A program made the position numbers and the translations under genes. Below are positions 1 through 64,000 of a stretch of DNA of 64,000 nucleotides, in pieces (the first letter of the stretch is position 1; each line of letters opens with the position of its first letter). The DNA is from Sphingobacteriales bacterium. GTDB lineage: Bacteria; Bacteroidota; Bacteroidia; Chitinophagales; Chitinophagaceae. The stretch spans positions 1-64,000 of the forward strand of contig JAHEBJ010000004.1 of NCBI GenBank assembly GCA_024642285.1. Reading direction: 5' to 3'. The notes beneath the pieces were generated by a model, which worked only from the letters and a program-made list of their open reading frames with translations, searched no databases and was not told the DNA's origin.

Positions 1-18
1 AAAAATTAAACAAAAAGA

Positions 19-1398
19 ATGAAAAGTAGAATAATCATGTTCTTTATTGCAACGGGTATATTATTCGGTTGCAATACCAAGGAAAGTAAAATGACTGCGA
101 AGGAAGTAGAAAACTTAGTTGCCGAGGCCTATGTACAAACATTCCCAATAGTTGAAAACTACAAGGGAATTTACTTTTATGGTGTATTAGAGCAATCGCC
201 TAAATATGTACCCATGAACTCGTTGAAAAACGAAGCAGTATTGTACTCACCTGCTGATAAATTTGTAGTAAGTGCTAATAATGATGCGTATTATTCAACA
301 GGAATTTTAGATTTGCGTGCAGAACCGGTAATCTTTAAAGTGCCGGCATCAAAAGACCGCTACTATACTTTTCAGCTGGTAAGTATGACTACTGATAATT
401 TTGGATATATTGGGGTTAATACCACCGGCAATGAAGCAGGAATTTATGCGGTTACATCACCAAACTTTAAAGGCACTTTACCTGAAGGCGTAAAAGAAAT
501 AAAATCTCCTTCAGAATTTGTGATTGTTGCAGGAAGAACGGCTGTAAATGCTGAAGATCCTAATGATTCTGAAAAAGCAATTGCCCTTCAAAAACAATAT
601 GAAATTGGCCCTATTCATAACTTTTATCCTGATTTTAAAGTTTCAGAAGTTAAACCGATTGACTTTCCTGCACTGCTTCCAACGGATCTGGAAAATGAAG
701 AGTTCTTTAGCAAACTTAATTTTTTGATGCAATACAATAAGTTTACAGAAGATGAACAGAAAATTATAGACGGTTATCAAAAAATTGGTATTAAAGCAGG
801 AGACCCCTATCAGTTTTACACAGATAATCCAGAATACCAGCAAGCCATTAAAGAGGGTATAAAAATAGGACAAGCCAGAGTAGATTCTATTGCCAATAAT
901 ATGGGAAGGAAAGTGAACGGTTGGGATTTAACGTCTACAGGAGAGTATTTTGGTAAAGATTACACACTTCGCACAGGGTGGGCAAAACGAGCCATCTATG
1001 TAAATTCACCTTCGGAAGCCTACTATCCCAGCATTTCGGTTGATGAAAAAGGCACACAGCTAATTGGTGCAAATAGTTACTCCATCACTTTCCCAGCTGA
1101 TAACTTGCCCCCGGCAAAATATTTTTGGTCGCTTACAATGTATCATAATGACACCAAATTGATGGTAGATAATGGCTTGAAACGCTATTCTTTGGGAGAC
1201 AGAACTAAAGGACTTACATACAACAACGATGGTTCATTAACCCTCTTTTTTGGTCATAACGAACCAAAAGAAGGGAAAAGTAATTGGTTGCCGGCACCTG
1301 AAGGAGATTTTTATATGCTTATGCGACTATATGGCCCGTCAAAAAAGGTGTTAGATAACCAATGGACACCTCCTGCAATTCAAAAAATAGACAAATAA
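19..1398 (+). CDS. DUF1254/DUF1214 lipoprotein (copy 1)
   Basis: Predicted lipoprotein of 459 residues. A hydrophobic N-terminus ends in a lipobox (LFGC, Cys18), so the mature protein is probably membrane-anchored outside the cytoplasm. The N-terminal half carries DUF1254-like features (SANNDAYYSTGILDLR, then YYTFQLV). The C-terminal half carries DUF1214-like features (FWSLTMYHN, then SNWLPAPEGDFYMLMRLYGP). This pairing is a known architecture of uncharacterised exported proteins; no reaction is established. The next gene, 31 bp downstream, is a diverged paralogue with the same layout, so the two are probably co-transcribed. The start has only 18 bases of upstream sequence here, so its promoter cannot be judged. 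Confidence 0.88.
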   Translation: MKSRIIMFFIATGILFGCNTKESKMTAKEVENLVAEAYVQTFPIVENYKGIYFYGVLEQSPKYVPMNSLKNEAVLYSPADKFVVSANNDAYYSTGILDLRAEPVIFKVPASKDRYYTFQLVSMTTDNFGYIGVNTTGNEAGIYAVTSPNFKGTLPEGVKEIKSPSEFVIVAGRTAVNAEDPNDSEKAIALQKQYEIGPIHNFYPDFKVSEVKPIDFPALLPTDLENEEFFSKLNFLMQYNKFTEDEQKIIDGYQKIGIKAGDPYQFYTDNPEYQQAIKEGIKIGQARVDSIANNMGRKVNGWDLTSTGEYFGKDYTLRTGWAKRAIYVNSPSEAYYPSISVDEKGTQLIGANSYSITFPADNLPPAKYFWSLTMYHNDTKLMVDNGLKRYSLGDRTKGLTYNNDGSLTLFFGHNEPKEGKSNWLPAPEGDFYMLMRLYGPSKKVLDNQWTPPAIQKIDK

Positions 1399-1429
1399 CG
1401 AAACGCCCGATAAATTTAAAAATATAATA

Positions 1430-2767
1430 ATGAAGAACAATTGCTCAAAGATTTCTTTAGTAGGAATGCTGATCATTTCATTAGGATTCAATTCTTGTAA
1501 CAATGTAAAGGAAGTTGCGAAGGTAAGCGAGTCTGAAATCATAGAATCTTATACCTATCTTCTGGGGCGTGCATTAGCCGTTCGTCAGGAACAAACAGAC
1601 CTAAGTGAAGAAGGTGTTGGATACAATACCATTAAATATAATGAAGCGGGGAAAGCCGATTTTGTGAACCCAAATTTAGATGTTGCCTATATGGAAGCCT
1701 GGTTTGCAATGGATGAAAATTCAGCAATATTGCTTACCATCCCTAAGGTAGAAAACCGCTATTATACCGTTCAGCTAATGGACGGTTGGGGTGAGGTGAT
1801 TACCAATATTAATGAGCGAAATTACCCCGAACATCCTTTTGGACAATATGCCCTATGCCTGGAAAACACTACTGCCAAAATTCCAGAAGGAACACTTAAA
1901 GTAGTAATGCCCAATAATAAAATAAAGATGTTGGCAAGGGTTGAACTGCAAAATACCTGGGATAAAGCGGTGGAACTGCAAAAGCAATTTAAAGTAGAAG
2001 TAATTGGGGTGCCAAAGATTGAGCCTGTCATGGATTTGCCAACTTTTACAAACAAGGATTTGCCAAATGTAGCGGTATTCACCTATTGTGATGAACTGCT
2101 GAAAACGCAGGACTCGAAAATGGTGAAAAATGATTCCATTCAAAATATTTCCAGAAAGGTAGCTGCTTATGTTTTACAGTCTGAGGCTAATTCCGAAGAG
2201 GTTAAAAAAGTAATCAAAGAGAAGGCTATTCCACAATTTATCAGTTATGCTATCAATAAGGCGGGAAAACTAGAAAACAATTGGTTGGCCACCATTTATG
2301 CCGGAGAATATAATGGGAATTATTGGACAAGAACAGCAGCAAATTTTGTGGGTATTTGGGCAAATAGTCCTAAAGAAGTGGTTTATTTTATAGCCTCTAA
2401 AGACAATGAAAATACTACTTTAGGTAGTGGCCAAACGTACGTCTTGAAATTTGACAAGGATAATTTACCAATTAAAAGTGTAAGCGGCTTTTGGTCAATC
2501 ATTCTGGTCGATTTTCCAAATTACCGTGTTGTAGGCAACGAATTAGAGCGATATAATTTTAATAATTATTCACCTTTAACCTTCGAGAAAGATGGAGGAT
2601 TAAAAATATATATTTCACCTGCCTATAATCCAGAATGGCCAAAATCGAATTGGTTACCATCACCAAAAGCAGGTGATTTTAATTTAACGATTAGAATGTA
2701 TGTACCAAAAGAAAATGTTGTAAATGGTGATTGGTTTCCCTTGGGAGTTGAAAAAACAGGAAAATAA
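1430..2767 (+). CDS. DUF1254/DUF1214 lipoprotein (copy 2)
   Basis: Second lipoprotein of the DUF1254/DUF1214 type, 445 residues, with a lipobox FNSC (Cys23). It follows copy 1 after 31 bp. Matching blocks are PNLDVAYMEAW and NRYYTVQLMDGWG in the N-terminal half and GFWSIILVDFPNY and SNWLPSPKAGDFNLTIRMY in the C-terminal half. Identity to copy 1 by eye is modest and concentrated in these blocks, which suggests an old duplication with divergent roles, possibly as a hetero-oligomer. The function of the family is unknown. Confidence 0.88.
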   Translation: MKNNCSKISLVGMLIISLGFNSCNNVKEVAKVSESEIIESYTYLLGRALAVRQEQTDLSEEGVGYNTIKYNEAGKADFVNPNLDVAYMEAWFAMDENSAILLTIPKVENRYYTVQLMDGWGEVITNINERNYPEHPFGQYALCLENTTAKIPEGTLKVVMPNNKIKMLARVELQNTWDKAVELQKQFKVEVIGVPKIEPVMDLPTFTNKDLPNVAVFTYCDELLKTQDSKMVKNDSIQNISRKVAAYVLQSEANSEEVKKVIKEKAIPQFISYAINKAGKLENNWLATIYAGEYNGNYWTRTAANFVGIWANSPKEVVYFIASKDNENTTLGSGQTYVLKFDKDNLPIKSVSGFWSIILVDFPNYRVVGNELERYNFNNYSPLTFEKDGGLKIYISPAYNPEWPKSNWLPSPKAGDFNLTIRMYVPKENVVNGDWFPLGVEKTGK

Positions 2768-2853
2768 CGACACACCAACAATGTGTATAAATAATGAGGG
2801 GAAAAAGCGCCTGTTGCTGGCATCGGCGCATGACAACTTGCTGTTTTAGAAAA

Positions 2854-2994
2854 CTAACTTGCGGGATTCAAGCCTTTTACAATAGCATCTGCCGTTGCAC
2901 TGCGGTCAGCATTTCTTATAACGCCAAAAGTGGCCTCAGAAGAACCTTTTGCTGACCCACCCAACGCTGCTTTTAATTTACCGGTAGCATCATA
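2854..2994 (-). pseudogene. In-frame C-terminal continuation beyond a premature TAA
   Basis: Directly after the TAA (2995-2997) of the minus-strand gene, the same frame stays open for 46 codons to a TAG at 2854-2856. It reads YDATGKLKAALGG, then a Ser/Ala-rich stretch, then GVIRNADRSATADAIVKG. The composition looks like genuine protein and continues the repetitive Gly/Ser/Thr style of the end of the upstream ORF. I read it as the original C-terminus, separated by one nonsense codon or a sequencing error. Confidence 0.6.
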
Positions 2995-3453
2995 TTAGGT
3001 ACCCGTAACTTTTGCATCTCCGGAACCTTCCGTAGCTTCGTCTGTCAGACTCACACTTAAAGCAAATTTTACTGATACATTCTTTCTGGCCACACTACTT
3101 AACAGGAAAACCCTGATTTTGTAAACTCCACTTTGAGAAAGTTTGCCCTTGAATTTATTTGCACCATCGGATTCACCAATGTAAATCGCTTTACCACCCA
3201 ACCCCGGGGGTAAAACGTTAAAAAAAATCAGTTTACTTTTCGAATTCAGTGCCACTGTAAATTCCTGCCCGCTTTTGCCGGTTACTGCATAATCAATGAT
3301 CTGGTAACCCGAAATAGTGCCCATAGACGTTACAGATGATTTGCCTACCGGAAAAAAAACTTCCCTGGTTTGATTGCTCTGAGCAAGTACAACTATCGGT
3401 AGCATTGTCGCACATAATATTGACAATGTAAAAAAGAGATTATTTTTTTTCAT
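2995..3453 (-). CDS. Small secreted protein, probably truncated by a stop codon
   Basis: Codes for 152 residues with a clear Sec signal peptide (MKKNNLFFTLSILCATMLPIVVLAQ). The mature part is Ser/Lys/Gly-rich beta-like sequence (TGKSGQEFTVALNSKSKL; SGVYKIRVFLLSSVARKNV), resembling a small exported beta-sandwich domain. I do not recognise a named family. The ORF ends KVTGT and a TAA, yet the same frame continues with coding-like sequence to 2854, giving a full-length reading of about 199 residues. It is divergent from the PhnA gene across a 90-bp gap. Confidence 0.7.
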   Translation of the reverse strand: MKKNNLFFTLSILCATMLPIVVLAQSNQTREVFFPVGKSSVTSMGTISGYQIIDYAVTGKSGQEFTVALNSKSKLIFFNVLPPGLGGKAIYIGESDGANKFKGKLSQSGVYKIRVFLLSSVARKNVSVKFALSVSLTDEATEGSGDAKVTGT

Positions 3454-3543
3454 TTTTTTTGTATTTTAAATGCTGATGCAAAATACTTATTTATACAATC
3501 TGATTTGTTTAAATAAAATTAACAACCCAAAATTCAAAAACCA

Positions 3544-3888
3544 ATGTCAGAAGAAGTAAAACCTTGTCCGAAATGCGAATCACAATATGGCTATTCAATG
3601 GGAGGCGATCTTTACGCCTGTCCGGATTGTGCGCATGAATGGACATTGAGCGATTTAAAAGCAGAAGAATTGGAATCGCATGTAAAAGATTCGAATGGTA
3701 ATATCCTGACTAACGGGGATACGGTTATCGTAATTAAAAATTTGCCCGTTAAAGGATCACCCAAACCGGTAAAAGCAGGTACAAAAGTTAAAAATATCCG
3801 GCTGACAGAAGGAGATCATAATATTGACTGCAAGATTGATGGCTTTGGTTCAATGGCGCTTAAATCGGAATTTGTGAGGAAAGCATAA
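3544..3888 (+). CDS. yjdM: PhnA/YjdM family zinc-ribbon protein
   Basis: 114 residues, the usual length of the PhnA (YjdM) family. The N-terminus is a zinc ribbon with two Cys pairs, CPKC (residues 8-11) and CPDC (26-29). The C-terminal PhnA domain has the family sequence [19 protein letters not shown] and ends in FVRKA. Despite its historical name, the protein is not required for C-P lyase phosphonate use, and no phosphonate genes lie nearby. It stands alone between a divergent secreted-protein gene and an unrelated exported protein. Its physiological role is uncertain. Confidence 0.93.
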
Positions 3889-4050
3889 ATCTACTTCGGA
3901 TGCAGAAAGACAATGCAGCAGTACTGCGCTGGTGTATCAGTGCCTGCTCGAGTAAATTTTAACAGAATCTTTCAACCTTTCAAGTATAGTGTTGGGCACT
4001 TAACAAGTATCCGGCTAAAATATTTAATCCCAAATGCCGTTACTTTAAAT

Positions 4051-5151
4051 ATGCAGATTCATTTCAGAAAAACCGGTCAGCTCAATTTGAATGCAGCTCC
4101 TATCTTTTTATTAATTACAACAATTATTTTTTCGTTCTCTTTTATTCAGGCGCAACCCGTTACCGGATACTGGAAAGGAAAAATTGACCGCAAAAACGTT
4201 GAAGTTAAAATTATAAAAAATGGCGATAGTCTTACAGGCACTAGTTATTACTATGAATCGCAGAATAGTTACAGGCGGTACAGTATAAAAGGATATTTTG
4301 ACGAAAGAGACAACAGTGTAGTTTGGTGGGATGACCAGTTGATTGAAGAGAAGAAAGGAAAAAGGATTCTTCCAACTACGGGTACAATACCCTACCTTAT
4401 GACAGCCGATTTTAATTGCCCCGGCGGAACAAAAATGTTTTTAAATGGCAATGCGGCTTTAAAGGAAAACAAGCGTCTTCGTGGGCCTGTTGATCTTCAA
4501 AAATACAACTCGCCTGTTTTTACCGATGAATGGGATTTTATTATAGACAATTATACCGCCGGAGGCAATGATCCCGATTTGATAGACAGCATTGGTAAGC
4601 TTGCCTTAAATAAACCTGTACCTGCACAAAAAGAAATAATTGAGGAAGAGTCTGAAAAACCAGTTGCAAAAACTCTTACAGCCCAACCCAAAAAACAGAT
4701 TTTTATCCCTTTGCCAAAAAAGGAACCAATAGTAAAAACTATTGATCAACCGGTAAAAGAAACAATAGTTCAGGCGCCACCGGAAAGCATAAAAGAAAAA
4801 TTTGTTACCCGACGTAAATTGATATTGCAGGAAATCCCCGTTAGCGGCGATTCCATTGAACTGCGGTTTTACGATAATGCCGAAATAGATGGAGATTCAA
4901 TTTCAATTTTTCTTAACGATCAACTCCTTTATGAACATATCCGCCTTACTGATAAAGCCTATGTAATTAAACTGGCTGTAAAAGAACTGAATGATTCTAA
5001 TGAATTGGTAATGGTTGCAGAAAATCTTGGCTCTATTCCCCCTAATACTTCTCTTATGATTGCCACGATAGATGGCAAACGGTATGAAGCAAGGCTTGAA
5101 AGCACTGAACAAAGCAGTGCAGGAATTCGGTTTATCCGAAAGCTACCATAA
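4051..5151 (+). CDS. Secreted protein with Lys/Pro-rich linker
   Basis: Exported protein of 366 residues. The frame is open from 3913, but I start at the ATG at 4051 because it gives an N-terminus followed by a hydrophobic stretch (PIFLLITTIIFSFSFIQAQ) typical of a signal peptide; the upstream part looks non-coding. Residues about 35-165 form a small beta-rich domain (GYWKGKIDRKNVEVKI). A charged, Pro/Lys-rich linker follows to about residue 250. The C-terminal domain (ELRFYDNAEIDGDSISIFLN, then ENLGSIPPNTSLMIATIDG) is of a kind I associate with Bacteroidota secreted proteins. The function is unknown. Confidence 0.78.
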   Translation: MQIHFRKTGQLNLNAAPIFLLITTIIFSFSFIQAQPVTGYWKGKIDRKNVEVKIIKNGDSLTGTSYYYESQNSYRRYSIKGYFDERDNSVVWWDDQLIEEKKGKRILPTTGTIPYLMTADFNCPGGTKMFLNGNAALKENKRLRGPVDLQKYNSPVFTDEWDFIIDNYTAGGNDPDLIDSIGKLALNKPVPAQKEIIEEESEKPVAKTLTAQPKKQIFIPLPKKEPIVKTIDQPVKETIVQAPPESIKEKFVTRRKLILQEIPVSGDSIELRFYDNAEIDGDSISIFLNDQLLYEHIRLTDKAYVIKLAVKELNDSNELVMVAENLGSIPPNTSLMIATIDGKRYEARLESTEQSSAGIRFIRKLP

Positions 5152-5233
5152 CTTAGTTAATATATCTGTTCTGCAGTTAAGTACTTAGTATTCTGCTTTG
5201 TGCGACAATGGTACTAATTGCCTGTGCATCAAC

Positions 5234-5265
5234 TTTGCTCAGAAATACTTCTTATCTTAGATTTG
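5234..5265 (+). promoter_or_regulatory. Bacteroidota -33/-7 promoter
   Basis: TTTG at 5234-5237, a 20-bp spacer, then TAGATTTG at 5258-5265. This is an exact match to the Bacteroidota consensus TTTG-N17-23-TAnnTTTG and the best promoter in the window. It implies a leader of about 48 nt before the oligopeptidase start at 5317. Confidence 0.72.
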
Positions 5266-5316
5266 CTCTCCCGATTGAAAAAGCGATAAATATTTTTAAT
5301 AAAAAAAACGAGTTTT

Positions 5317-7431
5317 ATGAAATCAATAGTAATCGCCTTTGTATTAGTTATGGTCAGCCTTTTTAGCCAGGCGCAATTAAAATATCCCGAAACAAAAAAA
5401 ATTGATCATGTTGACACTTACTTTGGCACTAAAGTGCCTGACCCATACCACTGGCTGGAAGATGACAACAGTGCTGAAACAAAAAACTGGGTTAACGAAC
5501 AGAATAAAGTAACATTCGATTACCTGGATAAAATACCCTACAGGCAGGATTGGTTTAAAAGAATTGAAGCCATGAATGATTATCCAAAATACTCATCTCC
5601 TTCACGTAACAATGAATATTTTTATTTCAGTAAAAACAATGGATTACAAAATCAGTCTGTATTGTTTCGCCAAAAAGGACTTAAAGGCCAAGCGGAAGAA
5701 ATAATTGATCCTAACAAATTTTCTGCAGATGGAACCATGTCGCTGGCAGCATTCTCTTTATCAAAAGATGGTAAATATGCAGTGGTTGGCAAATCTGCCG
5801 GAGGCAGCGACTGGCGAACATTTTTTGTAATGGATATGCTAAAACTTACTTACCTGGCCGATTCATTGGCATGGGTAAAAGTAAGTGGTGTAAGCTGGCT
5901 GGGCAATGGATTTTTTTACAGCCGATATCCAACGCCTGAAAAAGGGAAAGAGCTATCCACTAAAAATGAAAACCACCAGGTGTATTATCATACAGTAGGC
6001 ACCTCACAATCGCAGGATAAACTGGTTTATGAAGATGCCGAAAACCCAATGCGTTTTCATGGAGCAATTACCAGCGAGGATGAAAGATTTGTTTTTCTGA
6101 ATATTGTTGACAGAAGTAAAAAAGAAGGTAATGCGCTTTGGTACTACGATAATAACAGCAGCGATAAAACCTTTAAACCAATTATAAAAGAATTGGGCGA
6201 TTATAATTATAGTTTTATTGATGAGCATAACGGCAAGTTTTTGATCTCCACAAATGACAGGGCAAAAAACCGAAGGATTATTCTCATAGACCCGTTAAAT
6301 CCGGAAAGCAGCAACTGGAAAACCATTGTAGCAGAACAACCGGAGAATATGGCGGGCATATCATCGGCAGGCAATAAACTATTTATAACCTATACAAAAG
6401 ATGTTAGCAGCAAAGTTCTAGTTTATACGCTGGATGGTAAACCTCAGGGTGAAGTAAAACTTCCTGCACTGGGCACAGCCAGTGGCTTTGGCGGTAAAAA
6501 AGAAGACAGCTTTGTATTCTATACGTTTACTTCATTTACATTTCCACCAACAATTTACAAGTATGATATTGCCTCGGGTAAGAGCGAAGTGTTCCGCAAA
6601 CCCGAAGTAAAATTTACTCCTGAGAATTTTGTAACACAGCAAATCTTTTTTACAAGTAAAGACGGAACTAAAGTGCCGATGTTTATTGTATATAAAAAAG
6701 GAACGGTAATGAATGGTAAAAATCCTACCATGTTATATGCCTACGGAGGATTTAATATAAGTACTAATCCGTCTTTCAGTCCGGCACGTATTTCCTGGCT
6801 GGAGCAGGGCGGCGTTTATGTATCTGCCAACCTTCGTGGCGGAAGCGAATACGGCGAAAAATGGCACCAGGCAGGTATGGAATTAAATAAACAAAATGTA
6901 TTTGATGATTTTATTGCTGCAGCAGAATATTTGATCGCAAAAAAAATAACGTCAAAAGAATACCTGAGTATTTATGGTGGCTCAAACGGCGGATTACTTG
7001 TTGGCGCAGTTGCCAATCAGCGTCCCGAATTATTTAAAGTTGCAATACCGGCCGTTGGTGTGATGGATATGTTACGTTTCCACAAATTCACCATCGGCTT
7101 TAACTGGATAGCAGAGTATGGCAGCAGCGAAAAGTCGGAAGAGGATTTTAAAAACCTTTACGGTTATTCACCCATGCATAATATAAGCAGCACAAAAGAA
7201 TATCCGGCAATAATGGCTACCACGGCCGATCACGACGACAGGGTGGTGCCGGCACATTCGTTTAAATATATGGCGACGCTGCAGGAAAATTATAAAGGCA
7301 AGAACCCGGTTTTAATAAGGGTAGATGTAAACAGCGGGCATGGAGCAAGTAATCTTAAAAAGGGTCTTGAGACAACAGCTGATATTTATTCTTTTATTTT
7401 TTACAACATGGGATTAACGCCTAAATTTTAA
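5317..7431 (+). CDS. Prolyl oligopeptidase family serine peptidase (S9A)
   Basis: Exported prolyl oligopeptidase of 704 residues with a signal peptide (IAFVLVMVSLFSQAQ). It should cleave proline-containing oligopeptides in the periplasm. The N-terminal beta-propeller (about residues 75-420) begins after the typical PYHWLEDD motif. The C-terminal alpha/beta hydrolase domain holds the nucleophile in YGGSNGGLLVGA (Ser about 556), the acid in DHDDRVVPAHS (about 640) and the His in NSGHGAS (about 675). Length and motifs are complete for the family. It is a single-gene unit, with a strong promoter upstream and a hairpin terminator about 70 bp downstream. Confidence 0.95.
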   Translation: MKSIVIAFVLVMVSLFSQAQLKYPETKKIDHVDTYFGTKVPDPYHWLEDDNSAETKNWVNEQNKVTFDYLDKIPYRQDWFKRIEAMNDYPKYSSPSRNNEYFYFSKNNGLQNQSVLFRQKGLKGQAEEIIDPNKFSADGTMSLAAFSLSKDGKYAVVGKSAGGSDWRTFFVMDMLKLTYLADSLAWVKVSGVSWLGNGFFYSRYPTPEKGKELSTKNENHQVYYHTVGTSQSQDKLVYEDAENPMRFHGAITSEDERFVFLNIVDRSKKEGNALWYYDNNSSDKTFKPIIKELGDYNYSFIDEHNGKFLISTNDRAKNRRIILIDPLNPESSNWKTIVAEQPENMAGISSAGNKLFITYTKDVSSKVLVYTLDGKPQGEVKLPALGTASGFGGKKEDSFVFYTFTSFTFPPTIYKYDIASGKSEVFRKPEVKFTPENFVTQQIFFTSKDGTKVPMFIVYKKGTVMNGKNPTMLYAYGGFNISTNPSFSPARISWLEQGGVYVSANLRGGSEYGEKWHQAGMELNKQNVFDDFIAAAEYLIAKKITSKEYLSIYGGSNGGLLVGAVANQRPELFKVAIPAVGVMDMLRFHKFTIGFNWIAEYGSSEKSEEDFKNLYGYSPMHNISSTKEYPAIMATTADHDDRVVPAHSFKYMATLQENYKGKNPVLIRVDVNSGHGASNLKKGLETTADIYSFIFYNMGLTPKF

Positions 7432-7756
7432 AACAATTCAACAAACCGTTATTACTAAATAACCGCTTAAAGTGTAAATTTATAATTTAATTCTACTGCT
7501 TTACGGGTGCTGTGCCAGCACCCGTAATTTTTATCCAGCATTGGTTTTTGAAACAAAACCAGAACACAGTATACGATTATTCAATTTTATAATTTCTGCA
7601 CCACTGTTAAAATAAACTGTACTTTTCCCGGCTTTATTTTCTAAATAAATTTTATTACCTTCCTGCCAATCCTTGTTCGTGTATGGCTATCCGGCATTCG
7701 TTTAATCCCTGCTGATCCGGCCCCTTATTTCTTACACTACTAAAACCTATTTAACG
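7432..7756. other. Intergenic region with one terminator
   Basis: 325 bp between the oligopeptidase and the MORN-repeat gene. Apart from the hairpin at 7501-7532 I see no ORF, RNA gene or clear promoter. The stretch 7535-7756 should contain the promoter of the next gene, but no exact TAnnTTTG was found. Confidence 0.5.
7501..7532 (+). terminator. Rho-independent terminator of the S9A peptidase
   Basis: Perfect 12-bp stem (TTACGGGTGCTG at 7501-7512 with its complement at 7516-7527), a 3-nt loop and a following T-rich tract. It lies about 70 bp downstream of the peptidase stop codon. Confidence 0.85.
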
Positions 7757-8827
7757 ATGAAACAAATTCTTGTACTATTCTCACTACTTTTTCTCTGCAG
7801 CACCTTGACGGCTCAAAAAGCTGAAAAACATATTTCCTATTATTCAAATCAGAATATAAAAGAGGAAGGCTACTATCTTGACAGGCAAAAAGATGGCGTT
7901 TGGAAAGGTTATTTTCTAAACGGAAAAATTCAATATGAAAGTAGCTATGAAAATGGCAACCGAAATGGTCCTTTTAAATACTATTCACTTGAAAATGGCG
8001 TCCATTATTTAAATTCGGAGGGCTCTTACAAGAATGGAAAACAGCATGGGAAATTTCAAACTTACAATAAAAACGGTGATATCAATAAGACCACTTTTTA
8101 TGAAAACGGAAAATTAGTTCCATCAAATAACTACGGCGATTCTCCCGAATCAAGTAGTCCGGCAATCTCATCACCAGCTAAATCCCAAACAGTAGAAATC
8201 TACTACCGGATGCACATTAAAAACAATTGCCACGAGACCGTAAACCTTTTGCTAAGGTATAAGACTATACAAGGCACATGGATCACCAAGGGATGGAACA
8301 CCATTAAACCCGGAGAAGAAACTTATATCGAGGACACAAAAAACAGTGTGGTATATTATTACGCAACTGACCAAAGCAATGGGTCATGGAGCGGCGATGA
8401 AACCAGAACTTTCAATGGAAAAAGTTATGGTTTCAGGAAGTATACTTTTACAGGCGATTTGGGCAAAAAAACGATTACCCTTAATTGTGCAAGCAAAAAG
8501 AAAGAGTATGAAAATAAAGTCGCTAAGAAAGAAGTTGAATATCGCCTTTATTTTAAAAACAAAACTTCAAAAACCGTTAATACAATTATTCGGTACCAGT
8601 CTACTTCGGGCAGCTGGGTTACAAAGGGGTGGTATACTATAAAAGCGGGCCAGGAAATATTTATTGACAGAATGAAAAGTAAGATGATCCTCTACCATGC
8701 CAAATCGAATTCGGCATTCTGGAAGGGGACTGAATACAGGGATTTTAAGGGCAAAAGATATGGGTTTAAAAAAATGACATTTTCAAAAGATGGTGAGAAA
8801 AAAGTACTTGAACTCATCCAACGGTAA
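7757..8827 (+). CDS. Secreted MORN-repeat protein with two DUF1036-like domains
   Basis: 356 residues with a signal peptide (MKQILVLFSLLFLCSTLTAQ). Residues about 22-125 are MORN/YwqK-type repeats (KDGVWKGYFLNGKIQYESSY; RNGPFKYYS; KNGKQHGKFQTYNKNGD). After a Ser/Pro linker come two tandem copies of one domain of about 95 residues. Copy 1 has NNCHETVNLLLRYKTIQGTW, TKGWNTIKPGEE, then GKSYGFRKYTF. Copy 2 has NKTSKTVNTIIRYQSTSGSW, TKGWYTIKAGQE, then GKRYGFKKMTF. The pattern resembles DUF1036 (small exported domains with a W-x-x-x-G-W-[WY]-x-I-x-x-G core). I infer an envelope role; no enzyme residues are visible. The combination of MORN repeats with duplicated DUF1036-like domains is unusual. Confidence 0.85.
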   Translation: MKQILVLFSLLFLCSTLTAQKAEKHISYYSNQNIKEEGYYLDRQKDGVWKGYFLNGKIQYESSYENGNRNGPFKYYSLENGVHYLNSEGSYKNGKQHGKFQTYNKNGDINKTTFYENGKLVPSNNYGDSPESSSPAISSPAKSQTVEIYYRMHIKNNCHETVNLLLRYKTIQGTWITKGWNTIKPGEETYIEDTKNSVVYYYATDQSNGSWSGDETRTFNGKSYGFRKYTFTGDLGKKTITLNCASKKKEYENKVAKKEVEYRLYFKNKTSKTVNTIIRYQSTSGSWVTKGWYTIKAGQEIFIDRMKSKMILYHAKSNSAFWKGTEYRDFKGKRYGFKKMTFSKDGEKKVLELIQR

Positions 8828-9191
8828 TAGAATAACTAATGCGTCAACTTTAATCAATAAAAAAATAATCTTTAGTTAAAACAGCGAAGTACTTAGTACG
8901 TAATGTCATTGCCATAACTTTTTCCATGCAGCATAATGCAAACTGTTGTTGTCATATACTATTGAGGGATATTTAGATTTATATCCGCTGATTTTCCTGT
9001 AGTGTGGGCAATATCTTATTCAACTCAGCCCGGTTTATACAATTCAGGTCAATAAAATGACAATTGCCTAAATGGCAACACGAAAATTTAATGGCCTATA
9101 GTTACCTAATGAAAATTAATCAGATGCAGCTGGAATTCAGGATGCAATTGAAATATACTTTAGCCATTTTAAACAAACAAAAAACAAAGCC
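8828..9191. other. Intergenic region, nothing clear
   Basis: 364 bp between two same-strand genes. It contains GTACTTAGTAC at 8889-8899, an 11-nt inverted repeat, but no ORF, hairpin terminator or exact promoter element that I can support. Confidence 0.4.
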
Positions 9192-9980
9192 ATGTTAAAA
9201 TCTATCAAAACAATTTTGCCGCTATTGCTGATTTGCGTACTGGCCGTTACAAGTTGCAAAAAAAACGATGCCGATCCTGTACCGGGAAGAACCCTTGATG
9301 ATGTAGAAAGGGATTTTGCGGCTCTTGACTTATCTCCCGGTATACATGATGTATCACTTGAAATTTTGAACGGCGTTATTTATAAATTCAGGATTATTGC
9401 GCCAACACGTGCTGCCAATGAAAAAAGGCCAATGGTATTGGCTTTACACGGAGCTTCTGCCGGGAACCCCGAAGCGTATAAAACCACTGCCTGCTATGTT
9501 GAACCTGGATTAGCGAGCCTTGGTGCATTTATTCTCAGCCCTTACGGTGGCAACGGATTATGGTACGAAAGTTATTTTCAGCAGGAGGTTTCGTACCTGA
9601 TGTACCTCACAAAAAAATACTGGCCAATTGAGCAAAACAAAGTTGCGGTTACGGGTTACAGCAATGGTGGTAACGGAAGTTGGTTTTTTGCTGAAACGCA
9701 AAGCTCTTCTTTTTCCGCAGCCATTCCAATGGCAACATCCTACAATACTTTAAACCCCGATAACTCGGGCCGGAAAATCAATATACCCCTGTATGTAATT
9801 CACGGACAGAACGATCAGTTATTTCCGATAGCTCAAACACAGGCATGGGTGCAGGCATCAATAAATGCCGGGAGCAATATTACTTTTGTTGTGGCGCCGG
9901 GGCTTAATCATTATCAACCCTGCGATTACACACCGCATTTGCAGGCAGCTGCAAACTGGTTGAAAAATACAATTTGGTAG
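9192..9980 (+). CDS. Alpha/beta-hydrolase lipoprotein (esterase-like)
   Basis: 262-residue lipoprotein with lipobox VTSC (Cys22). The mature part is an alpha/beta hydrolase: oxyanion strand MVLALHGASAGNP, nucleophile elbow VTGYSNGGNGSWFFA (Ser about 157), acid region VIHGQNDQLFP (Asp about 215) and catalytic His in GLNHYQPC (about 238). This resembles the PHB-depolymerase/feruloyl-esterase-like (COG3509/COG4099) proteins of Bacteroidota, which act on extracellular esters. The substrate cannot be told from sequence. It is a single gene with about 360 bp of non-coding DNA upstream. Confidence 0.88.
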   Translation: MLKSIKTILPLLLICVLAVTSCKKNDADPVPGRTLDDVERDFAALDLSPGIHDVSLEILNGVIYKFRIIAPTRAANEKRPMVLALHGASAGNPEAYKTTACYVEPGLASLGAFILSPYGGNGLWYESYFQQEVSYLMYLTKKYWPIEQNKVAVTGYSNGGNGSWFFAETQSSSFSAAIPMATSYNTLNPDNSGRKINIPLYVIHGQNDQLFPIAQTQAWVQASINAGSNITFVVAPGLNHYQPCDYTPHLQAAANWLKNTIW

Positions 9981-10020
9981 CGATGGTTCTGCATGAGTCA
10001 GTTTCAAATACGTCACCTTT

Positions 10021-10401
10021 TTGATTTATCTTGATAAAATTAGCTTTCACGTAGCGCAGATCCTGATCATAATTTCAGGCCTGTGGTTGAGCGCAGGGGG
10101 CATTATAATGTTTGTAAAACCCTTATCAGCCAAAGCTATTATTGGAAAAGCAGGCAGCACCAATCTTATCAACTGTACCGAGCTGGGTTTACGGGGAATA
10201 TGGGCCATTGCGATGTTGTATTCTGCACATCTTTCAAAATTCCCTGAATTCTTCAAACTGTTTGGTATCATGCTCTCAGTAACAACAGTAATTCTTTTGC
10301 TTATACCAAGAAAGCTACATGCAAGATTTTCGGTTTGGAGCTCTTCTAAATTGCCTATTACCATGCTTAGGATATGTGCGCCAATGGCAGTATCTTTTTG
10401 A
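10021..10401 (+). CDS. Small integral membrane protein, possibly decaying
   Basis: 126 residues with three or four hydrophobic segments (QILIIISGLWLSAGGIIMFV; LGLRGIWAIAMLYSA; LFGIMLSVTTVILLLIP; RICAPMAVSF). The motif NCTELGLRGIW plus IPRKLHARFSVW suggests a conserved small membrane family, perhaps DUF4345-like, but I cannot name it with confidence. No ATG exists at the 5' end; the only start is TTG at 10021. The TGA at 10399-10401 interrupts a frame that continues FFMIYTAVN to a TAG at 10429-10431, extending the last hydrophobic segment. An antisense ORF on the other strand has hydrophilic shadow-like composition, so I favour this strand. Confidence 0.5.
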   Translation: MIYLDKISFHVAQILIIISGLWLSAGGIIMFVKPLSAKAIIGKAGSTNLINCTELGLRGIWAIAMLYSAHLSKFPEFFKLFGIMLSVTTVILLLIPRKLHARFSVWSSSKLPITMLRICAPMAVSF

Positions 10402-10431
10402 TTTTTCATGATCTACACCGCTGTTAATTAG

Positions 10432-10742
10432 AAAACATTTTTAATTCCAGGAGAATCTCTTTTACCGGATCGGATGAGAGTTTGTAAACTTGATATTTGT
10501 ATTGATATTATGGTATGGCCATGGGTAAAATTCTTCACACTTATTATCTGAGTACTATTTAAGTACCAGTGACCCTGTTGTTTTAACTTACAATTTGCTA
10601 CCGATGAAAAATATTTGTGTTTACACACTATAAATACAAAATTTCCGTTATACTAATTCCAGGCAATTATATTACCCTTTATAATTTTAAAAGGGTAAAT
10701 AAAACAAAAGCTGGCAAAATTATATAACTGATTTTCCAACTT
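10432..10742. other. Intergenic region with one inverted repeat
   Basis: 311 bp upstream of the acyltransferase gene. No ORF of substance; the one structure I can see is the inverted repeat at 10672-10698. Confidence 0.4.
10672..10698. repeat. 9-bp inverted repeat upstream of the acyltransferase
   Basis: TTACCCTTT (10672-10680) and its exact complement AAAGGGTAA (10690-10698) separated by 9 nt, 44 bp before the acyltransferase start. There is no T-tract on either side, so an operator or leader hairpin is more likely than a terminator. Confidence 0.4.
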
Positions 10743-11903
10743 ATGAGCAGCAAAGCAATTTATTTCCCCGGTTTAAATGGCCTTCGTGCAATTGCCGCAA
10801 TTGCTGTTGTAGTTTCACATATTACACTTGGTCTGGGTGAATTTAAACTTGAGCCCAACTTTTTTGGAACATTTCAAAATGGACAACCTAAAGGACTTGC
10901 CATGGCGGGATTTGGCGTTACCATATTCTTTGTACTCAGCGGATTTTTAATTACCTACCTGTTGGTAGCAGAAAAAAAGATCCAGCCGATCAGTATCAAA
11001 AAATTCTACCTGAGAAGATTACTCAGGATATGGCCGCTATATTACCTGTACCTGACTTTCGCCCTTCTTGTTATTCTCATTTTTGGTTTAGATTTAGACA
11101 TCAAATCACTTTTCCTTTATTTGTTTTATGCTGCCAATGTTCCATTTATTTTACACAGCACCATCCCATTCATTGGTCACTATTGGTCGCTTGGTGTAGA
11201 AGAACAGTTTTATCTTTTCTGGCCATGGTTTAATCAAAAAATAAAAAGGCTGATACCTGCAATTCTGCTTTTTATCGCTCTGCTTCTGGGTTCAAAAATA
11301 TTTCTTCATTTTCTTACTCCGGGTTCTTTATTAGAAAATATTATACAGGTTACCCGTTTTCATTGTATGATGATTGGTGCGTTGGGTGCCATTCTTTACG
11401 ACAAGGAAAATAAAACTTTTATCGGCCTCATCAACAATAAAATTACTCAAACGATCTGTTGGTTTGCCATTCTGTTGGTAGCAATAAATAAATTTCATTT
11501 TGCTTCATTTATTGATCACGAAATAATATCTGTCGTCACACTCTGCATAATCGTTGGACAAATCAATGTTACACACCGCCTGATCAATCTGGATATTAAA
11601 ATATTCGACTTCCTGGGAAAAATATCCTATGGTATTTATGTAATTCATCCGCTTGTAATCTTCCTGTTTGCAAAGTTTATAAACCAGTTTTCTATTTACC
11701 AGCCATACAAATACGCCGTTGTGTATTTTTCGGTAGTTTCAATTACCATCCTGCTGGCTTATACTTCTTACACTTATTTTGAAAAATATTTTATGACCTT
11801 GAAAAAGAAATTTGAAGTTGTAAAAAGTTCAGCCAGTAAAGAATCTGACTCTTACCAGGAGAATTCAGGCTATAGATCAAAGTTATCTATGGCAACTGCA
11901 TAA
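10743..11903 (+). CDS. Acyltransferase family 3 (OafA/YrhL-like)
   Basis: 386-residue integral membrane O-acyltransferase with about ten predicted transmembrane segments. Family marks: GLNGLRAIAAIAVVVSHI at the N-terminus with the catalytic His in the first helix, FGVTIFFVLSGFLITYLL, RRLLRIWPLYYLYL (paired Arg motif), SLGVEEQFYLFWPW, and the late YGIYVIHPLVIF. It transfers an acyl group, commonly acetyl, to a surface or exported carbohydrate. There is no cell-wall or polysaccharide cluster beside it, so the acceptor is unknown. The C-terminal 25 residues are hydrophilic and probably cytoplasmic. Confidence 0.93.
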   Translation: MSSKAIYFPGLNGLRAIAAIAVVVSHITLGLGEFKLEPNFFGTFQNGQPKGLAMAGFGVTIFFVLSGFLITYLLVAEKKIQPISIKKFYLRRLLRIWPLYYLYLTFALLVILIFGLDLDIKSLFLYLFYAANVPFILHSTIPFIGHYWSLGVEEQFYLFWPWFNQKIKRLIPAILLFIALLLGSKIFLHFLTPGSLLENIIQVTRFHCMMIGALGAILYDKENKTFIGLINNKITQTICWFAILLVAINKFHFASFIDHEIISVVTLCIIVGQINVTHRLINLDIKIFDFLGKISYGIYVIHPLVIFLFAKFINQFSIYQPYKYAVVYFSVVSITILLAYTSYTYFEKYFMTLKKKFEVVKSSASKESDSYQENSGYRSKLSMATA

Positions 11904-11934
11904 AAGAGATTTACTAAAATCACGTGTAAAGTTT

Positions 11935-11942
11935 TAGGTTTG
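11935..11942 (+). promoter_or_regulatory. -7 element of the HD-domain gene
   Basis: TAGGTTTG, an exact TAnnTTTG match, 17 nt before the start codon at 11960. No convincing -33 TTTG was found. Confidence 0.45.
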
Positions 11943-11959
11943 TAATAAAACAAGCCGCT

Positions 11960-12559
11960 ATGTCATTATTATTAAACCGCAGCGTTTTTGGTGATTCCGC
12001 AAATAAAGGCAAGGTATTATCCCGGGCCGAGGCCGAAAGTCTCTTTAACGAATGGGTACTTAACCCCCGGTTACAATTGCATATGAAACAGGTTGCCCAC
12101 CTGATGAAATGTTGGGCTACCGAAAAAGAAAATCTCGATGAAGCCGGCCAATGGCAATGGGAAATTACAGGACTGCTGCACGACGCCGACTGGGACCAAT
12201 GGCCTGATCAGCATTGCAAAAAAATTATTGAAGAACTGGAATTGCGGAATGTGGATCCGGAGATCATACATGCCATCGCATCGCATGGTCCCAATCATTT
12301 TGGAGTTGAGCCGGAAACACAACTTGACAAAATGCTTTTTGCATTTGATGAGCTATCAGGATTAATACATGCCTATTCGCTAATGCGCCCGGGCGGCTAC
12401 GAGGGAATGGAACTCAAAGGCGTTAAGAAAAGACTAAAAGATAAATCATTTGCGGCCAATGTATCCAGAGAAGAAATAAATGATGCATGCAACCGGGCTA
12501 CTATTTCACTTGAAGATTTGATTCAATTTATCATTGCCAAACAGGGATCAGTTGTGTAA
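11960..12559 (+). CDS. HD-domain metal-dependent phosphohydrolase-like protein
   Basis: 199-residue cytoplasmic protein of the HD superfamily. The metal-binding residues are visible in order: a His in LHMKQVAHLMKC (about residue 36), the HD pair in TGLLHDADWDQWP (about 73-74), a His in HAIASHGPNHFG (about 105), and the final Asp in FAFDELSGLI (about 130). This is the one-domain HDIG-like type often annotated as hydrolase; the substrate is unknown. It lies between the acyltransferase and the PafA phosphatase and has its own -7 element. Confidence 0.85.
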   Translation: MSLLLNRSVFGDSANKGKVLSRAEAESLFNEWVLNPRLQLHMKQVAHLMKCWATEKENLDEAGQWQWEITGLLHDADWDQWPDQHCKKIIEELELRNVDPEIIHAIASHGPNHFGVEPETQLDKMLFAFDELSGLIHAYSLMRPGGYEGMELKGVKKRLKDKSFAANVSREEINDACNRATISLEDLIQFIIAKQGSVV

Positions 12560-12691
12560 TTCCCTTTGACGATTTTATCAGAAAAGGTTGAAAAAATAAA
12601 ATGCTTTCACAAAGTGCAGGCTAGCTGCTATAAAATCGAAAAACAATTAGTATATTATACCCGGTTTAAAAACCCGGTGTTTCATTTAAAC

Positions 12692-14299
12692 ATGATTAAG
12701 CCTTTTTTTATGACCAGGTATATACTTACGCTTGTAATTTCCCTGTTTTTTGTAACCGGTTTTTCACAAAAAACAACAAAACCAAAACTTGTTGTTGCAA
12801 TAGTTGTAGATCAAATGCGCTGGGATTTTCTGTACCGCTATTATGACCGCTACAAAGAAGATGGTGGATTTAAACGATTGCTCAATCGGGGTTTTAGCTG
12901 CGACAATACACTTATTCCTTACACGCCAACAGTTACAGCCTGCGGGCATGCCAGCATTTTTACAGGATCGGTTCCGGCAATCAATGGCATTACGGGTAAC
13001 GACTGGTTTGACTATGACCGGAATGATTTTTTGTATTGCACGCAGGACGACAGTGCACAAACGGTTGGCAGCAGTTCGGATAATGGGCGAATGAGTCCAA
13101 AAAATTTGCGGGTAACAACTATAGGCGATGAACTAAAACTTGCCACTAATTTCAGAAGTAAAACAATTGGTATAGCACTAAAGGACAGAGGCGCCATTTT
13201 ACCAGCGGGCCATAGTGCTGATGCGGCATATTGGTACGATAGTAAAACAGGAGATTGGATCACATCTTCCTTTTATCGCACAACTTTACCAGCCTGGTTG
13301 AAAACTTTCAATAAAATAAATTGGGTAGACCAGTACTATGCTAAAGAATGGAATACGCTGTATCCGCTAAATACTTATTTGCAAAGCACACCCGATACCA
13401 GAGGATTTCCAAGGCGCATCAGCCAGCATATCGGAAGCAATAAAGGAATTATAGTTGCCACACCATATGGCAACAGTTTTAGTTTTGAAATGGCTAAGGC
13501 AGCAATCAATGGAGAGCAATTGGGACTGGACTCAATTACCGATATATTAACGCTTAGTCTTTCTTCGCCGGATTATATTGGCCATGCCTTTGGCCCTAAT
13601 TCAGTAGAAGTTGAAGATTGTTTTTTACGACTTGATATAGAACTCGGAGCATTTTTTAATTACCTGGATGAAAGAATAGGAGAGAATGACTACTTGCTTT
13701 TTTTAACTTCTGATCATGGTGCTGCAAATGAACCTGCATTTTTAAATGAGTATAAAATACCGGGAGGCAATTTCGACAAAGTAAAAATCAATGATGCTCT
13801 AAAAAAACTGCTCGCTGGTAAATTCAAAGAGCCGGATCTGTTAATTGAAATACTGAATTACCAGATTTATCTCGACAGGAATTTAATGGAGGCAAAAAAA
13901 ATTGATAAAGCATCAGTTTACAAAACTGTTATCGAGTTTTTAGAAAAAGAAAAAACGGTTGACCGCGCATTTGTATTAGAAGACATTGAAACAACTACAT
14001 TGAATGACGGTTTGAAAAAAGTAATTACAAACGGTTATTATCCAAAACGAAGTGGTGATATACAGATCATTTTACGTCCGCAGATAATTGACGGATTCCT
14101 TACCGGCGGCACAACTCATGGTGTTTGGAATCCTTATGATGCCCATATTCCTTTGCTTTGGTATGGCTGGAATGTGAAACCGGGAAAAACAAACAAGGAA
14201 GTTTATATGACTGATATTGCCGCCACCATTGCTGCCCTGTTAAAAATACAAATGCCGAATGGAAATGTGGGACACGCAATTGTAGAAGTAGTAAAATAG
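12692..14299 (+). CDS. pafA: PafA-type alkaline phosphatase
   Basis: Periplasmic alkaline phosphatase superfamily enzyme, 535 residues from the ATG at 12692, with a signal peptide (LVISLFFVTGFSQ). The frame is open from 12566, but upstream codons look non-coding; ATG 12710 is an alternative. The nucleophile Thr lies in TPTVTACGHASIF (about residue 82). The PafA-specific K-x-R pair is in ALKDRGAILPAGH, which marks a phosphate-irrepressible phosphomonoesterase rather than a diesterase. Zinc ligands lie in SSPDYIGHAFGP, TSDHGAANEP and TTHGVWNPYD. The role is to release phosphate from organic phosphates outside the cell. Confidence 0.92.
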   Translation: MIKPFFMTRYILTLVISLFFVTGFSQKTTKPKLVVAIVVDQMRWDFLYRYYDRYKEDGGFKRLLNRGFSCDNTLIPYTPTVTACGHASIFTGSVPAINGITGNDWFDYDRNDFLYCTQDDSAQTVGSSSDNGRMSPKNLRVTTIGDELKLATNFRSKTIGIALKDRGAILPAGHSADAAYWYDSKTGDWITSSFYRTTLPAWLKTFNKINWVDQYYAKEWNTLYPLNTYLQSTPDTRGFPRRISQHIGSNKGIIVATPYGNSFSFEMAKAAINGEQLGLDSITDILTLSLSSPDYIGHAFGPNSVEVEDCFLRLDIELGAFFNYLDERIGENDYLLFLTSDHGAANEPAFLNEYKIPGGNFDKVKINDALKKLLAGKFKEPDLLIEILNYQIYLDRNLMEAKKIDKASVYKTVIEFLEKEKTVDRAFVLEDIETTTLNDGLKKVITNGYYPKRSGDIQIILRPQIIDGFLTGGTTHGVWNPYDAHIPLLWYGWNVKPGKTNKEVYMTDIAATIAALLKIQMPNGNVGHAIVEVVK

Positions 14300-14352
14300 A
14301 TTCGCTCGTTAAGCAAAACCTGCTACAGGTTTAAAACTAAAAAACTGCCAAC

Positions 14353-15387
14353 ATGAAATATTTAACTGCTCTATTATTTTTATTTTTTTTGATACCAACT
14401 CAGCTGGTTTACAGCCAGCAGGAAAAAATTGACAAAGTTGCTTTTTTTGAAGACACCAGTGCGTTGAATGTGGTAATTGAAACCGACCTGAGTAAACTGA
14501 TCAGCAACAAACATAAGGAAAATGAAGTCTTTCCTGCTACGTTCAAAATTCAAACCCGGGGCAACAGCACTATAAAAGCTGATATTGATCTTTCAGCAAG
14601 AGGCCATTTCAGAAGAGAAACCTGCTATGTACCTCCGCTTAAATTAAAATTCGACAAAGATTCTACATCACCGACCGCGGCTCTTAAATCATTGAAATTA
14701 GTATCTGCATGTAACACTTACGGCGACTTCGACCAATATGTACTTAAAGAATTTCTCGTTTACAAAATCTATAATTTACTTACTGAAAAAAGTTTGCGGG
14801 TAAGGTTACTGAGCGTAGAATACAAGGATAATGTTGGCGGCGGTAAAAACATGGAGTCGAACGCTTTTTTAATTGAAGACCTGGATGACGCCGCAAAGCG
14901 AGTTAATTGCAAAGAATGGAAAAATAACAGCATTCCGCAGGAAACCACAGATCGAATGCAAATGACGCTGGTGGCTATGTTTCAATACATGATCGGTAAT
15001 ACCGATTGGTCGGTATCAGCGGGACACAATATCAAACTGATTGTCACCCGTTCGGAGGAAGTAATCAGGCCCTATGCTGTTGCTTACGACTTTGATTTTT
15101 CAGGCCTGGTAAATACCAATTATTCAAATCCCGATCCTAATTTAAATATCCAAAGCGTAAGAGAGCGGCTATACCGAGGATTTACAAGAACCATGGACGA
15201 ACTAAACATTGTATTGCAGAAATTTAATGATCAAAAAGAAAATATCTATTCTCTCGTCAATAATTTCAGTCTTTTATCATCACGCAATAAAAAAAATATG
15301 CTTGACTATATCGATGATTTTTACAGCACTATAAAAAATCCTAAAAAAGTAAAGTCTGAATTTATCAACAAGGCAAGAAAGCAATAG
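14353..15387 (+). CDS. Secreted CotH-like protein (putative)
   Basis: 344 residues with a signal peptide (LLFLFFLIPTQLVYSQ). Not confidently recognised. Several segments recall CotH, a protein-kinase-like fold: KIQTRGNSTI, SARGHFRRETCYVPPLKLKF, LKSLKLVSACNTYGDFDQYV, an acidic block FLIEDLDDAAKR, IGNTDWSVSAGHNIKLI and VAYDFDFSGLVN. The last two resemble the Asn/Asp pair that binds metal-ATP in kinase-like folds. I infer a divergent exported CotH-like protein. It lies 54 bp after pafA and 47 bp before an MsbA-type exporter, so the three may be co-expressed. Confidence 0.68.
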   Translation: MKYLTALLFLFFLIPTQLVYSQQEKIDKVAFFEDTSALNVVIETDLSKLISNKHKENEVFPATFKIQTRGNSTIKADIDLSARGHFRRETCYVPPLKLKFDKDSTSPTAALKSLKLVSACNTYGDFDQYVLKEFLVYKIYNLLTEKSLRVRLLSVEYKDNVGGGKNMESNAFLIEDLDDAAKRVNCKEWKNNSIPQETTDRMQMTLVAMFQYMIGNTDWSVSAGHNIKLIVTRSEEVIRPYAVAYDFDFSGLVNTNYSNPDPNLNIQSVRERLYRGFTRTMDELNIVLQKFNDQKENIYSLVNNFSLLSSRNKKNMLDYIDDFYSTIKNPKKVKSEFINKARKQ

Positions 15388-15433
15388 TTATTTTTAGCTC
15401 AGTCATTTTCCAACAATCAATTTTGTTTACAGC

Positions 15434-17272
15434 ATGCAGGCAGGTTCCGTTTCACATAAAAAATCAAAAGGCTTAACCAGCATGGTGTTAAGCCAGGTTA
15501 AACCTTACCGGAAATGGCTGTTGCTGATATTCGTGGCAATGCTGGTGGAAACATTGATGGGCCTTGCAGCTCCATGGCCATTGAAAATCATCATCGACAA
15601 TGTGATTGACAATCACCAGTTGCCCGAATGGCTTGGTTGGTTAAACATATCGCCCGGCGATGGAAACAGAATGGGCATGGCTGCCGCAGCTGCTATCTTG
15701 CTTGTTGTACTAACCCTATTGGGTTCGATAGCAGGTTATGTAAATTGTTATTTTACCGAAAGCGTGGCCCAGTATGTTGCCAATGATGTTCGCCTGCGGG
15801 TTTATCATCATTTGCAAAGGCTGTCTCTTTCTTACTACGATAAACACCAGGTGAGTAAAATAATGAGTACGCTTACAACAGATATTTTAACGGTGCAGGA
15901 TTTTGTTTCAACATCATTGTTACGAATCCTGATTGATGCCATGACCATTGCCGGCATTTTGGGCCTGATGTTTTATTTAAACTGGGATTTTGCATTGATA
16001 GCACTAGGCGTTACTCCTTTCCTGGTGTATTTTATTTCCCGTTTCAAAAAAGCGGTAAAAAAATCGGTGCATGAAGTAAGGGTTGATCAAACCAATATGG
16101 CAGCTGTATTACAGCAGGGATTGGAATCTATTCGTGTCATCAATGCTTTTGGCAGCCAGCAAATGGAAGAAGAGCGCCTTAAAACTGCAAGCCTGATTAC
16201 CGTTAATGCAGCACTAAAAACACGACGTTTAAAATCCTTGCTTTCTCCCATCATCAACATACTGGTAACTATTTGCATTGCGTTGGTGCTATGGCGTGGA
16301 GCCTCTCTGATATCGGCCGGCCTCATGACGATTGGTGCACTGACTGTATTTTTATCCTACCTCAATAATTTTTTTAAACCGGTAAAGGACCTGGCAAAAA
16401 TGACCAACTCTGTGGCAAGCGCAGCGGTAGCATTGGAACGTATTCAAAATATCCTGGAAGCAGATGCTATAGTTCGTCAAAAACCTGATGCTATAAGAGC
16501 AAACTCTGTTAAGGGTAATATTGTTTTTGAAAATGTTTCATTTTCCTACAACTCCGAATCAGAAACATTAAAGAACATAAATATCCAGATTGAATCCGGA
16601 CAGCGTATCGGCATCTGCGGACCAACCGGCAGTGGTAAATCAACTATCGCCAGCCTTGTACCCAGATTTTACGACCCTGCTATAGGGAAAATAAGTATTG
16701 ATGGGGTTGATATTGTCAATTACAAACTGGAGAGCTTGAGAAAACAGATTGGTTTTGTTTTACAGGAAACCGTTTTATTTTTTGGTTCTATAAAAGATAA
16801 TATCGCCTACGGCAAACCCAATGCAACCGATGAAGAAATTATAGCTGCTGCAAAACAGGCAAATGCAGATGAATTTATAACGGCTATGCCTCATGGCTAT
16901 GATACCCTTGTTGGTGAACGTGGCCTTACACTATCTGGCGGGCAACGGCAACGCATTGGAATTGCAAGGGCAATTATCCGCAACGCTCCAATTTTAATAT
17001 TGGACGAACCCACGGCTGCACTCGATCCTGAGTCAGAAAAAACGGTGATGGATGCACTTGAAAAATTAATGAAGGGTCGTACTGTCATTACCATTACTCA
17101 CCGGTTGAATACCATACAACATATGGACAAGATACTGGTAATAAAAGATGGTGAGCTGGAGGAAAACGGCACACATGAAGAACTGATAGCCGCCGCAGGA
17201 TTATATGCCGAGTTGTATGCTATTCAGATACAGGACAATAGTAACTACACATCATCTAACAGTAATCATTGA
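15434..17272 (+). CDS. MsbA-type ABC exporter (TMD-NBD half transporter)
   Basis: 612-residue half-transporter that should homodimerise in the inner membrane. Residues about 20-330 contain six transmembrane helices of the type I exporter fold. The ATPase domain follows with Walker A GPTGSGKSTI, Q-loop GFVLQETVLF, signature LSGGQRQR, Walker B ILILDEPTAALD and H-loop ITHRL, all intact. Such proteins export lipids (MsbA), drugs or peptides; sequence alone does not distinguish. No peptidase domain is present. Neighbours are a secreted protein upstream and a phospholipase D family protein 44 bp downstream, weakly suggesting a lipid-related role. Confidence 0.93.
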   Translation: MQAGSVSHKKSKGLTSMVLSQVKPYRKWLLLIFVAMLVETLMGLAAPWPLKIIIDNVIDNHQLPEWLGWLNISPGDGNRMGMAAAAAILLVVLTLLGSIAGYVNCYFTESVAQYVANDVRLRVYHHLQRLSLSYYDKHQVSKIMSTLTTDILTVQDFVSTSLLRILIDAMTIAGILGLMFYLNWDFALIALGVTPFLVYFISRFKKAVKKSVHEVRVDQTNMAAVLQQGLESIRVINAFGSQQMEEERLKTASLITVNAALKTRRLKSLLSPIINILVTICIALVLWRGASLISAGLMTIGALTVFLSYLNNFFKPVKDLAKMTNSVASAAVALERIQNILEADAIVRQKPDAIRANSVKGNIVFENVSFSYNSESETLKNINIQIESGQRIGICGPTGSGKSTIASLVPRFYDPAIGKISIDGVDIVNYKLESLRKQIGFVLQETVLFFGSIKDNIAYGKPNATDEEIIAAAKQANADEFITAMPHGYDTLVGERGLTLSGGQRQRIGIARAIIRNAPILILDEPTAALDPESEKTVMDALEKLMKGRTVITITHRLNTIQHMDKILVIKDGELEENGTHEELIAAAGLYAELYAIQIQDNSNYTSSNSNH

Positions 17273-17316
17273 TTATTCCCGTAAACATTGTAAATTAAGC
17301 ACACTCAAATAAACAA

Positions 17317-18384
17317 ATGGCTCATCGTTCAATTATAGTCTTACCGGATGACACTTCGGGAGTTATCGTAAATGCAATAAATGATGCAAAGCTTTCGCTG
17401 CGCATTAAAATGTTTTTATTTTCTGATGCAGAATTGGTAGCTGCGGTTATCAACGCAAAAAAGCGGGGCATCCGTGTGAAAGTTATGCTTAATCCTGCAC
17501 GACGAAATGGCGATGAAGAAAATATTGAAACAAAAAATGCCTTATTGGCTGCCGGAATAGAAGTTAAGGACAGCAATCCTGAATTTGTGTTAACCCACGA
17601 AAAGTCGATGGTGATTGATGATAAGATGGCTTTTGTAAAATCACTGAACTGGGAAACAAAAAACCTCACCGAAACGAGGGACTATGCAATTATCACTACC
17701 CATCAAAAAGAAGTGAAAGAAATAATCATGTGCTTTGATGCCGATTGGGAACGCAAAGATTTTGACCCTGGAGACGATGCGCATTTGATTTGGTGCAGTT
17801 ATAATGGACGTGAACGCATTGCACGTTTTATCGATGATGCCAAACATACTTTGTTTGTACAAAATGAACGCTTTCAGGATATGGTGATCATCGAAAGATT
17901 GGTAAGGGCAGCAAAACGTGGCGTAAAAGTTCATGTTATGGCCAGGCCAGCTCACACATTGAAAAAACAAAAATTAATTGAAGGCGTTGGTGGATTAAGA
18001 ATAATGGATGATGTTGGCATTAAGATCCATAAACTAAAACATTTAAAACTGCATGGTAAAATGTTACTTGCCGATGGATGCCGTGCTATCGTAGGTTCTA
18101 TAAATCTGTCGCCGGGCAGTTTTGATGGCCGACGTGAACTTGCCATAGCGGTTCATGATGTTGAGATTGTTGAACGGCTAGTGGAGATCGCTCATTATGA
18201 CTGGAAGCATTCTCACCCGATGGACCTGACCGACGCAGGTATATTTGAAGACCTCGAAAACCGCCTCCTGGGCGGATCTGAATTACTTATTCTCAACACA
18301 GCGGTTGATGATCATGAAGAGCAGCATGGGCACGGGCACAAACACAAACATCATCATAAACACAAACACAAGGATAAAGACTGA
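17317..18384 (+). CDS. Phospholipase D family protein with His-rich tail
   Basis: 355 residues with two complete HKD motifs, HEKSMVID (about residue 93) and HGKMLLAD (about 248), each in a PLD half-domain. The second is followed by GSINLSPGSFDGRRELA. This is the layout of cardiolipin-synthase-like or phosphatidyltransferase-like PLD enzymes, but there are no N-terminal transmembrane helices and no signal peptide, so it is likely cytoplasmic or peripheral. The last 24 residues are a His/Lys tail (HGHGHKHKHHHKHKHKDKD), suited to metal or anionic-surface binding. It follows the ABC exporter by 44 bp. Confidence 0.9.
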   Translation: MAHRSIIVLPDDTSGVIVNAINDAKLSLRIKMFLFSDAELVAAVINAKKRGIRVKVMLNPARRNGDEENIETKNALLAAGIEVKDSNPEFVLTHEKSMVIDDKMAFVKSLNWETKNLTETRDYAIITTHQKEVKEIIMCFDADWERKDFDPGDDAHLIWCSYNGRERIARFIDDAKHTLFVQNERFQDMVIIERLVRAAKRGVKVHVMARPAHTLKKQKLIEGVGGLRIMDDVGIKIHKLKHLKLHGKMLLADGCRAIVGSINLSPGSFDGRRELAIAVHDVEIVERLVEIAHYDWKHSHPMDLTDAGIFEDLENRLLGGSELLILNTAVDDHEEQHGHGHKHKHHHKHKHKDKD

Positions 18385-18423
18385 GGGTAATGTACTAATC
18401 TGACTTAAGTTCTGCAAGATTTT

Positions 18424-19233
18424 TTATCCGTTTTCCACCCAGGCAATTATTCTTATCGGGCCGCCGCTTCCATCCTTTATCTTCATTGGCAGAGCAAATA
18501 TGAATGCGCCGGTTGCCGGAAGTTCATCCATGTTAGCCACATTTTCAAAACCGGGAATATTTTCCGCATAAAATAGTTGGTGCGATTTGAAATCTGTTGA
18601 TTGTCCAAAGTCAATACTCGGTGTATCCAGGCCAACTGCTTTTATCTTTCTATTTTTTATCAACCAGTCAGCAAGTTCGGGGGCAATAGCAGGAAAATGA
18701 AGCTTGGTTGTTGCCTCCTGCCCTTTTTCGGCAGTGCCTAAATATTTTGCCACATCCAAATAAAATTTGCCCCAGCCAGTTCGGAACAACAGAATGGCAT
18801 CATCCTGAATTTTTCCATATTGCTTTTCCCATGCTTCCACATCTGCTATGGTTACCTGATAATCGGCATTCTTACTACATTGATCAGTTACATCAATTAC
18901 CAATGCAGCGCCCAGCAAATTTTGCAGTGGAATCTGGTCGGCACTCCATTTTCCTTTCGCAAAATGTACCGGCGCATCCAAATGTGTACCTCCGTGCTCG
19001 GGTGCGTAAAAGGCATTTGATGAATAATAAAATCCACCCGGCGACATACCATTGAACTGTGTATCCAGCCTGAATCCTGTTGGATTATTTGGCCAGTAAA
19101 CCGTGTTCACCGAAAAGTCATGACTCAGATCAAACCATTTACCTGTGGCAAGCATTTCGGGCAATGTAGTTTTCTTTACAGGCTGATTACAGCTGACAAA
19201 GAACACAAAAAACAAAAGAGGAATTATTTTCAT
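18424..19233 (-). CDS. Cyclase family lipoprotein (kynurenine-formamidase-like)
   Basis: 269 residues, lipobox FVSC (Cys15). Belongs to the cyclase/KynB metal-dependent hydrolase family: the signature HGGTHLDAPVHF is complete (His and Asp metal ligands), followed by VIDVTDQC, LLFRTGWGKFY and KAVGLDTPSIDFG. KynB hydrolyses N-formylkynurenine in the cytoplasm, but a lipoprotein signal and no other kynurenine genes nearby make another extracytoplasmic substrate more likely. It is convergent with the PLD gene (39-bp gap) and divergent from the GNAT gene. Confidence 0.9.
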   Translation of the reverse strand: MKIIPLLFFVFFVSCNQPVKKTTLPEMLATGKWFDLSHDFSVNTVYWPNNPTGFRLDTQFNGMSPGGFYYSSNAFYAPEHGGTHLDAPVHFAKGKWSADQIPLQNLLGAALVIDVTDQCSKNADYQVTIADVEAWEKQYGKIQDDAILLFRTGWGKFYLDVAKYLGTAEKGQEATTKLHFPAIAPELADWLIKNRKIKAVGLDTPSIDFGQSTDFKSHQLFYAENIPGFENVANMDELPATGAFIFALPMKIKDGSGGPIRIIAWVENG

Positions 19234-19313
19234 ATTGAAGATTTTGAATCTTAACTTACATGAAAAATAAGTAAATAATTCAATAATCTCAGGGACCTGG
19301 TTAAATTGATAAA

Positions 19314-19811
19314 ATGAAAACCTATATTGAAACTGAGCGGCTAAGCCTTTCCGGACTGGCGTTGCATGATGCAGCTTTTATTTTTGAACTGGTAAACTCC
19401 TCCGGTTGGATTCAATTTATAGGCGATAGAAATGTCGGCACTGCCAAACAGGCAGAAAATTATATCCTGCGAATCATTGACAACCAAAAGATTATTTACC
19501 GGACTGTTCGTTTAAAAACCGATTCAACAGCAATAGGTGTTATCACTTTAATGAAAAGAGATTATCTGGATGACCACGATATTGGTTTTGCATTTCTTCC
19601 GCAGTACGCAAAAAAAGGATATGCATATGAAGCGGTAAAAGCTGTATTAGATCTGGCTTTAAAACACTATCCTGTTTTACTGGCAACAACCATCTCAGAA
19701 AATAAAAATTCAATAGCTTTATTGAGTAAACTCGGACTGCAGTATGAACGAACTATAAAAATTGAAAATGAGAAGCTGCTGATCTATTCCACGGCTAAAA
19801 AAGAAAATTGA
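19314..19811 (+). CDS. GNAT family N-acetyltransferase (RimJ/RimL-like)
   Basis: 165 residues. N-terminal TERLSLSGLALHDAAFIFEL is typical of the Acetyltransf_3 (RimJ/RimL) group. Motif A is present around DIGFAFLPQYAKKGYAYEAV, followed by a motif B-like NSIALLSKLGLQYERTIKI. It acetylates an amino group using acetyl-CoA; the substrate is unknown. It begins a run of five plus-strand genes to 22450. Confidence 0.9.
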   Translation: MKTYIETERLSLSGLALHDAAFIFELVNSSGWIQFIGDRNVGTAKQAENYILRIIDNQKIIYRTVRLKTDSTAIGVITLMKRDYLDDHDIGFAFLPQYAKKGYAYEAVKAVLDLALKHYPVLLATTISENKNSIALLSKLGLQYERTIKIENEKLLIYSTAKKEN

Positions 19812-19874
19812 TTCTGCATTTAACAATGCCGCTTGTTCAACATTTAGTAATTTACATATCTACACAAATTAAAG

Positions 19875-20498
19875 ATGAGAACCGAACTAAAAAAAGACGA
19901 AAAGATCCTGATCATCATCAGGCAACACTGGCTAAGGCTGGTACTGCCCGTTGTTGCCTGGTTATTGCTTGCCATCCTTTTATTTTGGTGGCTGGAATTT
20001 ATAACAGCATTCATTATAATGTTACTTGCTGCAATTTTCCCGTTGATAGAATATGTAAACTGGCGCAACAATATCTGGTGTGTTACCAATATGAGGGTAG
20101 TTGATGAGAGTGGATTCTTCAGCAGGCATAGTAAAGAGAGTCCGCTTGATAAAATAAACAATGTAGAGTATAACCAATCTTTATGGGGAAGAATAATTGG
20201 ATTTGGAAGTGTGGACATACAAACGGCGGCAGAGCTTGGAGAAACCCGATATGAATTTATTCACAAACCAAAATTGTTAAAAGATACCATAACTCAGGCC
20301 CGTGAAGAAAATAAAAATAGCCAGGTAAGCAGCCATTCTGCACAACTGGCTGAAGCCATTGCCAGGGCAAATCCTGCGGTGCAGGCTACTCCCCAAATGG
20401 TTGCCGATGAGCTGCACAAGCTTTTTGACCTGATGCAGAAAGGGGCGATAACAGCAGATGACTACGACAAACAAAAGAAAAAACTGATTGGCGAATAA
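19875..20498 (+). CDS. bPH2-like membrane protein with SHOCT domain
   Basis: 207 residues. Two transmembrane helices (about 20-62: VLPVVAWLLLAILLFWWLEF, TAFIIMLLAAIFPLIEYV) precede a bacterial PH-like domain (WCVTNMRVVDESGFFSRH; SPLDKINNVEYNQSLWGRII; GFGSVDIQTA). The C-terminus is a SHOCT motif (ADELHKLFDLMQKGAITADDYDKQKKKL). Such proteins act at the inner membrane as small scaffolds of unknown partner. It ends 5 bp before the P-loop kinase gene, so it is probably translated in the same operon. Confidence 0.9.
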   Translation: MRTELKKDEKILIIIRQHWLRLVLPVVAWLLLAILLFWWLEFITAFIIMLLAAIFPLIEYVNWRNNIWCVTNMRVVDESGFFSRHSKESPLDKINNVEYNQSLWGRIIGFGSVDIQTAAELGETRYEFIHKPKLLKDTITQAREENKNSQVSSHSAQLAEAIARANPAVQATPQMVADELHKLFDLMQKGAITADDYDKQKKKLIGE

Positions 20499-20503
20499 TT
20501 GGA

Positions 20504-21025
20504 ATGAATTGCATAAAGAAAAAGGTAATGGTACTTGTAGTTTTTGGATTACCCGGTTCGGGTAAGAGTTATTTAGCCTCAAGACTGGCGCAATTGTTGG
20601 GCGCATTATATTATAACAGCGATCAATTAAGGTTGCAGTTGATCGCTGACAGAAATTACAGCGAAACAGAAAAGCTCCAAGTGTATAATTTGATGTTGTG
20701 GGCCATGGAAATAGCTATCAGTCAACAAAAGGATATCGTACTTGATGCCACTTTTTACAAACGGTCTATAAGAACCATGTTTGAAGAACGGGCCGCCAGT
20801 TTACAGGAATCTTTTTTGTACGTTGAAGTAACCGCCGAAGAAGAAGTTATAAAAGAAAGGGTATCGAAACCCAGAGAATTCAGCGAAGCAGATTTTAACG
20901 TGTACCTGAAACTGAAAGCTATTGCCGAACCACTTGAACAGGATCACCTGATACTTCACTCTACCAATCATAATATAGATGCGATGTTGCAGGAAGCAAT
21001 GAACTACATTAAAAGCAAAAGATGA
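20504..21025 (+). CDS. P-loop kinase (COG0645-type)
   Basis: 173-residue predicted ATP-dependent small-molecule kinase with Walker A FGLPGSGKSYLA at the N-terminus, a Ser/Asp substrate region (YYNSDQLRLQL), DIVLDATFYKRSIR, and a lid region EEVIKERVSKPREFSEA. I keep the ATG at 20504; an internal ATG at 20528 would give the family's more usual start (MVLVVFGLPG). The stop overlaps the next start by 4 bp (ATGA at 21022-21025), so translation is coupled to the APH-like kinase. In many bacteria these two activities are fused as one polypeptide. Confidence 0.88.
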   Translation: MNCIKKKVMVLVVFGLPGSGKSYLASRLAQLLGALYYNSDQLRLQLIADRNYSETEKLQVYNLMLWAMEIAISQQKDIVLDATFYKRSIRTMFEERAASLQESFLYVEVTAEEEVIKERVSKPREFSEADFNVYLKLKAIAEPLEQDHLILHSTNHNIDAMLQEAMNYIKSKR

Positions 21026-22032
21026 CCAATAAACAAATAGACAGTTTATTAAGATCAACTCATTTCAAAAAAAATGTAAAGGATTGGAAATTAATTGAAA
21101 CACATATTTCCTTTGTGTTGCTGGGCAATAAGTTTGCTTATAAATTTAAAAAAGCTATTAAATATTCTTTTCTCGATTTTTCAACATTGAAAAAACGAAA
21201 ATATTTTTGTGAACGTGAACTGGAACTGAACAACCGCCTTTCGAAAGGCATTTATCTTAAAGTACTTCCGGTTACAAAAACAGGTGATGAACTAATGATC
21301 GCTGGCAAAACAGGAGCCATTGTAGATTACACTTTACAAATGAAAAAGCTGCAGGGTTCAAAGCAAATGCACCTGATGCTTAAGAAAAAACAGGTAACCA
21401 AAAAACATATTGAACGACTGGCGGTATTGATCAGAAATTTTCATGAACGAACATCGGTAATCAACAATCAATTTAAGCCGGAAGAATTTGCTGAGCGATT
21501 TAATGACCTCAGCTCCGTATCGGATATTGTAAAAAAAACATTGGGACCAGGATTCGACAAAATTATAAAGGCGGCAATACGCTGCTCAGACAGCTTCTTA
21601 AAAACTCAACAAGATCATTTTAAACGCAGGGCTGCGAAGGGTTTCATCAGGGATTGCCACGGCGACCTGCACTCTCGTAATATTTTTTTATATCACAACC
21701 CAATAGTTTTTGATTGTCTTGAATTTAACGATGCATTCAGGCATACAGATATCCTGGACGAACTGGCGTTCTTTTGTATGGACCTGGAAGCTGAAGGTTT
21801 TTATGATTTGAGCAAAGCATTTACAAATTATTATTTCAGTAAAACAAAAGCTGGATTTGGTAAACCAGAGCAACTGCTTTTTACCTACTATAAATGTTAC
21901 CGGGCCAATGTTAGGGCTAAAGTAAATGCGCTGCGTGCCATGCAGGCTAGTGGTAACCCGCTCATTAAAAACCTTGCCGATGTAGAAAAATATCTGGTGC
22001 TGATGAACAGCTATCTTAAACGGCTTACCTGA
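21022..22032 (+). CDS. Aminoglycoside-phosphotransferase-like kinase (COG2187-type)
   Basis: 336-residue protein-kinase-fold enzyme of the APH family. N-lobe Lys in YKFKKAIKYSFLDFSTL; catalytic loop RDCHGDLHSRNIF; metal Asp in FDCLEFNDAFRHTD; then DELAFFCMDLEAEG. Matches the COG2187 group, predicted metabolite kinases, not antibiotic resistance enzymes. It overlaps the P-loop kinase by 4 bp. In the usual fused form the APH part is N-terminal and the P-loop part C-terminal; here the gene order is the reverse. Confidence 0.9.
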   Translation: MTNKQIDSLLRSTHFKKNVKDWKLIETHISFVLLGNKFAYKFKKAIKYSFLDFSTLKKRKYFCERELELNNRLSKGIYLKVLPVTKTGDELMIAGKTGAIVDYTLQMKKLQGSKQMHLMLKKKQVTKKHIERLAVLIRNFHERTSVINNQFKPEEFAERFNDLSSVSDIVKKTLGPGFDKIIKAAIRCSDSFLKTQQDHFKRRAAKGFIRDCHGDLHSRNIFLYHNPIVFDCLEFNDAFRHTDILDELAFFCMDLEAEGFYDLSKAFTNYYFSKTKAGFGKPEQLLFTYYKCYRANVRAKVNALRAMQASGNPLIKNLADVEKYLVLMNSYLKRLT

Positions 22033-22048
22033 TCTACTAAATATAAAC

Positions 22049-22450
22049 ATGACAAGAATTCAATTTCCAAAGATCAGATCTGTACTTGAACTGTACGAAA
22101 AACTCCCCGAGGAAGAAAGATTAATAACAGACTTATTGAGACAATTGGTAAAAGATGAATTGCCTGCCTATTGCCGTGAGAAAATATCTTACAACGTTCC
22201 TTATTTTTATGGCAACAAGGGGATCTGTATCATCTGGCCATCGGCAATACCGAGAGGTGGTATAAAAAAAGGTGTGTTGCTGGGATTTTGGTACGGTAAC
22301 AAACTAAAAGATGTTGACAATTACCTTATGCATGGTACTAACAAACAAATATTTTACAAGATCTTTAATTCGGTTGAAGAGATTGACCTGGAAGCGATAA
22401 CCAAATTATTGAATGAAGCCGCTGCCTTAGATAAAGGATGGAAGAATTAA
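22049..22450 (+). CDS. DUF1801 domain protein
   Basis: 133-residue cytoplasmic protein. LPAYCREKISYNVPYFY and the following ICIIWPSA, then LLGFWYGNKL match DUF1801, a small alpha/beta family related to the YdhG/YjbR-type phage-derived fold. No function is established. It follows the APH-like kinase by 16 bp and its stop lies 13 bp from the stop of the convergent minus-strand gene. Confidence 0.85.
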   Translation: MTRIQFPKIRSVLELYEKLPEEERLITDLLRQLVKDELPAYCREKISYNVPYFYGNKGICIIWPSAIPRGGIKKGVLLGFWYGNKLKDVDNYLMHGTNKQIFYKIFNSVEEIDLEAITKLLNEAAALDKGWKN

Positions 22451-22463
22451 AACACCTGCAGCA

Positions 22464-24113
22464 TTAATTCTGCTTTTGTTTTTCTGTCAGCGATTCTAAA
22501 TATACTTTTAACTTCCCAAATTCTTGCAACGCAGTTATGTATGCGTCTTCTGTTCCGCCAGCTTTCAATGCAAACAGTTTTTTCAAATTCTTTTTCACAG
22601 CTGCTGTCAATGGCAATCCTGTTTTCTTATTGAACAATAATACAGCCCAGTTACGCAGCACATAATCCATTTGTAAATCGCAACTGTTTTTTATCGGTAT
22701 CTGCGCCAACATTTTTTTCATGGAATATAATTCAGCTTCTTTGTGGTTGCCACCAAACTGTTGTTTAACAATCTCTGCATAAGCCCTGCTGCAGTCGGTT
22801 GCATCAAAGCGAACAGATTTTTTGTTTAACACAAGCTCCATCCTGCTCTCAGCCAGTTTTTTCAAAATGCCAACAGGTGAACGATGCGCCGGATTGGCCC
22901 TTATCCTGCTCATCTCCGATTCTGCAATTTGCCTCTGCAATATTTCCAATGGCCTGAAACCTGCCTTATAATAGATCCAGAATGCACCAGACCGAATACC
23001 ATCAGCATTATCTTTTCCCAATTGATAAGGATCCACAGTAAAGCGGTTAAGTTTATACACTTGTTTGTGCAGATTCAACACCTGCTGAAAGATCCACGCC
23101 GATTCGCCACCACGATATTCAGGAAAAATATTCAAACCGATTCTAGCACTGTCGAATAAAATCCAGGTGCCGGCATAAGCAACTGGTAATCCATTCTTAA
23201 AAACAACATAGCCAAAATAACTATCTATTGGATGACGACGTTCAGCTACCATTCCCATCAAAGCAATACTCAAGCCTCTATCTAATTGATAGTAAGAAAC
23301 CAACTCAGCCGACGTGAAGCTGACCGGGTCAATTTCACGTAACTGGCGCATCAGAATAATTCGTGACGCAGCAACAACCTGCTCTGCTTCTGCCTTATTA
23401 AGTAGAATGCGCTTTGGTCTTACTACTGGCTGCAGCGCTATTTCCTTTTTACTTATTAATGAACGGTGAGAAAAAATATTTACAATTGAAGCAGGCAGGC
23501 AACTATGTTTTGAAAAGAATATTTCTATATTAGGACCAATTGCAGCCCACAATTCATCTTTCACTTCGGGACGAATATTTGTTTGATCGAATACGGCAAT
23601 AAACCTGTCAAGCAATTCTTCCTCATCGGCTGAAGACTGCAGCAGCCATGATTTCCAATCTGCATTACCATCCTGTAATATTTCCGATTCAATTTTTGGC
23701 ATTACCGCTGAGAGTATAGCACTGATCTGTCCATCATCTGCTTCCATATCAATAAGCCTGATATCGTTCGGAAAATTATTACGCATCCATTTCACCATTT
23801 CAAAACTAAAAGAAGCACAAAGACTGGTTTGGGTAATGCCCGAATTATACAGCGTTGTTTTGATCTTTTCTTTTGCCTGAATCAGCAACTCCAGTTTTTT
23901 CAATAACTGAGCTGCCAGTTTATAAATATTTCTGTTATCGGGATAAGCCTGTAAAAAAAGGAATGTACTGTTTAAGGAATTGATGTCTGCAACATTTTTC
24001 AAGGTTTCAAAATTCAAGCCCTGCAACAATTTCAATTTCTGCGATGCATACAGATTACCGTACCGGTTTCGGATTGATATTAGTTCAGAAACGATAAGTT
24101 TATTTTCCAGCAT
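22464..24113 (-). CDS. Large protein with GNAT-like domain
   Basis: 549 residues from the ATG at 24113; a GTG at 24119 is an alternative. Residues about 1-230 are helical with no recognised motif. Residues about 280-400 look like a GNAT fold: FGYVVFKNGLPVAYAGTWIL (beta4), LNIFPEYRGGESAWIFQQVL (acetyl-CoA loop and helix), then GAFWIYYKAGFRPLEI. The C-terminal 140 residues are again helical. I infer an acetyltransferase of unknown substrate. It is the last gene of a minus-strand operon with malQ and dipeptide epimerase, 13 bp after the epimerase stop. Confidence 0.75.
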   Translation of the reverse strand: MLENKLIVSELISIRNRYGNLYASQKLKLLQGLNFETLKNVADINSLNSTFLFLQAYPDNRNIYKLAAQLLKKLELLIQAKEKIKTTLYNSGITQTSLCASFSFEMVKWMRNNFPNDIRLIDMEADDGQISAILSAVMPKIESEILQDGNADWKSWLLQSSADEEELLDRFIAVFDQTNIRPEVKDELWAAIGPNIEIFFSKHSCLPASIVNIFSHRSLISKKEIALQPVVRPKRILLNKAEAEQVVAASRIILMRQLREIDPVSFTSAELVSYYQLDRGLSIALMGMVAERRHPIDSYFGYVVFKNGLPVAYAGTWILFDSARIGLNIFPEYRGGESAWIFQQVLNLHKQVYKLNRFTVDPYQLGKDNADGIRSGAFWIYYKAGFRPLEILQRQIAESEMSRIRANPAHRSPVGILKKLAESRMELVLNKKSVRFDATDCSRAYAEIVKQQFGGNHKEAELYSMKKMLAQIPIKNSCDLQMDYVLRNWAVLLFNKKTGLPLTAAVKKNLKKLFALKAGGTEDAYITALQEFGKLKVYLESLTEKQKQN

Positions 24114-24126
24114 CAGCACTCAGGTA

Positions 24127-25149
24127 TTAATCAGTAATACAATCAATCTTTATTCCTGTACCGGGTAAATCATTGTACTTTATTTTTCCAAAATCAAACT
24201 CCACTCCTTCCCCAATATCTTCGGCCAGCAACAATGGACCATCCATATCCACGTAATCCAACATCGGCGCCAGCTGTGCTATAGCTGCCGTACCCACCGA
24301 ACTCTCATTCATACAACCCACCATTACCTTCATGCCCAGTTCCTTTGCTCTTTTAATCATGCGCCTGGCAGGTGTAATGCCGCTGCATTTTGTGAGCTTA
24401 ATATTAATACCGTGAAAATGCTGATGACATTTTTCTACATCAGCTTCAGCTACACAACTTTCATCGGCTATCAATGGAAGTGAAGATTTGTCAAACAAAA
24501 CTTTCATCCCCTGCCAATCGTCTTTTGCCAGCGGCTGTTCAACAAATTCAACTCCAAGTTCTTTTAACAAAGGAATTTTCTGCAAGGACTCGTCCAAAGT
24601 CCAGCCGGCATTTGCATCAACTCTGAATATAGCATCGGTATGTTTACGCAATTCTGCAACCATTTCAATATCTCCTTCTACCCCAACTTTAATTTTATAG
24701 ATTGGCCAGGGTTTTTCTTTCATTTTTGCAACCATATGCTCTATTGAATCGATGGCAATGGTATAATCTGTCAATGGTGCGGTTGCTGTATCCAGCTCCC
24801 ACAACTGGTGCAATTGTTTTCTTTTCAGTTTACCATAAATATCCCAGCCGGCCATATCTAAAGCACAAACCAAAAACGGATTGGCTGGCAATAAATGGTG
24901 CAGGTAATGCCAATATCTTTCAGGATCAGAGAACGCAAATTTTTCAATGAACATTTTCCTGCGTTCAATATCTTCCACCATTTTTTCTATGGGAATATTA
25001 TAGTAGCTGATTGCCGGCGCTTCACCATATCCTTTTATGCCCATAAAATCGAGCTCCACAATTAATGTTGGCTGATGGGTTTTTGTTCCTTTGGAAATGG
25101 TAAAAGGATGATTAAAAGGAAGGTTGTATGTTTTGTAACTCAGTTTCAT
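24127..25149 (-). CDS. Dipeptide epimerase (enolase superfamily)
   Basis: 340 residues from the ATG at 25149 (MKLSYKTYNLPFNHPF, the family start); an ATG at 25167 would overlap malQ by 11 bp. Catalytic K-x-K in YKIKVGV, metal ligands in FRVDANAGW, VEFVEQPL and IADESC, and the second base Lys in NIKLTKCSG. The C-terminal D-x-D in YVDMDGPLLL is diagnostic for dipeptide binding. It inverts the C-terminal residue of L-Ala-D/L-Glu-type dipeptides, as in murein-peptide recycling. It follows malQ closely, so it is in the same operon, although the pathways are unrelated. Confidence 0.93.
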   Translation of the reverse strand: MKLSYKTYNLPFNHPFTISKGTKTHQPTLIVELDFMGIKGYGEAPAISYYNIPIEKMVEDIERRKMFIEKFAFSDPERYWHYLHHLLPANPFLVCALDMAGWDIYGKLKRKQLHQLWELDTATAPLTDYTIAIDSIEHMVAKMKEKPWPIYKIKVGVEGDIEMVAELRKHTDAIFRVDANAGWTLDESLQKIPLLKELGVEFVEQPLAKDDWQGMKVLFDKSSLPLIADESCVAEADVEKCHQHFHGINIKLTKCSGITPARRMIKRAKELGMKVMVGCMNESSVGTAAIAQLAPMLDYVDMDGPLLLAEDIGEGVEFDFGKIKYNDLPGTGIKIDCITD

Positions 25150-25156
25150 AATTATT

Positions 25157-27835
25157 TTATCTGCCACTGGCTTTTACAATGTTGTGCAGCTCGTCACTAA
25201 ATTCGGTCTCTTTTATCAGGTCCTCCAAATTTAGGTGTATCCTGTAATTCCAGATATGTTCCTTAACAGATGGATCATTGATCCGTTCTTCAGCCGGATT
25301 TTTCCTGCGGAGATTTTTACTGACGCCCAGCAAATCCTGCAATTGAAAAACAGCCCACATAGCAGGCGAATACAAATGTTGTAAAATAATTTCCTTGTTG
25401 ATATCCGGCTCGCAATATACGGGCGGTTTACCAGACTGTCCCATCAGGTGATTGTAGTAACGTTTTGTTTTTTCTGCATCTTCTTCCCACCAGCCCCGTA
25501 TCGTACTCATATCATGCGTTGACGGCGTTACAACACTTAGGTAAGGCGCATCGTTTGGATGAAAAAATTCCGCTTCTGTTTTTTTAGGCATACGCTGAAT
25601 CTCGAGGCTAAGTATGCCAAGTTGTTTCATGATCTCAGGAACACAGTGCGGCACCATACCCAGATCTTCGCCGCAAACCAGCATATCGGTACTCCGCTTT
25701 AACTCGGGTAATTTCTGTAATGCTTCATTTTTCCACAGCTCATCCTGGCGGTGATAAAAATAATCGATGTAGAGTTCCTTTAACTCTTTTTGTGAATGTT
25801 CATCCAGGTTTTTAAACGACGAAGTTTCCGCCATGCCAATCCTGAAATGAAATTTTTGCCCCTGGCTTTCTTCCTCTTCAAATAAAATAACATTGGCCAG
25901 CAGATCATACAATCCCTGCTTTATATTTTCATCAGGTTCTTTCTGCAACCCGAAAAATGCATCCAGTTTTTGCTGCGTGTTAAAGGCTTCTTTAAATTCT
26001 TCTCCGCTTAAAAAAGTCTTTTTAACCGATGCTGTTTTTTTTCCAAAAATCTGTTTCAGTATTTTATCAGTGATAAATGGAAGTACATACCTGTGCCGGC
26101 TGAAACTGATATTTCGTTGAAAAAATTCATTTATGGTAACCGGCTTTGCAGGAACAAAGCGCCCCATCAATCCTTCTATCTGCACAGCCGGAATACTCCA
26201 TATCCGGAAAAAACCCAGAATATGATCTATCCTGAAAGCATCAAAATATTCCGACATCTGCTCAAATCTTTGCCGCCACCATTTAAAATTATCCCCCTGC
26301 ATTTTTTCCCAGTTATAAGTGGGGAAACCCCAGTTTTGTCCTTTACCTGTAAAAGCATCGGGTGGCGCACCGGCCTGTTCTTCCATATTGAACAATTCCG
26401 GCTGCATCCATGCATCAACACTATTCCTGCAAATCCCAATAGGAACATCGCCTTTTATTACAATTCCTTTTTTATGAGCATATGCAGTTGCCGATTTTAG
26501 TTGCAGGTGGAGGTGATACTGGGTATAATAATGCACGGCTATTTCATCGTAATGTTTTTGATACGGACTTACCAATTCCTGTATTTCCTCTTCCTTGTAA
26601 ACAGCATTTGTTTTCCAGTATGCAAAATCAGCAGTATTATTTGTATCTCTCAAATAAGAAAAAGCGGCATAAGGCACCAGCCAATGGCGGTTCACATCAA
26701 AAAATTCGAAGAATTTAAAATCATTTGAGAAATCTTCCTTTTCTACAGAATACAATTCCTTAACGACGGCAGTTTTAATCTGCATCACAGATTCGTAGTC
26801 AAGCATTTTACTTTGTGATATCTGCTTAATCTTTTTTGCAAACGGTTTTAACAGAAAGGCGTATTCATCCCCGGCCAACTGTGCAACATTAAGATACATT
26901 GGATGCAACGCAAAAGCAGAAATTGCTGAGTACGGATAGGAGTCTTTATCTAAATGGGTATTGATGGTATCATTTACCGGTAATATCTGAATCAGCTTCA
27001 TTCCGGTTGCTGCAGCCCAATCTGCTAATAACTTAAGATCGGTAAACTCGCCTACTCCAAAATTATCTCTGCGACGCAAACTAAATACGGGAATAGCAAC
27101 GCCAGCGCCCTTCCAGTCAATATTTTGCAGGTTTACAAATCCATCATGAACAATTATTTGAGTTTTTGCAGCCGGCTCGTTCAACAATATCCGGTTGTTT
27201 CCTTCTTCAAATCTTATGAATTTTTTGAGCCGGTTATTATAAATCCCGAATTTGTAGGTGAGCGGAAAAATCTCTTTCGACAGATCAAGTTTAATAGTGA
27301 ACCAGTCGCCGGTTTTTACAAGCTGCCTTGTTTTGGATTTATCCCAGTTTTTAAAAATTTTTGCGGAACCCCCAACACAAACCGTTTCATCTTTACCCAA
27401 CAGTGGTGCCTTTACTTTTAGTAAATGAGTAAATGCTTTCGTTTCTTTTTTACCGCCCCTGGTCGCCTTCTCTTCTTTCAATAAAACTTCCCTGAAAGCC
27501 TTGGTATAAAATGCATTCTCAAATTCGCCGCTGTAGTTCCAGGTGTCCAGTAAAACTACTTTTCCCGCCTTTATATTCTCCACATCAACGATCCTGTCGT
27601 TTCCAAATTCAATTATTTCTTCGGCTTTATCTTGCTGCAGTATATATTTGTATTGTATGGGCTGATTGATCTCTGCCAAATCGATTTCAATAAACCCATG
27701 CCAGAGCTGATCATTGAGGTATTCGAGCGGAAAAGCTTCTGCACTGTCGTTATCGCCCAATAAGGGATGGTTACCTGAGACATAAATGCGTTGCCCGTAA
27801 TTTGTTGAGTACCTTAAGTAGAAATGTAAAATCAT
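25157..27835 (-). CDS. malQ: 4-alpha-glucanotransferase with N-terminal starch-binding domains
   Basis: 892 residues, much longer than enterobacterial MalQ (about 690) because two CBM20-like domains precede the catalytic part. The first is at the N-terminus (RIYVSGNHPLLGDN...), the second about 118-220 (VCVGGSAKIFKNWDKS). The GH77 catalytic domain has the nucleophile in FRIDHILGFFRIWSIP, the acid/base Glu in CGEDLGMVP and the third acid in PSTHDMSTIRGWW. It transfers maltosyl or larger glucan units between alpha-1,4-glucans in the cytoplasm. It heads the operon with the epimerase and GNAT-like genes and is divergent from a 52-residue ORF. Confidence 0.95.
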   Translation of the reverse strand: MILHFYLRYSTNYGQRIYVSGNHPLLGDNDSAEAFPLEYLNDQLWHGFIEIDLAEINQPIQYKYILQQDKAEEIIEFGNDRIVDVENIKAGKVVLLDTWNYSGEFENAFYTKAFREVLLKEEKATRGGKKETKAFTHLLKVKAPLLGKDETVCVGGSAKIFKNWDKSKTRQLVKTGDWFTIKLDLSKEIFPLTYKFGIYNNRLKKFIRFEEGNNRILLNEPAAKTQIIVHDGFVNLQNIDWKGAGVAIPVFSLRRRDNFGVGEFTDLKLLADWAAATGMKLIQILPVNDTINTHLDKDSYPYSAISAFALHPMYLNVAQLAGDEYAFLLKPFAKKIKQISQSKMLDYESVMQIKTAVVKELYSVEKEDFSNDFKFFEFFDVNRHWLVPYAAFSYLRDTNNTADFAYWKTNAVYKEEEIQELVSPYQKHYDEIAVHYYTQYHLHLQLKSATAYAHKKGIVIKGDVPIGICRNSVDAWMQPELFNMEEQAGAPPDAFTGKGQNWGFPTYNWEKMQGDNFKWWRQRFEQMSEYFDAFRIDHILGFFRIWSIPAVQIEGLMGRFVPAKPVTINEFFQRNISFSRHRYVLPFITDKILKQIFGKKTASVKKTFLSGEEFKEAFNTQQKLDAFFGLQKEPDENIKQGLYDLLANVILFEEEESQGQKFHFRIGMAETSSFKNLDEHSQKELKELYIDYFYHRQDELWKNEALQKLPELKRSTDMLVCGEDLGMVPHCVPEIMKQLGILSLEIQRMPKKTEAEFFHPNDAPYLSVVTPSTHDMSTIRGWWEEDAEKTKRYYNHLMGQSGKPPVYCEPDINKEIILQHLYSPAMWAVFQLQDLLGVSKNLRRKNPAEERINDPSVKEHIWNYRIHLNLEDLIKETEFSDELHNIVKASGR

Positions 27836-27927
27836 GCCGGGCTAATTTTAAAAGAGGCAATATAATCCCTTTGAATAAAATTTTACAATCCTTTTCAATA
27901 AAAAGCACCAGATAAACTGTTCTGCCT

Positions 27928-27935
27928 TATATTTG
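27928..27935 (+). promoter_or_regulatory. -7 element of a small membrane protein
   Basis: TATATTTG, an exact TAnnTTTG, 14 nt before the ATG at 27950. It is in the malQ-divergent gap and supports the 52-residue ORF as a real gene. No TTTG at -33 was found. Confidence 0.5.
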
Positions 27936-27949
27936 CAAAAAAAATAAAA

Positions 27950-28108
27950 ATGGAAACAACCAAAAAGAAAACCGGACTTTATTGGGTATTATTTTTAATA
28001 TCTGTTGTTGCTTTTTTTGCAGTATTATGGTCGCCGATTGGAGCTTATTGCTCAATGGTATTGCCTTTCAACACTACATTTTTTGCCAAGGCGCTTGATC
28101 TGATGTAA
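27950..28108 (+). CDS. 52-residue single-pass membrane protein
   Basis: Small ORF not usually called. METTKKKTG is followed by one transmembrane segment (LYWVLFLISVVAFFAVLWSP) and a short tail (GAYCSMVLPF, ending ALDLM). Positive N-terminal Lys residues favour an N-in topology. The upstream TATATTTG supports expression. I cannot assign a function. Confidence 0.6.
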   Translation: METTKKKTGLYWVLFLISVVAFFAVLWSPIGAYCSMVLPFNTTFFAKALDLM

Positions 28109-28331
28109 TTGCGCTCAGGAAGATATACGGGCCGTTCGCTTAACAGCGGATGGCTTTTTTTATTGGTTGGCCATGATCACATCCTGGTAATCCCGGTATT
28201 ACCCTTCAACTCTACCCTCCACCGGTTCATGTTATCTATCAGCCGCGGAAAAAGAAAAAAAACTATCCCGTTTGCCGGGAAGCAAACATCAACATTTTGA
28301 AATAAAGTTGATCCTGCAGTAAATAGAGGAA

Positions 28332-28460
28332 TTACCTTACCGAGCGGGTTCCTTTATAACTCCTGTTGGCAGCCTGGTACATAGATACATCAGGCGAACA
28401 GGAAGAGAAAAACCAGGCAATCAGAAACACCAGCAGAATAAGGTAAAATAAGTTTTTCAT
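28332..28460 (-). CDS. 42-residue small lipoprotein
   Basis: Small ORF with a clear lipoprotein signal: MKNLFYLILLVFLIAWFFSS then Cys21, followed by a short tail containing VSMYQAANRSYKGTRS. Many Bacteroidota have such tiny lipoproteins. The tail of only 21 residues has no domain. Divergently placed in a gene-poor stretch between malQ and dnaK. Confidence 0.6.
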   Translation of the reverse strand: MKNLFYLILLVFLIAWFFSSCSPDVSMYQAANRSYKGTRSVR

Positions 28461-28890
28461 AGGTGGTAATTTTGGATTAAAAATTAACTACCTAAAAATA
28501 AAAATTAAACAGCTGTTTTTATAGCGTGAAACCGCCCTATCTTTTTTAGTAGATGCACTTGCGGATACTACGAACCGGTTTTACAAACGATTGTTTATTA
28601 GCGGTATCTACGTTTACTACAGATGAACACAGATAGCAAAGATTTTCGCAGATAAAAAATAAGTGCTATCTGTGAAAATAATCTGTAGTAGAAACATATT
28701 AATTTTTCCTATCTCGATTATTTCCGAAAGACAAGACAATTGCGAAGACCGTCGGTGGCAAGTTGAGATTACTCCATGATAAACTATTGTGGTCTTTGTT
28801 GTTAAATTTTATTACAAAAAGCACAAAAAAATATTTGTCCGGGGTCATAAGTCCAGAAAATAGTTACTATCAAATAAAAAGAAAATTTTA
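28461..28890. other. Intergenic region with nested palindrome
   Basis: 430 bp with no supported gene. Its one distinct structure is the nested palindrome at 28615-28690. The rest is AT-rich low-complexity sequence. Confidence 0.5.
28615..28690. repeat. Nested palindrome (two concentric inverted repeats)
   Basis: The outer arms TACTACAGAT (28615-28624) and ATCTGTAGTA (28681-28690) are exact complements. The inner arms CACAGATAGCA (28628-28638) and TGCTATCTGTG (28664-28674) are exact complements. Together they form a 76-nt imperfect hairpin with a 25-nt AT-rich loop. There is no T-tract and no near gene end, so it is not a plain terminator. It resembles a dispersed intergenic palindrome, REP- or MITE-like. 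Confidence 0.7.
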
Positions 28891-29160
28891 TTAATGGTTA
28901 GCCATACCAGCCATATCGGCTTTACTGAATTTGGTCAATTCTACAATAATGGCACTGTGACGCAAAAGTGGAGGTACTACCAAAAGTGCATGCTCCTTAT
29001 TGTCGAATTCATTTATGAACCATGATTTATGTACACCATCCTTACAACCCCAGTGGGCATTTGAGAGTAAATGTGAACCCGACTCTACAAATAATTGAAT
29101 TATCTGGTGGCACTCTGTAACATTTCCTGAATGGGGAATTTCGATCAAGTAGGTTGGCAT
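28891..29160 (-). CDS. Small conserved protein (ferredoxin-like fold suspected)
   Basis: 89 residues beginning MPTYLIEIPHSGNV, then a helix (ECHQIIQLFVESG), a Trp-Gly-Cys segment (NAHWGCKDGVHKSWFI) and a second strand-helix (EHALLVVPPLLRHSAIIVEL). The pattern looks like a small dimeric alpha/beta-barrel (DUF3303 or DUF4242-like), but I cannot fix the family. The ORF is compact, starts with ATG and is flanked by non-coding DNA. No catalytic residues can be named. Confidence 0.7.
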   Translation of the reverse strand: MPTYLIEIPHSGNVTECHQIIQLFVESGSHLLSNAHWGCKDGVHKSWFINEFDNKEHALLVVPPLLRHSAIIVELTKFSKADMAGMANH

Positions 29161-29317
29161 ATGTTTTAATTTGTTTTAAAATGATTAACCGATGGTGAGA
29201 TAAACTATTCTACAATTTAATCAGATTCAGGGACAGATGCAACTTTTTAATTTATTCGATGTTGGTGATAACACCAGACAACGGCGAAGATTGGGGCGAA
29301 GACCAAGGGCTGCAAAG

Positions 29318-29350
29318 AAAGAGTCCTGTCAAAAAATGACAGGACTCTTT
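29318..29350 (-). terminator. Terminator of dnaK
   Basis: Perfect 14-bp stem AAAGAGTCCTGTCA (29318-29331) with complement at 29337-29350 and a 5-nt A loop (T loop on the minus strand). It lies 38 bp beyond the dnaK stop, with T-rich sequence on its minus-strand side. Confidence 0.85.
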
Positions 29351-29388
29351 TATTTATAGATTTCTCTTTTGTCGAAATGACAAGAGTA

Positions 29389-31305
29389 TTACTTCACTTC
29401 CTCAAACGGCACATCCTCCACTTTACTCTCACTTGCCTCACCCTGCGGTTCGCCATTTCCGCCTGCATCAGGTCCGGTTTGTGCACCATCGGCTGCACCT
29501 TCCTGTGTTGCCTTGTACATGTCTTCACTCGCCGCTGTCCATGCTGCATTTAATTCTGTCGTGGCGGCATCAATAGCTGCTATGTCCTGTGCTTTGTGTG
29601 CATCTTTTAATTTGGTTACCGATGCTTCAATAACAGCTTTCTTTTCGCCAGGTATCTTTTCGCCGTATTCCTTCAGTTGTTTTTCTGTCTGGAATATTAA
29701 GCTGTCGGCAGCATTTATTTTTTCCACTTTTTCTTTTTCCAGTTTGTCCGCTTCTTCATTGGCTTTGGCATCATTCTTCATCTTTTCAATTTCCTCCTTG
29801 CTTAATCCGCTGCCGCTTTCAATGCGTATCTTCTGCTCTTTACCGGTTCCTTTGTCTTTTGCTGTTACGTGCAAAATTCCGTTGGCATCAATATCAAAAG
29901 TCACTTCAATCTGCGGTACACCACGCTGTGCAGGCGGAATACCATCCAGGTTAAAAATACCCAGGTTCTTATTATCCTTTGCCATTGATCTTTCACCCTG
30001 CAATACATTGATCTGCACGCCGGGTTGGTTATCGGAATAAGTAGAAAATATCTGCGACTTCTTTGAAGGAATGGTTGTGTTGGCTTCAATCAGCGGCGTC
30101 ATTACACCACCCGCTGTTTCAATACCCAATGTTAACGGCGTAACGTCGAGCAACAATACATCTTTAATATCGCCACTTAAAACAGCACCCTGTATGGCAG
30201 CTCCTACAGCAACCACTTCATCGGGGTTAACACCACGGTTTGGTTTTTTGCCAAAGAATTTTTCTACTATTTCCAACACTTTAGGAATACGGCTGCTACC
30301 TCCTACCATGATCACTTCGTCAATTTCTGATGTGTTCATGCCTGCATCTTTCAATGCGATCTCACATGGCTTCAGGCAACGCTCAAATAATTTATCAGCC
30401 AATGCTTCAAATTTTGCACGGGTTAATTTTTTAACCAGATGCTTTGGCACACCATCAACTGCTGTTACATACGGCAGGTTAATTTCTGTTTCGGTAGAAG
30501 ATGATAATTCAACTTTTGCTTTTTCTGATGCTTCTTTCAAACGCTGTAAGGCCATTGGGTCTTTACGCAGGTCAATCGCTTCGTCGGCCTTAAATTCATC
30601 GGCCAGCCAGTCCATGATCACTTTATCAAAATCATCACCACCAAGGTGGGTATCTCCGTTTGTTGATTTTACTTCAAACACACCATCGCCCAGTTCCAGT
30701 ACAGAGATATCAAATGTTCCTCCGCCCAAATCAAACACTGCGATCTTATGATCTTTTCCGCCTTTATCCAATCCATAAGCCAATGCTGCGGCCGTTGGTT
30801 CGTTTACGATACGGCGAACATTCAGTCCGGCAATTTCACCGGCTTCTTTTGTTGCCTGACGCTGTGCATCGTTAAAATATGCCGGTACGGTAATCACCGC
30901 ATCGGTTACTTCGGCACCCAGGTAATCTTCGGCAGTTTTCTTCATTTTCTGCAATACCATCGCACTAATCTCCTGTGGCGTGTATAATCTGCCATCTATG
31001 TCAATACGAACCGTATTATTGTCACCTTTTGCTACTTTATAGCTCCAGTGACTGATCTCTTCGGTCACTTCGTCGAACCTGCGACCCATAAAACGCTTTA
31101 CGCTGCTGATGGTATTGTGTGAGTTTGTAATGGCCTGACGCTTGGCAGGATCACCTACTTTACGCTCACCATTTTTAAGAAAAGCCACTACCGACGGGGT
31201 TGTACGGCGACCCTCTTCGTTGGCGATCACCACCGGCTCGTTACCTTCCATTACCGAAACGCAACTGTTGGTGGTTCCTAAGTCAATTCCTATTATCTTT
31301 CCCAT
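29389..31305 (-). CDS. dnaK: Molecular chaperone DnaK (Hsp70)
   Basis: 638 residues from the ATG at 31305 ([21 protein letters not shown]); the frame is open further upstream but the family start is here. ATPase domain with [12 protein letters not shown] and [18 protein letters not shown]; the linker and substrate-binding domain follow ([20 protein letters not shown]); the C-terminal lid ends with an acidic tail EDVPFEEVK. DnaK folds nascent and stressed proteins with DnaJ and GrpE, but neither is adjacent. It is transcribed alone, ending in a strong terminator. Heat-shock elements were not recognised in the 132-bp upstream region. Confidence 0.98.
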
Positions 31306-31392
31306 GATTAATATTTTGTTTTTGTTCATTCATAAATGTCAATGATTATGCCATTGGACGCATAGGTGCAAAAATGTCAGTTTTACAGGCTG

Positions 31393-31402
31393 GCAGGCCT
31401 GC
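31393..31402. repeat. 10-bp palindrome between dnaK and cupin
   Basis: GCAGGCCTGC is a perfect palindrome in the divergent gap, directly upstream of the cupin -7 element (31410). It is GC-rich against an AT-rich background. Possibly an operator. Confidence 0.35.
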
Positions 31403-31409
31403 GATTTGC

Positions 31410-31417
31410 TATATTTG
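31410..31417 (+). promoter_or_regulatory. -7 element of the cupin gene
   Basis: TATATTTG, an exact TAnnTTTG, 20 nt before the cupin ATG at 31438. Confidence 0.5.
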
Positions 31418-31437
31418 ACCGATAATAAAACCTGCTT

Positions 31438-31770
31438 ATGCCATTTATAGACTATAATACCAAAGAGACCGTAACTATTTTCCCCGGCGTACAAAGCGCC
31501 ATGGAGCATGCCGGCCCTATAACTTACGGCTGCGTAACGCTTGAAGAAGGCGTGGTTGTACCTGTACACGATCATCCACATGAACAATGGACCTATATAC
31601 TTGAAGGCACCATGGAATTTACTTTGCATGGCGAAACCCAAACTTTACTGCCGGGCATGGGCGCTTATATTCCTTCGCATGCAAAGCATGGCGCAGTTGC
31701 AGTAACCGCCTGTAAAGTGATTGATGTGTTTACGCCTATACGGGAAGATTATAAGGCACCGAAGCCTTGA
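31438..31770 (+). CDS. Single-domain cupin
   Basis: 110-residue cupin 2 protein. Motif 1 is HDHPHEQWTYILEGTMEF (metal-binding His, His, Glu/Gln) and motif 2 is LLPGMGAYIPSHAKHGAVA (His). A metal-bound beta-barrel, as in small dioxygenase or sensor-like cupins; the substrate is unknown. It is divergent from dnaK and its stop codon directly abuts that of the convergent GtrA gene (0-bp gap), so the transcripts must overlap. Confidence 0.9.
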   Translation: MPFIDYNTKETVTIFPGVQSAMEHAGPITYGCVTLEEGVVVPVHDHPHEQWTYILEGTMEFTLHGETQTLLPGMGAYIPSHAKHGAVAVTACKVIDVFTPIREDYKAPKP

Positions 31771-32256
31771 TCATGCGGTTTTACTACTCGTCCTGAATGA
31801 AAAATGCTTCTGGCTCAGGTAGGAGATCACTATCACAATGCAGGTAGTAATAAGCTGGCTGAGGAATGCATGCATATAAAATATTTCTACAAAAAGTTTA
31901 AGCAACAGGTAGTTGATAACAAGGTTTACCGAAAAGGAAAGAAAATACCGGAATAGTTGAATACGGCTTTTTAGATTTGAATCAACAAAAACCACAAACT
32001 TCAACAGTAAAAAACCTACCACAAAATTGATGCAGAACGAAACCAGCAAAGAAGCGATGTGTGGTTTGAAAGCAACGAACCCCAGGTCAACATCGTTTCC
32101 GTGAAAAAAATAGTTATAGCTTACAAAGTAAATGGCCAGGCCCAGCACGGTGTTCGATCCTCCGCAAACTGCATAACGGAAAGTTTGCTCCGGCATTATT
32201 CTGCGGAACGGCGGGTAAAAGAAATCAATGAATGCTATGATTTTGTCTTTTGCCAA
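31771..32256 (-). CDS. GtrA family membrane protein
   Basis: 161 residues, four transmembrane helices, with the GtrA layout: RYAVCGGSNTVLGLAIYFVS, ASLLVSFCINFVVGFLLLKF, RYFLSFSVNLVINYLLLKLF and ITTCIVIVISYLSQKHFSF. GtrA-type proteins are thought to flip undecaprenyl-linked sugars or assist glycosyltransferases. No glycosyltransferase gene is adjacent. It is downstream of the ABC-F gene by 100 bp of AT-rich DNA. Confidence 0.9.
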   Translation of the reverse strand: MAKDKIIAFIDFFYPPFRRIMPEQTFRYAVCGGSNTVLGLAIYFVSYNYFFHGNDVDLGFVAFKPHIASLLVSFCINFVVGFLLLKFVVFVDSNLKSRIQLFRYFLSFSVNLVINYLLLKLFVEIFYMHAFLSQLITTCIVIVISYLSQKHFSFRTSSKTA

Positions 32257-32270
32257 GAGTTATAAAGTAA

Positions 32271-32356
32271 AAATTAAAAAATCAAAAATCAAAAAAATGA
32301 GTGGTGATCTAATCCCTGCATTCATCATTTTTAAATTTTGAATTTTGCCTTTTGAA
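32271..32356. repeat. AT-rich imperfect inverted repeat
   Basis: The left half is runs of A with ATCAAAAATCAAAAAAATGA; the right half is TCATCATTTTTAAATTTTGAATTTTG, nearly its complement. It lies between the ABC-F stop and the GtrA start. It may act as a loose terminator, or be a low-complexity intergenic repeat. Confidence 0.4.
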
Positions 32357-34039
<1,683 letters not shown>

Positions 34040-34072
34040 TCACCTCTAAATTGAAAGTTGGGTTTGCTCAAT

Positions 34073-34080
34073 TATCTTTG
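34073..34080 (+). promoter_or_regulatory. -7 element directly at the argS start
   Basis: TATCTTTG, an exact consensus, with ATTG at 34050-34053 (19-bp spacer) as a possible -33. The ATG of argS starts 4 nt downstream, which predicts a leaderless transcript. Confidence 0.6.
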
Positions 34081-34084
34081 CCTC

Positions 34085-35860
34085 ATGTCGATAGTAAGTT
34101 TAATACAAAAGAAAACGATTGAAAGTTTATCGGTTTTATACAAACAACCCTTTTCTGAAAAGGATTTTCAGATAAACCAAACTAAGCCCGAATTTGAAGG
34201 AGACTATACGGTTGTGATGTTTTCGCTGGTGAAATCACTAAAATTATCACCGGAAGTAATAGGCAAACTGTTGGGCGATCACATGGTAAATAATAATCAG
34301 GCGCTTTTTACGGGGTTCAATATTATCAAAGGATTTTTGAATCTTTCCGTTGCCAATGAATTCTGGCTCGGGTTGCTGAACAAAAATTACGGCGATATCT
34401 GCTATGGCAAAAAGGAAATGAATGGCAAAAAAGTGATGGTAGAGTATTCTTCTCCAAACACCAATAAACCACTGCACCTTGGTCACCTGCGTAATATATT
34501 TTTAGGCTGGAGCTATGCCGAAATTTTAAAAGCCAACGGGTACGAAGTTGTAAAGAGCTGCATCGTGAACGACCGCGGCATCCATATTTGTAAAAGTATG
34601 ATCGCATGGCAAAAATTTGCAAATGGCGCTACGCCTGAAAGTGCCGGTACAAAAGGCGACCATTTTGTTGGCGAATATTATGTAAAGTTTAACGATGCCT
34701 ATAAAACTGAAGTAGCTGAACTTATGGCTGCCGGTAAATCGAAAGCTGATGCGGAAAAAGAAGCTCCCATCATGAAAGCAACGCAACAAATGTTGCTGGA
34801 TTGGGAAGATGGTAAACCTGAAGTGATGGATCTTTGGAAAACGATGAACGGTTGGGTCTACAGTGGCTTTGATATTACCTACAATAATATTGGTGCCGAT
34901 TTTGACAAAGTGTATTACGAAAGCAATACTTATCTGTTAGGAAAAGATATTGTACAGCAGGGCATGGATAAAAAAGTATTTTATCAGAAAGACGACAGCA
35001 GCATCTGGATCGATCTTACTGCGGACGGGCTTGATGAAAAGATTGTACAACGAAGTGATGGCACTTCGGTTTACATTACACAGGACATTGGCCTGGCACT
35101 TCAGAAATACGAGCAATATAAAATTGACCAGAGTATTTATGTGATTGGCAACGAGCAGAACTACCATATGAAAGTGCTGCAGTTGATCTGCCAAAAGCTT
35201 GGCATGCCCAATGCCGATAATATTTTTCATTTGAGCTATGGCATGGTTGAACTTACTTCGGGTAAAATGAAAAGCCGCGAAGGAACGGTTGTTGATGCAG
35301 ATGATATAGTTGATGAAATGATCGCCACATCAAAACAACACACGGAGGAACTGGGTAAGGTGCAGGATTTTACTGCGGAAGAATTGAAAGAACTGTACAA
35401 TACCATTGGACTGGGCGCAATGAAATTTTATTTGCTGAGGGTTGATCCCAGGAAGACCATGGTTTTTAACCCTGCCGAGAGTATCGACTTTCACGGTTTT
35501 ACCGGCCCCTTTGTTCAATATACCTATGCAAGAATAAAAAGTATTTTAAGAAAAAACGAAATGGCGATAGATTCATCCTTTCCTACATCTTTATTTCCCT
35601 TAGAAAAAGAACTGATCGTTATTGCCGAACAATATTCAGCTGTTTTAGAGCAAGCCTGTACGGAGCATAATCCTTCGGTCATTGCCAATTATATTTTCAA
35701 TCTGGCCAAAACTTTTAATTCCTTTTATGCTGAACATTCCATTGCCAAAGCAGAATCAGAAGATAAAAAACAATTACGACTTAAACTTGCAGTTTTTACA
35801 GCTAACATTTTAAAAAGCGGAATGCAGTTAATGGGAATTGCGGTACCAGAGAGAATGTAA
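34085..35860 (+). CDS. argS: Arginyl-tRNA synthetase
   Basis: 591 residues from the ATG at 34085; an upstream in-frame start at 34058 is in the promoter. Class Ia enzyme charging tRNA-Arg. N-terminal Add-1 domain, then the HIGH-type signature in SSPNTNKPLHLGHLRNIFLG, KMSKS-like segment GKMKSREGTVVDADD, and the DALR anticodon-binding domain at the C-terminus (FVQYTYARIKSILRKNE). Length and order are normal. A TATCTTTG element lies 4 nt before the start, suggesting an mRNA without a leader. Confidence 0.97.
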   Translation: MSIVSLIQKKTIESLSVLYKQPFSEKDFQINQTKPEFEGDYTVVMFSLVKSLKLSPEVIGKLLGDHMVNNNQALFTGFNIIKGFLNLSVANEFWLGLLNKNYGDICYGKKEMNGKKVMVEYSSPNTNKPLHLGHLRNIFLGWSYAEILKANGYEVVKSCIVNDRGIHICKSMIAWQKFANGATPESAGTKGDHFVGEYYVKFNDAYKTEVAELMAAGKSKADAEKEAPIMKATQQMLLDWEDGKPEVMDLWKTMNGWVYSGFDITYNNIGADFDKVYYESNTYLLGKDIVQQGMDKKVFYQKDDSSIWIDLTADGLDEKIVQRSDGTSVYITQDIGLALQKYEQYKIDQSIYVIGNEQNYHMKVLQLICQKLGMPNADNIFHLSYGMVELTSGKMKSREGTVVDADDIVDEMIATSKQHTEELGKVQDFTAEELKELYNTIGLGAMKFYLLRVDPRKTMVFNPAESIDFHGFTGPFVQYTYARIKSILRKNEMAIDSSFPTSLFPLEKELIVIAEQYSAVLEQACTEHNPSVIANYIFNLAKTFNSFYAEHSIAKAESEDKKQLRLKLAVFTANILKSGMQLMGIAVPERM

Positions 35861-35941
35861 TGTCTTATATTCATCAAACATATTCAACAACATCGGCATG
35901 GCGCTAAATTTTCCATGCATAAAAAATAAATAGTTATAGCA

Positions 35942-35949
35942 TAATTTTG
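35942..35949 (+). promoter_or_regulatory. -7 element directly at the pfkA start
   Basis: TAATTTTG, an exact TAnnTTTG, 4 nt before the pfkA ATG at 35954. Predicts a leaderless or near-leaderless mRNA. No -33 TTTG seen. Confidence 0.55.
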
Positions 35950-35953
35950 AACG

Positions 35954-36937
35954 ATGAAAAATAAAGTTACAAAAATAGGAGTACTTACCTCAGGCGGCGA
36001 TAGTCCCGGTATGAACGCATGTGTACGTGCAGTGGTGAGAACAGGCCTTTATAACAATATCGAAATGTTTGGTATCATGCGTGGTTATACCGGCATGGTA
36101 GAAGATGACATTGTAAAACTGGAAAGCCGCAGTGTGGCGAATATCATTCAACGTGGAGGTACTGTTTTAAAAACATCAAGAAGCAAAGAATTCCTTACGC
36201 CAGAAGGTAGAAAAAAAGCTTATGGGAACCTGAAAAAACATGGCATAAACGGCCTTGTTATCATCGGCGGCGATGGAAGTTTCAGAGGAGCTCAAATCTT
36301 CAGCAGCGAATTTGATATCCCATGTATAGGATTGCCAGGCACCATTGATAAAGATATTGCCGGCACCGATTTTACAATAGGATTTGATACCGCTGTGAAC
36401 ACAGCAGTAGAAGCCATTGATAAAATTCGTGACACAGCAGAAGCACACGATCGTTTATTTATTATTGAGGTGATGGGCAGGGATGCCGGTTACATTGCAT
36501 TGCACAGCGGAATTGCAACTGGTGCAGAAAACATTCTGATACCGGAGAAAAAAACCGACATCGAAAACATCATCGGTCAGCTGGCAGAAAAAGAAAGAAG
36601 ACATAAACTCGTAAACCTGATTGTTGTTGCCGAAGGGGAAGAGTTTGGCGGTGCCGATGAAGTTGCAAAATATATAAAAGGGAGATTGCCCTTACTGGAA
36701 GTAAGGGTTTGTATTTTAGGCCATATACAAAGAGGCGGAGCGCCAAGTTGTATGGACAGGCTCTTGGCCAGCCGGATGGGATACCACGCTATTGAATGCC
36801 TGATTGATGGCAGACATAATGTTTTTGTAGGAGTAGTAAACAATAAGATAAACTATATTCCGCTTGACGAAGCAATTAAGAAAAAACAAAAGGTTAGCGA
36901 AGAATGGTTGAAGATTGTAAAAATACTGGCAACGTAA
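35954..36937 (+). CDS. pfkA: ATP-dependent 6-phosphofructokinase
   Basis: 327 residues, group A bacterial PfkA. ATP-binding GGDSPGMN, IGGDGSFRGA; catalytic GLPGTIDKDIAGTDFTIGFDTA; the effector/substrate region VEVMG-like IIEVMGRDAGYIALHSG; GHIQRGGAPSCMDR. The Gly-Asp-Gly in the ATP site favours ATP rather than pyrophosphate. It catalyses the committed glycolytic step, and pyk follows 51 bp downstream, so the two form a glycolytic pair. Confidence 0.97.
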   Translation: MKNKVTKIGVLTSGGDSPGMNACVRAVVRTGLYNNIEMFGIMRGYTGMVEDDIVKLESRSVANIIQRGGTVLKTSRSKEFLTPEGRKKAYGNLKKHGINGLVIIGGDGSFRGAQIFSSEFDIPCIGLPGTIDKDIAGTDFTIGFDTAVNTAVEAIDKIRDTAEAHDRLFIIEVMGRDAGYIALHSGIATGAENILIPEKKTDIENIIGQLAEKERRHKLVNLIVVAEGEEFGGADEVAKYIKGRLPLLEVRVCILGHIQRGGAPSCMDRLLASRMGYHAIECLIDGRHNVFVGVVNNKINYIPLDEAIKKKQKVSEEWLKIVKILAT

Positions 36938-36988
36938 TTTCCAGAATCAAGTACCTGATTCCGAATCCTAAACAAATAATACAAAATA

Positions 36989-38479
36989 ATGAGCAAACAT
37001 ATAAGTAAGTACCTGCATCAGCAAATGGACAAAGAGGCAGGAATATCCCACTCACAGAAAAAAACAAAAATTGTTGCGACAGTAGGGCCTTCATGCGATT
37101 CAAAAGAAAAATTGCTGGAGCTTGCAAAAGCTGGTGTGAATGTTTTCCGTTTAAATTTTTCACATGGTACTCACGAAAACAAAAAAACGATCATCGAATA
37201 TGTACGTGAGATCAATAAATCGCAACCAATAAATGTGGCTATCCTAGGCGATCTTCAAGGGCCAAAATTAAGAGTTGGTGAATTGGAAAACGGTGAAATT
37301 GAACTGAAAGACGGCGAAGAAATAATTTTTACTACAGTAAAGCAGGTGGGTTCAAAATCAAAAATTTATGTTTCGTACCCGCATTTAACAAAGGATCTTA
37401 AAATTGGTGAACGTATTTTTCTGGATGATGGAAAAATGGAAGTTAAGGTAAAAAAGATCGTTAATGAAACGGACATTCTTGTGAGCATTACCATTGGTGG
37501 AACGTTGCTTCCTAAAAAAGGGGTTAATCTCCCCGATTCGGAATTAACCATGCCCTCGATGACAGAGAAAGATTTTGCCGATCTGGAATTTATTATTGAA
37601 AATAACCTCGACTGGGTTGCCCTGTCTTTTGTCAGAAAAGCAAAAGATATTATTGCCCTTAAAGCAAAGATCAACGAAAAGAAAAGCAAGCTTAAGGTTA
37701 TTGCAAAAATTGAAATGCCCGAAGCTTTAAAAAATATCAGAGATATTATTGTTGAAAGCGATGGCATCATGATTGCCCGTGGCGATCTCGGTGTTGAATT
37801 ACCCGTTGAGCAGGTGCCCATTATTCAAAAAGAAGTGATCAAAAAATGTATGCATCGTGCCAAACCCGTTATTGTGGCTACACAGATGATGGAGAGCATG
37901 ATGGACCGTACCAAACCCAACCGCAGTGAAGTAAGTGATGTAGCAAATGCCGTGCTTGAAGGTGCCGATGCAGTAATGCTCAGCGGTGAAACCGCTATGG
38001 GAGAATATCCTGCACAAGTGGTGCAAACCATGGTAAAAATTATTCTGGAAGCTGAAAAAACCTTGTACGATTACAACCGTGATGATATTCTTTCCCCCCA
38101 ATCACACTCCCCGTCTTTTTTAAGCGATGCCATTTGTTATACCGCAGCCAAACTGGCAAACGATACAAATGCCCGTGCTTTAATTGGAATGACGCAGAGT
38201 GGCTACACTGCTTTTATGTTGAGCAGCTACCGGCCGAAAGCACCACTTTATATATTTAGTAAAGAAAAATCTTTATTGGGACAACTTAGTCTGAGCTGGG
38301 GTGTACGGGCATTTTATTATGCCGAAGAAGAAAGCCTGGACGATATTATTTTTGACCAGATCAACATTTTAAAAGAACGCGGATTTTTAGCAACCGGCGA
38401 TGTGGTAGTAAATACAGGAAGCACTCCGGTTGAATTACATCTGCCAACCAATATTGTAAAAGTGTCTACAGTTGAATAG
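36989..38479 (+). CDS. pyk: Pyruvate kinase
   Basis: 496 residues. N-terminal extension of about 25 residues before KKTKIVATVGPSCDSKEKL; barrel motif NVFRLNFSHGTHE; B domain (about 95-190); catalytic AKIEMPEALKNI and active loop SDGIMIARGDLGVELP; MMDRTKPNRSEVSDVANAVLEGAD; C-terminal allosteric domain to the end. It converts PEP and ADP to pyruvate and ATP. Follows pfkA by 51 bp, likely in one transcript. The convergent DUF1761 gene ends 70 bp downstream. Confidence 0.97.
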   Translation: MSKHISKYLHQQMDKEAGISHSQKKTKIVATVGPSCDSKEKLLELAKAGVNVFRLNFSHGTHENKKTIIEYVREINKSQPINVAILGDLQGPKLRVGELENGEIELKDGEEIIFTTVKQVGSKSKIYVSYPHLTKDLKIGERIFLDDGKMEVKVKKIVNETDILVSITIGGTLLPKKGVNLPDSELTMPSMTEKDFADLEFIIENNLDWVALSFVRKAKDIIALKAKINEKKSKLKVIAKIEMPEALKNIRDIIVESDGIMIARGDLGVELPVEQVPIIQKEVIKKCMHRAKPVIVATQMMESMMDRTKPNRSEVSDVANAVLEGADAVMLSGETAMGEYPAQVVQTMVKIILEAEKTLYDYNRDDILSPQSHSPSFLSDAICYTAAKLANDTNARALIGMTQSGYTAFMLSSYRPKAPLYIFSKEKSLLGQLSLSWGVRAFYYAEEESLDDIIFDQINILKERGFLATGDVVVNTGSTPVELHLPTNIVKVSTVE

Positions 38480-38549
38480 TTAAGAGTCAGGAGTTTGTTG
38501 AAAGGGCTGAGCAATAACCACTGCCTGTCCAAATAACTATTAACTGCTT

Positions 38550-38975
38550 TTAGTACCAGGTGCAAATAATTATCCCTGCAACAATATTTCCAAGCAAAGC
38601 ATAACCTGCATTAATTACAAATAAACCCAAAGGTTTTTTCTCATACAGGTAATTAACTCCTACGGTGGCAGCACAAAAACAGACTCCGAAGAAGGCCCCT
38701 AATTTTAGGCCGCTCATCCATCCGTCACCTCTTATTTCTAAGCGCTCAGCAATAATTGCAATAGCCATTGCCTGAATGAACATTAACACAAAGGAGCCAC
38801 CAAACATAAGCCCCATGCCTTTTTTAGCATTAGGTGCATTCACATCAATGTTTAAATAAGCGATCCATTTTTTTGCAAAAAGTACCGGCGAATACCAGAG
38901 TGAACCAATGGCCCAGTAAGCAAGCGTTGCTACAATGATGGCAGGCCAGTTTAAATTATCGAATAAATTTCCCAT
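38550..38975 (-). CDS. DUF1761 membrane protein
   Basis: 141 residues from the ATG at 38975 (MGNLFDNLNWPAIIVATLAYW); upstream codons of the open frame are not coding-like. Four transmembrane helices with YWAIGSLWYSPVLFAKKWI and GLMFGGSFVLMFIQAMAIAI match DUF1761. The function is unknown. It is convergent with pyk, and the peptidase-like gene at 39119-40024 lies upstream on the same strand. Confidence 0.86.
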   Translation of the reverse strand: MGNLFDNLNWPAIIVATLAYWAIGSLWYSPVLFAKKWIAYLNIDVNAPNAKKGMGLMFGGSFVLMFIQAMAIAIIAERLEIRGDGWMSGLKLGAFFGVCFCAATVGVNYLYEKKPLGLFVINAGYALLGNIVAGIIICTWY

Positions 38976-39118
38976 GATTGAACAGTTTGGGTTAATAATC
39001 AGGAAATATACAAACTGTTTTTTTTGTCTGCAACAGTATTCTTTTTTATCAGAAGCTATTTGAATCATCCTGATATCTTGCAACTCCATTGAATTCTGCA
39101 AGTTTATCTAAGCATTAT

Positions 39119-40024
39119 TTACTTTACAGTATCCCTGTCCCAATTTCTCATCATATCAGCAATACTTTTATCCGCTGCTGTTTCCAGAAAAGCAGCCAGT
39201 TGTTCATCTGTAAGAATTTCCTTTTTGCTTTTTAATGCATCCCATAATTTCCTGCATACCTGTTTGCCAACTGCATCATAAATACCTGCGGCGGCTGAGT
39301 GCCAGCGGCTTTGATACCAGCCATAATTTTCAGGATAATCCCGCCCTATTTCATTATAATGTTCATGAACATCATTCAATGTTGTAAATTTTAATCCTTC
39401 AGCACCGCCTGCCACAACCATGCGGGGAAAAAGGGTAAGTGCCGGCAATAATTCAGGCTCCTTTTCGGCTATATACGTATGCAGTAAAATATTGCAAAAC
39501 AATTCTCCCAGCCATGTCCGCTGCATAGTCAGGCCGCCTTGAACATGGAATGCATGGCCCAGTTCATGAATTGCCAGCAGATCGAAAAAAGCCTGCATGC
39601 TTAACTGGCCATTGCTGGTTGTGTATGCTTTTTGAATGCGTCCACGAAGGTCCACCGGTAGTTGATCCAATGGCGGTAAAAACGCTTGCCAGAAAGGGTT
39701 ATCTTCAGCGGCAACAATCAGCTTTTTACCATTATCACCATAATGCGGCATCCCATATACCATATCCGACGTATAAATATTCCAATCAGCAACACTCAAA
39801 ACAAATAAGCTTATAGTTGGCTTAAAACCGAGCAGCTCTTTGTGATAAGCCATTGCATTTTCAATACGCAGCGCTATTGTTTCAGCTCTTTGTTGATGAT
39901 CTGCACTGTAATAAACAACAAAACTGTGGTTGTTTAATTGATTCAGAGAATCAGGCGACTGAGCACCTACCGGCTGCGAAAGTGTTAGCACAATTAACAG
40001 GGAAATAAAAAATGACTGTTGCAT
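39119..40024 (-). CDS. Secreted zinc-peptidase-like protein
   Basis: 301 residues with a signal peptide (SFFISLLIVLTLSQPVGAQ). A gluzincin zinc motif is visible: HELGHAFHVQGG (about residues 152-156 as HExxH), followed by a Glu in WLGELFCNILLHTYIAEKEPE about 20 residues on, a plausible third ligand. It may be a periplasmic metallopeptidase. I cannot identify a MEROPS family. It is same-strand with the AraC gene, separated by 64 bp. Confidence 0.75.
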   Translation of the reverse strand: MQQSFFISLLIVLTLSQPVGAQSPDSLNQLNNHSFVVYYSADHQQRAETIALRIENAMAYHKELLGFKPTISLFVLSVADWNIYTSDMVYGMPHYGDNGKKLIVAAEDNPFWQAFLPPLDQLPVDLRGRIQKAYTTSNGQLSMQAFFDLLAIHELGHAFHVQGGLTMQRTWLGELFCNILLHTYIAEKEPELLPALTLFPRMVVAGGAEGLKFTTLNDVHEHYNEIGRDYPENYGWYQSRWHSAAAGIYDAVGKQVCRKLWDALKSKKEILTDEQLAAFLETAADKSIADMMRNWDRDTVK

Positions 40025-40088
40025 AGTTGATTATTTTTTAAGCAAATCTCTGCAATGCCAAAGCAGATAAATAGTACAAATACGACAA

Positions 40089-40913
40089 TTATAAACGCAT
40101 AGCGGCCTGCATGCGTACTGGTGCGGTTTCAAGTTCTTTTTCAATAATACCTGGTGCAACACCTGCAAATTCTTTAAAGTCACGTATAAAATGTGCCTGG
40201 TCAAAGTAGCCGCATTCATAAGCAATGCTGGTCCAGCTTGCCTGCGGAAAATTTTCACGTAACCGGTATGCTTTGGAAAAACGAACCAGCCTGGCAAAAA
40301 CTTTGGGTGATAAGCCAATACGTTCCTTGCTTACCCTTTCAAACTGTCGAAGGCTGAGACAGGCCAGCGAAGCGATCTGCTCTATCGGAACGTTGCCGTT
40401 CAGGCGTAATAGCTCCAGCATGGCATTATCAAAAGGCACTGCTCTTTTCAAAAGTTTTAGTTTTACAAGCAGAAACTGTTCAATTACTTCTTTTATTTCA
40501 TCAAAACTACCGGCTTCCTGCAGTCTGTTGTTTACATCCTGCATTTCGTTTCCAAAAACATCAGCTGCATCATAACTGCCATCAATCATTTCGGCCATCG
40601 AAAACCCGAGTAAGCGATACATGCCACCCGGGTGAAAACCCACTCGTACGGCTTTATGGCTCCTGCCAATATCCAATGAAACAGTTGACGACTGCAACCC
40701 TACCACAACACTGCGTGGTTGCAGTATAAAGTCATTCCCTCCTTCTTTCTGCACTTTTATCCGGTCGTTAATATAAAAGAAAAGTGAATGTTGCGGCGTA
40801 GGCGGGTAGCAAACAACAGCAGGATCATCCGCATACATTTCGGCATGTACAACCATGATGCAGTTAACGAATTCCTGCAACAAAACATGCGGTAAATAAA
40901 ACTGTGTTTGCAA
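40089..40913 (-). CDS. AraC family transcriptional regulator
   Basis: 274 residues. The N-terminal half is a sensor-like domain of the type often labelled DUF6597 (PRSVVVGLQSSTVSLDIGRS). The C-terminal HTH_18 domain is at about 165-258 (IEQIASLACLSLRQFERVSK; RFSKAYRLRENFPQASWTSI; AYECGYFDQAHFIRDFKEFAG). A TTG at 40913 is the start, since a stop lies 12 nt upstream in frame and no earlier ATG exists. It probably controls nearby genes; the likely effector is unknown. Confidence 0.87.
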   Translation of the reverse strand: MQTQFYLPHVLLQEFVNCIMVVHAEMYADDPAVVCYPPTPQHSLFFYINDRIKVQKEGGNDFILQPRSVVVGLQSSTVSLDIGRSHKAVRVGFHPGGMYRLLGFSMAEMIDGSYDAADVFGNEMQDVNNRLQEAGSFDEIKEVIEQFLLVKLKLLKRAVPFDNAMLELLRLNGNVPIEQIASLACLSLRQFERVSKERIGLSPKVFARLVRFSKAYRLRENFPQASWTSIAYECGYFDQAHFIRDFKEFAGVAPGIIEKELETAPVRMQAAMRL

Positions 40914-40988
40914 AGAATGCTTTTAATGCTGATAAAATATACTTTAATCTTTCTTGATGCTCCGAGTTCCGCCTGCAACTGAAAAACA

Positions 40989-41465
40989 CTATTCCTTACG
41001 CTCCATAAACTTCCTCAAATTCTTACTTGCTCCATTTTGTATTTTTCTTTGAAAGAAACGGTTCCATCCCAGCAACCATCCCATAAAGCCTATTGCCTGC
41101 TTACTCCATTTGTGTAAACTAAATGCATCGCTGTGTTCAACTATGATCCCGTTTTCAAAACGCATATTGGCTTTAATTTTATTAACCACTCTCTTTCCGG
41201 TTTTTGAAAATGTGTAACTGGCAATCCATTCACATGTGCTGTATTCTTCGTCCAGGTGTGTTATATTGGAATAAGTAAGGGAAAAATCTTTCGCATTTTT
41301 GCAAAGCATTTCCCACATGGCCCTTACTTCATCGCCCCTCAGCAACCCAAAGACAGGATCAAAAAAAACAATCTCCTCACTATAACAACTGTTCATTGTT
41401 TTGTAGTCGAGATTCTGAAAAGCAGAATAAAATTTATTGATGAGTTCCTCATGATTAGCAGCCAT
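40989..41465 (-). CDS. NTF2-like (SnoaL-type) protein
   Basis: 158 residues with the cone-like NTF2 fold: LINKFYSAFQNLDYKTMNSCYS, FFDPVFGLLRGDEVRAMWEML, EEYSTCEWIASYTFSKTG, IVEHSDAFSLHKWSKQAIGF. The family includes ketosteroid-isomerase-like proteins of unknown substrate. No catalytic assignment is safe. It shares the 44-bp divergent gap with the S15 hydrolase, which holds a 12-bp palindrome. Confidence 0.85.
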   Translation of the reverse strand: MAANHEELINKFYSAFQNLDYKTMNSCYSEEIVFFDPVFGLLRGDEVRAMWEMLCKNAKDFSLTYSNITHLDEEYSTCEWIASYTFSKTGKRVVNKIKANMRFENGIIVEHSDAFSLHKWSKQAIGFMGWLLGWNRFFQRKIQNGASKNLRKFMERKE

Positions 41466-41480
41466 ATCCCATATAGTTTC

Positions 41481-41492
41481 GTTAAATTTAAC
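41481..41492. repeat. 12-bp palindrome in divergent gap
   Basis: GTTAAATTTAAC is a perfect palindrome midway between the NTF2-like and S15 hydrolase genes. TAAATTTA inside it is one base from the -7 consensus in both orientations. Possibly an operator or paired promoter. Confidence 0.4.
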
Positions 41493-41509
41493 ACTCTAAA
41501 AATTATGAA

Positions 41510-43447
41510 ATGAAAAAATATTTTCTGTTCTCCACTATTGTACTTATTTCCGTTACAACAGTTTTTGCCCAAGATGCAGATTCCCTCTGGGTTAGGGAAA
41601 ACTATTATAAACTGGAAAAGATGGTACCGATGAGAGATGGCATTAGTTTATTCACGGCGTTCTATATCCCAAAAGATACAGCTGGAAAACATCCGATACT
41701 GATGAATCGTACGCCATACAGCTGCAGACCTTATGGGGAAGATAATTTCAATCCGCGTTTATACAGTTCTTACTGGTTAAACTATTTAAAAGAAGGCTAT
41801 ATCATTGCCATACAGGATGTGAGGGGCAAATACATGAGTGAGGGTGTTTTTGAAGATGTTCGTCCTCACAATCCCAATAAAAAAAATAAGGAGATTGACG
41901 AAGCCAGCGACACCTACGATGCCATCGAATGGATGATCAACAATATACCCTTCAACAATAACCGTGTGGGTGCATTTGGAATTTCGTACCCTGGCTTTTA
42001 TGCAACCATGGCCGCACTGAGCGGCCACCCTTCGCTTAGAGCAGTTAGTCCGCAAGCGCCTGTTACAGATTGGTTCCAGGGCGATGACTTTCACCACAAC
42101 GGTGCTTTTATGCTAATGGATGGATTTAATTTTTACAGCGGCTTCGGAAAACCACGCCCCAAGCCAACTACAGAGTCATCGCCGGGATTTCGTCCGCCGG
42201 GCATGGACAATTATGATTTCTATTTAAGGACGGGAGCAATAAAAAACTTTACCAAAATTATGGGCGACAGCATCGCATTCTGGAAAGACATGATGAACCA
42301 CCCCAATTACGATGACTGGTGGAAATCAAGAAACCCACGCAACTTTGTAACCAATATAAAACCGGCAATGCTAGTTGTTGGTGGATTGTTTGATGCCGAA
42401 GATTGTTTTGGTGCATGGAATTTGTACAAAGCTATTGAAGAAAAAAATCCACTCACCGAAAACAGGCTGGTGATGGGCCCATGGATTCATGGAGGTTGGG
42501 GCGGCCGTGGCGACGGTTCTTATTTAGGAAATGTACGTTTTGGCGAAAAGACGGCAGAGTATTATCAAAGAAATATTGAAATACCATTTTTTAATTTTTA
42601 TTTGAAATTGAAGGGCACCGTTCGTGATATTGCGGAAGCAAATATTTTCTTCACCGGCGAAAACGAATGGAAGAATTTAAAAACATGGCCACCAGTAAAT
42701 ACAGAAAACAAAATCGCTCTTTTAACTGCTAACAACGGTTTATTAATTTCTGCTCCAATGATTGGTAGTGGGGGTTCAGTTGAGTGGAGAAATACAGGAA
42801 AGAATAATTCGGCCTATAGCGAATATGTTAGCGACCCTGCACACCCCGTTCCTTACACTGAGGATGTACACATGGGACGCACAAGAGAATATATGACCGA
42901 CGACCAACGCTTTGCCAGCCGCCGGCCTGACGTACTTACGTTCACTTCTCCGGTATTAACTAACGATATTACCCTTGCCGGTCCAATCATAGCCGATCTG
43001 ATGGCAAGCATTTCAACAACGGATGCAGATTTTGTTGTAAAACTGATAGATGTTTTTCCTGATAACTTTCGCTATGATGAATCAACTTTTCCTAATCCTC
43101 AGGCAAAGTCTGGAATAAACTATCCGATGGGCGGATACCAGATGTTGGTACGTGGTGAAATAATGAGAGGCCGTTTTAGAAACAGTTTTGAAAAACCAGA
43201 AGCATTTGTTCCGGGTAAAATAACGCAGGTAAAATATACACTGCCCGATGTTGCACATACTTTTAAAGCCGGTCATAAATTGATGATTCAGATACAAAGC
43301 AGCTGGTTTCCGTTGGCCGACAGAAACCCGCAGAAGTTTGTTGATATTTATAATTGCGATGACCGTGATTTTCAAAAAGCTACGATAAAAATTTATCATG
43401 ATGCTGCAAATGCCAGCAAGATTATTTTACCGGTTTTAAATAATTAA
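41510..43447 (+). CDS. CocE/NonD family hydrolase (S15-like)
   Basis: 645 residues with a signal peptide (YFLFSTIVLISVTTVFAQ). The Xaa-Pro dipeptidyl-peptidase/CocE fold: MRDGISLFTAFYIP, nucleophile motif FGISYPGFYATMAA (Ser about 158), Asp region VVGGLFDAEDCFGAW, His region VMGPWIHGGWGGRG, then the C-terminal jelly-roll (VLTNDITLAGPIIADLMAS). It acts outside the cytoplasm on an ester or amide; an acyl-peptide or glutaryl-type substrate cannot be told. It lies 8 bp before the GH20 gene, so the two are co-transcribed. Confidence 0.93.
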   Translation: MKKYFLFSTIVLISVTTVFAQDADSLWVRENYYKLEKMVPMRDGISLFTAFYIPKDTAGKHPILMNRTPYSCRPYGEDNFNPRLYSSYWLNYLKEGYIIAIQDVRGKYMSEGVFEDVRPHNPNKKNKEIDEASDTYDAIEWMINNIPFNNNRVGAFGISYPGFYATMAALSGHPSLRAVSPQAPVTDWFQGDDFHHNGAFMLMDGFNFYSGFGKPRPKPTTESSPGFRPPGMDNYDFYLRTGAIKNFTKIMGDSIAFWKDMMNHPNYDDWWKSRNPRNFVTNIKPAMLVVGGLFDAEDCFGAWNLYKAIEEKNPLTENRLVMGPWIHGGWGGRGDGSYLGNVRFGEKTAEYYQRNIEIPFFNFYLKLKGTVRDIAEANIFFTGENEWKNLKTWPPVNTENKIALLTANNGLLISAPMIGSGGSVEWRNTGKNNSAYSEYVSDPAHPVPYTEDVHMGRTREYMTDDQRFASRRPDVLTFTSPVLTNDITLAGPIIADLMASISTTDADFVVKLIDVFPDNFRYDESTFPNPQAKSGINYPMGGYQMLVRGEIMRGRFRNSFEKPEAFVPGKITQVKYTLPDVAHTFKAGHKLMIQIQSSWFPLADRNPQKFVDIYNCDDRDFQKATIKIYHDAANASKIILPVLNN

Positions 43448-43455
43448 GTTCAGCT

Positions 43456-45804
43456 ATGAAAAATATTATTGCCTTTTTATTTTTTCCGGGATTTTTTGTG
43501 GCAAATGCTCAAAATAATTTGAATATTGTGCCAATTCCAGCAGAAGTGAAAATGAACAATGGATCCTTTACGATCAACAAAGACACAAAAATAATTATGC
43601 CGGGCAGCACTGAAAAAACAGCTGTGCTGCTAAGCGATTTTATTGCCGGCAACTATGGCTTAAAACTGGAAACCTCCGTTGCACTTAATAAAAAAAATAA
43701 ACGCAATGCTATATACTTTGAACATGACGCCTTTAAATATGGTACAGGCAATGGTTATTATTCCTTGTTGATAAAAGAAAATGGAATTACTGTAGGCAGC
43801 GGAACTGATGAAGGATTTTTTAATGCAATCCAAACCTTATTTCAGCTATTGTCAACCTCAAAAATAGATCTCACCCTTTCTCAAATGGTTATTTCCGATT
43901 ATCCCCGTTTTGGGTATAGGGGTATGCACATGGACGTAGGCCGTCATTTTTTTCCGGTTTCCTTTATCAAAAAATATATCGATTATTTGGCAGCATATAA
44001 ATTCAATAAATTTCATTGGCATTTAACCGAGGACCAGGGCTGGCGGATTGAAATAAAAAAATATCCTGATCTTACAAATATTGGAGCATGGAGAAACGGA
44101 ACCATCATTGGTCGTTATCCAGGCAAGGGAAATGATAATATACGCTATGGAGGTTTTTATACCCAGGAAGAAATAATAGAGGCAGTACAATATGCAAAAG
44201 ACAGGTATATTGATGTGATACCCGAAATAGAAATGCCGGGTCATAGCAGTGCTGCCATTGCTGCTTATCCCTGGCTGAGTTGTTTTCCGGAAAAACCAAC
44301 AGAGATCCCCGAAAAAATGATGTCACAAAAAAGTAATGAAGAACAAAAGAAGGGTAGAATAAAATTAGTGCAGGAAACCTGGGGTGTGTTTGATGATGTT
44401 TTTTGTGCAGGCAAAGATTCGACTTTCAAATTCTTGGAGAATGTAATTGATGAAGTTAGCAATTTATTCCCGTCAAAATATTTTCATATAGGTGGAGATG
44501 AATCGCCCAAGACACATTGGAAGATCTGTCCTGCCTGTCAGCAACGGATGAGGGATAATAACCTGAAAGATGAACATGAATTGCAAAGCTGGTTTGTGCA
44601 GCGCATTGAAAAATATTTAAACAGCAAAGGCAAGACAATGATTGGCTGGGATGAGATTCTGGAAGGCGGCTTAGCTCCCAATGCTGTGGTGATGAGCTGG
44701 CGTGGAGAAAAGGGAGGTATTGATGCCGCTAAGCAAAACCACCAGGTGATCATGACACCAGGCAACCCTGTTTATTTTGACCATACACAAAGTAAAAATG
44801 AAGATAGTGTGACCATTGGTGGTTATAATCCCATTGAAAAAGTTTATGCGTACGAGCCCATTCCTAAGGAACTGAATGTTGAACAGGGTAAATACATCTT
44901 GGGCGCACAGGCCAATATGTGGACCGAATACTTGGGTTATCCCAGCAAGGTTGAATACATGATGTTTCCACGCGTCACTGCATTGAGTGAAGTATTATGG
45001 AGCCCGGCAGCAAAAAGAAACTGGGAAGATTTTCAAAGACGGTTACCTTCGGTTTATGAACAGTTAGATAAACAAAAAATAAATTACAGCAAGGCCTATT
45101 ATGACCTTAAAGCAACTGTTATGCCCACAGATGATTATAATGGCGTACTGTGGAAACTGGAAAGTAAGTTTCAAAATGCCAGTATCAATTATACACCAGG
45201 CATTTATGGATATGCTGCCGGGTATACTGAACCCATAAAGATCACTACAACTGAAAAATACTCGGCCAGTTTGTATGCTGGCGGGAAAGAAGTAAGTGTT
45301 GTTAAACAAAAGTTCTCCTTTAATAAAGCAACCGGAAAAAAGATCACTATGGTAACAGAGCCCTCCGACAAATATCCCGGTAATGGGGCTTTTACTTTGG
45401 TTGATGGTGTGCAGAATGAAGCAGGGCTGGCAAGATCATCCGAGTTCTTAGGCTTCATGGGAAATAATTTAGATGTCACTATTGACCTTGGAAAAGATAT
45501 GGACATTTCAACAGTAACCCTGCATGTGCTTAAACAAAACGGCAGCTGGATATATTTACCCAACCAGATAGAAGTGACCTATATTCCCTATTTGGACAAC
45601 GCAGTTGTAACTCGCCACCAACCTATTGAAACTATAACGGTTGATGTAAAGCAGGATGAAGACCTGGACAGGATAACTATAACTAAAGAAAAATTCTGCA
45701 GGTACATTCAGGTAAGGGCAAAAAACTATGGCAACATTCCATCGGGCAAACCCGGCGGCGGCAACCCGGCCTGGTTGTTTGTGGATGAGATTGAAGTGCA
45801 GTAA
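43456..45804 (+). CDS. GH20 beta-N-acetylhexosaminidase
   Basis: 782 residues with a signal peptide (IIAFLFFPGFFVANAQ). N-terminal GH20b domain (about 25-150), then the GH20 barrel: YRGMHMDVGRHFFPVSFI, FHWHLTEDQGWRIEIKKYP, the catalytic Asp-Glu pair in FHIGGDESPKTHWKICP (about 348-349), and NMWTEYLGYPSKVEYMMFPR. The C-terminal 250 residues add CHB_HEX_C and a discoidin-like domain (VTIDLGKDMDISTVTLHVLK). It releases terminal GlcNAc or GalNAc in the periplasm, e.g. from chitin-derived oligosaccharides. Downstream lies NagB, which uses the released sugar. Confidence 0.95.
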   Translation: MKNIIAFLFFPGFFVANAQNNLNIVPIPAEVKMNNGSFTINKDTKIIMPGSTEKTAVLLSDFIAGNYGLKLETSVALNKKNKRNAIYFEHDAFKYGTGNGYYSLLIKENGITVGSGTDEGFFNAIQTLFQLLSTSKIDLTLSQMVISDYPRFGYRGMHMDVGRHFFPVSFIKKYIDYLAAYKFNKFHWHLTEDQGWRIEIKKYPDLTNIGAWRNGTIIGRYPGKGNDNIRYGGFYTQEEIIEAVQYAKDRYIDVIPEIEMPGHSSAAIAAYPWLSCFPEKPTEIPEKMMSQKSNEEQKKGRIKLVQETWGVFDDVFCAGKDSTFKFLENVIDEVSNLFPSKYFHIGGDESPKTHWKICPACQQRMRDNNLKDEHELQSWFVQRIEKYLNSKGKTMIGWDEILEGGLAPNAVVMSWRGEKGGIDAAKQNHQVIMTPGNPVYFDHTQSKNEDSVTIGGYNPIEKVYAYEPIPKELNVEQGKYILGAQANMWTEYLGYPSKVEYMMFPRVTALSEVLWSPAAKRNWEDFQRRLPSVYEQLDKQKINYSKAYYDLKATVMPTDDYNGVLWKLESKFQNASINYTPGIYGYAAGYTEPIKITTTEKYSASLYAGGKEVSVVKQKFSFNKATGKKITMVTEPSDKYPGNGAFTLVDGVQNEAGLARSSEFLGFMGNNLDVTIDLGKDMDISTVTLHVLKQNGSWIYLPNQIEVTYIPYLDNAVVTRHQPIETITVDVKQDEDLDRITITKEKFCRYIQVRAKNYGNIPSGKPGGGNPAWLFVDEIEVQ

Positions 45805-45834
45805 CTTTTTTTACGCAAAGCGGTAAAGGCTGCG

Positions 45835-45865
45835 CAAAAGGCGCAAATTAAATTTGCACCTTTTG
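45835..45865. repeat. 31-nt near-perfect palindrome before nagB
   Basis: Two 15-nt arms (45835-45849 and 45851-45865) around a single base, with one mismatch (C at 45842 opposite A at 45858). It lies 30 bp after the GH20 stop and 60 bp before nagB. A following TACTTTTCC tract makes a terminator possible; an operator for amino-sugar control is the alternative. Confidence 0.6.
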
Positions 45866-45925
45866 TACTTTTCCTTGAAGCTTTGAGTGAAATAATTCGT
45901 TATTTTTATCCAACGCAACAAAATT

Positions 45926-47857
45926 ATGACCAAGATCGATCTCACCGATTCTTTAGAAAAAATTCCGGTAAAGATATTCGCCGATTCAAAAGCCGGCTCT
46001 GCGTTCGTTGCGAAACAAATTGCTGAACTAATAAAAGAAAAAGAAGCTGCAGGAGACAAAACAGTCATTGGCCTAGCCACAGGCTCTTCACCAAAAACAT
46101 TATATACCGAGCTGGTACGCATGCATAAAGAGGAAGGACTGAGTTTTAAGAATGTTATCACTTTCAATCTCGATCAGTATTATCCCATGGATAAGGATGC
46201 GCTGCAGAGTTATCATTATTTCATGCGCAAAAATTTATTTGAGCAAACCGATATCAACCCAAATAATTACCATCTGCCCGATGGTATGATGCCTAAGGAT
46301 AAAGTAAAAGAGCATTGCCAGCAGTATGAAAAACTAATTGAAGATGCAGGCGGGCTCGACCTTCAGATACTGGGCATTGGTGTTAACGGTCATATTGGTT
46401 TTAATGAACCCGGCAGCGGTATCTATACAAAAACACGCCTCACAACATTAGACAACAGCACCCGGATTGCCAACGCCTACGAATTTGGCAACATGAGTGA
46501 AGTGCCACGCATGGCTATCACCATGGGCATCAGCACCATTTTAAAAAGTAAGAAAATAATTTTAATGGCCTGGGGACAAACAAAATCCCCGGTTGTAAAA
46601 AAAGCAGTGGAGGAAGATGATACGGAAGACATACCGGCGTCTCTGCTGCAAAATCATGATGACTGCACATTTGTGATTGACGAAGTTTGTGCGACTGAGC
46701 TTACCCGTTTTAAGAGTCCCTGGCTTACCGGCGAATGTGAATGGACCGATAAGATTATGAAACGGGCAGTAGTGAATCTTGCTTTAAAATTGAGCAAACC
46801 TGTTTTAAGTTTAACTAATATTGATTATAACGATAATGGCCTCAGCGACCTGCTGGTAGAAAAAGGCGATGCTTATGAAATTAACCTGCAGGTTTTTTAT
46901 TTATTGAGAGACAGTATCACGGGCTGGCCGGGAGGTAAACCTACACAACGGACCAATCATCCTGAACGTACCGAACCCTTTCCCAAAAAAGCAGTCATCT
47001 TCTCACCTCACCCCGATGATGATATCATCAGCATGGGCGGCACTTTTATGCGGCTGCACGATCAGGGACATGAGGTTCATGTGGCGTATCAAACCAGCGG
47101 GAATATTGCAGTAACAGATGAATTTGTTACCCGTTTTATAGATTTTACCGTAGGCTTTGAAAGTATGTTTGATATAGATGAAACCAAAAGCAAAAAAATT
47201 CTTGACGAAGCCATTTCTTTTTTGAAAATAAAAAAATCAACGGAAAAAGATAGCGATACTATTCGTGCCATTAAAGGATTGATAAGAAGATGTGAAGCCA
47301 AAGCCACCTGTAAATATGTTGGCCTTGGGGAAAATCAATATCATTTCATGAATCTTCCATTTTACGAAACGGGCACGATAGAAAAAAATCCAATGAGTGA
47401 CGCAGACGTGCACCAAACTGTTGATTTGCTGAATCAGTTACAACCACAACAGATTTTTTGCGCCGGCGATTTTGCCGATCCCCATGGCACACATAAAGTT
47501 TGTTTTGATGTGGTTTTGGAAGCATTGAATAAGTTGAAAGTTGAAAGAGTAAAGTTGAAAGTTGAAAAGCACTGGATTGATGATTGCTGGCTCTGGCTTT
47601 ACAAAGGCGCCTGGCAAGAATGGGACATCACTGAAATAGAAATGGCCGTTCCTATGAGTCCAGACCAGGTAGTAAAAAAACGCCACGGCATATTTATCCA
47701 TCAATCACAAAAAGACAGCGTTCCCTTCCAGGGAAGCGATGATCGTGAATTCTGGCAGCGGGCCGAAGAACGCAATGCCAATACAGCACAACTCTATGCC
47801 CGCCTTGGTTTAACACAATATGCTGCCATGGAAGCCTTTGTAAGATGGGATTTTTAG
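45926..47857 (+). CDS. nagB: Glucosamine-6-phosphate deaminase fused to PIG-L deacetylase domain
   Basis: 643 residues. Residues about 1-280 are NagB (GLATGSSPKTLYTELVRMHK; FNLDQYYPMD; LGIGVNGHIGFNEPGSG), which converts GlcN6P to Fru6P and ammonia. Residues about 350-600 are a PIG-L/LmbE-type domain with metal motif SPHPDDDIISMGGTF and the later ADPHGTHKVCFDV. This fusion is known in Bacteroidota; the deacetylase domain might supply the missing GlcNAc6P deacetylase step, since no nagA is seen here. Residues 536-549 contain a duplicated KLKVE segment from two 16-bp direct repeats (47531-47546, 47552-47567). Confidence 0.93.
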   Translation: MTKIDLTDSLEKIPVKIFADSKAGSAFVAKQIAELIKEKEAAGDKTVIGLATGSSPKTLYTELVRMHKEEGLSFKNVITFNLDQYYPMDKDALQSYHYFMRKNLFEQTDINPNNYHLPDGMMPKDKVKEHCQQYEKLIEDAGGLDLQILGIGVNGHIGFNEPGSGIYTKTRLTTLDNSTRIANAYEFGNMSEVPRMAITMGISTILKSKKIILMAWGQTKSPVVKKAVEEDDTEDIPASLLQNHDDCTFVIDEVCATELTRFKSPWLTGECEWTDKIMKRAVVNLALKLSKPVLSLTNIDYNDNGLSDLLVEKGDAYEINLQVFYLLRDSITGWPGGKPTQRTNHPERTEPFPKKAVIFSPHPDDDIISMGGTFMRLHDQGHEVHVAYQTSGNIAVTDEFVTRFIDFTVGFESMFDIDETKSKKILDEAISFLKIKKSTEKDSDTIRAIKGLIRRCEAKATCKYVGLGENQYHFMNLPFYETGTIEKNPMSDADVHQTVDLLNQLQPQQIFCAGDFADPHGTHKVCFDVVLEALNKLKVERVKLKVEKHWIDDCWLWLYKGAWQEWDITEIEMAVPMSPDQVVKKRHGIFIHQSQKDSVPFQGSDDREFWQRAEERNANTAQLYARLGLTQYAAMEAFVRWDF

Positions 47858-47917
47858 CTTACTCATTTCTGGATGCTTTTTGTTAACTTTATCTCTTTCA
47901 AAATTTCGAAAAGAGTA

Positions 47918-50656
47918 ATGAGGATTTTTCTGTTTCTTTTTCTGTCGGCATGTTTTTTTACAAGCAATAATTTAAACGCCCAATCCTGTTTCAGCGTGGC
48001 TGCCGGCAACGATACTACTATATCCTGTTTACAAGCCTGTCTTAATTTGAAAGCAAGGATACCTGATGTAAGAACTTCAGAAACTTATTCGGTTACGTCA
48101 ATTCCTTATACACCTTATGCCTATGTTACTCCCTTTGGAACAACCGATCCACTTGTAGATGCCGACGATAATTTTTCAGATTCGTTCAATCTTCCCTTCC
48201 CTTTTTGTTTTTATGGCAATACTTATAACAAAATTTGCGTAGGTTCAAATGGCGTAATAACTTTTGATGTGTTTACCAATGCCAGAAGGCCAGAAAGTTA
48301 TGTGATCAATTCATCCAATACCATTCCCTATGCAGGAGGCGTTCCTAATAATATCGGCGTTTTCTATGCTCCTAAAGCAAGTATATTTTTAGCTTATTAT
48401 GATATGAATCCGCTTACCTCTCCTCCCGAGCACAAAATAGAATGGAGGGTTGAAGGTTCGGCACCTTGCCGCCGCTTTGTAGTTTCTTATTATCGGCTGG
48501 GAAATTTTGAAACCGGCCCCTGCCCTAATCCAACCAATCTGTGTACAATGCAAGCGGTTCTTTATGAAGGCACAGGAATAATTGATGTATTCTATCAAAA
48601 TAAACCAGCTTGTACTACATCGGCCAACGGCGGAGGTGTTTCAATTGCCGGCGTACAAAACTGGAAGCAAGATGCTGCTGTTACTCCTGTAGGAAAAAAC
48701 TGCACCGTTTGGACTGCTGTAAATGAAGGCTATCGTTATGTTCCAAGCGGCCCCACTTCTTTATTGAACAGGGTGGAACTTTGGAAAAACGGAGCCTTGG
48801 TTTCTACAGGCACAACTACTATTGTTGGTAATGGCGAACTCGAGGCTTTGTTCACCAATATCTGTCAAACAGAAGACAGCATGAGTTATATTGTACGAGC
48901 CTTTTATCAGCAGTGCGATAACCCTGCCATCGAGACCGAAGGCTCTGACACTATTATAGTCTATAAAACGCTCAACCCCGTTTCTGCAACTGTTACACCG
49001 GCGTTATGTGCTTCATCTGGTAACGGCCAAATAACTGTAACTGCTCCGCTGGGAGCAAATATTGAATATTCATCAGACGGCTTAAGCTGGCAGGCCGCCC
49101 CTGTTTTTAGTTTGCCGGGGGGAACTTATACCATCACTGCCCGACTTGTTGGTAGTTTATGTACCGGAGAAACCGTAGCAACAATTACTGCACCATTACC
49201 GTTTACCGTTAACGGTTTAAAAACCGACCTGCTTTGCAACAGTCAAAATACCGGCGAGGTAAGTTTTAATCCTACAGGGCCGGTGCCACCGTTTATGTTT
49301 TCGGCCGACGGCGGAACAACTTATCAAAGCAGCGGGACATTTACCGGACTTGCGGCAGGTTCGCATACTTTCAGAATAAGAAATGGAATTGGCTGCACCC
49401 AGGATACAACGATCATGATAACAGAACCGACATTGCTTACTGCCTCGGTACTTGTAATAGATGCCACTTGCCCGAACAACGATGGTGGAATAACATTGAT
49501 GACAAGTGGAGGCACTCCGGCTTATCAATTTTCGATAGATAACGGAATCAACTACCAACCATCCAATGCGTTTTCAAATTTACCGTCGGGAAATTATAAT
49601 AACATCCTTATAAAAGATGCCAACGGTTGCGTATCAAATACTATAGCGGTTATTGCGTTGAACGATGCCATGACGCTTGACCTCGGACCAGACAGCAGTT
49701 TATGTGCCGGCAGCAGTATCACTCTAATACCACAAACCAATGCCCAGACCGACACGTTTAAATGGACGCCTGCGACAACACTTAATTATGATACTGCAAG
49801 GAACCCTGTTGCCTCACCAACCGATACCACAAAATATTACCTGACGGCAAAATGGGGTGTTTGTAAACGAATAGATTCTGTAACAATAAATGTAAAGCAT
49901 AAACCGGTTGTTAACGCTGGTAACGACACAACAGTTTGTTACAAAACAAATGCAACGCTGTTCGGCAGTGCCACAAATTTATCGGGCGGTATAAATTATT
50001 CCTGGAGTCCGCCAGACTCATTGAATACCCCAACAAATGCATCAACCGGTGTAAGATTAGATACCAGCAGGAAATTCATTTTAACAGTTACAGATAATTA
50101 CGGTTGTAATTTTACCGTATCGGACAGTGTGTGGGTTTACATGCAACCAAAGCTGGAAGTATTTGCCGGCAATGATACCAACGCACTCTATGGACAGCCT
50201 CACCAAATGATGGCCAGCGGTGGTGTAAATTATTTATGGAGTCCAACCGGCCCACTAGATAATCCGTTCGTTGCAAACCCACTGGCAACGTTATTGAATG
50301 ATACTTATTTTCATGTTACAGTTACTGATGCCATTGGTTGTGTAGATGATGACGATGTATTTATAAAAGTGTACAAAGGGCCCAACTATTATTTACCAAA
50401 TACTTTTACGCCCAACGGCGATGGACTGAATGATGTATTCAGGCCAATACCTGTAGGCATGCGCAGCACAGAATACTTCAGGATATTCAACCGCTATGGA
50501 ACGGTAATGTTTGAAACCAGGCGATGGATGTATGGATGGGATGGCACCATCAAAGGCAAGCCGGCCGAGGGTGGCACTTACGTGTGGATGATAAAAGGGA
50601 CAGATGAAAACGGCCGTGTGGTTGAAATGAAGGGAACGGTAATACTGGTTCGTTAA
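47918..50656 (+). CDS. T9SS-secreted SprB-repeat protein (gliding-type C-terminus)
   Basis: 912 residues from the ATG at 47918 with a signal peptide (IFLFLFLSACFFTSNNLNAQ); the open frame starts upstream at 47873 but without a signal. The N-terminal 300 residues include a Cys-rich beta domain. Three tandem SprB-like repeats follow (NGQITVTAPLGANIEYSSDG; TGEVSFNPTGPVPPFMFSAD; DGGITLMTSGGTPAYQFSID), then two PKD/Ig-like domains. The last 90 residues are the type B sorting domain (FTPNGDGLNDVFRPIPVG; FNRYGTVMFE; GGTYVWMIKG). It should be exported by the type IX system and surface-attached or released. The stop overlaps the convergent ligase gene by 4 bp. Confidence 0.93.
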   Translation: MRIFLFLFLSACFFTSNNLNAQSCFSVAAGNDTTISCLQACLNLKARIPDVRTSETYSVTSIPYTPYAYVTPFGTTDPLVDADDNFSDSFNLPFPFCFYGNTYNKICVGSNGVITFDVFTNARRPESYVINSSNTIPYAGGVPNNIGVFYAPKASIFLAYYDMNPLTSPPEHKIEWRVEGSAPCRRFVVSYYRLGNFETGPCPNPTNLCTMQAVLYEGTGIIDVFYQNKPACTTSANGGGVSIAGVQNWKQDAAVTPVGKNCTVWTAVNEGYRYVPSGPTSLLNRVELWKNGALVSTGTTTIVGNGELEALFTNICQTEDSMSYIVRAFYQQCDNPAIETEGSDTIIVYKTLNPVSATVTPALCASSGNGQITVTAPLGANIEYSSDGLSWQAAPVFSLPGGTYTITARLVGSLCTGETVATITAPLPFTVNGLKTDLLCNSQNTGEVSFNPTGPVPPFMFSADGGTTYQSSGTFTGLAAGSHTFRIRNGIGCTQDTTIMITEPTLLTASVLVIDATCPNNDGGITLMTSGGTPAYQFSIDNGINYQPSNAFSNLPSGNYNNILIKDANGCVSNTIAVIALNDAMTLDLGPDSSLCAGSSITLIPQTNAQTDTFKWTPATTLNYDTARNPVASPTDTTKYYLTAKWGVCKRIDSVTINVKHKPVVNAGNDTTVCYKTNATLFGSATNLSGGINYSWSPPDSLNTPTNASTGVRLDTSRKFILTVTDNYGCNFTVSDSVWVYMQPKLEVFAGNDTNALYGQPHQMMASGGVNYLWSPTGPLDNPFVANPLATLLNDTYFHVTVTDAIGCVDDDDVFIKVYKGPNYYLPNTFTPNGDGLNDVFRPIPVGMRSTEYFRIFNRYGTVMFETRRWMYGWDGTIKGKPAEGGTYVWMIKGTDENGRVVEMKGTVILVR

Positions 50657-52236
50657 TTTTTTTGCTTGGCTGCAGTTTCGGCATTAAGAATATTTATTGT
50701 TTTTGTGTACAACTGAAAAGCCTCTTCCGATGAAGAACCTATACAAACAATTCCCATTTTTCCATATTGAGATAGTGCGCCGATCATATGAAACATAACT
50801 CCACGTTGTGCTGCCCCATCGAAATGCAATCCATGAAACATGGCAATATCTATCAGGTCCTGCGGCGTAATTCCTTTGTATGCGTCATTCTGCACATTAT
50901 CTGACGCAAAATAATATAGCTGCTGTTTATTAGGCGTTTCAAAAATACCTGTTGCTTCATTATAATGACCATCAGTTAAAAACTGTAACATCAAAAACGG
51001 ATGCGTTGTTCCGCCTTTTCGCAAATTGATCTCAATAGCATAATGAATCCAGGTATCATTTTCTTTTACTGATATAAAATCGATACTGAAACGCCCAAGT
51101 GCGCCTTGTTCTTTGAGTTCTTCGGCTATACATTTACTAAGGATAGCAATCTCAGTCCGGTAAGCAGGATTAGCAGGAAAATGAGCACCTTCAAACACCT
51201 GTCCGCTTTCGCCTCCCAAAACCTGGTCGTGGGTAGAGATTATATCTACTTCTCCTCTTGGGTTAATCCTGGCTTGTACCGAAGGAGAAACTTTTACGTC
51301 TCCTTCTACAAAGGCTTCCACAATACCTTCCATCAATTCAAACTTTTGAAGAAATGTTTCAATTGTCAGATCTTTTGCAACGGGGATAATACTTTTATCC
51401 AGGTTATTGTGAACCCAATCGAACAATTCTTTACTGCATAAATTTTCAGGGTATTTCAAAATAGCATTTCCATCACCCGAAAAACCATCATTTAATTTAA
51501 TAACTGCTTTTTTCAAATCGGGATACATATCTTTTAACCCGGCCACGGCGTGAACAATATCATCATAGGTTTTTAAATTTTCAGCTCCGGGCGGTATTCG
51601 TACTCCTGCCTTCATGAAAGCCCTGCGGCTGCCGCTTTTAGTACCCAGGTAAATTACCGAAGGATCGCACCCGTAAATAGGTATTTTTAATCGCACAGCT
51701 AAGCTGCGTTCAAGCGCTGTGGTATTGAAACAGGCGATATGAGCAACATGATCGGGCGGAATACTTCGCCTGATGCGTTCAATCAACCTCGGCCTCTGCA
51801 AAATTTTTTCGGTTAACGGAACGGGTGATGAATCATAGCAACTGATAAGCGTTAATCTTTCCCTTGCATGATAACCGGTAATGCCGGGCAGCAAGTGTAA
51901 ATAATAATCAATGATTACAGGATCGATGGGAACACTGCTTACATAAATAACATTTGCTCTTGGCATACGAAGTAACATAAGTAAGCACAAAAGCCGCTCT
52001 TCGTAGTGCATAGCACCCGTTACTTTGGCCAACACTTCCTGATCGAGTGAAAGGCTGGGTATAACAACAATTGTTTTAGGTGCGTGGTTGTCTGGAAAGA
52101 ACAATTCAAATTGCCTGGCAAAACCTTTTTGCAATTCGGCAAATGCCTGTAATTCCACTAAAGAACCGGGTTCAGGATTAAAACCGCCGTTATGGTCAAA
52201 GAGAGTTTGTTCAGGCTTGATGTCTAAATTATACAT
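50653..52236 (-). CDS. PGM1-related ATP-grasp peptide ligase
   Basis: 527-residue probable carboxylate-amine ligase. A pre-ATP-grasp region (about 1-180) is followed by an ATP-grasp core: GTKSGSRRAFMKAGVRIPPG, the ATP lysine and loop KKAVIKLNDGFSGDGNAIL, and the metal motif HYAIEINLRKGGTTHP (Glu-x-Asn). The C-terminal 90 residues (DIAMFHGLHFDGAAQRGVMF) match the PGM1 C-terminal domain. PGM1 of pheganomycin biosynthesis makes peptide bonds on a nonproteinogenic amino acid. The substrate here is unknown. The divergent partner is a glutamine-amidotransferase-like gene. A near-consensus -7 AATCTTTG (52239-52246) lies 2 nt before the start. Confidence 0.85.
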   Translation of the reverse strand: MYNLDIKPEQTLFDHNGGFNPEPGSLVELQAFAELQKGFARQFELFFPDNHAPKTIVVIPSLSLDQEVLAKVTGAMHYEERLLCLLMLLRMPRANVIYVSSVPIDPVIIDYYLHLLPGITGYHARERLTLISCYDSSPVPLTEKILQRPRLIERIRRSIPPDHVAHIACFNTTALERSLAVRLKIPIYGCDPSVIYLGTKSGSRRAFMKAGVRIPPGAENLKTYDDIVHAVAGLKDMYPDLKKAVIKLNDGFSGDGNAILKYPENLCSKELFDWVHNNLDKSIIPVAKDLTIETFLQKFELMEGIVEAFVEGDVKVSPSVQARINPRGEVDIISTHDQVLGGESGQVFEGAHFPANPAYRTEIAILSKCIAEELKEQGALGRFSIDFISVKENDTWIHYAIEINLRKGGTTHPFLMLQFLTDGHYNEATGIFETPNKQQLYYFASDNVQNDAYKGITPQDLIDIAMFHGLHFDGAAQRGVMFHMIGALSQYGKMGIVCIGSSSEEAFQLYTKTINILNAETAAKQKN

Positions 52237-52238
52237 AA

Positions 52239-52246
52239 CAAAGATT
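52239..52246 (-). promoter_or_regulatory. Near-consensus -7 at the ligase start
   Basis: CAAAGATT on the plus strand, i.e. AATCTTTG on the minus strand (7 of 8 matches to TAnnTTTG, counting both n positions as matches), 2 nt before the ATG at 52236. Weak alone; more interesting because the divergent gene shows the same arrangement. Confidence 0.35.
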
Positions 52247-52438
52247 TCTGATTGCCAATTTACAAGATGCTTAAAAAACTAAGACTGAGATTAGTCATAA
52301 AAACAGCAGGAATTTATCATCTTATTAAAACTAAAATAACTATATGCGGATAAATAACTCTGAGATTTTACAAGTTTTCTATCCACAATGCGTTGATAAA
52401 TTGAATGCAGTTCGAAAAGGGCTTCTTTTAAAAAATCT

Positions 52439-52446
52439 TATGTTTG
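52439..52446 (+). promoter_or_regulatory. -7 element directly at the amidotransferase start
   Basis: TATGTTTG, an exact TAnnTTTG, 3 nt before the ATG at 52450. An earlier TTG start (52444) overlaps the element and is unlikely. Predicts a leaderless mRNA. No -33 TTTG seen. Confidence 0.55.
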
Positions 52447-52449
52447 TAT

Positions 52450-53295
52450 ATGAGTTTTACCGAACAGAGATCGATCCGTGTTGCTATTTTAGATATGAAC
52501 GAAGGATTTGTGAATCAGGGTATGCGCTGTATCCGTGAAATACTCAACCAATTTGGCGAAGCCAATCACCTTAACCTTATATGGGACGAATTTGAAGTAA
52601 GACTTGAAAAGAAAACGCCAGATCTTAACTATGATATATATATATCAAGCGGTGGTCCGGGCAGTCCATTAGAAAGCGAAGGAAATGACTGGGAAAAAGT
52701 TTACTTTGATTGGTTACATAAAATCGAACAATTTAACAACAACTCATCACAAAGCAGAAAAAAGAAAGTCTTTTTTATTTGCCATTCTTTTCAATTAATC
52801 TGCCGCCATTACGCCATTGCCAATGTTGCTCCACGCAAAAGCACTTCGTTCGGCATCTTTCCTATGCATTTGCTGAGAGAAGGAAAAGATGAATTGATAT
52901 TTGAAGGTTTAAATGACCCGTTCTATGCTGTTGACAGTCGTGATTTTCAGGTGATAGAACCCAACCACGGCAAACTGCATGAAATGGGTGCCTGTATTTT
53001 AGCTATAGAAAAAGACCGGCCACATGTGCCATTGGAAAGGGCAATTATGGCCATTCGTTTTAACGAGCATATGATAGGTACACAGTTCCACCCAGAGGCA
53101 GATGCCATTGGTATGAGCCTTCACCTGCAGACTGCCGATAAGAAAAAAACAGTGATCGATAACTATGGTCAGGAAAAATGGAAGTCGATGATCGATCATC
53201 TGAACGACCCCGAAAAAATTCTCTGGACCTACGCACATATCCTTCCTAATTTTTTACTCCATGCGGTTGAATGCCTGCAGCCCGCCGAAGTTTAA
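52450..53295 (+). CDS. Class I glutamine-amidotransferase-like protein
   Basis: 281 residues from the ATG at 52450. GATase1 fold with SSGGPGSPLES, the nucleophile Cys in KVFFICHSFQLICRHY (about residue 114), and the His-x-Glu in GTQFHPEADAIGMS. The Cys-His-Glu triad is intact, but the nucleophile loop CHSFQ differs from the usual CxGHQ. No synthetase domain is attached. Glutaminase domains usually feed ammonia to a partner; the ATP-grasp ligases on either side are the obvious candidates (inference). It is 75 bp before the second ATP-grasp-like gene. Confidence 0.87.
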   Translation: MSFTEQRSIRVAILDMNEGFVNQGMRCIREILNQFGEANHLNLIWDEFEVRLEKKTPDLNYDIYISSGGPGSPLESEGNDWEKVYFDWLHKIEQFNNNSSQSRKKKVFFICHSFQLICRHYAIANVAPRKSTSFGIFPMHLLREGKDELIFEGLNDPFYAVDSRDFQVIEPNHGKLHEMGACILAIEKDRPHVPLERAIMAIRFNEHMIGTQFHPEADAIGMSLHLQTADKKKTVIDNYGQEKWKSMIDHLNDPEKILWTYAHILPNFLLHAVECLQPAEV

Positions 53296-53369
53296 ACCCA
53301 CTTTTATTTAATGGATTTTTATAGTTATTTTTATTCTTAACAAAAGAATAATCAAATCGCTATAAAAAA

Positions 53370-54569
53370 ATGATAAAAGAGTTAAGACAACAATTCAACG
53401 CCGGTTTTACAAAAGAAAAATATGATGCTTACATGGAAAAAGTGGAGGGGCTGCATGCGGGTTCTCTGGATTTCAGAAATGCTGAAACACCCATTTATAT
53501 TCCCAAAGAATTTACAGACAAAATGCTGAGTGCATGCGATGATATTGTTGATGTGATTGTGGATCCAAAGTTTATGGAGATAACCGAAAGGGGAATTCCG
53601 GCGAACGTAAGAGTTCCAAATGAAAGCGATCATACCGAGTTTTTAGTTTTTGATTTTGGAATTTGCGAAAACGAAAGCGGCGGTCTAGAGCCGCAGTTGA
53701 TAGAAATGCAGGGCTTTCCAACACTATATGGCTTTCAGGCTTTCCATTCTGAACTAACCGCCGAATACGCAAATCTCCCTTCAAATTTTTCGCCTTACCT
53801 CAGCGGGTACAATAAGGAAACTTATATTCAGTTGCTTAAAGATATTATTGTTGGCGACCTTGATCCTGAAAATGTAATACTGCTTGAAATATTCCCGGAG
53901 AAACAAAAGACGAGGATTGATTTTTATTGTACCGAACAACTGCTTGGCATCAAAATGGTTTGTCTTACCAAACTAATTGCAGAAGGCGATAAATTGTATT
54001 ACGATAATAACGGAGTTAAGATCTTGATCAAAAGAATTTATAACCGTGTAATTTTTGATGATCTTCAAAAACAGGAAGGCCTGGGCGATATTATTGACCT
54101 CACCAAAAACTATGATGTGGAATGGACGCCGCATCCTAACTGGTTTTACCGCATCAGTAAATTCACTTTACCATTTATAGAAAACCCTTATGTTCCTCAA
54201 ACTTATTTTTTGAATGAGTTAAAACAAATGCCCGCCGATCTGGAAAATTATGTTCTAAAACCACTGTTTTCCTTTGCCGGCATGGGCGTGGTCATTGATG
54301 TTTCCAGGGAAGATATTGATGCTGTCAAAGATCCTGAGAACTGGATATTACAGAAAAAAGTAAAATACGCAGATGTTATTGAAACGCTTGATGTGCCTGC
54401 CAAAGCAGAGATACGTTTGTTTTACTTTTGGAAGAAAGGATGGAGCAGGCCGGTTGCTGTACACAACCTTGCAAGGCTGAGCAAAGGAAAGATGATAGGT
54501 ACTAGATATAATATGAATAAAGAATGGGTTGGTGGCGGAGTGGCGTTTTTTGAAAACTCAGCCCCCTAG
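53370..54569 (+). CDS. Probable ATP-grasp enzyme (GSP-synthetase-like layout)
   Basis: 399 residues, not firmly recognised. The layout resembles glutathionylspermidine-synthetase-type ATP-grasp proteins: an Asp/Glu-Asn-like segment PQLIEMQGFPTLYGFQAFHS, a segment ENVILLEIFPEKQKTRIDFY, then LIKRIYNRVIF, the ATP lysine/Gly loop YVLKPLFSFAGMGVVIDV (about residue 292), and acidic motif WILQKKVKYADVIE with AEIRLFYFW. The C-terminus ends in VGGGVAFFENSAP. It lies between the glutamine-amidotransferase-like gene and a CHAD-like gene. I infer ATP-dependent amide-bond formation; no substrate is visible. Confidence 0.65.
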   Translation: MIKELRQQFNAGFTKEKYDAYMEKVEGLHAGSLDFRNAETPIYIPKEFTDKMLSACDDIVDVIVDPKFMEITERGIPANVRVPNESDHTEFLVFDFGICENESGGLEPQLIEMQGFPTLYGFQAFHSELTAEYANLPSNFSPYLSGYNKETYIQLLKDIIVGDLDPENVILLEIFPEKQKTRIDFYCTEQLLGIKMVCLTKLIAEGDKLYYDNNGVKILIKRIYNRVIFDDLQKQEGLGDIIDLTKNYDVEWTPHPNWFYRISKFTLPFIENPYVPQTYFLNELKQMPADLENYVLKPLFSFAGMGVVIDVSREDIDAVKDPENWILQKKVKYADVIETLDVPAKAEIRLFYFWKKGWSRPVAVHNLARLSKGKMIGTRYNMNKEWVGGGVAFFENSAP

Positions 54570-54631
54570 TCCCTCCAAAAAAAAGGGATAAATTCCGGTG
54601 GAATAAACTCTGCGAATTAAACATATGATTA

Positions 54632-55630
54632 ATGAAAAAAGGATTAGCAAGATTTGACTACTTTATAAATCAGTTACAGGAGCTGTTGGATAAAGCCTCA
54701 CGGCAAAAAAATCCGGCACTGTGGCTTTACCGCAATAATGCCCGAACAACATTGTTTATGTTGGAAGCTTTGGCAAAAATGTATGCAGCTTTTCATAATA
54801 AAAAAAAGTTTTCAAAGTTTAAGGATCACTTTAAACTTTTGGAAGATGCAATAGGTAAGATTGATTATTACGACGCTTTTGCTAAGGAAATTGCCGGCGA
54901 CAAAAAAATCCCGAAAACTATTACCAGCTACCTGCAGGCGCAAACAAGAGAAAAAATACAAAGTCTTAATGAAATTTTAAAAGAGAAAAAATGGCTGAGC
55001 GATGGCAATATCCGGATGAAAAAGATAAAAGAACGTCTGGCCAAGGCAGACTGGCGTAATGAAAAAGACGATATAAAGAGTATCAAGTCTTATTATCTAA
55101 CTGAAATCAATCAAATACTTGAATTCATCAATCAAAAAGATTTTCATTTTACGAATGTGGAAAATGATGTGCATGAGTTCAGACGAAGGATACGCTGGCT
55201 GAGTATTTACCCGCAGGCGTTGAGAGGCTGCGTACAGTTAAGCAATTCAAAAACTACCATACCGAAATTTCTTTCTAAATATCTTACTAAAGAAATAACC
55301 GGATCACCCTACAACGTGATGCCCCAAGCCGGAATACACAAACATTTTTTGCTTTTAGAAAAGAACAGATTCTTTGCATTGAGCTGGATGATTAACGAAC
55401 TGGGGAATCTTAAAGACGGCGGACTGAAAGTAGAAGTACTCAAAGAAGCTGTTATGCAAACTTCTCCTGCCGACGAAAATGCTGCGACAGCTAAGGCATA
55501 TGAGTATGCCGGACCAAAACAAATTACAATACAACAGGTTTTGGACGCAGCTGAAAACCTGTTCAAAACTTATTGCAAGGAAAAAAACCTTGAATCATTG
55601 ATTATCGGCATCGCAGTCGTAAAAAAATAA
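54632..55630 (+). CDS. CHAD-like helical protein
   Basis: 332 residues, nearly all helical and basic. Two segments resemble the CHAD repeat: one at about residues 32-90 (NNARTTLFMLEALAKMYAAF, FKLLEDAIGKIDYYDAF) and one at about 180-200 (VHEFRRRIRWLSIYPQALRG). CHAD domains are helical bundles with conserved His/Arg that bind polyphosphate. The spacing and pseudo-twofold repeat fit, but the match is by eye. No catalytic residues are visible. It follows the ATP-grasp-like gene by 62 bp and precedes an outer-membrane protein by 16 bp, so it may be part of the same operon. Confidence 0.6.
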   Translation: MKKGLARFDYFINQLQELLDKASRQKNPALWLYRNNARTTLFMLEALAKMYAAFHNKKKFSKFKDHFKLLEDAIGKIDYYDAFAKEIAGDKKIPKTITSYLQAQTREKIQSLNEILKEKKWLSDGNIRMKKIKERLAKADWRNEKDDIKSIKSYYLTEINQILEFINQKDFHFTNVENDVHEFRRRIRWLSIYPQALRGCVQLSNSKTTIPKFLSKYLTKEITGSPYNVMPQAGIHKHFLLLEKNRFFALSWMINELGNLKDGGLKVEVLKEAVMQTSPADENAATAKAYEYAGPKQITIQQVLDAAENLFKTYCKEKNLESLIIGIAVVKK

Positions 55631-55646
55631 TCAACATTATTTTATT

Positions 55647-56432
55647 ATGACAAACAATTTCCTGCCTTTTTTAATTGCCTTTGTAACAAGTACCTCGTTA
55701 TGTAATGCACAAACCGAAAAAATTGATACCGACCGGCCCGATCAAACAGAAAGCGCCGTAACTGTTCCTAAAAAATGGATCCAATTTGAAATGGGGTTTT
55801 TAAAACAGTCAGACAATTACCGATCTAATGAGCATGAAATAATTTTTCAACATCCTACATTACTAACAAAATATGGGGTAACCAAATGGGCAGAGCTTCG
55901 CCTGATAACAACCTATGGTACGGAAAGGGTGAAATCAGGCAATGTAATCAGTTATCGGTTAAACGGTATTCAGTCGGTACAACTTGGAGGTAAATTCAAT
56001 TTTTTTAAAGAAAAAGGACTCAGACCGAAAACATCGATAATAGCACATTATGATTTTGCAAGATTAAGAACACCTTATCGGGATACAATTGATGGTGTTA
56101 ATTTCAGGTTTACTATGCAACATACACTCACAAAAAAAATATCCGTTGGCTATAATCTTGGAATGGAGTGGCCCAGATTTGGCTCACCGCCTGCATATAT
56201 TTATACTTTTGCACCCGGTTTGAATATCAGCGAAAACTGGTACTGTTATCTGGAGATTTTTGGCTCTTTCTATAAAAACAGAAACGCCCAGCACAGTATA
56301 GATGGAGGACTGGCATATTTTGTAAGCGATAATTTAAAGCTGGATTTATCCTCCGGCTTCGGCATTTCCCGAAATGCGCCTGATTGGTATTTAGCTGTTG
56401 GAGGTTCATTCCGGTTTAAAACGGGAAAATAG
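55647..56432 (+). CDS. Outer-membrane transporter-like protein (phenol MetA-degradation type)
   Basis: 261 residues with a signal peptide (FLPFLIAFVTSTSLCNAQ). The mature protein begins TDRPDQTESAVTVPKKWIQFEMGF, a hallmark of the PF13557-like outer-membrane family, and continues with repeated amphipathic strands ending in a Phe/Lys terminal strand. Predicted beta-barrel; substrate unknown. The stop abuts that of the convergent TlpA gene with no spacer. Confidence 0.83.
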   Translation: MTNNFLPFLIAFVTSTSLCNAQTEKIDTDRPDQTESAVTVPKKWIQFEMGFLKQSDNYRSNEHEIIFQHPTLLTKYGVTKWAELRLITTYGTERVKSGNVISYRLNGIQSVQLGGKFNFFKEKGLRPKTSIIAHYDFARLRTPYRDTIDGVNFRFTMQHTLTKKISVGYNLGMEWPRFGSPPAYIYTFAPGLNISENWYCYLEIFGSFYKNRNAQHSIDGGLAYFVSDNLKLDLSSGFGISRNAPDWYLAVGGSFRFKTGK

Positions 56433-56912
56433 TTATTGAACCAATTTTTTAACCAGGTCGAATAACTCCTTGCCCTCAATATTTATCGCAAGAATTTTGC
56501 CTTCCTTGTCCAGTAAAAAATTGGTAGGTAACGCATCCACAAAATATCTTTCTGCTACTTTCGATTTCCAACCCGCCGCATCTATTACTTGTGTGTAGGT
56601 AAGTTTATCTTTTTTAATTGCTTTAAGCCAGGCATCTTTTTTAACATCAAGCGAAACTGCAAATACTTCAAAGCCATTATCCTTGTATTTTTTGTACAAT
56701 TTCTGTACATAAGGATTTGCTGCCCGGCAAGGCGCACACCAGCTGGCCCAAAAATCAATCAGCACCACTTTGCCGGCAAGGGATGAAAGCTTTATCGAAT
56801 CGTCCTGGTTTCCCGGCAGTGTAATTTCCGGAACCATGCCTCCTATTCTCAATTGTGCATTTCCCGCCAGGGAGCCAATTAAAATAATAAAAACAAAAAA
56901 TATTTTTTTCAT
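56433..56912 (-). CDS. TlpA-like thioredoxin
   Basis: 159 residues from the ATG at 56912 with a signal peptide (IFFVFIILIGSLAGNAQ). AhpC-TSA/TlpA fold with the redox motif WASWCAPCRAANP (about residue 59). It acts in the periplasm on disulfides. It is 66 bp downstream of the TonB receptor on the same strand, so it likely belongs to the same operon; keeping the Cys-rich metal proteins reduced is a plausible job (inference). Confidence 0.9.
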   Translation of the reverse strand: MKKIFFVFIILIGSLAGNAQLRIGGMVPEITLPGNQDDSIKLSSLAGKVVLIDFWASWCAPCRAANPYVQKLYKKYKDNGFEVFAVSLDVKKDAWLKAIKKDKLTYTQVIDAAGWKSKVAERYFVDALPTNFLLDKEGKILAINIEGKELFDLVKKLVQ

Positions 56913-56978
56913 CTGCAATGATTCTTTTTTTGAAACAAGGATAACAGGAATAATAAAAAACGATTCATATCTCTTCAG

Positions 56979-59591
56979 TTATTTAATTTTCAATCTTAAT
57001 CCGCCATAAAACATTCTGCCGCTCAAAGGTCCCCAAACCATAGATGCGTCAAAGTATTGGCTAAATGGCTGGTCTGCGGCCACAATCGCATTGGTCTGAA
57101 AATAATTGGTCAGGTTCTCTGCCCCAATATAGATATCCATTTCAAATTTCTTTCCCACCGTTTTGGATATTTGCGAATTCATCAAAATATAATTCGGCGA
57201 GTAGGAATCAAGTTGATACACCGGAATATTATCGCCGGTGTAGGGCAATCTCTTCTTACCGTTATAGTTAATTGTATAGTCAAACTTAAACCGGCGAATG
57301 CTATAAGAAAGATTCATAAATGCACGATTCTTTGATATTAATGAACGGTCGAGCAATTTACCGCTGTAAGTAGTCTTTACATCAAAATACCTGTATGCTA
57401 ATCGCACTTCAAATTTCTTAATTGGCTCTACATTCAACTCAAGCTGCAAGCTGTTTGAATAAGATTTACCCAGCAGATTATAAAAGTCAGCTTTTCTTGC
57501 ATGTTCCAGATCAACAACCACCTGGTTTTTGAAATCATTCCTGAAAAAATCAACAACAAACAAAGCATCGTTATTAAACAACCTGAATTTCTGATCTATG
57601 CTGATTCCTTTATTCCACGCTACTTCAGGATCCAGTCCATATGCTTTGCCGCTGCTGGCAGCAAGAATATTTACCTGCCTGGCGCTTACCAGTACACCTG
57701 TATTTTCGGCAAATACATTTGCGGTTCGCTGCCCTCTTCCGGCGCTGGCCCTGATAATGGTACCCTTTACCGGCTCATAGCGAAAATTCAAACGAGGCGT
57801 TACAAAAAACCCAAACAAATTACTTTGATCAAAACGCAATCCCGCTACAACAGTAAATTTATCATTAGGTATATAAGTGTACTCTCCAAAAACACCCGGC
57901 ACTGTTTCATTTCTTTTATAATTAACCGACTTAAAATTCTCGTTATACCGATCATATAAAAAACTGATGCCGGTGCGGAACTTGTGTATTGTTGTGCTTA
58001 TAATAGATTGGTAAATAAGGTTTGTATAAATGGTTTGTTGCTTGCCATTATAAGTTGTCAATCCAAAATAAGAATTCTGGTTATGACTGATACCGGCTAC
58101 CTGTAAGCCAATACTTTTGTACTTTTTTTCGGGAAACAAATAGCCCATTTTGGCAAATGCTTCATAACGTTCTGTATTAATACTGAGGCCATACCTATTG
58201 GTTGTATTTTTGTCTTTGTCAGGATCAAAAGCAAGTTCACCGCCTGTTCTGTTCTCCAGCAAAACTTTAAAACCCAACTGTGATTCTACACCTTTACCGC
58301 TTGAATACTTATACCGGTTTACAAGGCTAAATGTATTACCGACTGGCTGATCTCTGAAACCATCTTTGTTGAAATCGAGTTCTTTGTTGGTAAAAAAATC
58401 ATCGTGTATCAATAGACCGGTCGACCAATTATTGTTTATTTTTTTTGCCAGATTCAAGTTCAGATCAGTTTTCCCAAAACCATTTACATAAACATTGGCC
58501 AGCAGTCTTTCACTGCTTTCCGGTTTCACCAATTCAACATTTATCTGGCCCGCAATACTTTCGTAACCATTAGCAACTGAGCCAACACCTTTTGTCAACT
58601 GAATTGATTCAATCCATGGTCCGGCAATAGAATTTAAACCCAATGGCGTGGCAAGGCCGCGTGGACCGGGAAGATTCTCCACCGTTAGCTGCGTATAATT
58701 TCCGCTTAAGCCTAATAATTGAATTTGTTTTGACCCGGTTACAGCGTCATTAAAAGTTACATCAACCGAAGGATTGGTTTCAAAACTTTCGCTGAGGTTA
58801 CAACAGGCAGCTTTCAGTAACTCTCCACCTGTCATGGTTTGCGTACGCACAGCACTAAAATTATCGGTGTACACCGTTCGTCTCCTCGCCGAAACAACCA
58901 CTTCCTTCAATTGACTCTTTGATGCCAATACGATCTTAAGATCATTTAAAGATGCAATACTGATCGTATCTGAACTATAGCCTGAATAACTTACGATCAG
59001 ACGATTTCCCATTCCATCCTGCCTGATATTAAAAACACCATTGCTGTCAGTCAGCACACCTTCGTCCTTACCCAACCAAAAAATACTGGCATTCCTAAGC
59101 GGAGTAAGTAATCCTTTACTGTTTTCCTCCAGCACTATCCCCTTAATAAAATTTTTCATTGCAGGAGAAACCTGGTTAGCAGATTTCGACATAAAAGAAT
59201 CAACTGAAGCGTTCGCAACATTATTATTATGATTCTCCTTTGCCCCCAGCTCTCTGTAAAGGCAGCATTTGGGTAAAGCCTGATATACTACAGCATCAGC
59301 TTCTTTATCGTCAAGATCATGCCCTACAGCAACCACCTTACTCTTTAATTTCTTCAGCGATACTTTTGATGGATTGTAAACTATGTTCAACAACTGCGTA
59401 TTTTCATCCCAGTCGGCTGATCTTACACCCTTCCCTTTAACCGCAGTTTCAATTCTTTCCTTGCACTGAATACAAACACCATAAACTGTAAAGCTTGTAC
59501 TGATCTCTCCCTTTTCATTTGTATCCTGCGAATACAATGCAGAACTAAAAAAGACGAGACACAACATATATATATATCTTACCTGTTTCAT
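56979..59591 (-). CDS. TonB-dependent receptor with N-terminal HMA domain
   Basis: 870 residues from the ATG at 59591. Signal peptide (IYMLCLVFFSSALYSQ), then an HMA-like domain (about 30-98) with metal motif CIQC, followed by an extra motif YQALPKCCLYRE. Next a CarboxypepD-regulatory-like domain (about 145-220), the plug (LKAACCNLSESFETNPS; GPRGLATPLGLNSI; GVGSVANGYESIAGQINVEL) and a 22-strand-type barrel ending MFYGGLRLKIK. Imports a substrate through the outer membrane with TonB; the HMA domain implies a soft metal, likely copper (inference). An inverted repeat overlaps its promoter. Confidence 0.93.
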   Translation of the reverse strand: MKQVRYIYMLCLVFFSSALYSQDTNEKGEISTSFTVYGVCIQCKERIETAVKGKGVRSADWDENTQLLNIVYNPSKVSLKKLKSKVVAVGHDLDDKEADAVVYQALPKCCLYRELGAKENHNNNVANASVDSFMSKSANQVSPAMKNFIKGIVLEENSKGLLTPLRNASIFWLGKDEGVLTDSNGVFNIRQDGMGNRLIVSYSGYSSDTISIASLNDLKIVLASKSQLKEVVVSARRRTVYTDNFSAVRTQTMTGGELLKAACCNLSESFETNPSVDVTFNDAVTGSKQIQLLGLSGNYTQLTVENLPGPRGLATPLGLNSIAGPWIESIQLTKGVGSVANGYESIAGQINVELVKPESSERLLANVYVNGFGKTDLNLNLAKKINNNWSTGLLIHDDFFTNKELDFNKDGFRDQPVGNTFSLVNRYKYSSGKGVESQLGFKVLLENRTGGELAFDPDKDKNTTNRYGLSINTERYEAFAKMGYLFPEKKYKSIGLQVAGISHNQNSYFGLTTYNGKQQTIYTNLIYQSIISTTIHKFRTGISFLYDRYNENFKSVNYKRNETVPGVFGEYTYIPNDKFTVVAGLRFDQSNLFGFFVTPRLNFRYEPVKGTIIRASAGRGQRTANVFAENTGVLVSARQVNILAASSGKAYGLDPEVAWNKGISIDQKFRLFNNDALFVVDFFRNDFKNQVVVDLEHARKADFYNLLGKSYSNSLQLELNVEPIKKFEVRLAYRYFDVKTTYSGKLLDRSLISKNRAFMNLSYSIRRFKFDYTINYNGKKRLPYTGDNIPVYQLDSYSPNYILMNSQISKTVGKKFEMDIYIGAENLTNYFQTNAIVAADQPFSQYFDASMVWGPLSGRMFYGGLRLKIK

Positions 59592-59672
59592 AATTTTCAA
59601 TTTTCATTCAGCTACTTTAAAAGCGCTGCTGTTCTTCCAGCATAGTTTTACCGTAGTAAAATCTTCTACAAT

Positions 59673-59716
59673 CAAATGTATACGGTGGCCCGTTAGTGAC
59701 CCTTTGCCACCATATA
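59673..59716 (-). promoter_or_regulatory. Promoter of the TonB receptor with overlapping inverted repeat
   Basis: CAAATGTA (59673-59680) is TACATTTG on the minus strand, an exact -7. Around it, TATA-C-GGTGGC (59679-59689) and GCCACC-A-TATA (59706-59716) form an inverted repeat with one mismatch and a 16-nt centre covering the expected -33 zone. The arrangement suits repressor binding. A weak terminator of the upstream HMA gene is the alternative. Confidence 0.42.
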
Positions 59717-59742
59717 AATTTGATTTTTAACCAACAATTTAA

Positions 59743-60216
59743 TTAGTGCTGTCCCGCCTGTTCGCCTTTCTTTTCCTTTAAAGCCATACCACATGTTGGG
59801 CATTTTCCAGCCTTATTGTATGTTTTATCTTTCTCACAATTCATAGGGCAAGCAAAAGCTTTAGTAGTGGCATCGCTGTCTGCTTTTCTGTCGTACTTGC
59901 AGCAGCCGGGCAAATTATCGTAAGCTGTTTTTACTGCGGTAAAATCCTGTGTATCGTAACCGGAGTTTGCGATGGCTTCCTGAATTTTAGCGGAAGAAGT
60001 TTTATTTACAGCATAAGTAACTTTTAGTTCTTTACTTTCTTCGTTCCAACTGGCAGTTTTTGCACCGGCTGATTTGGCTGCTTTTTCAATGGTGGTTTTA
60101 CACATACCGCAATTGCCCGATACTTTAATGGTTTCGGTTGTTTTGCTTTGTGCTGATGAAGTACTGATTGAGAATATGCTGAACATGATTGCAGCAAATA
60201 ATGATAATGTTTTCAT
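59743..60216 (-). CDS. HMA-domain protein with C-terminal metal-binding motif
   Basis: 157 residues with a signal peptide (FAAIMFSIFSISTSSAQ). HMA-like domain (about 28-95) with VSGNCGMCKTTIEKAAKSAG (CxxC), then the motif YDNLPGCCKYDRK, then a heavy-metal-binding domain FACPMNCEKDKTYNKAGKCP followed by TCGMALKE. The LPxCCxY motif is shared with the TonB receptor downstream. Probably a periplasmic metal carrier; a copper role is inferred. Confidence 0.9.
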   Translation of the reverse strand: MKTLSLFAAIMFSIFSISTSSAQSKTTETIKVSGNCGMCKTTIEKAAKSAGAKTASWNEESKELKVTYAVNKTSSAKIQEAIANSGYDTQDFTAVKTAYDNLPGCCKYDRKADSDATTKAFACPMNCEKDKTYNKAGKCPTCGMALKEKKGEQAGQH

Positions 60217-60319
60217 TTTATTAAAATTTTTATGTTGAATAATAATTATTGATCAGACTGGACGCCAGACCAACCGCACCGATAAATATCTTTACCGATG
60301 AAAAAATTCAAAGTCAATT

Positions 60320-60706
60320 CTAAATTCTGAAAACGCAGTTCAATATATTGGCCGATGGGCCCGTATAATCAGGTGGGGAATGATTATTTGTGGAAATTAA
60401 AGCGGAGTTTTCCGGTGTTTGCCAGTTATAAACAAAATGATTATTTACCAGAGCCAATTCGCTGGCTGCTAAATTAATATCATTGGTAACAATTTTATGA
60501 GAGTCGCTGATTTTGTAAAACTTGAAATCATCGTGACAGCAGCCGCTATCTTTTTCACTCATGCCGCATTTGCCGCATGTGTCGCTTGACGATCCATAAA
60601 AATCTACTCCGGCCTTGTCGCCCATGCAATAATGCAGTTCTAAAGCTACTCCCGAAGAAACAGCCAAATACAAAACCGCTAATATGCCTATATAGATTTT
60701 TTTCAT
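60320..60706 (-). CDS. HYC/CC-type small Cys-rich protein
   Basis: 128 residues with a hydrophobic N-terminus (YIGILAVLYLAVSSGVALEL), then HYCMGDKAG, DTCGKCGMSEKDSGCCHDD (several Cys), then a Pro-rich C-terminus. This fits the HYC_CC_PP family seen beside HMA-TonB genes in Bacteroidota. Probably membrane-anchored and metal-binding. It is the first gene of the metal cluster and has a good promoter (TTG-N19-TAAATTTG). Confidence 0.82.
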   Translation of the reverse strand: MKKIYIGILAVLYLAVSSGVALELHYCMGDKAGVDFYGSSSDTCGKCGMSEKDSGCCHDDFKFYKISDSHKIVTNDINLAASELALVNNHFVYNWQTPENSALISTNNHSPPDYTGPSANILNCVFRI

Positions 60707-60714
60707 CAGCGATA

Positions 60715-60744
60715 CAAATTTACAACAGAATCAGTAAAATGCAA
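60715..60744 (-). promoter_or_regulatory. Promoter of the Cys-rich protein
   Basis: CAAATTTA (60715-60722), i.e. TAAATTTG on the minus strand, with TTG at 60742-60744 after a 19-bp spacer. The start codon at 60706 lies 8 nt past the element, so the leader is very short. Confidence 0.6.
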
Positions 60745-60802
60745 GTTTGAAATCTACAAAAGGAATTTTTTAACATTATAAATCCCGCATTACAAATTAT
60801 AA

Positions 60803-62803
60803 CTAGTTGACAAATGCCCACTGTATACCAAACCTGAAAATAAACCCCTGCGTAGGATAATTAGGCGCTGCAAAGTTATTATTCGTAAATCCGAAGCCAT
60901 TAGCAAAACTTATTGTGTTCAAATTTTCGGCACGTAAATAAGCAGTAAATGATTTGATACGAAAATGGAGGAAGGCATGTACATCGGGCAGGTTTTTAAT
61001 TTTGATTGAATCCTGTGCGAAAAAGCTTCCCATAACAGGAGAATAATTGTTGGCATTAAATGGTGTAAAATATCTAAACTCGATACCCGTACTTAAATTC
61101 AGATTTTTAAAATAAACACCTTCGTAAGCAAACCTGTTTCGGGTAAATAATAAAGGCACTTTGATTGGCGCTGCTCCATCTGTTTGCTGAAATGCGATTT
61201 CCGAATATAAATTCCATCGCTTTGTCAACCTGATTTTTTTAGATGCGGTAAGTTGTAACAGGTTTATGGTCTTGCTGCTTTGATCGATGTGATAATAATC
61301 GGTAAAATATGCAAGGTTGTTGATGATGTGATTTTTAAAATTCAGTTTTACAAACCGGTTATTCACTTCGGCTCCAAGGGAAATAATATTTTCTTTTTTA
61401 GTTAAACTTTGATTAGCTAAATTAAAATTAGACAGATCGTTGAAAACAAACGAAGGAGTACGGCTTACATTTTTGAAAAACAAACTTATATCTCCCAACT
61501 TATTATTCAAATGTCTGGCAATGGTTGCGTAAGCGCTGTAGTCGCCGCTGTTTAAACCATTCACATAAAATTCTCCCTTTGCCAAAACATCCCAAAGTTT
61601 ATTGCGGGTTTTGTTGCGGTACTCACCATGAACGCTCAGGTTGTAAAAGCTTTTAGTGCCTCCTTTCAGTTCGCCTTTTATATTTTGCAGATTTATGCCC
61701 GCAGAAATAAACTGCCCTGAGTTTTTTGTATCGGGAAAAGACAGCAACGTAAAGTCATTAGTCATCACCTTCCATTTATCCCTGAAGAAAAAACTATCTA
61801 TCCCGAATTTGGGAATGGTATCATACCATTTATAATATCCTGCCGAATCGGCCAATTCATCTTTAAAAGTAAAATCGTAAGAACTGTAAGTAAAACTATG
61901 TTGCATCCTTAGTTTTGGATAAAACAAATATTCGGTTGTAGAATCATTGATGGCTATAGAATCTTTCTTTCCGATATCATAGGTCTGCCGTATAAAAACG
62001 GTGAGGTCTTTATAAATATTACCCGTACTTACTTTGGTTTGAAACGGACTGGGTTCAAACAATCCGGCATTACCAAGATTTACCGGCACCGAAAATCTTT
62101 TTTTGTAATTCGGATCATCCAGCAATGAATCGGACCTGATGCCACCGTTCTCTGAATTTTTACGGGTGTTTCCAAGAAGTACTGCAGTTGCGCCGTATCT
62201 CTTTTTCTTTCCCTGGTAATTTCCAAACAACCTGAAATTTTTATGATGACTGTTTTGCGTTACAAAAAAGCCGGGAGCACTGATGAGGCGGTAATCAAAT
62301 CCAAAATTTATATTCGGCCTGGGGCTTTGAGTGTGCAGCATTTTGATCATTTGCTCTTTACCCGACGCCAGTTGATAACTTAGTTGTGAAAAGGGGCGAT
62401 TGATTTTATAAAATCTTGTACCCTCTAAGGTGTACTCATAAACATCAAAAGCATGGAAGCCAGCATCCCAACCGGGCTTTGCATATGGTTCGTATACTAT
62501 TGAATAGGCTGCAGCGCCATTATTTCCTAAATAGAGATAAGAAGAAGGAACCGAAAAATATTTATCAAAATCGTTGATGCTTGAATCGAAGGGAATACTG
62601 CGGATTGAATCTAGGTATTTGTAGGTGATGGCGATAGAGTCTTTACTGTCGTCACGATGTTCAAAACCAATTGTATCTCTTCCACCCTGACTATTTCCGA
62701 AATTACCTACCCTGCTGCTGAGTTTATTGAGCACATCGCCTTCTTGTGCATAACCCGGCAGAAAACAAAAAATTAATAGTACGATTACCGCAATTTCCTT
62801 CAT
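60803..62803 (-). CDS. Putative porin (Porin_10-type)
   Basis: 666 residues with a signal peptide (IAVIVLLIFCFLPGYAQ). Long Bacteroidota outer-membrane beta-barrel: YLYLGNNGAAAYSIVYEPYA, RPNINFGFDYRLISAPGFFV, many alternating amphipathic strands and a terminal GFIFRFGIQWAFVN. It follows PNP by 10 bp, so both are in one transcript. The pore substrate is unknown. Confidence 0.87.
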   Translation of the reverse strand: MKEIAVIVLLIFCFLPGYAQEGDVLNKLSSRVGNFGNSQGGRDTIGFEHRDDSKDSIAITYKYLDSIRSIPFDSSINDFDKYFSVPSSYLYLGNNGAAAYSIVYEPYAKPGWDAGFHAFDVYEYTLEGTRFYKINRPFSQLSYQLASGKEQMIKMLHTQSPRPNINFGFDYRLISAPGFFVTQNSHHKNFRLFGNYQGKKKRYGATAVLLGNTRKNSENGGIRSDSLLDDPNYKKRFSVPVNLGNAGLFEPSPFQTKVSTGNIYKDLTVFIRQTYDIGKKDSIAINDSTTEYLFYPKLRMQHSFTYSSYDFTFKDELADSAGYYKWYDTIPKFGIDSFFFRDKWKVMTNDFTLLSFPDTKNSGQFISAGINLQNIKGELKGGTKSFYNLSVHGEYRNKTRNKLWDVLAKGEFYVNGLNSGDYSAYATIARHLNNKLGDISLFFKNVSRTPSFVFNDLSNFNLANQSLTKKENIISLGAEVNNRFVKLNFKNHIINNLAYFTDYYHIDQSSKTINLLQLTASKKIRLTKRWNLYSEIAFQQTDGAAPIKVPLLFTRNRFAYEGVYFKNLNLSTGIEFRYFTPFNANNYSPVMGSFFAQDSIKIKNLPDVHAFLHFRIKSFTAYLRAENLNTISFANGFGFTNNNFAAPNYPTQGFIFRFGIQWAFVN

Positions 62804-62813
62804 GTTGCAATTA

Positions 62814-63626
62814 CTAAATTTGTGAAATCAGTTCACAAATTAATTCCTTGAATTTTGGTTCAGCTTCTTTTGCTGCTTGTAAAACTTCTTCATGAGTGAT
62901 TACATTTTCTTCCTCCCTGATTCCTACATCGGTAACCACACTCATAGCAAAAACAGGTAAGCCCATGTGCACAGCTGTTATTACTTCAGGCACGGTACTC
63001 ATTCCTACTACATCACCGCCCAGCGCCAAAATCATTTTATACTCTGCCCGGGTTTCAAAAGTTGGGCCCGTCACCACCACATAAACTCCTTCCCTCACTT
63101 TAATATTTTTTTCGGATGCTATCACCTTCATTTTTTCAATAAGGTACTTCTTGTAAGGTTCACTCATATCCGGGAATCTTGGACCCCACTCCATATGATT
63201 TTTCCCGATGAGCGGATTAGGCGCCAGTTGACTGATATGATCGGTAATAATCATCAGGTCGCCAACCTGGAACTCTGGATTTACTCCGCCTGCAGCATTG
63301 CTTACCAGTAATGTTTCAATACCCAATGTTTTTAAGACACGAATTGGGAACGTTATCTGCTCTGCCGAATAGCCTTCATAATAATGAAAGCGGCCGGCCA
63401 TAGCTACTATTTTTTTACCGCCCAGTTCACCAAATATCAGCTTACCACTATGTCCTTCAACCGTGCTGACAGGAAAATGAGGTATATCACCATAAGGAAT
63501 CTCTTTGTCAATTGTTATCTCCTGCGTAAAACTTCCCAGTCCACTGCCCAATACTATACCCACAACCGGTTTTTCGTTATAAACACCCCTAATATAATTT
63601 ATTGCTTCAGTAACCTTTGCTATCAT
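62814..63626 (-). CDS. Purine nucleoside phosphorylase
   Basis: 270 residues, the trimeric (PNP/MTAP) family. Phosphate site GIVLGSGLGSF, then AGRFHYYEGY, SNAAGGVNPEFQVGDLMIIT, WGPRFPDMSEPY, and the purine site GPTFETRAEYKM followed by VVGMSTVPEVI. It phosphorolyses purine nucleosides to base and ribose-1-phosphate. Own promoter TACCTTTG upstream (63648-63655). Confidence 0.95.
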   Translation of the reverse strand: MIAKVTEAINYIRGVYNEKPVVGIVLGSGLGSFTQEITIDKEIPYGDIPHFPVSTVEGHSGKLIFGELGGKKIVAMAGRFHYYEGYSAEQITFPIRVLKTLGIETLLVSNAAGGVNPEFQVGDLMIITDHISQLAPNPLIGKNHMEWGPRFPDMSEPYKKYLIEKMKVIASEKNIKVREGVYVVVTGPTFETRAEYKMILALGGDVVGMSTVPEVITAVHMGLPVFAMSVVTDVGIREEENVITHEEVLQAAKEAEPKFKELICELISQI

Positions 63627-63647
63627 AAATTTTTAAATTTAAAGCTC

Positions 63648-63655
63648 CAAAGGTA
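63648..63655 (-). promoter_or_regulatory. -7 element of PNP
   Basis: CAAAGGTA on the plus strand, i.e. TACCTTTG on the minus strand, an exact consensus, 21 nt before the PNP ATG at 63626. Confidence 0.5.
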
Positions 63656-63747
63656 AGGTAAGAAACGTTAAAGGAATTACAGAGTTTAGGCCAGGAATTT
63701 CAATTTACAATTAGAATTCAAAAAACGCAAACCACCAACTATTCACC

Positions 63748-63768
63748 ATTAACAATTAACAATTAACC
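63748..63768. repeat. 7-bp tandem repeat upstream of sucC
   Basis: Three copies of ATTAACA (last one ATTAACC), directly before a near-consensus -7 TATCTTCG at 63785-63792. Such AT-rich intergenic repeats look common in Bacteroidota. Confidence 0.5.
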
Positions 63769-63808
63769 ATCCACTGAATTTAATTATCTTCGCCAAAATT
63801 TTTCTATT

Positions 63809-64000
63809 ATGAATCTTCACGAATACCAGGCAAAAGAATTATTAAAAAAATACAATGTTCCCGTACAGGAGGGCATCCCTTGTAATACACCGGGTGAGGC
63901 CGAGCAGGCTTACAAACAAATTCATACACAGTACGGAAGCAAGTTTGCAGTGGTAAAAGCGCAGATACACGCCGGTGGACGTGGTAAAGGAAAGATTGTT
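63809..64000 (+). CDS. sucC: Succinyl-CoA synthetase beta subunit (partial, runs off window)
   Basis: The first 64 residues of Suc[21 protein letters not shown], then [13 protein letters not shown], the ATP-grasp phosphate-binding segment of the family. It forms ATP or GTP from succinyl-CoA in the TCA cycle with SucD. The 3' end is outside the window, so completeness cannot be judged. Confidence 0.96.

What the first reader, a model, noticed from the sequence alone, without database searches (positions are those of the whole stretch)
50653..55630. Cluster of two ATP-grasp ligases, a lone glutamine-amidotransferase-like protein and a CHAD-like protein
Seen: a PGM1-related ligase (50653-52236) divergent from a stand-alone class I glutaminase-like gene with an unusual CHSFQ nucleophile loop, followed by a probable GSP-synthetase-like ATP-grasp protein and a helical CHAD-like protein. 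Known: PGM1-type ligases make peptide bonds and GATase domains give ammonia. Inference: a small pathway that builds an amide- or peptide-linked metabolite, perhaps linked to polyphosphate or an exported product (an outer-membrane protein follows at 55647). No carrier proteins or NRPS modules are present, so this would be a ribosome- and NRPS-independent route.
Basis: partly seen in the sequence, partly recalled or inferred. Interest (0 to 1): 0.72.

Follow-up and report, generated by a model that had tools for sequence, protein, structure and literature searches.

The report
Split Bacteroidota amide-ligase pathway genes
Two neighbouring genes, a glutamine-amidotransferase-like enzyme and an unnamed ligase with the fold of glutathione synthetase, belong to an amide-bond-making gene set of unknown product that recurs across the bacterial phylum Bacteroidota, while the other two genes beside them are only local neighbours.

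Summary
The four genes are real and at the stated places. 50653-52236 is a PGM1/BesA-type ATP-grasp ligase. 52450-53295 is a class I glutamine amidotransferase with a Cys-His-Glu triad and a conserved, unusual C-H-S-[F/Y]-Q loop. 53370-54569 ("P3") matches no Pfam or NCBIfam family, but all 32 PDB fold matches (E <= 1e-3) of its model (pLDDT 91) are glutathione synthetase, glutathionylspermidine synthase, YgiC/YjfC or Cp1B structures. 54632-55630 has the CHAD fold. They are not one conserved cluster. P3 occurs in 92 of 296 sampled genomes of the phylum; 89 of these have a D-Ala-D-Ala-ligase-like ATP-grasp enzyme and 87 a YbdK-type GCS2 ligase. The recurring order is esterase(s), ATP-grasp, GCS2, GATase, P3. 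In the window's genome the set is split: esterase, ATP-grasp and GCS2 lie on another contig. In the loci read, CHAD follows P3 only in Ferruginibacter-like genomes, and the PGM1-type gene adjoins it only in some of those. Best reading: an NRPS-independent route with three amide ligases to a gamma-glutamyl-type conjugate, perhaps amine-capped, with a dedicated hydrolase. All chemistry is inferred and the product is unknown. P3 is a new family in a known superfamily.

The parts
52450..53295 (+). Stand-alone class I glutamine-amidotransferase-like protein (281 aa), part of the gene set that recurs across the phylum
   Evidence: PF00117 38.1 bits; C111, H214, E216 invariant in 23 aligned sequences; near P3 in 22 of 40 loci and 65 of 80 named loci
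53370..54569 (+). P3: unnamed ATP-grasp ligase with the glutathione synthetase / GspS / YgiC fold (399 aa)
   Evidence: AF2 pLDDT 91.0, pTM 0.90; 32 of 32 PDB matches with E <= 1e-3 are of this fold group; hhalign to E. coli YgiC E 2.9e-5 over 80 columns; in 109 of 147 family genomes and 92 of 296 phylum genomes
54632..55630 (+). CHAD-fold protein (332 aa); neighbour of P3 in Ferruginibacter-like genomes only, among the loci read
   Evidence: AF2 pLDDT 90.7; best Foldseek PDB matches are the Chlorobium tepidum CHAD domain, free and with polyphosphate (6qv7 5.1e-4, 6qva 9.0e-4); by P3 in 12 of 80 named loci
50653..52236 (-). PGM1/BesA-type ATP-grasp ligase (527 aa), divergent local neighbour, probably not part of the conserved set
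   Evidence: PF24923, PGM1_C, BesA/8yi6; in 24 of 147 family genomes; GATase or P3 beside it in 0 of 18 loci fetched outside the genus

Best explanation
52450-53295 and 53370-54569 are two genes of an amide-ligase pathway that recurs across Bacteroidota; its other genes (esterase, D-Ala-D-Ala-ligase-like ATP-grasp, YbdK-type GCS2) sit on another contig of this genome. Proposed mechanism: GCS2 activates a glutamate carboxylate and joins it to an amine; the smaller ATP-grasp enzyme makes a second amide bond; P3 activates the free carboxylate of that product as acyl phosphate and caps it with an amino acid or a (poly)amine. The GATase uses its Cys-His-Glu triad to hydrolyse a gamma-glutamyl or terminal amide bond (recycling or proofreading) or, less likely, delivers ammonia. 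Shown: folds, conserved residues, shared occurrence, operon structure. Inferred: every reaction and the product. My estimates: P3 is a pathway partner of GCS2 and the ATP-grasp enzyme 0.9; P3 is an active amide ligase 0.85; its acceptor is a polyamine 0.3; the GATase is a hydrolase rather than an ammonia donor 0.55 (lowered from 0.6 on recheck, because an Amidohydro_3 gene also occurs beside an intact GATase in L043 and 18 of 30 GATase-less loci show no hydrolase upstream of P3).
For: Among 296 genomes the ATP-grasp enzyme is in 89 of 92 P3 genomes and 19 of 204 others; GCS2 in 87 of 92 and 16 of 204. ATP-grasp and GCS2 stand in line upstream of P3 in 12 of the 20 phylum-wide loci. Three Ferruginibacter loci keep esterase-ATP-grasp-GCS2-GATase-P3-CHAD in order (L084, L085, L087). 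The window's genome has esterase, ATP-grasp (82% to the nearest relative) and GCS2 together on contig C70. P3 fold. The GCS2 profile matches YbdK 1r8g at 1.5e-64; the ATP-grasp profile's best PDB match is D-Ala-D-Ala ligase, only 0.0047. 15 genomes have GATase but no P3; in 7 of the 11 of these that I fetched, another ligase-like protein stands beside the GATase (one family, 58-61% alike; the two members scanned match circularly permuted ATP-grasp PF14403 at 32.5 and 31.6 bits, cut-off 32). YgiC, a fold match of P3, is annotated as peptide-spermidine ligase and YgiC/YjfC are called peptidylpolyamine synthetases in PMC12568646 (passages).
Against: Genomes are related, so the association is weaker than the raw p-values (down to 3e-52) suggest. 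Five P3 genomes show no GCS2 and three no ATP-grasp hit; 19 ATP-grasp and 16 GCS2 genomes have no P3. In many lineages, including the window's, the genes are scattered, so one pathway is inferred. 37 of 92 P3 genomes have no GATase, so it is dispensable. The superfamily motif R-x-D...E-x-N (recalled) is only partly kept: D95 and E112 are invariant, N is replaced by invariant Q114, and no sequence of the 26 has the R (matched by eye, since hhalign did not align that part). P3 TM-scores to the solved folds are moderate, 0.47-0.63. No substrate or product is known.
Confidence: 0.65

Rival explanations
1. One reading: the PGM1-type ligase, GATase, P3 and CHAD protein form one small pathway, with CHAD linking it to polyphosphate.
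For: Adjacent here and in three relatives (L032, L077, L079). In the family the PGM1-type gene occurs only in P3-bearing genomes: 24 of 24, against 85 of 123 others (p 6e-4, not corrected for kinship; in G043, G122 and G142 the P3 match is a fragment).
Against: 0 of 18 other PGM1-type loci fetched have GATase or P3 within six ORFs. A same-genus genome, G034, has GATase, P3 and CHAD together but no PGM1-type match. CHAD is not found by P3 in 68 of 80 named loci (some flanks are short).
Confidence: 0.1
2. The GATase is an ammonia donor: it hydrolyses glutamine and one of the ligases makes a primary amide with the ammonia.
For: PF00117 match and complete triad; close linkage with P3; in 18 of 30 GATase-less P3 loci read no alternative hydrolase stands just upstream of P3.
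Against: 37 of 92 P3 genomes lack it. Strong M29 hits (E below 1e-100) occur in 6 of 37 GATase-less and 0 of 43 GATase-bearing P3 genomes tested, 5 of them between GCS2 and P3; 11 of the 43 do have weaker M29 hits elsewhere in the genome. An Amidohydro_3 enzyme stands just upstream of P3 in 7 GATase-less loci. The loop departs from the usual C-x-G-x-Q (recalled).
Confidence: 0.25
3. The ligases modify a protein (RimK-like tagging) rather than make a small molecule.
For: ATP-grasp ligases are known from protein tagging (recalled); some ATP-grasp members carry long Lys/Ala-rich tails.
Against: Fold neighbours of P3 act on small molecules (PMC12568646 passages). Esterase-type genes lie in the operon. 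I did not search for a conserved small substrate gene.
Confidence: 0.12
4. P3 is a catalytically dead or regulatory ATP-grasp relative.
For: N-to-Q and missing R in the presumed metal/phosphate motif (by eye).
Against: 41 columns are invariant in 26 sequences, among them D95, E112, K297, E347, R349 and R369.
Confidence: 0.07

Closest known systems
YgiC / YjfC peptide-spermidine ligases and glutathionylspermidine synthetase (GspS), E. coli
   Same: Same fold (7uk8 8.5e-13, 7uk6 2.6e-11, 2io7 7.7e-10); an alignable stretch ending in the K-P strand
   Different: P3 gives no Pfam GSP_synth match in the window's genome, differs in the presumed metal/phosphate motif, and lies with GCS2/ATP-grasp/GATase genes, whereas ygiC lies beside ygiB and tolC
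Eukaryotic glutathione / homoglutathione synthetase
   Same: Same fold (1m0w 1.2e-13, 3kal 9.6e-13, 2hgs 1.2e-11); as in glutathione synthesis, linked with a glutamate-ligase family (GCS2)
   Different: 10-14% identity; a further ATP-grasp enzyme and a GATase in the set; no evidence for cysteine
Cp1B, ATP-grasp ligase of the fungal E-64 pathway
   Same: Same fold (9cjn 5.8e-11); NRPS-independent amide formation (PMC12568646, passages)
   Different: Fungal, acts on epoxysuccinate with an amino acid; different partner genes
BesA / PGM1 ligases (for 50653-52236)
   Same: PGM1_C and ATP-grasp_IQCH above cut-off, 8yi6 9.8e-34
   Different: 132 bits against the BesA cut-off of 750; Bes or pheganomycin pathway genes were not looked for
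CHAD polyphosphate-binding proteins (for 54632-55630)
   Same: Fold of 6qv7/6qva (5.1e-4, 9.0e-4); length like the long CHAD type (PMC6537752, passages)
   Different: No Pfam CHAD match in the window protein; 2 of 12 family members match (best 7e-4)

Membership tests
Glutathione synthetase / GspS / YgiC superfamily (P3) | Overall fold | tested here: met
   32 of 32 PDB matches with E <= 1e-3 are of this group, TM-score 0.47-0.63
Glutathione synthetase / GspS / YgiC superfamily (P3) | Lysine of the K-P strand | tested here: met
   K297 invariant in 26, aligned with YgiC YVVKPIFS
Glutathione synthetase / GspS / YgiC superfamily (P3) | R-x-D ... E-x-N metal/phosphate motif (recalled) | tested here: inconclusive
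   D95 and E112 invariant, N replaced by Q114, R absent; YgiC and GspS share R100, D102, E115, N117 in YgiC numbering; matched by eye only
Pfam PF03738 GSP_synth (P3) | Score above curated cut-off | tested here: not met
   No hit in the window protein or in its genome; 10 of 26 family members hit weakly, best 3.3e-4
Class I glutamine amidotransferase (52450) | Domain score and Cys-His-Glu triad | tested here: met
   PF00117 38.1 bits, cut-off 22.8; C111, H214, E216 invariant in 23
Class I glutamine amidotransferase (52450) | C-x-G-x-Q nucleophile loop (recalled) | tested here: not met
   C-[H/Y]-S-[F/Y]-Q; S113 invariant
Class I glutamine amidotransferase (52450) | Glutaminase activity | not testable with these tools
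   needs an enzyme assay
BesA equivalog (50653) | Score above NF042917 cut-off | tested here: not met
   132.2 against 750 bits
PGM1/BesA-type ATP-grasp (50653) | PGM1_C and ATP-grasp domains | tested here: met
   35.8 against 22.5 and 74.6 against 27 bits
CHAD (54632) | Helical CHAD fold | tested here: met
   6qv7 5.1e-4, 6qva 9.0e-4, then 3e0s (same C. tepidum protein), 6rn5 PptA (CHAD membership recalled) and 6qv5 at 2.1e-3 to 4.7e-2
CHAD (54632) | Pfam PF05235 match | tested here: not met
   Window protein no CHAD hit; 2 of 12 family members, best 7e-4
CHAD (54632) | Polyphosphate binding | not testable with these tools
   needs a binding assay
Glutathione-type pathway | GCS2 glutamate ligase in the same genome | tested here: met
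   PF04107 201 bits on contig C70
Glutathione-type pathway | Cysteine-containing thiol product | not testable with these tools
   needs thiol profiling

The most novel reading that the evidence does not exclude
Bacteroidota carry an unrecognised, widely kept cofactor-like metabolite, a gamma-glutamyl pseudo-peptide capped with a polyamine (a bacterial counterpart of glutathionylspermidine or trypanothione), built by GCS2, a D-Ala-D-Ala-like ATP-grasp enzyme and P3, and taken apart by a dedicated amidase that different lineages have replaced with unrelated hydrolases (GATase, M29, Amidohydro_3).
Probability: 0.18. Interest if true: 0.8.

Novelty: new variant of a known kind. Interest (0 to 1): 0.5.

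Why it matters
P3 was found in 92 of 296 sampled genomes of the phylum, usually in one copy, and its two ligase partners are strongly conserved (mean column identity 55% for the ATP-grasp family and 68% for GCS2). That suggests a core metabolite rather than a niche one. P3 has no family model in the Pfam and NCBIfam copies searched. Naming the product would add a small molecule to a major environmental phylum, and the set of three ligases makes it directly testable.

Tried and rejected
Sequence search with P3 alone failed: no Pfam family, one chance NCBIfam hit, only chance PDB hits; a family profile gave YgiC at 0.037. hhalign of P3 against the PF14403-type protein of P3-less genomes was weak (probability 4%), so I do not call them one family. 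The PGM1-type gene was tested as a pathway partner and set aside; its restriction to P3-bearing genomes stays unexplained. The hydrolase-replacement idea is only partly supported: of the 37 GATase-less P3 genomes I read the P3 locus of 30; M29 stands before P3 in 5, Amidohydro_3 in 7, neither in 18, and Amidohydro_3 also stands directly upstream of an intact GATase in L043. Only L071, L072 and L043 were Pfam-scanned for Amidohydro_3; the rest rest on BLAST similarity. An SSF symporter joined to or just before P3 (L062, L199, L202) was not resolved.

Literature: nine searches, of which I saw the listed titles and starts of abstracts only (where lists were capped, the top rows), showed no description of the GCS2/ATP-grasp/GATase/P3 set; the library is partial. 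A 2009 survey of amidoligases by Iyer, Aravind and colleagues (recalled) is not held and may mention this neighbourhood. PMC12568646 and PMC6537752 were seen as passages; the YgiC/YjfC paper (Pederick 2023) only as a reference quoted in the first.
Full report
What is there. Searches confirm the four ORFs. The divergent gene 50653-52236 encodes a PGM1/BesA-type ATP-grasp ligase (PF24923, PGM1_C; PDB 8yi6 at 9.8e-34). 52450-53295 encodes a stand-alone class I glutamine amidotransferase domain. 53370-54569 (P3) has no Pfam match and only a chance NCBIfam one. 54632-55630 has no Pfam match at E up to 1. 55647-56432 is a PF13557 protein. The nearest named relatives of P3 come from Ferruginibacter, so I take the window to be from a Ferruginibacter-like bacterium and the 'phylum' of the genome searches to be Bacteroidota.

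P3. AlphaFold2 on 37 sequences gave pLDDT 91.0 and pTM 0.90. Foldseek against the PDB gave 32 matches with E at or below 1e-3. All 32 are glutathione synthetases or related nematode effectors, homoglutathione synthetase, a putative glutathionylspermidine synthase (3n6x, 8.3e-15), GspS, YgiC, YjfC or the E-64 ligase Cp1B; TM-scores by query length are 0.47-0.63 and identities 10-15%. Sequence support: 10 of 26 family members match Pfam GSP_synth weakly (best 3.3e-4), and hhalign of the family to YgiC gives E 2.9e-5 over 80 columns including the K-P strand. The presumed metal and phosphate motif is altered (D95 and E112 kept, Q114 for N, no R); this comparison is by eye.

GATase. C111, H214 and E216 are invariant in 23 aligned sequences, and the odd loop is a family trait, C-[H/Y]-S-[F/Y]-Q.

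CHAD. The model (pLDDT 90.7) has as its two best PDB matches the CHAD domain of Chlorobium tepidum, free and with polyphosphate (5.1e-4 and 9.0e-4); the next four, with weaker E-values up to 0.047, are further structures of that protein, PptA and a plant CHAD domain. CHAD domains bind polyphosphate (PMC6537752, passages); whether this one does was not tested.

Neighbourhood. P3 is in 109 of 147 sampled genomes of the family and 92 of 296 of the phylum. The typical order is esterase, ATP-grasp, GCS2, GATase, P3; ATP-grasp and GCS2 stand in line upstream of P3 in 12 of the 20 phylum-wide loci. In the 80 kept of 591 named relatives, GATase is near P3 in 65, GCS2 in 18, ATP-grasp in 16, esterase in 12, CHAD in 12, the outer-membrane protein in 2 and the PGM1-type gene in 2; many contigs are short, so these are lower bounds, and the 80 are the most similar ones. 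CHAD lies after P3 in 12 of the 14 most similar loci (L075-L088); the contigs of the two without it end within 0.9 kb of P3. Three of these keep the whole run with CHAD at its end (L084, L085, L087). In the window's genome the esterase, ATP-grasp and GCS2 genes stand together on contig C70. The window thus holds one part of a split set.

Co-occurrence over the same 296 genomes: ATP-grasp in 89 of 92 P3 genomes and 19 of 204 others; GCS2 in 87 of 92 and 16 of 204; GATase in 55 of 92 and 15 of 204; all four in 50. Fisher p-values run from about 1e-21 to 3e-52 but treat genomes as independent.

The hydrolase slot. Of 37 P3 genomes without GATase, 6 have a strong M29 peptidase match, against 0 of 43 GATase-bearing ones tested (p 0.008); in 5 of the 6 it lies between GCS2 and P3. 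Eleven of the 43 have weaker M29 matches elsewhere. I read the P3 locus of 30 of the 37: M29 stands before P3 in 5, an Amidohydro_3-type enzyme in 7, neither in 18. Amidohydro_3 also stands beside an intact GATase in L043. This suggests, but does not prove, that the slot is for amide or peptide hydrolysis. Conversely 15 genomes have GATase without P3; I fetched 11, and in 7 the protein beside GATase belongs to one family (58-61% alike), two members of which match circularly permuted ATP-grasp PF14403 at about its cut-off, as if the last ligase had been exchanged. In the other 4 my ORF listing did not show it.

The PGM1-type gene. 24 of 147 family genomes have it. In 18 of the 22 loci outside the genus that I fetched, its neighbours vary and none within six ORFs is GATase or P3. 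It is therefore probably a local neighbour. That all 24 carriers also have a P3 match is unexplained.

Mechanism. From what is known of these families, GCS2 and ATP-grasp enzymes activate carboxylates as acyl phosphates and join them to amines (recalled; for ATP-grasp also stated in PMC12568646). YgiC and YjfC are described as peptidylpolyamine synthetases there. The most economical reading is a three-ligase route to a gamma-glutamyl-type conjugate with an amine cap, plus a hydrolase. Only genes, folds and associations are shown here; every chemical step is inferred.

Noticed in passing
L062:6637-9237: One long open frame joins a sodium:solute symporter (PF00474) to P3; in L199 and L202 an ORF that clusters with this frame stands directly before P3 (not Pfam-scanned).
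   Followed up: partly
L155, L156, L159, L161, L162, L163, L164: In genomes with GATase but no P3, a 451-483 aa protein family related to circularly permuted ATP-grasp PF14403 stands beside the GATase; in six of the seven the ATP-grasp gene is directly next to it.
   Followed up: partly
L071, L072, L208, L209, L210, L215, L218: An Amidohydro_3-type enzyme lies directly upstream of P3 in genomes that lack the GATase; in L043 one lies upstream of an intact GATase.
   Followed up: partly
window 56433-60706: TlpA-like thioredoxin, a TonB-type receptor with a heavy-metal-like N-terminal domain and small cysteine-rich metal-binding-type proteins lie just downstream; labels come from reading the sequence, not from a search.
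   Followed up: no
window 50653-52236: In the family the PGM1-type gene was found only in genomes with a P3 match (24 of 24) although the two are not neighbours in the 18 loci read outside the genus.
   Followed up: partly
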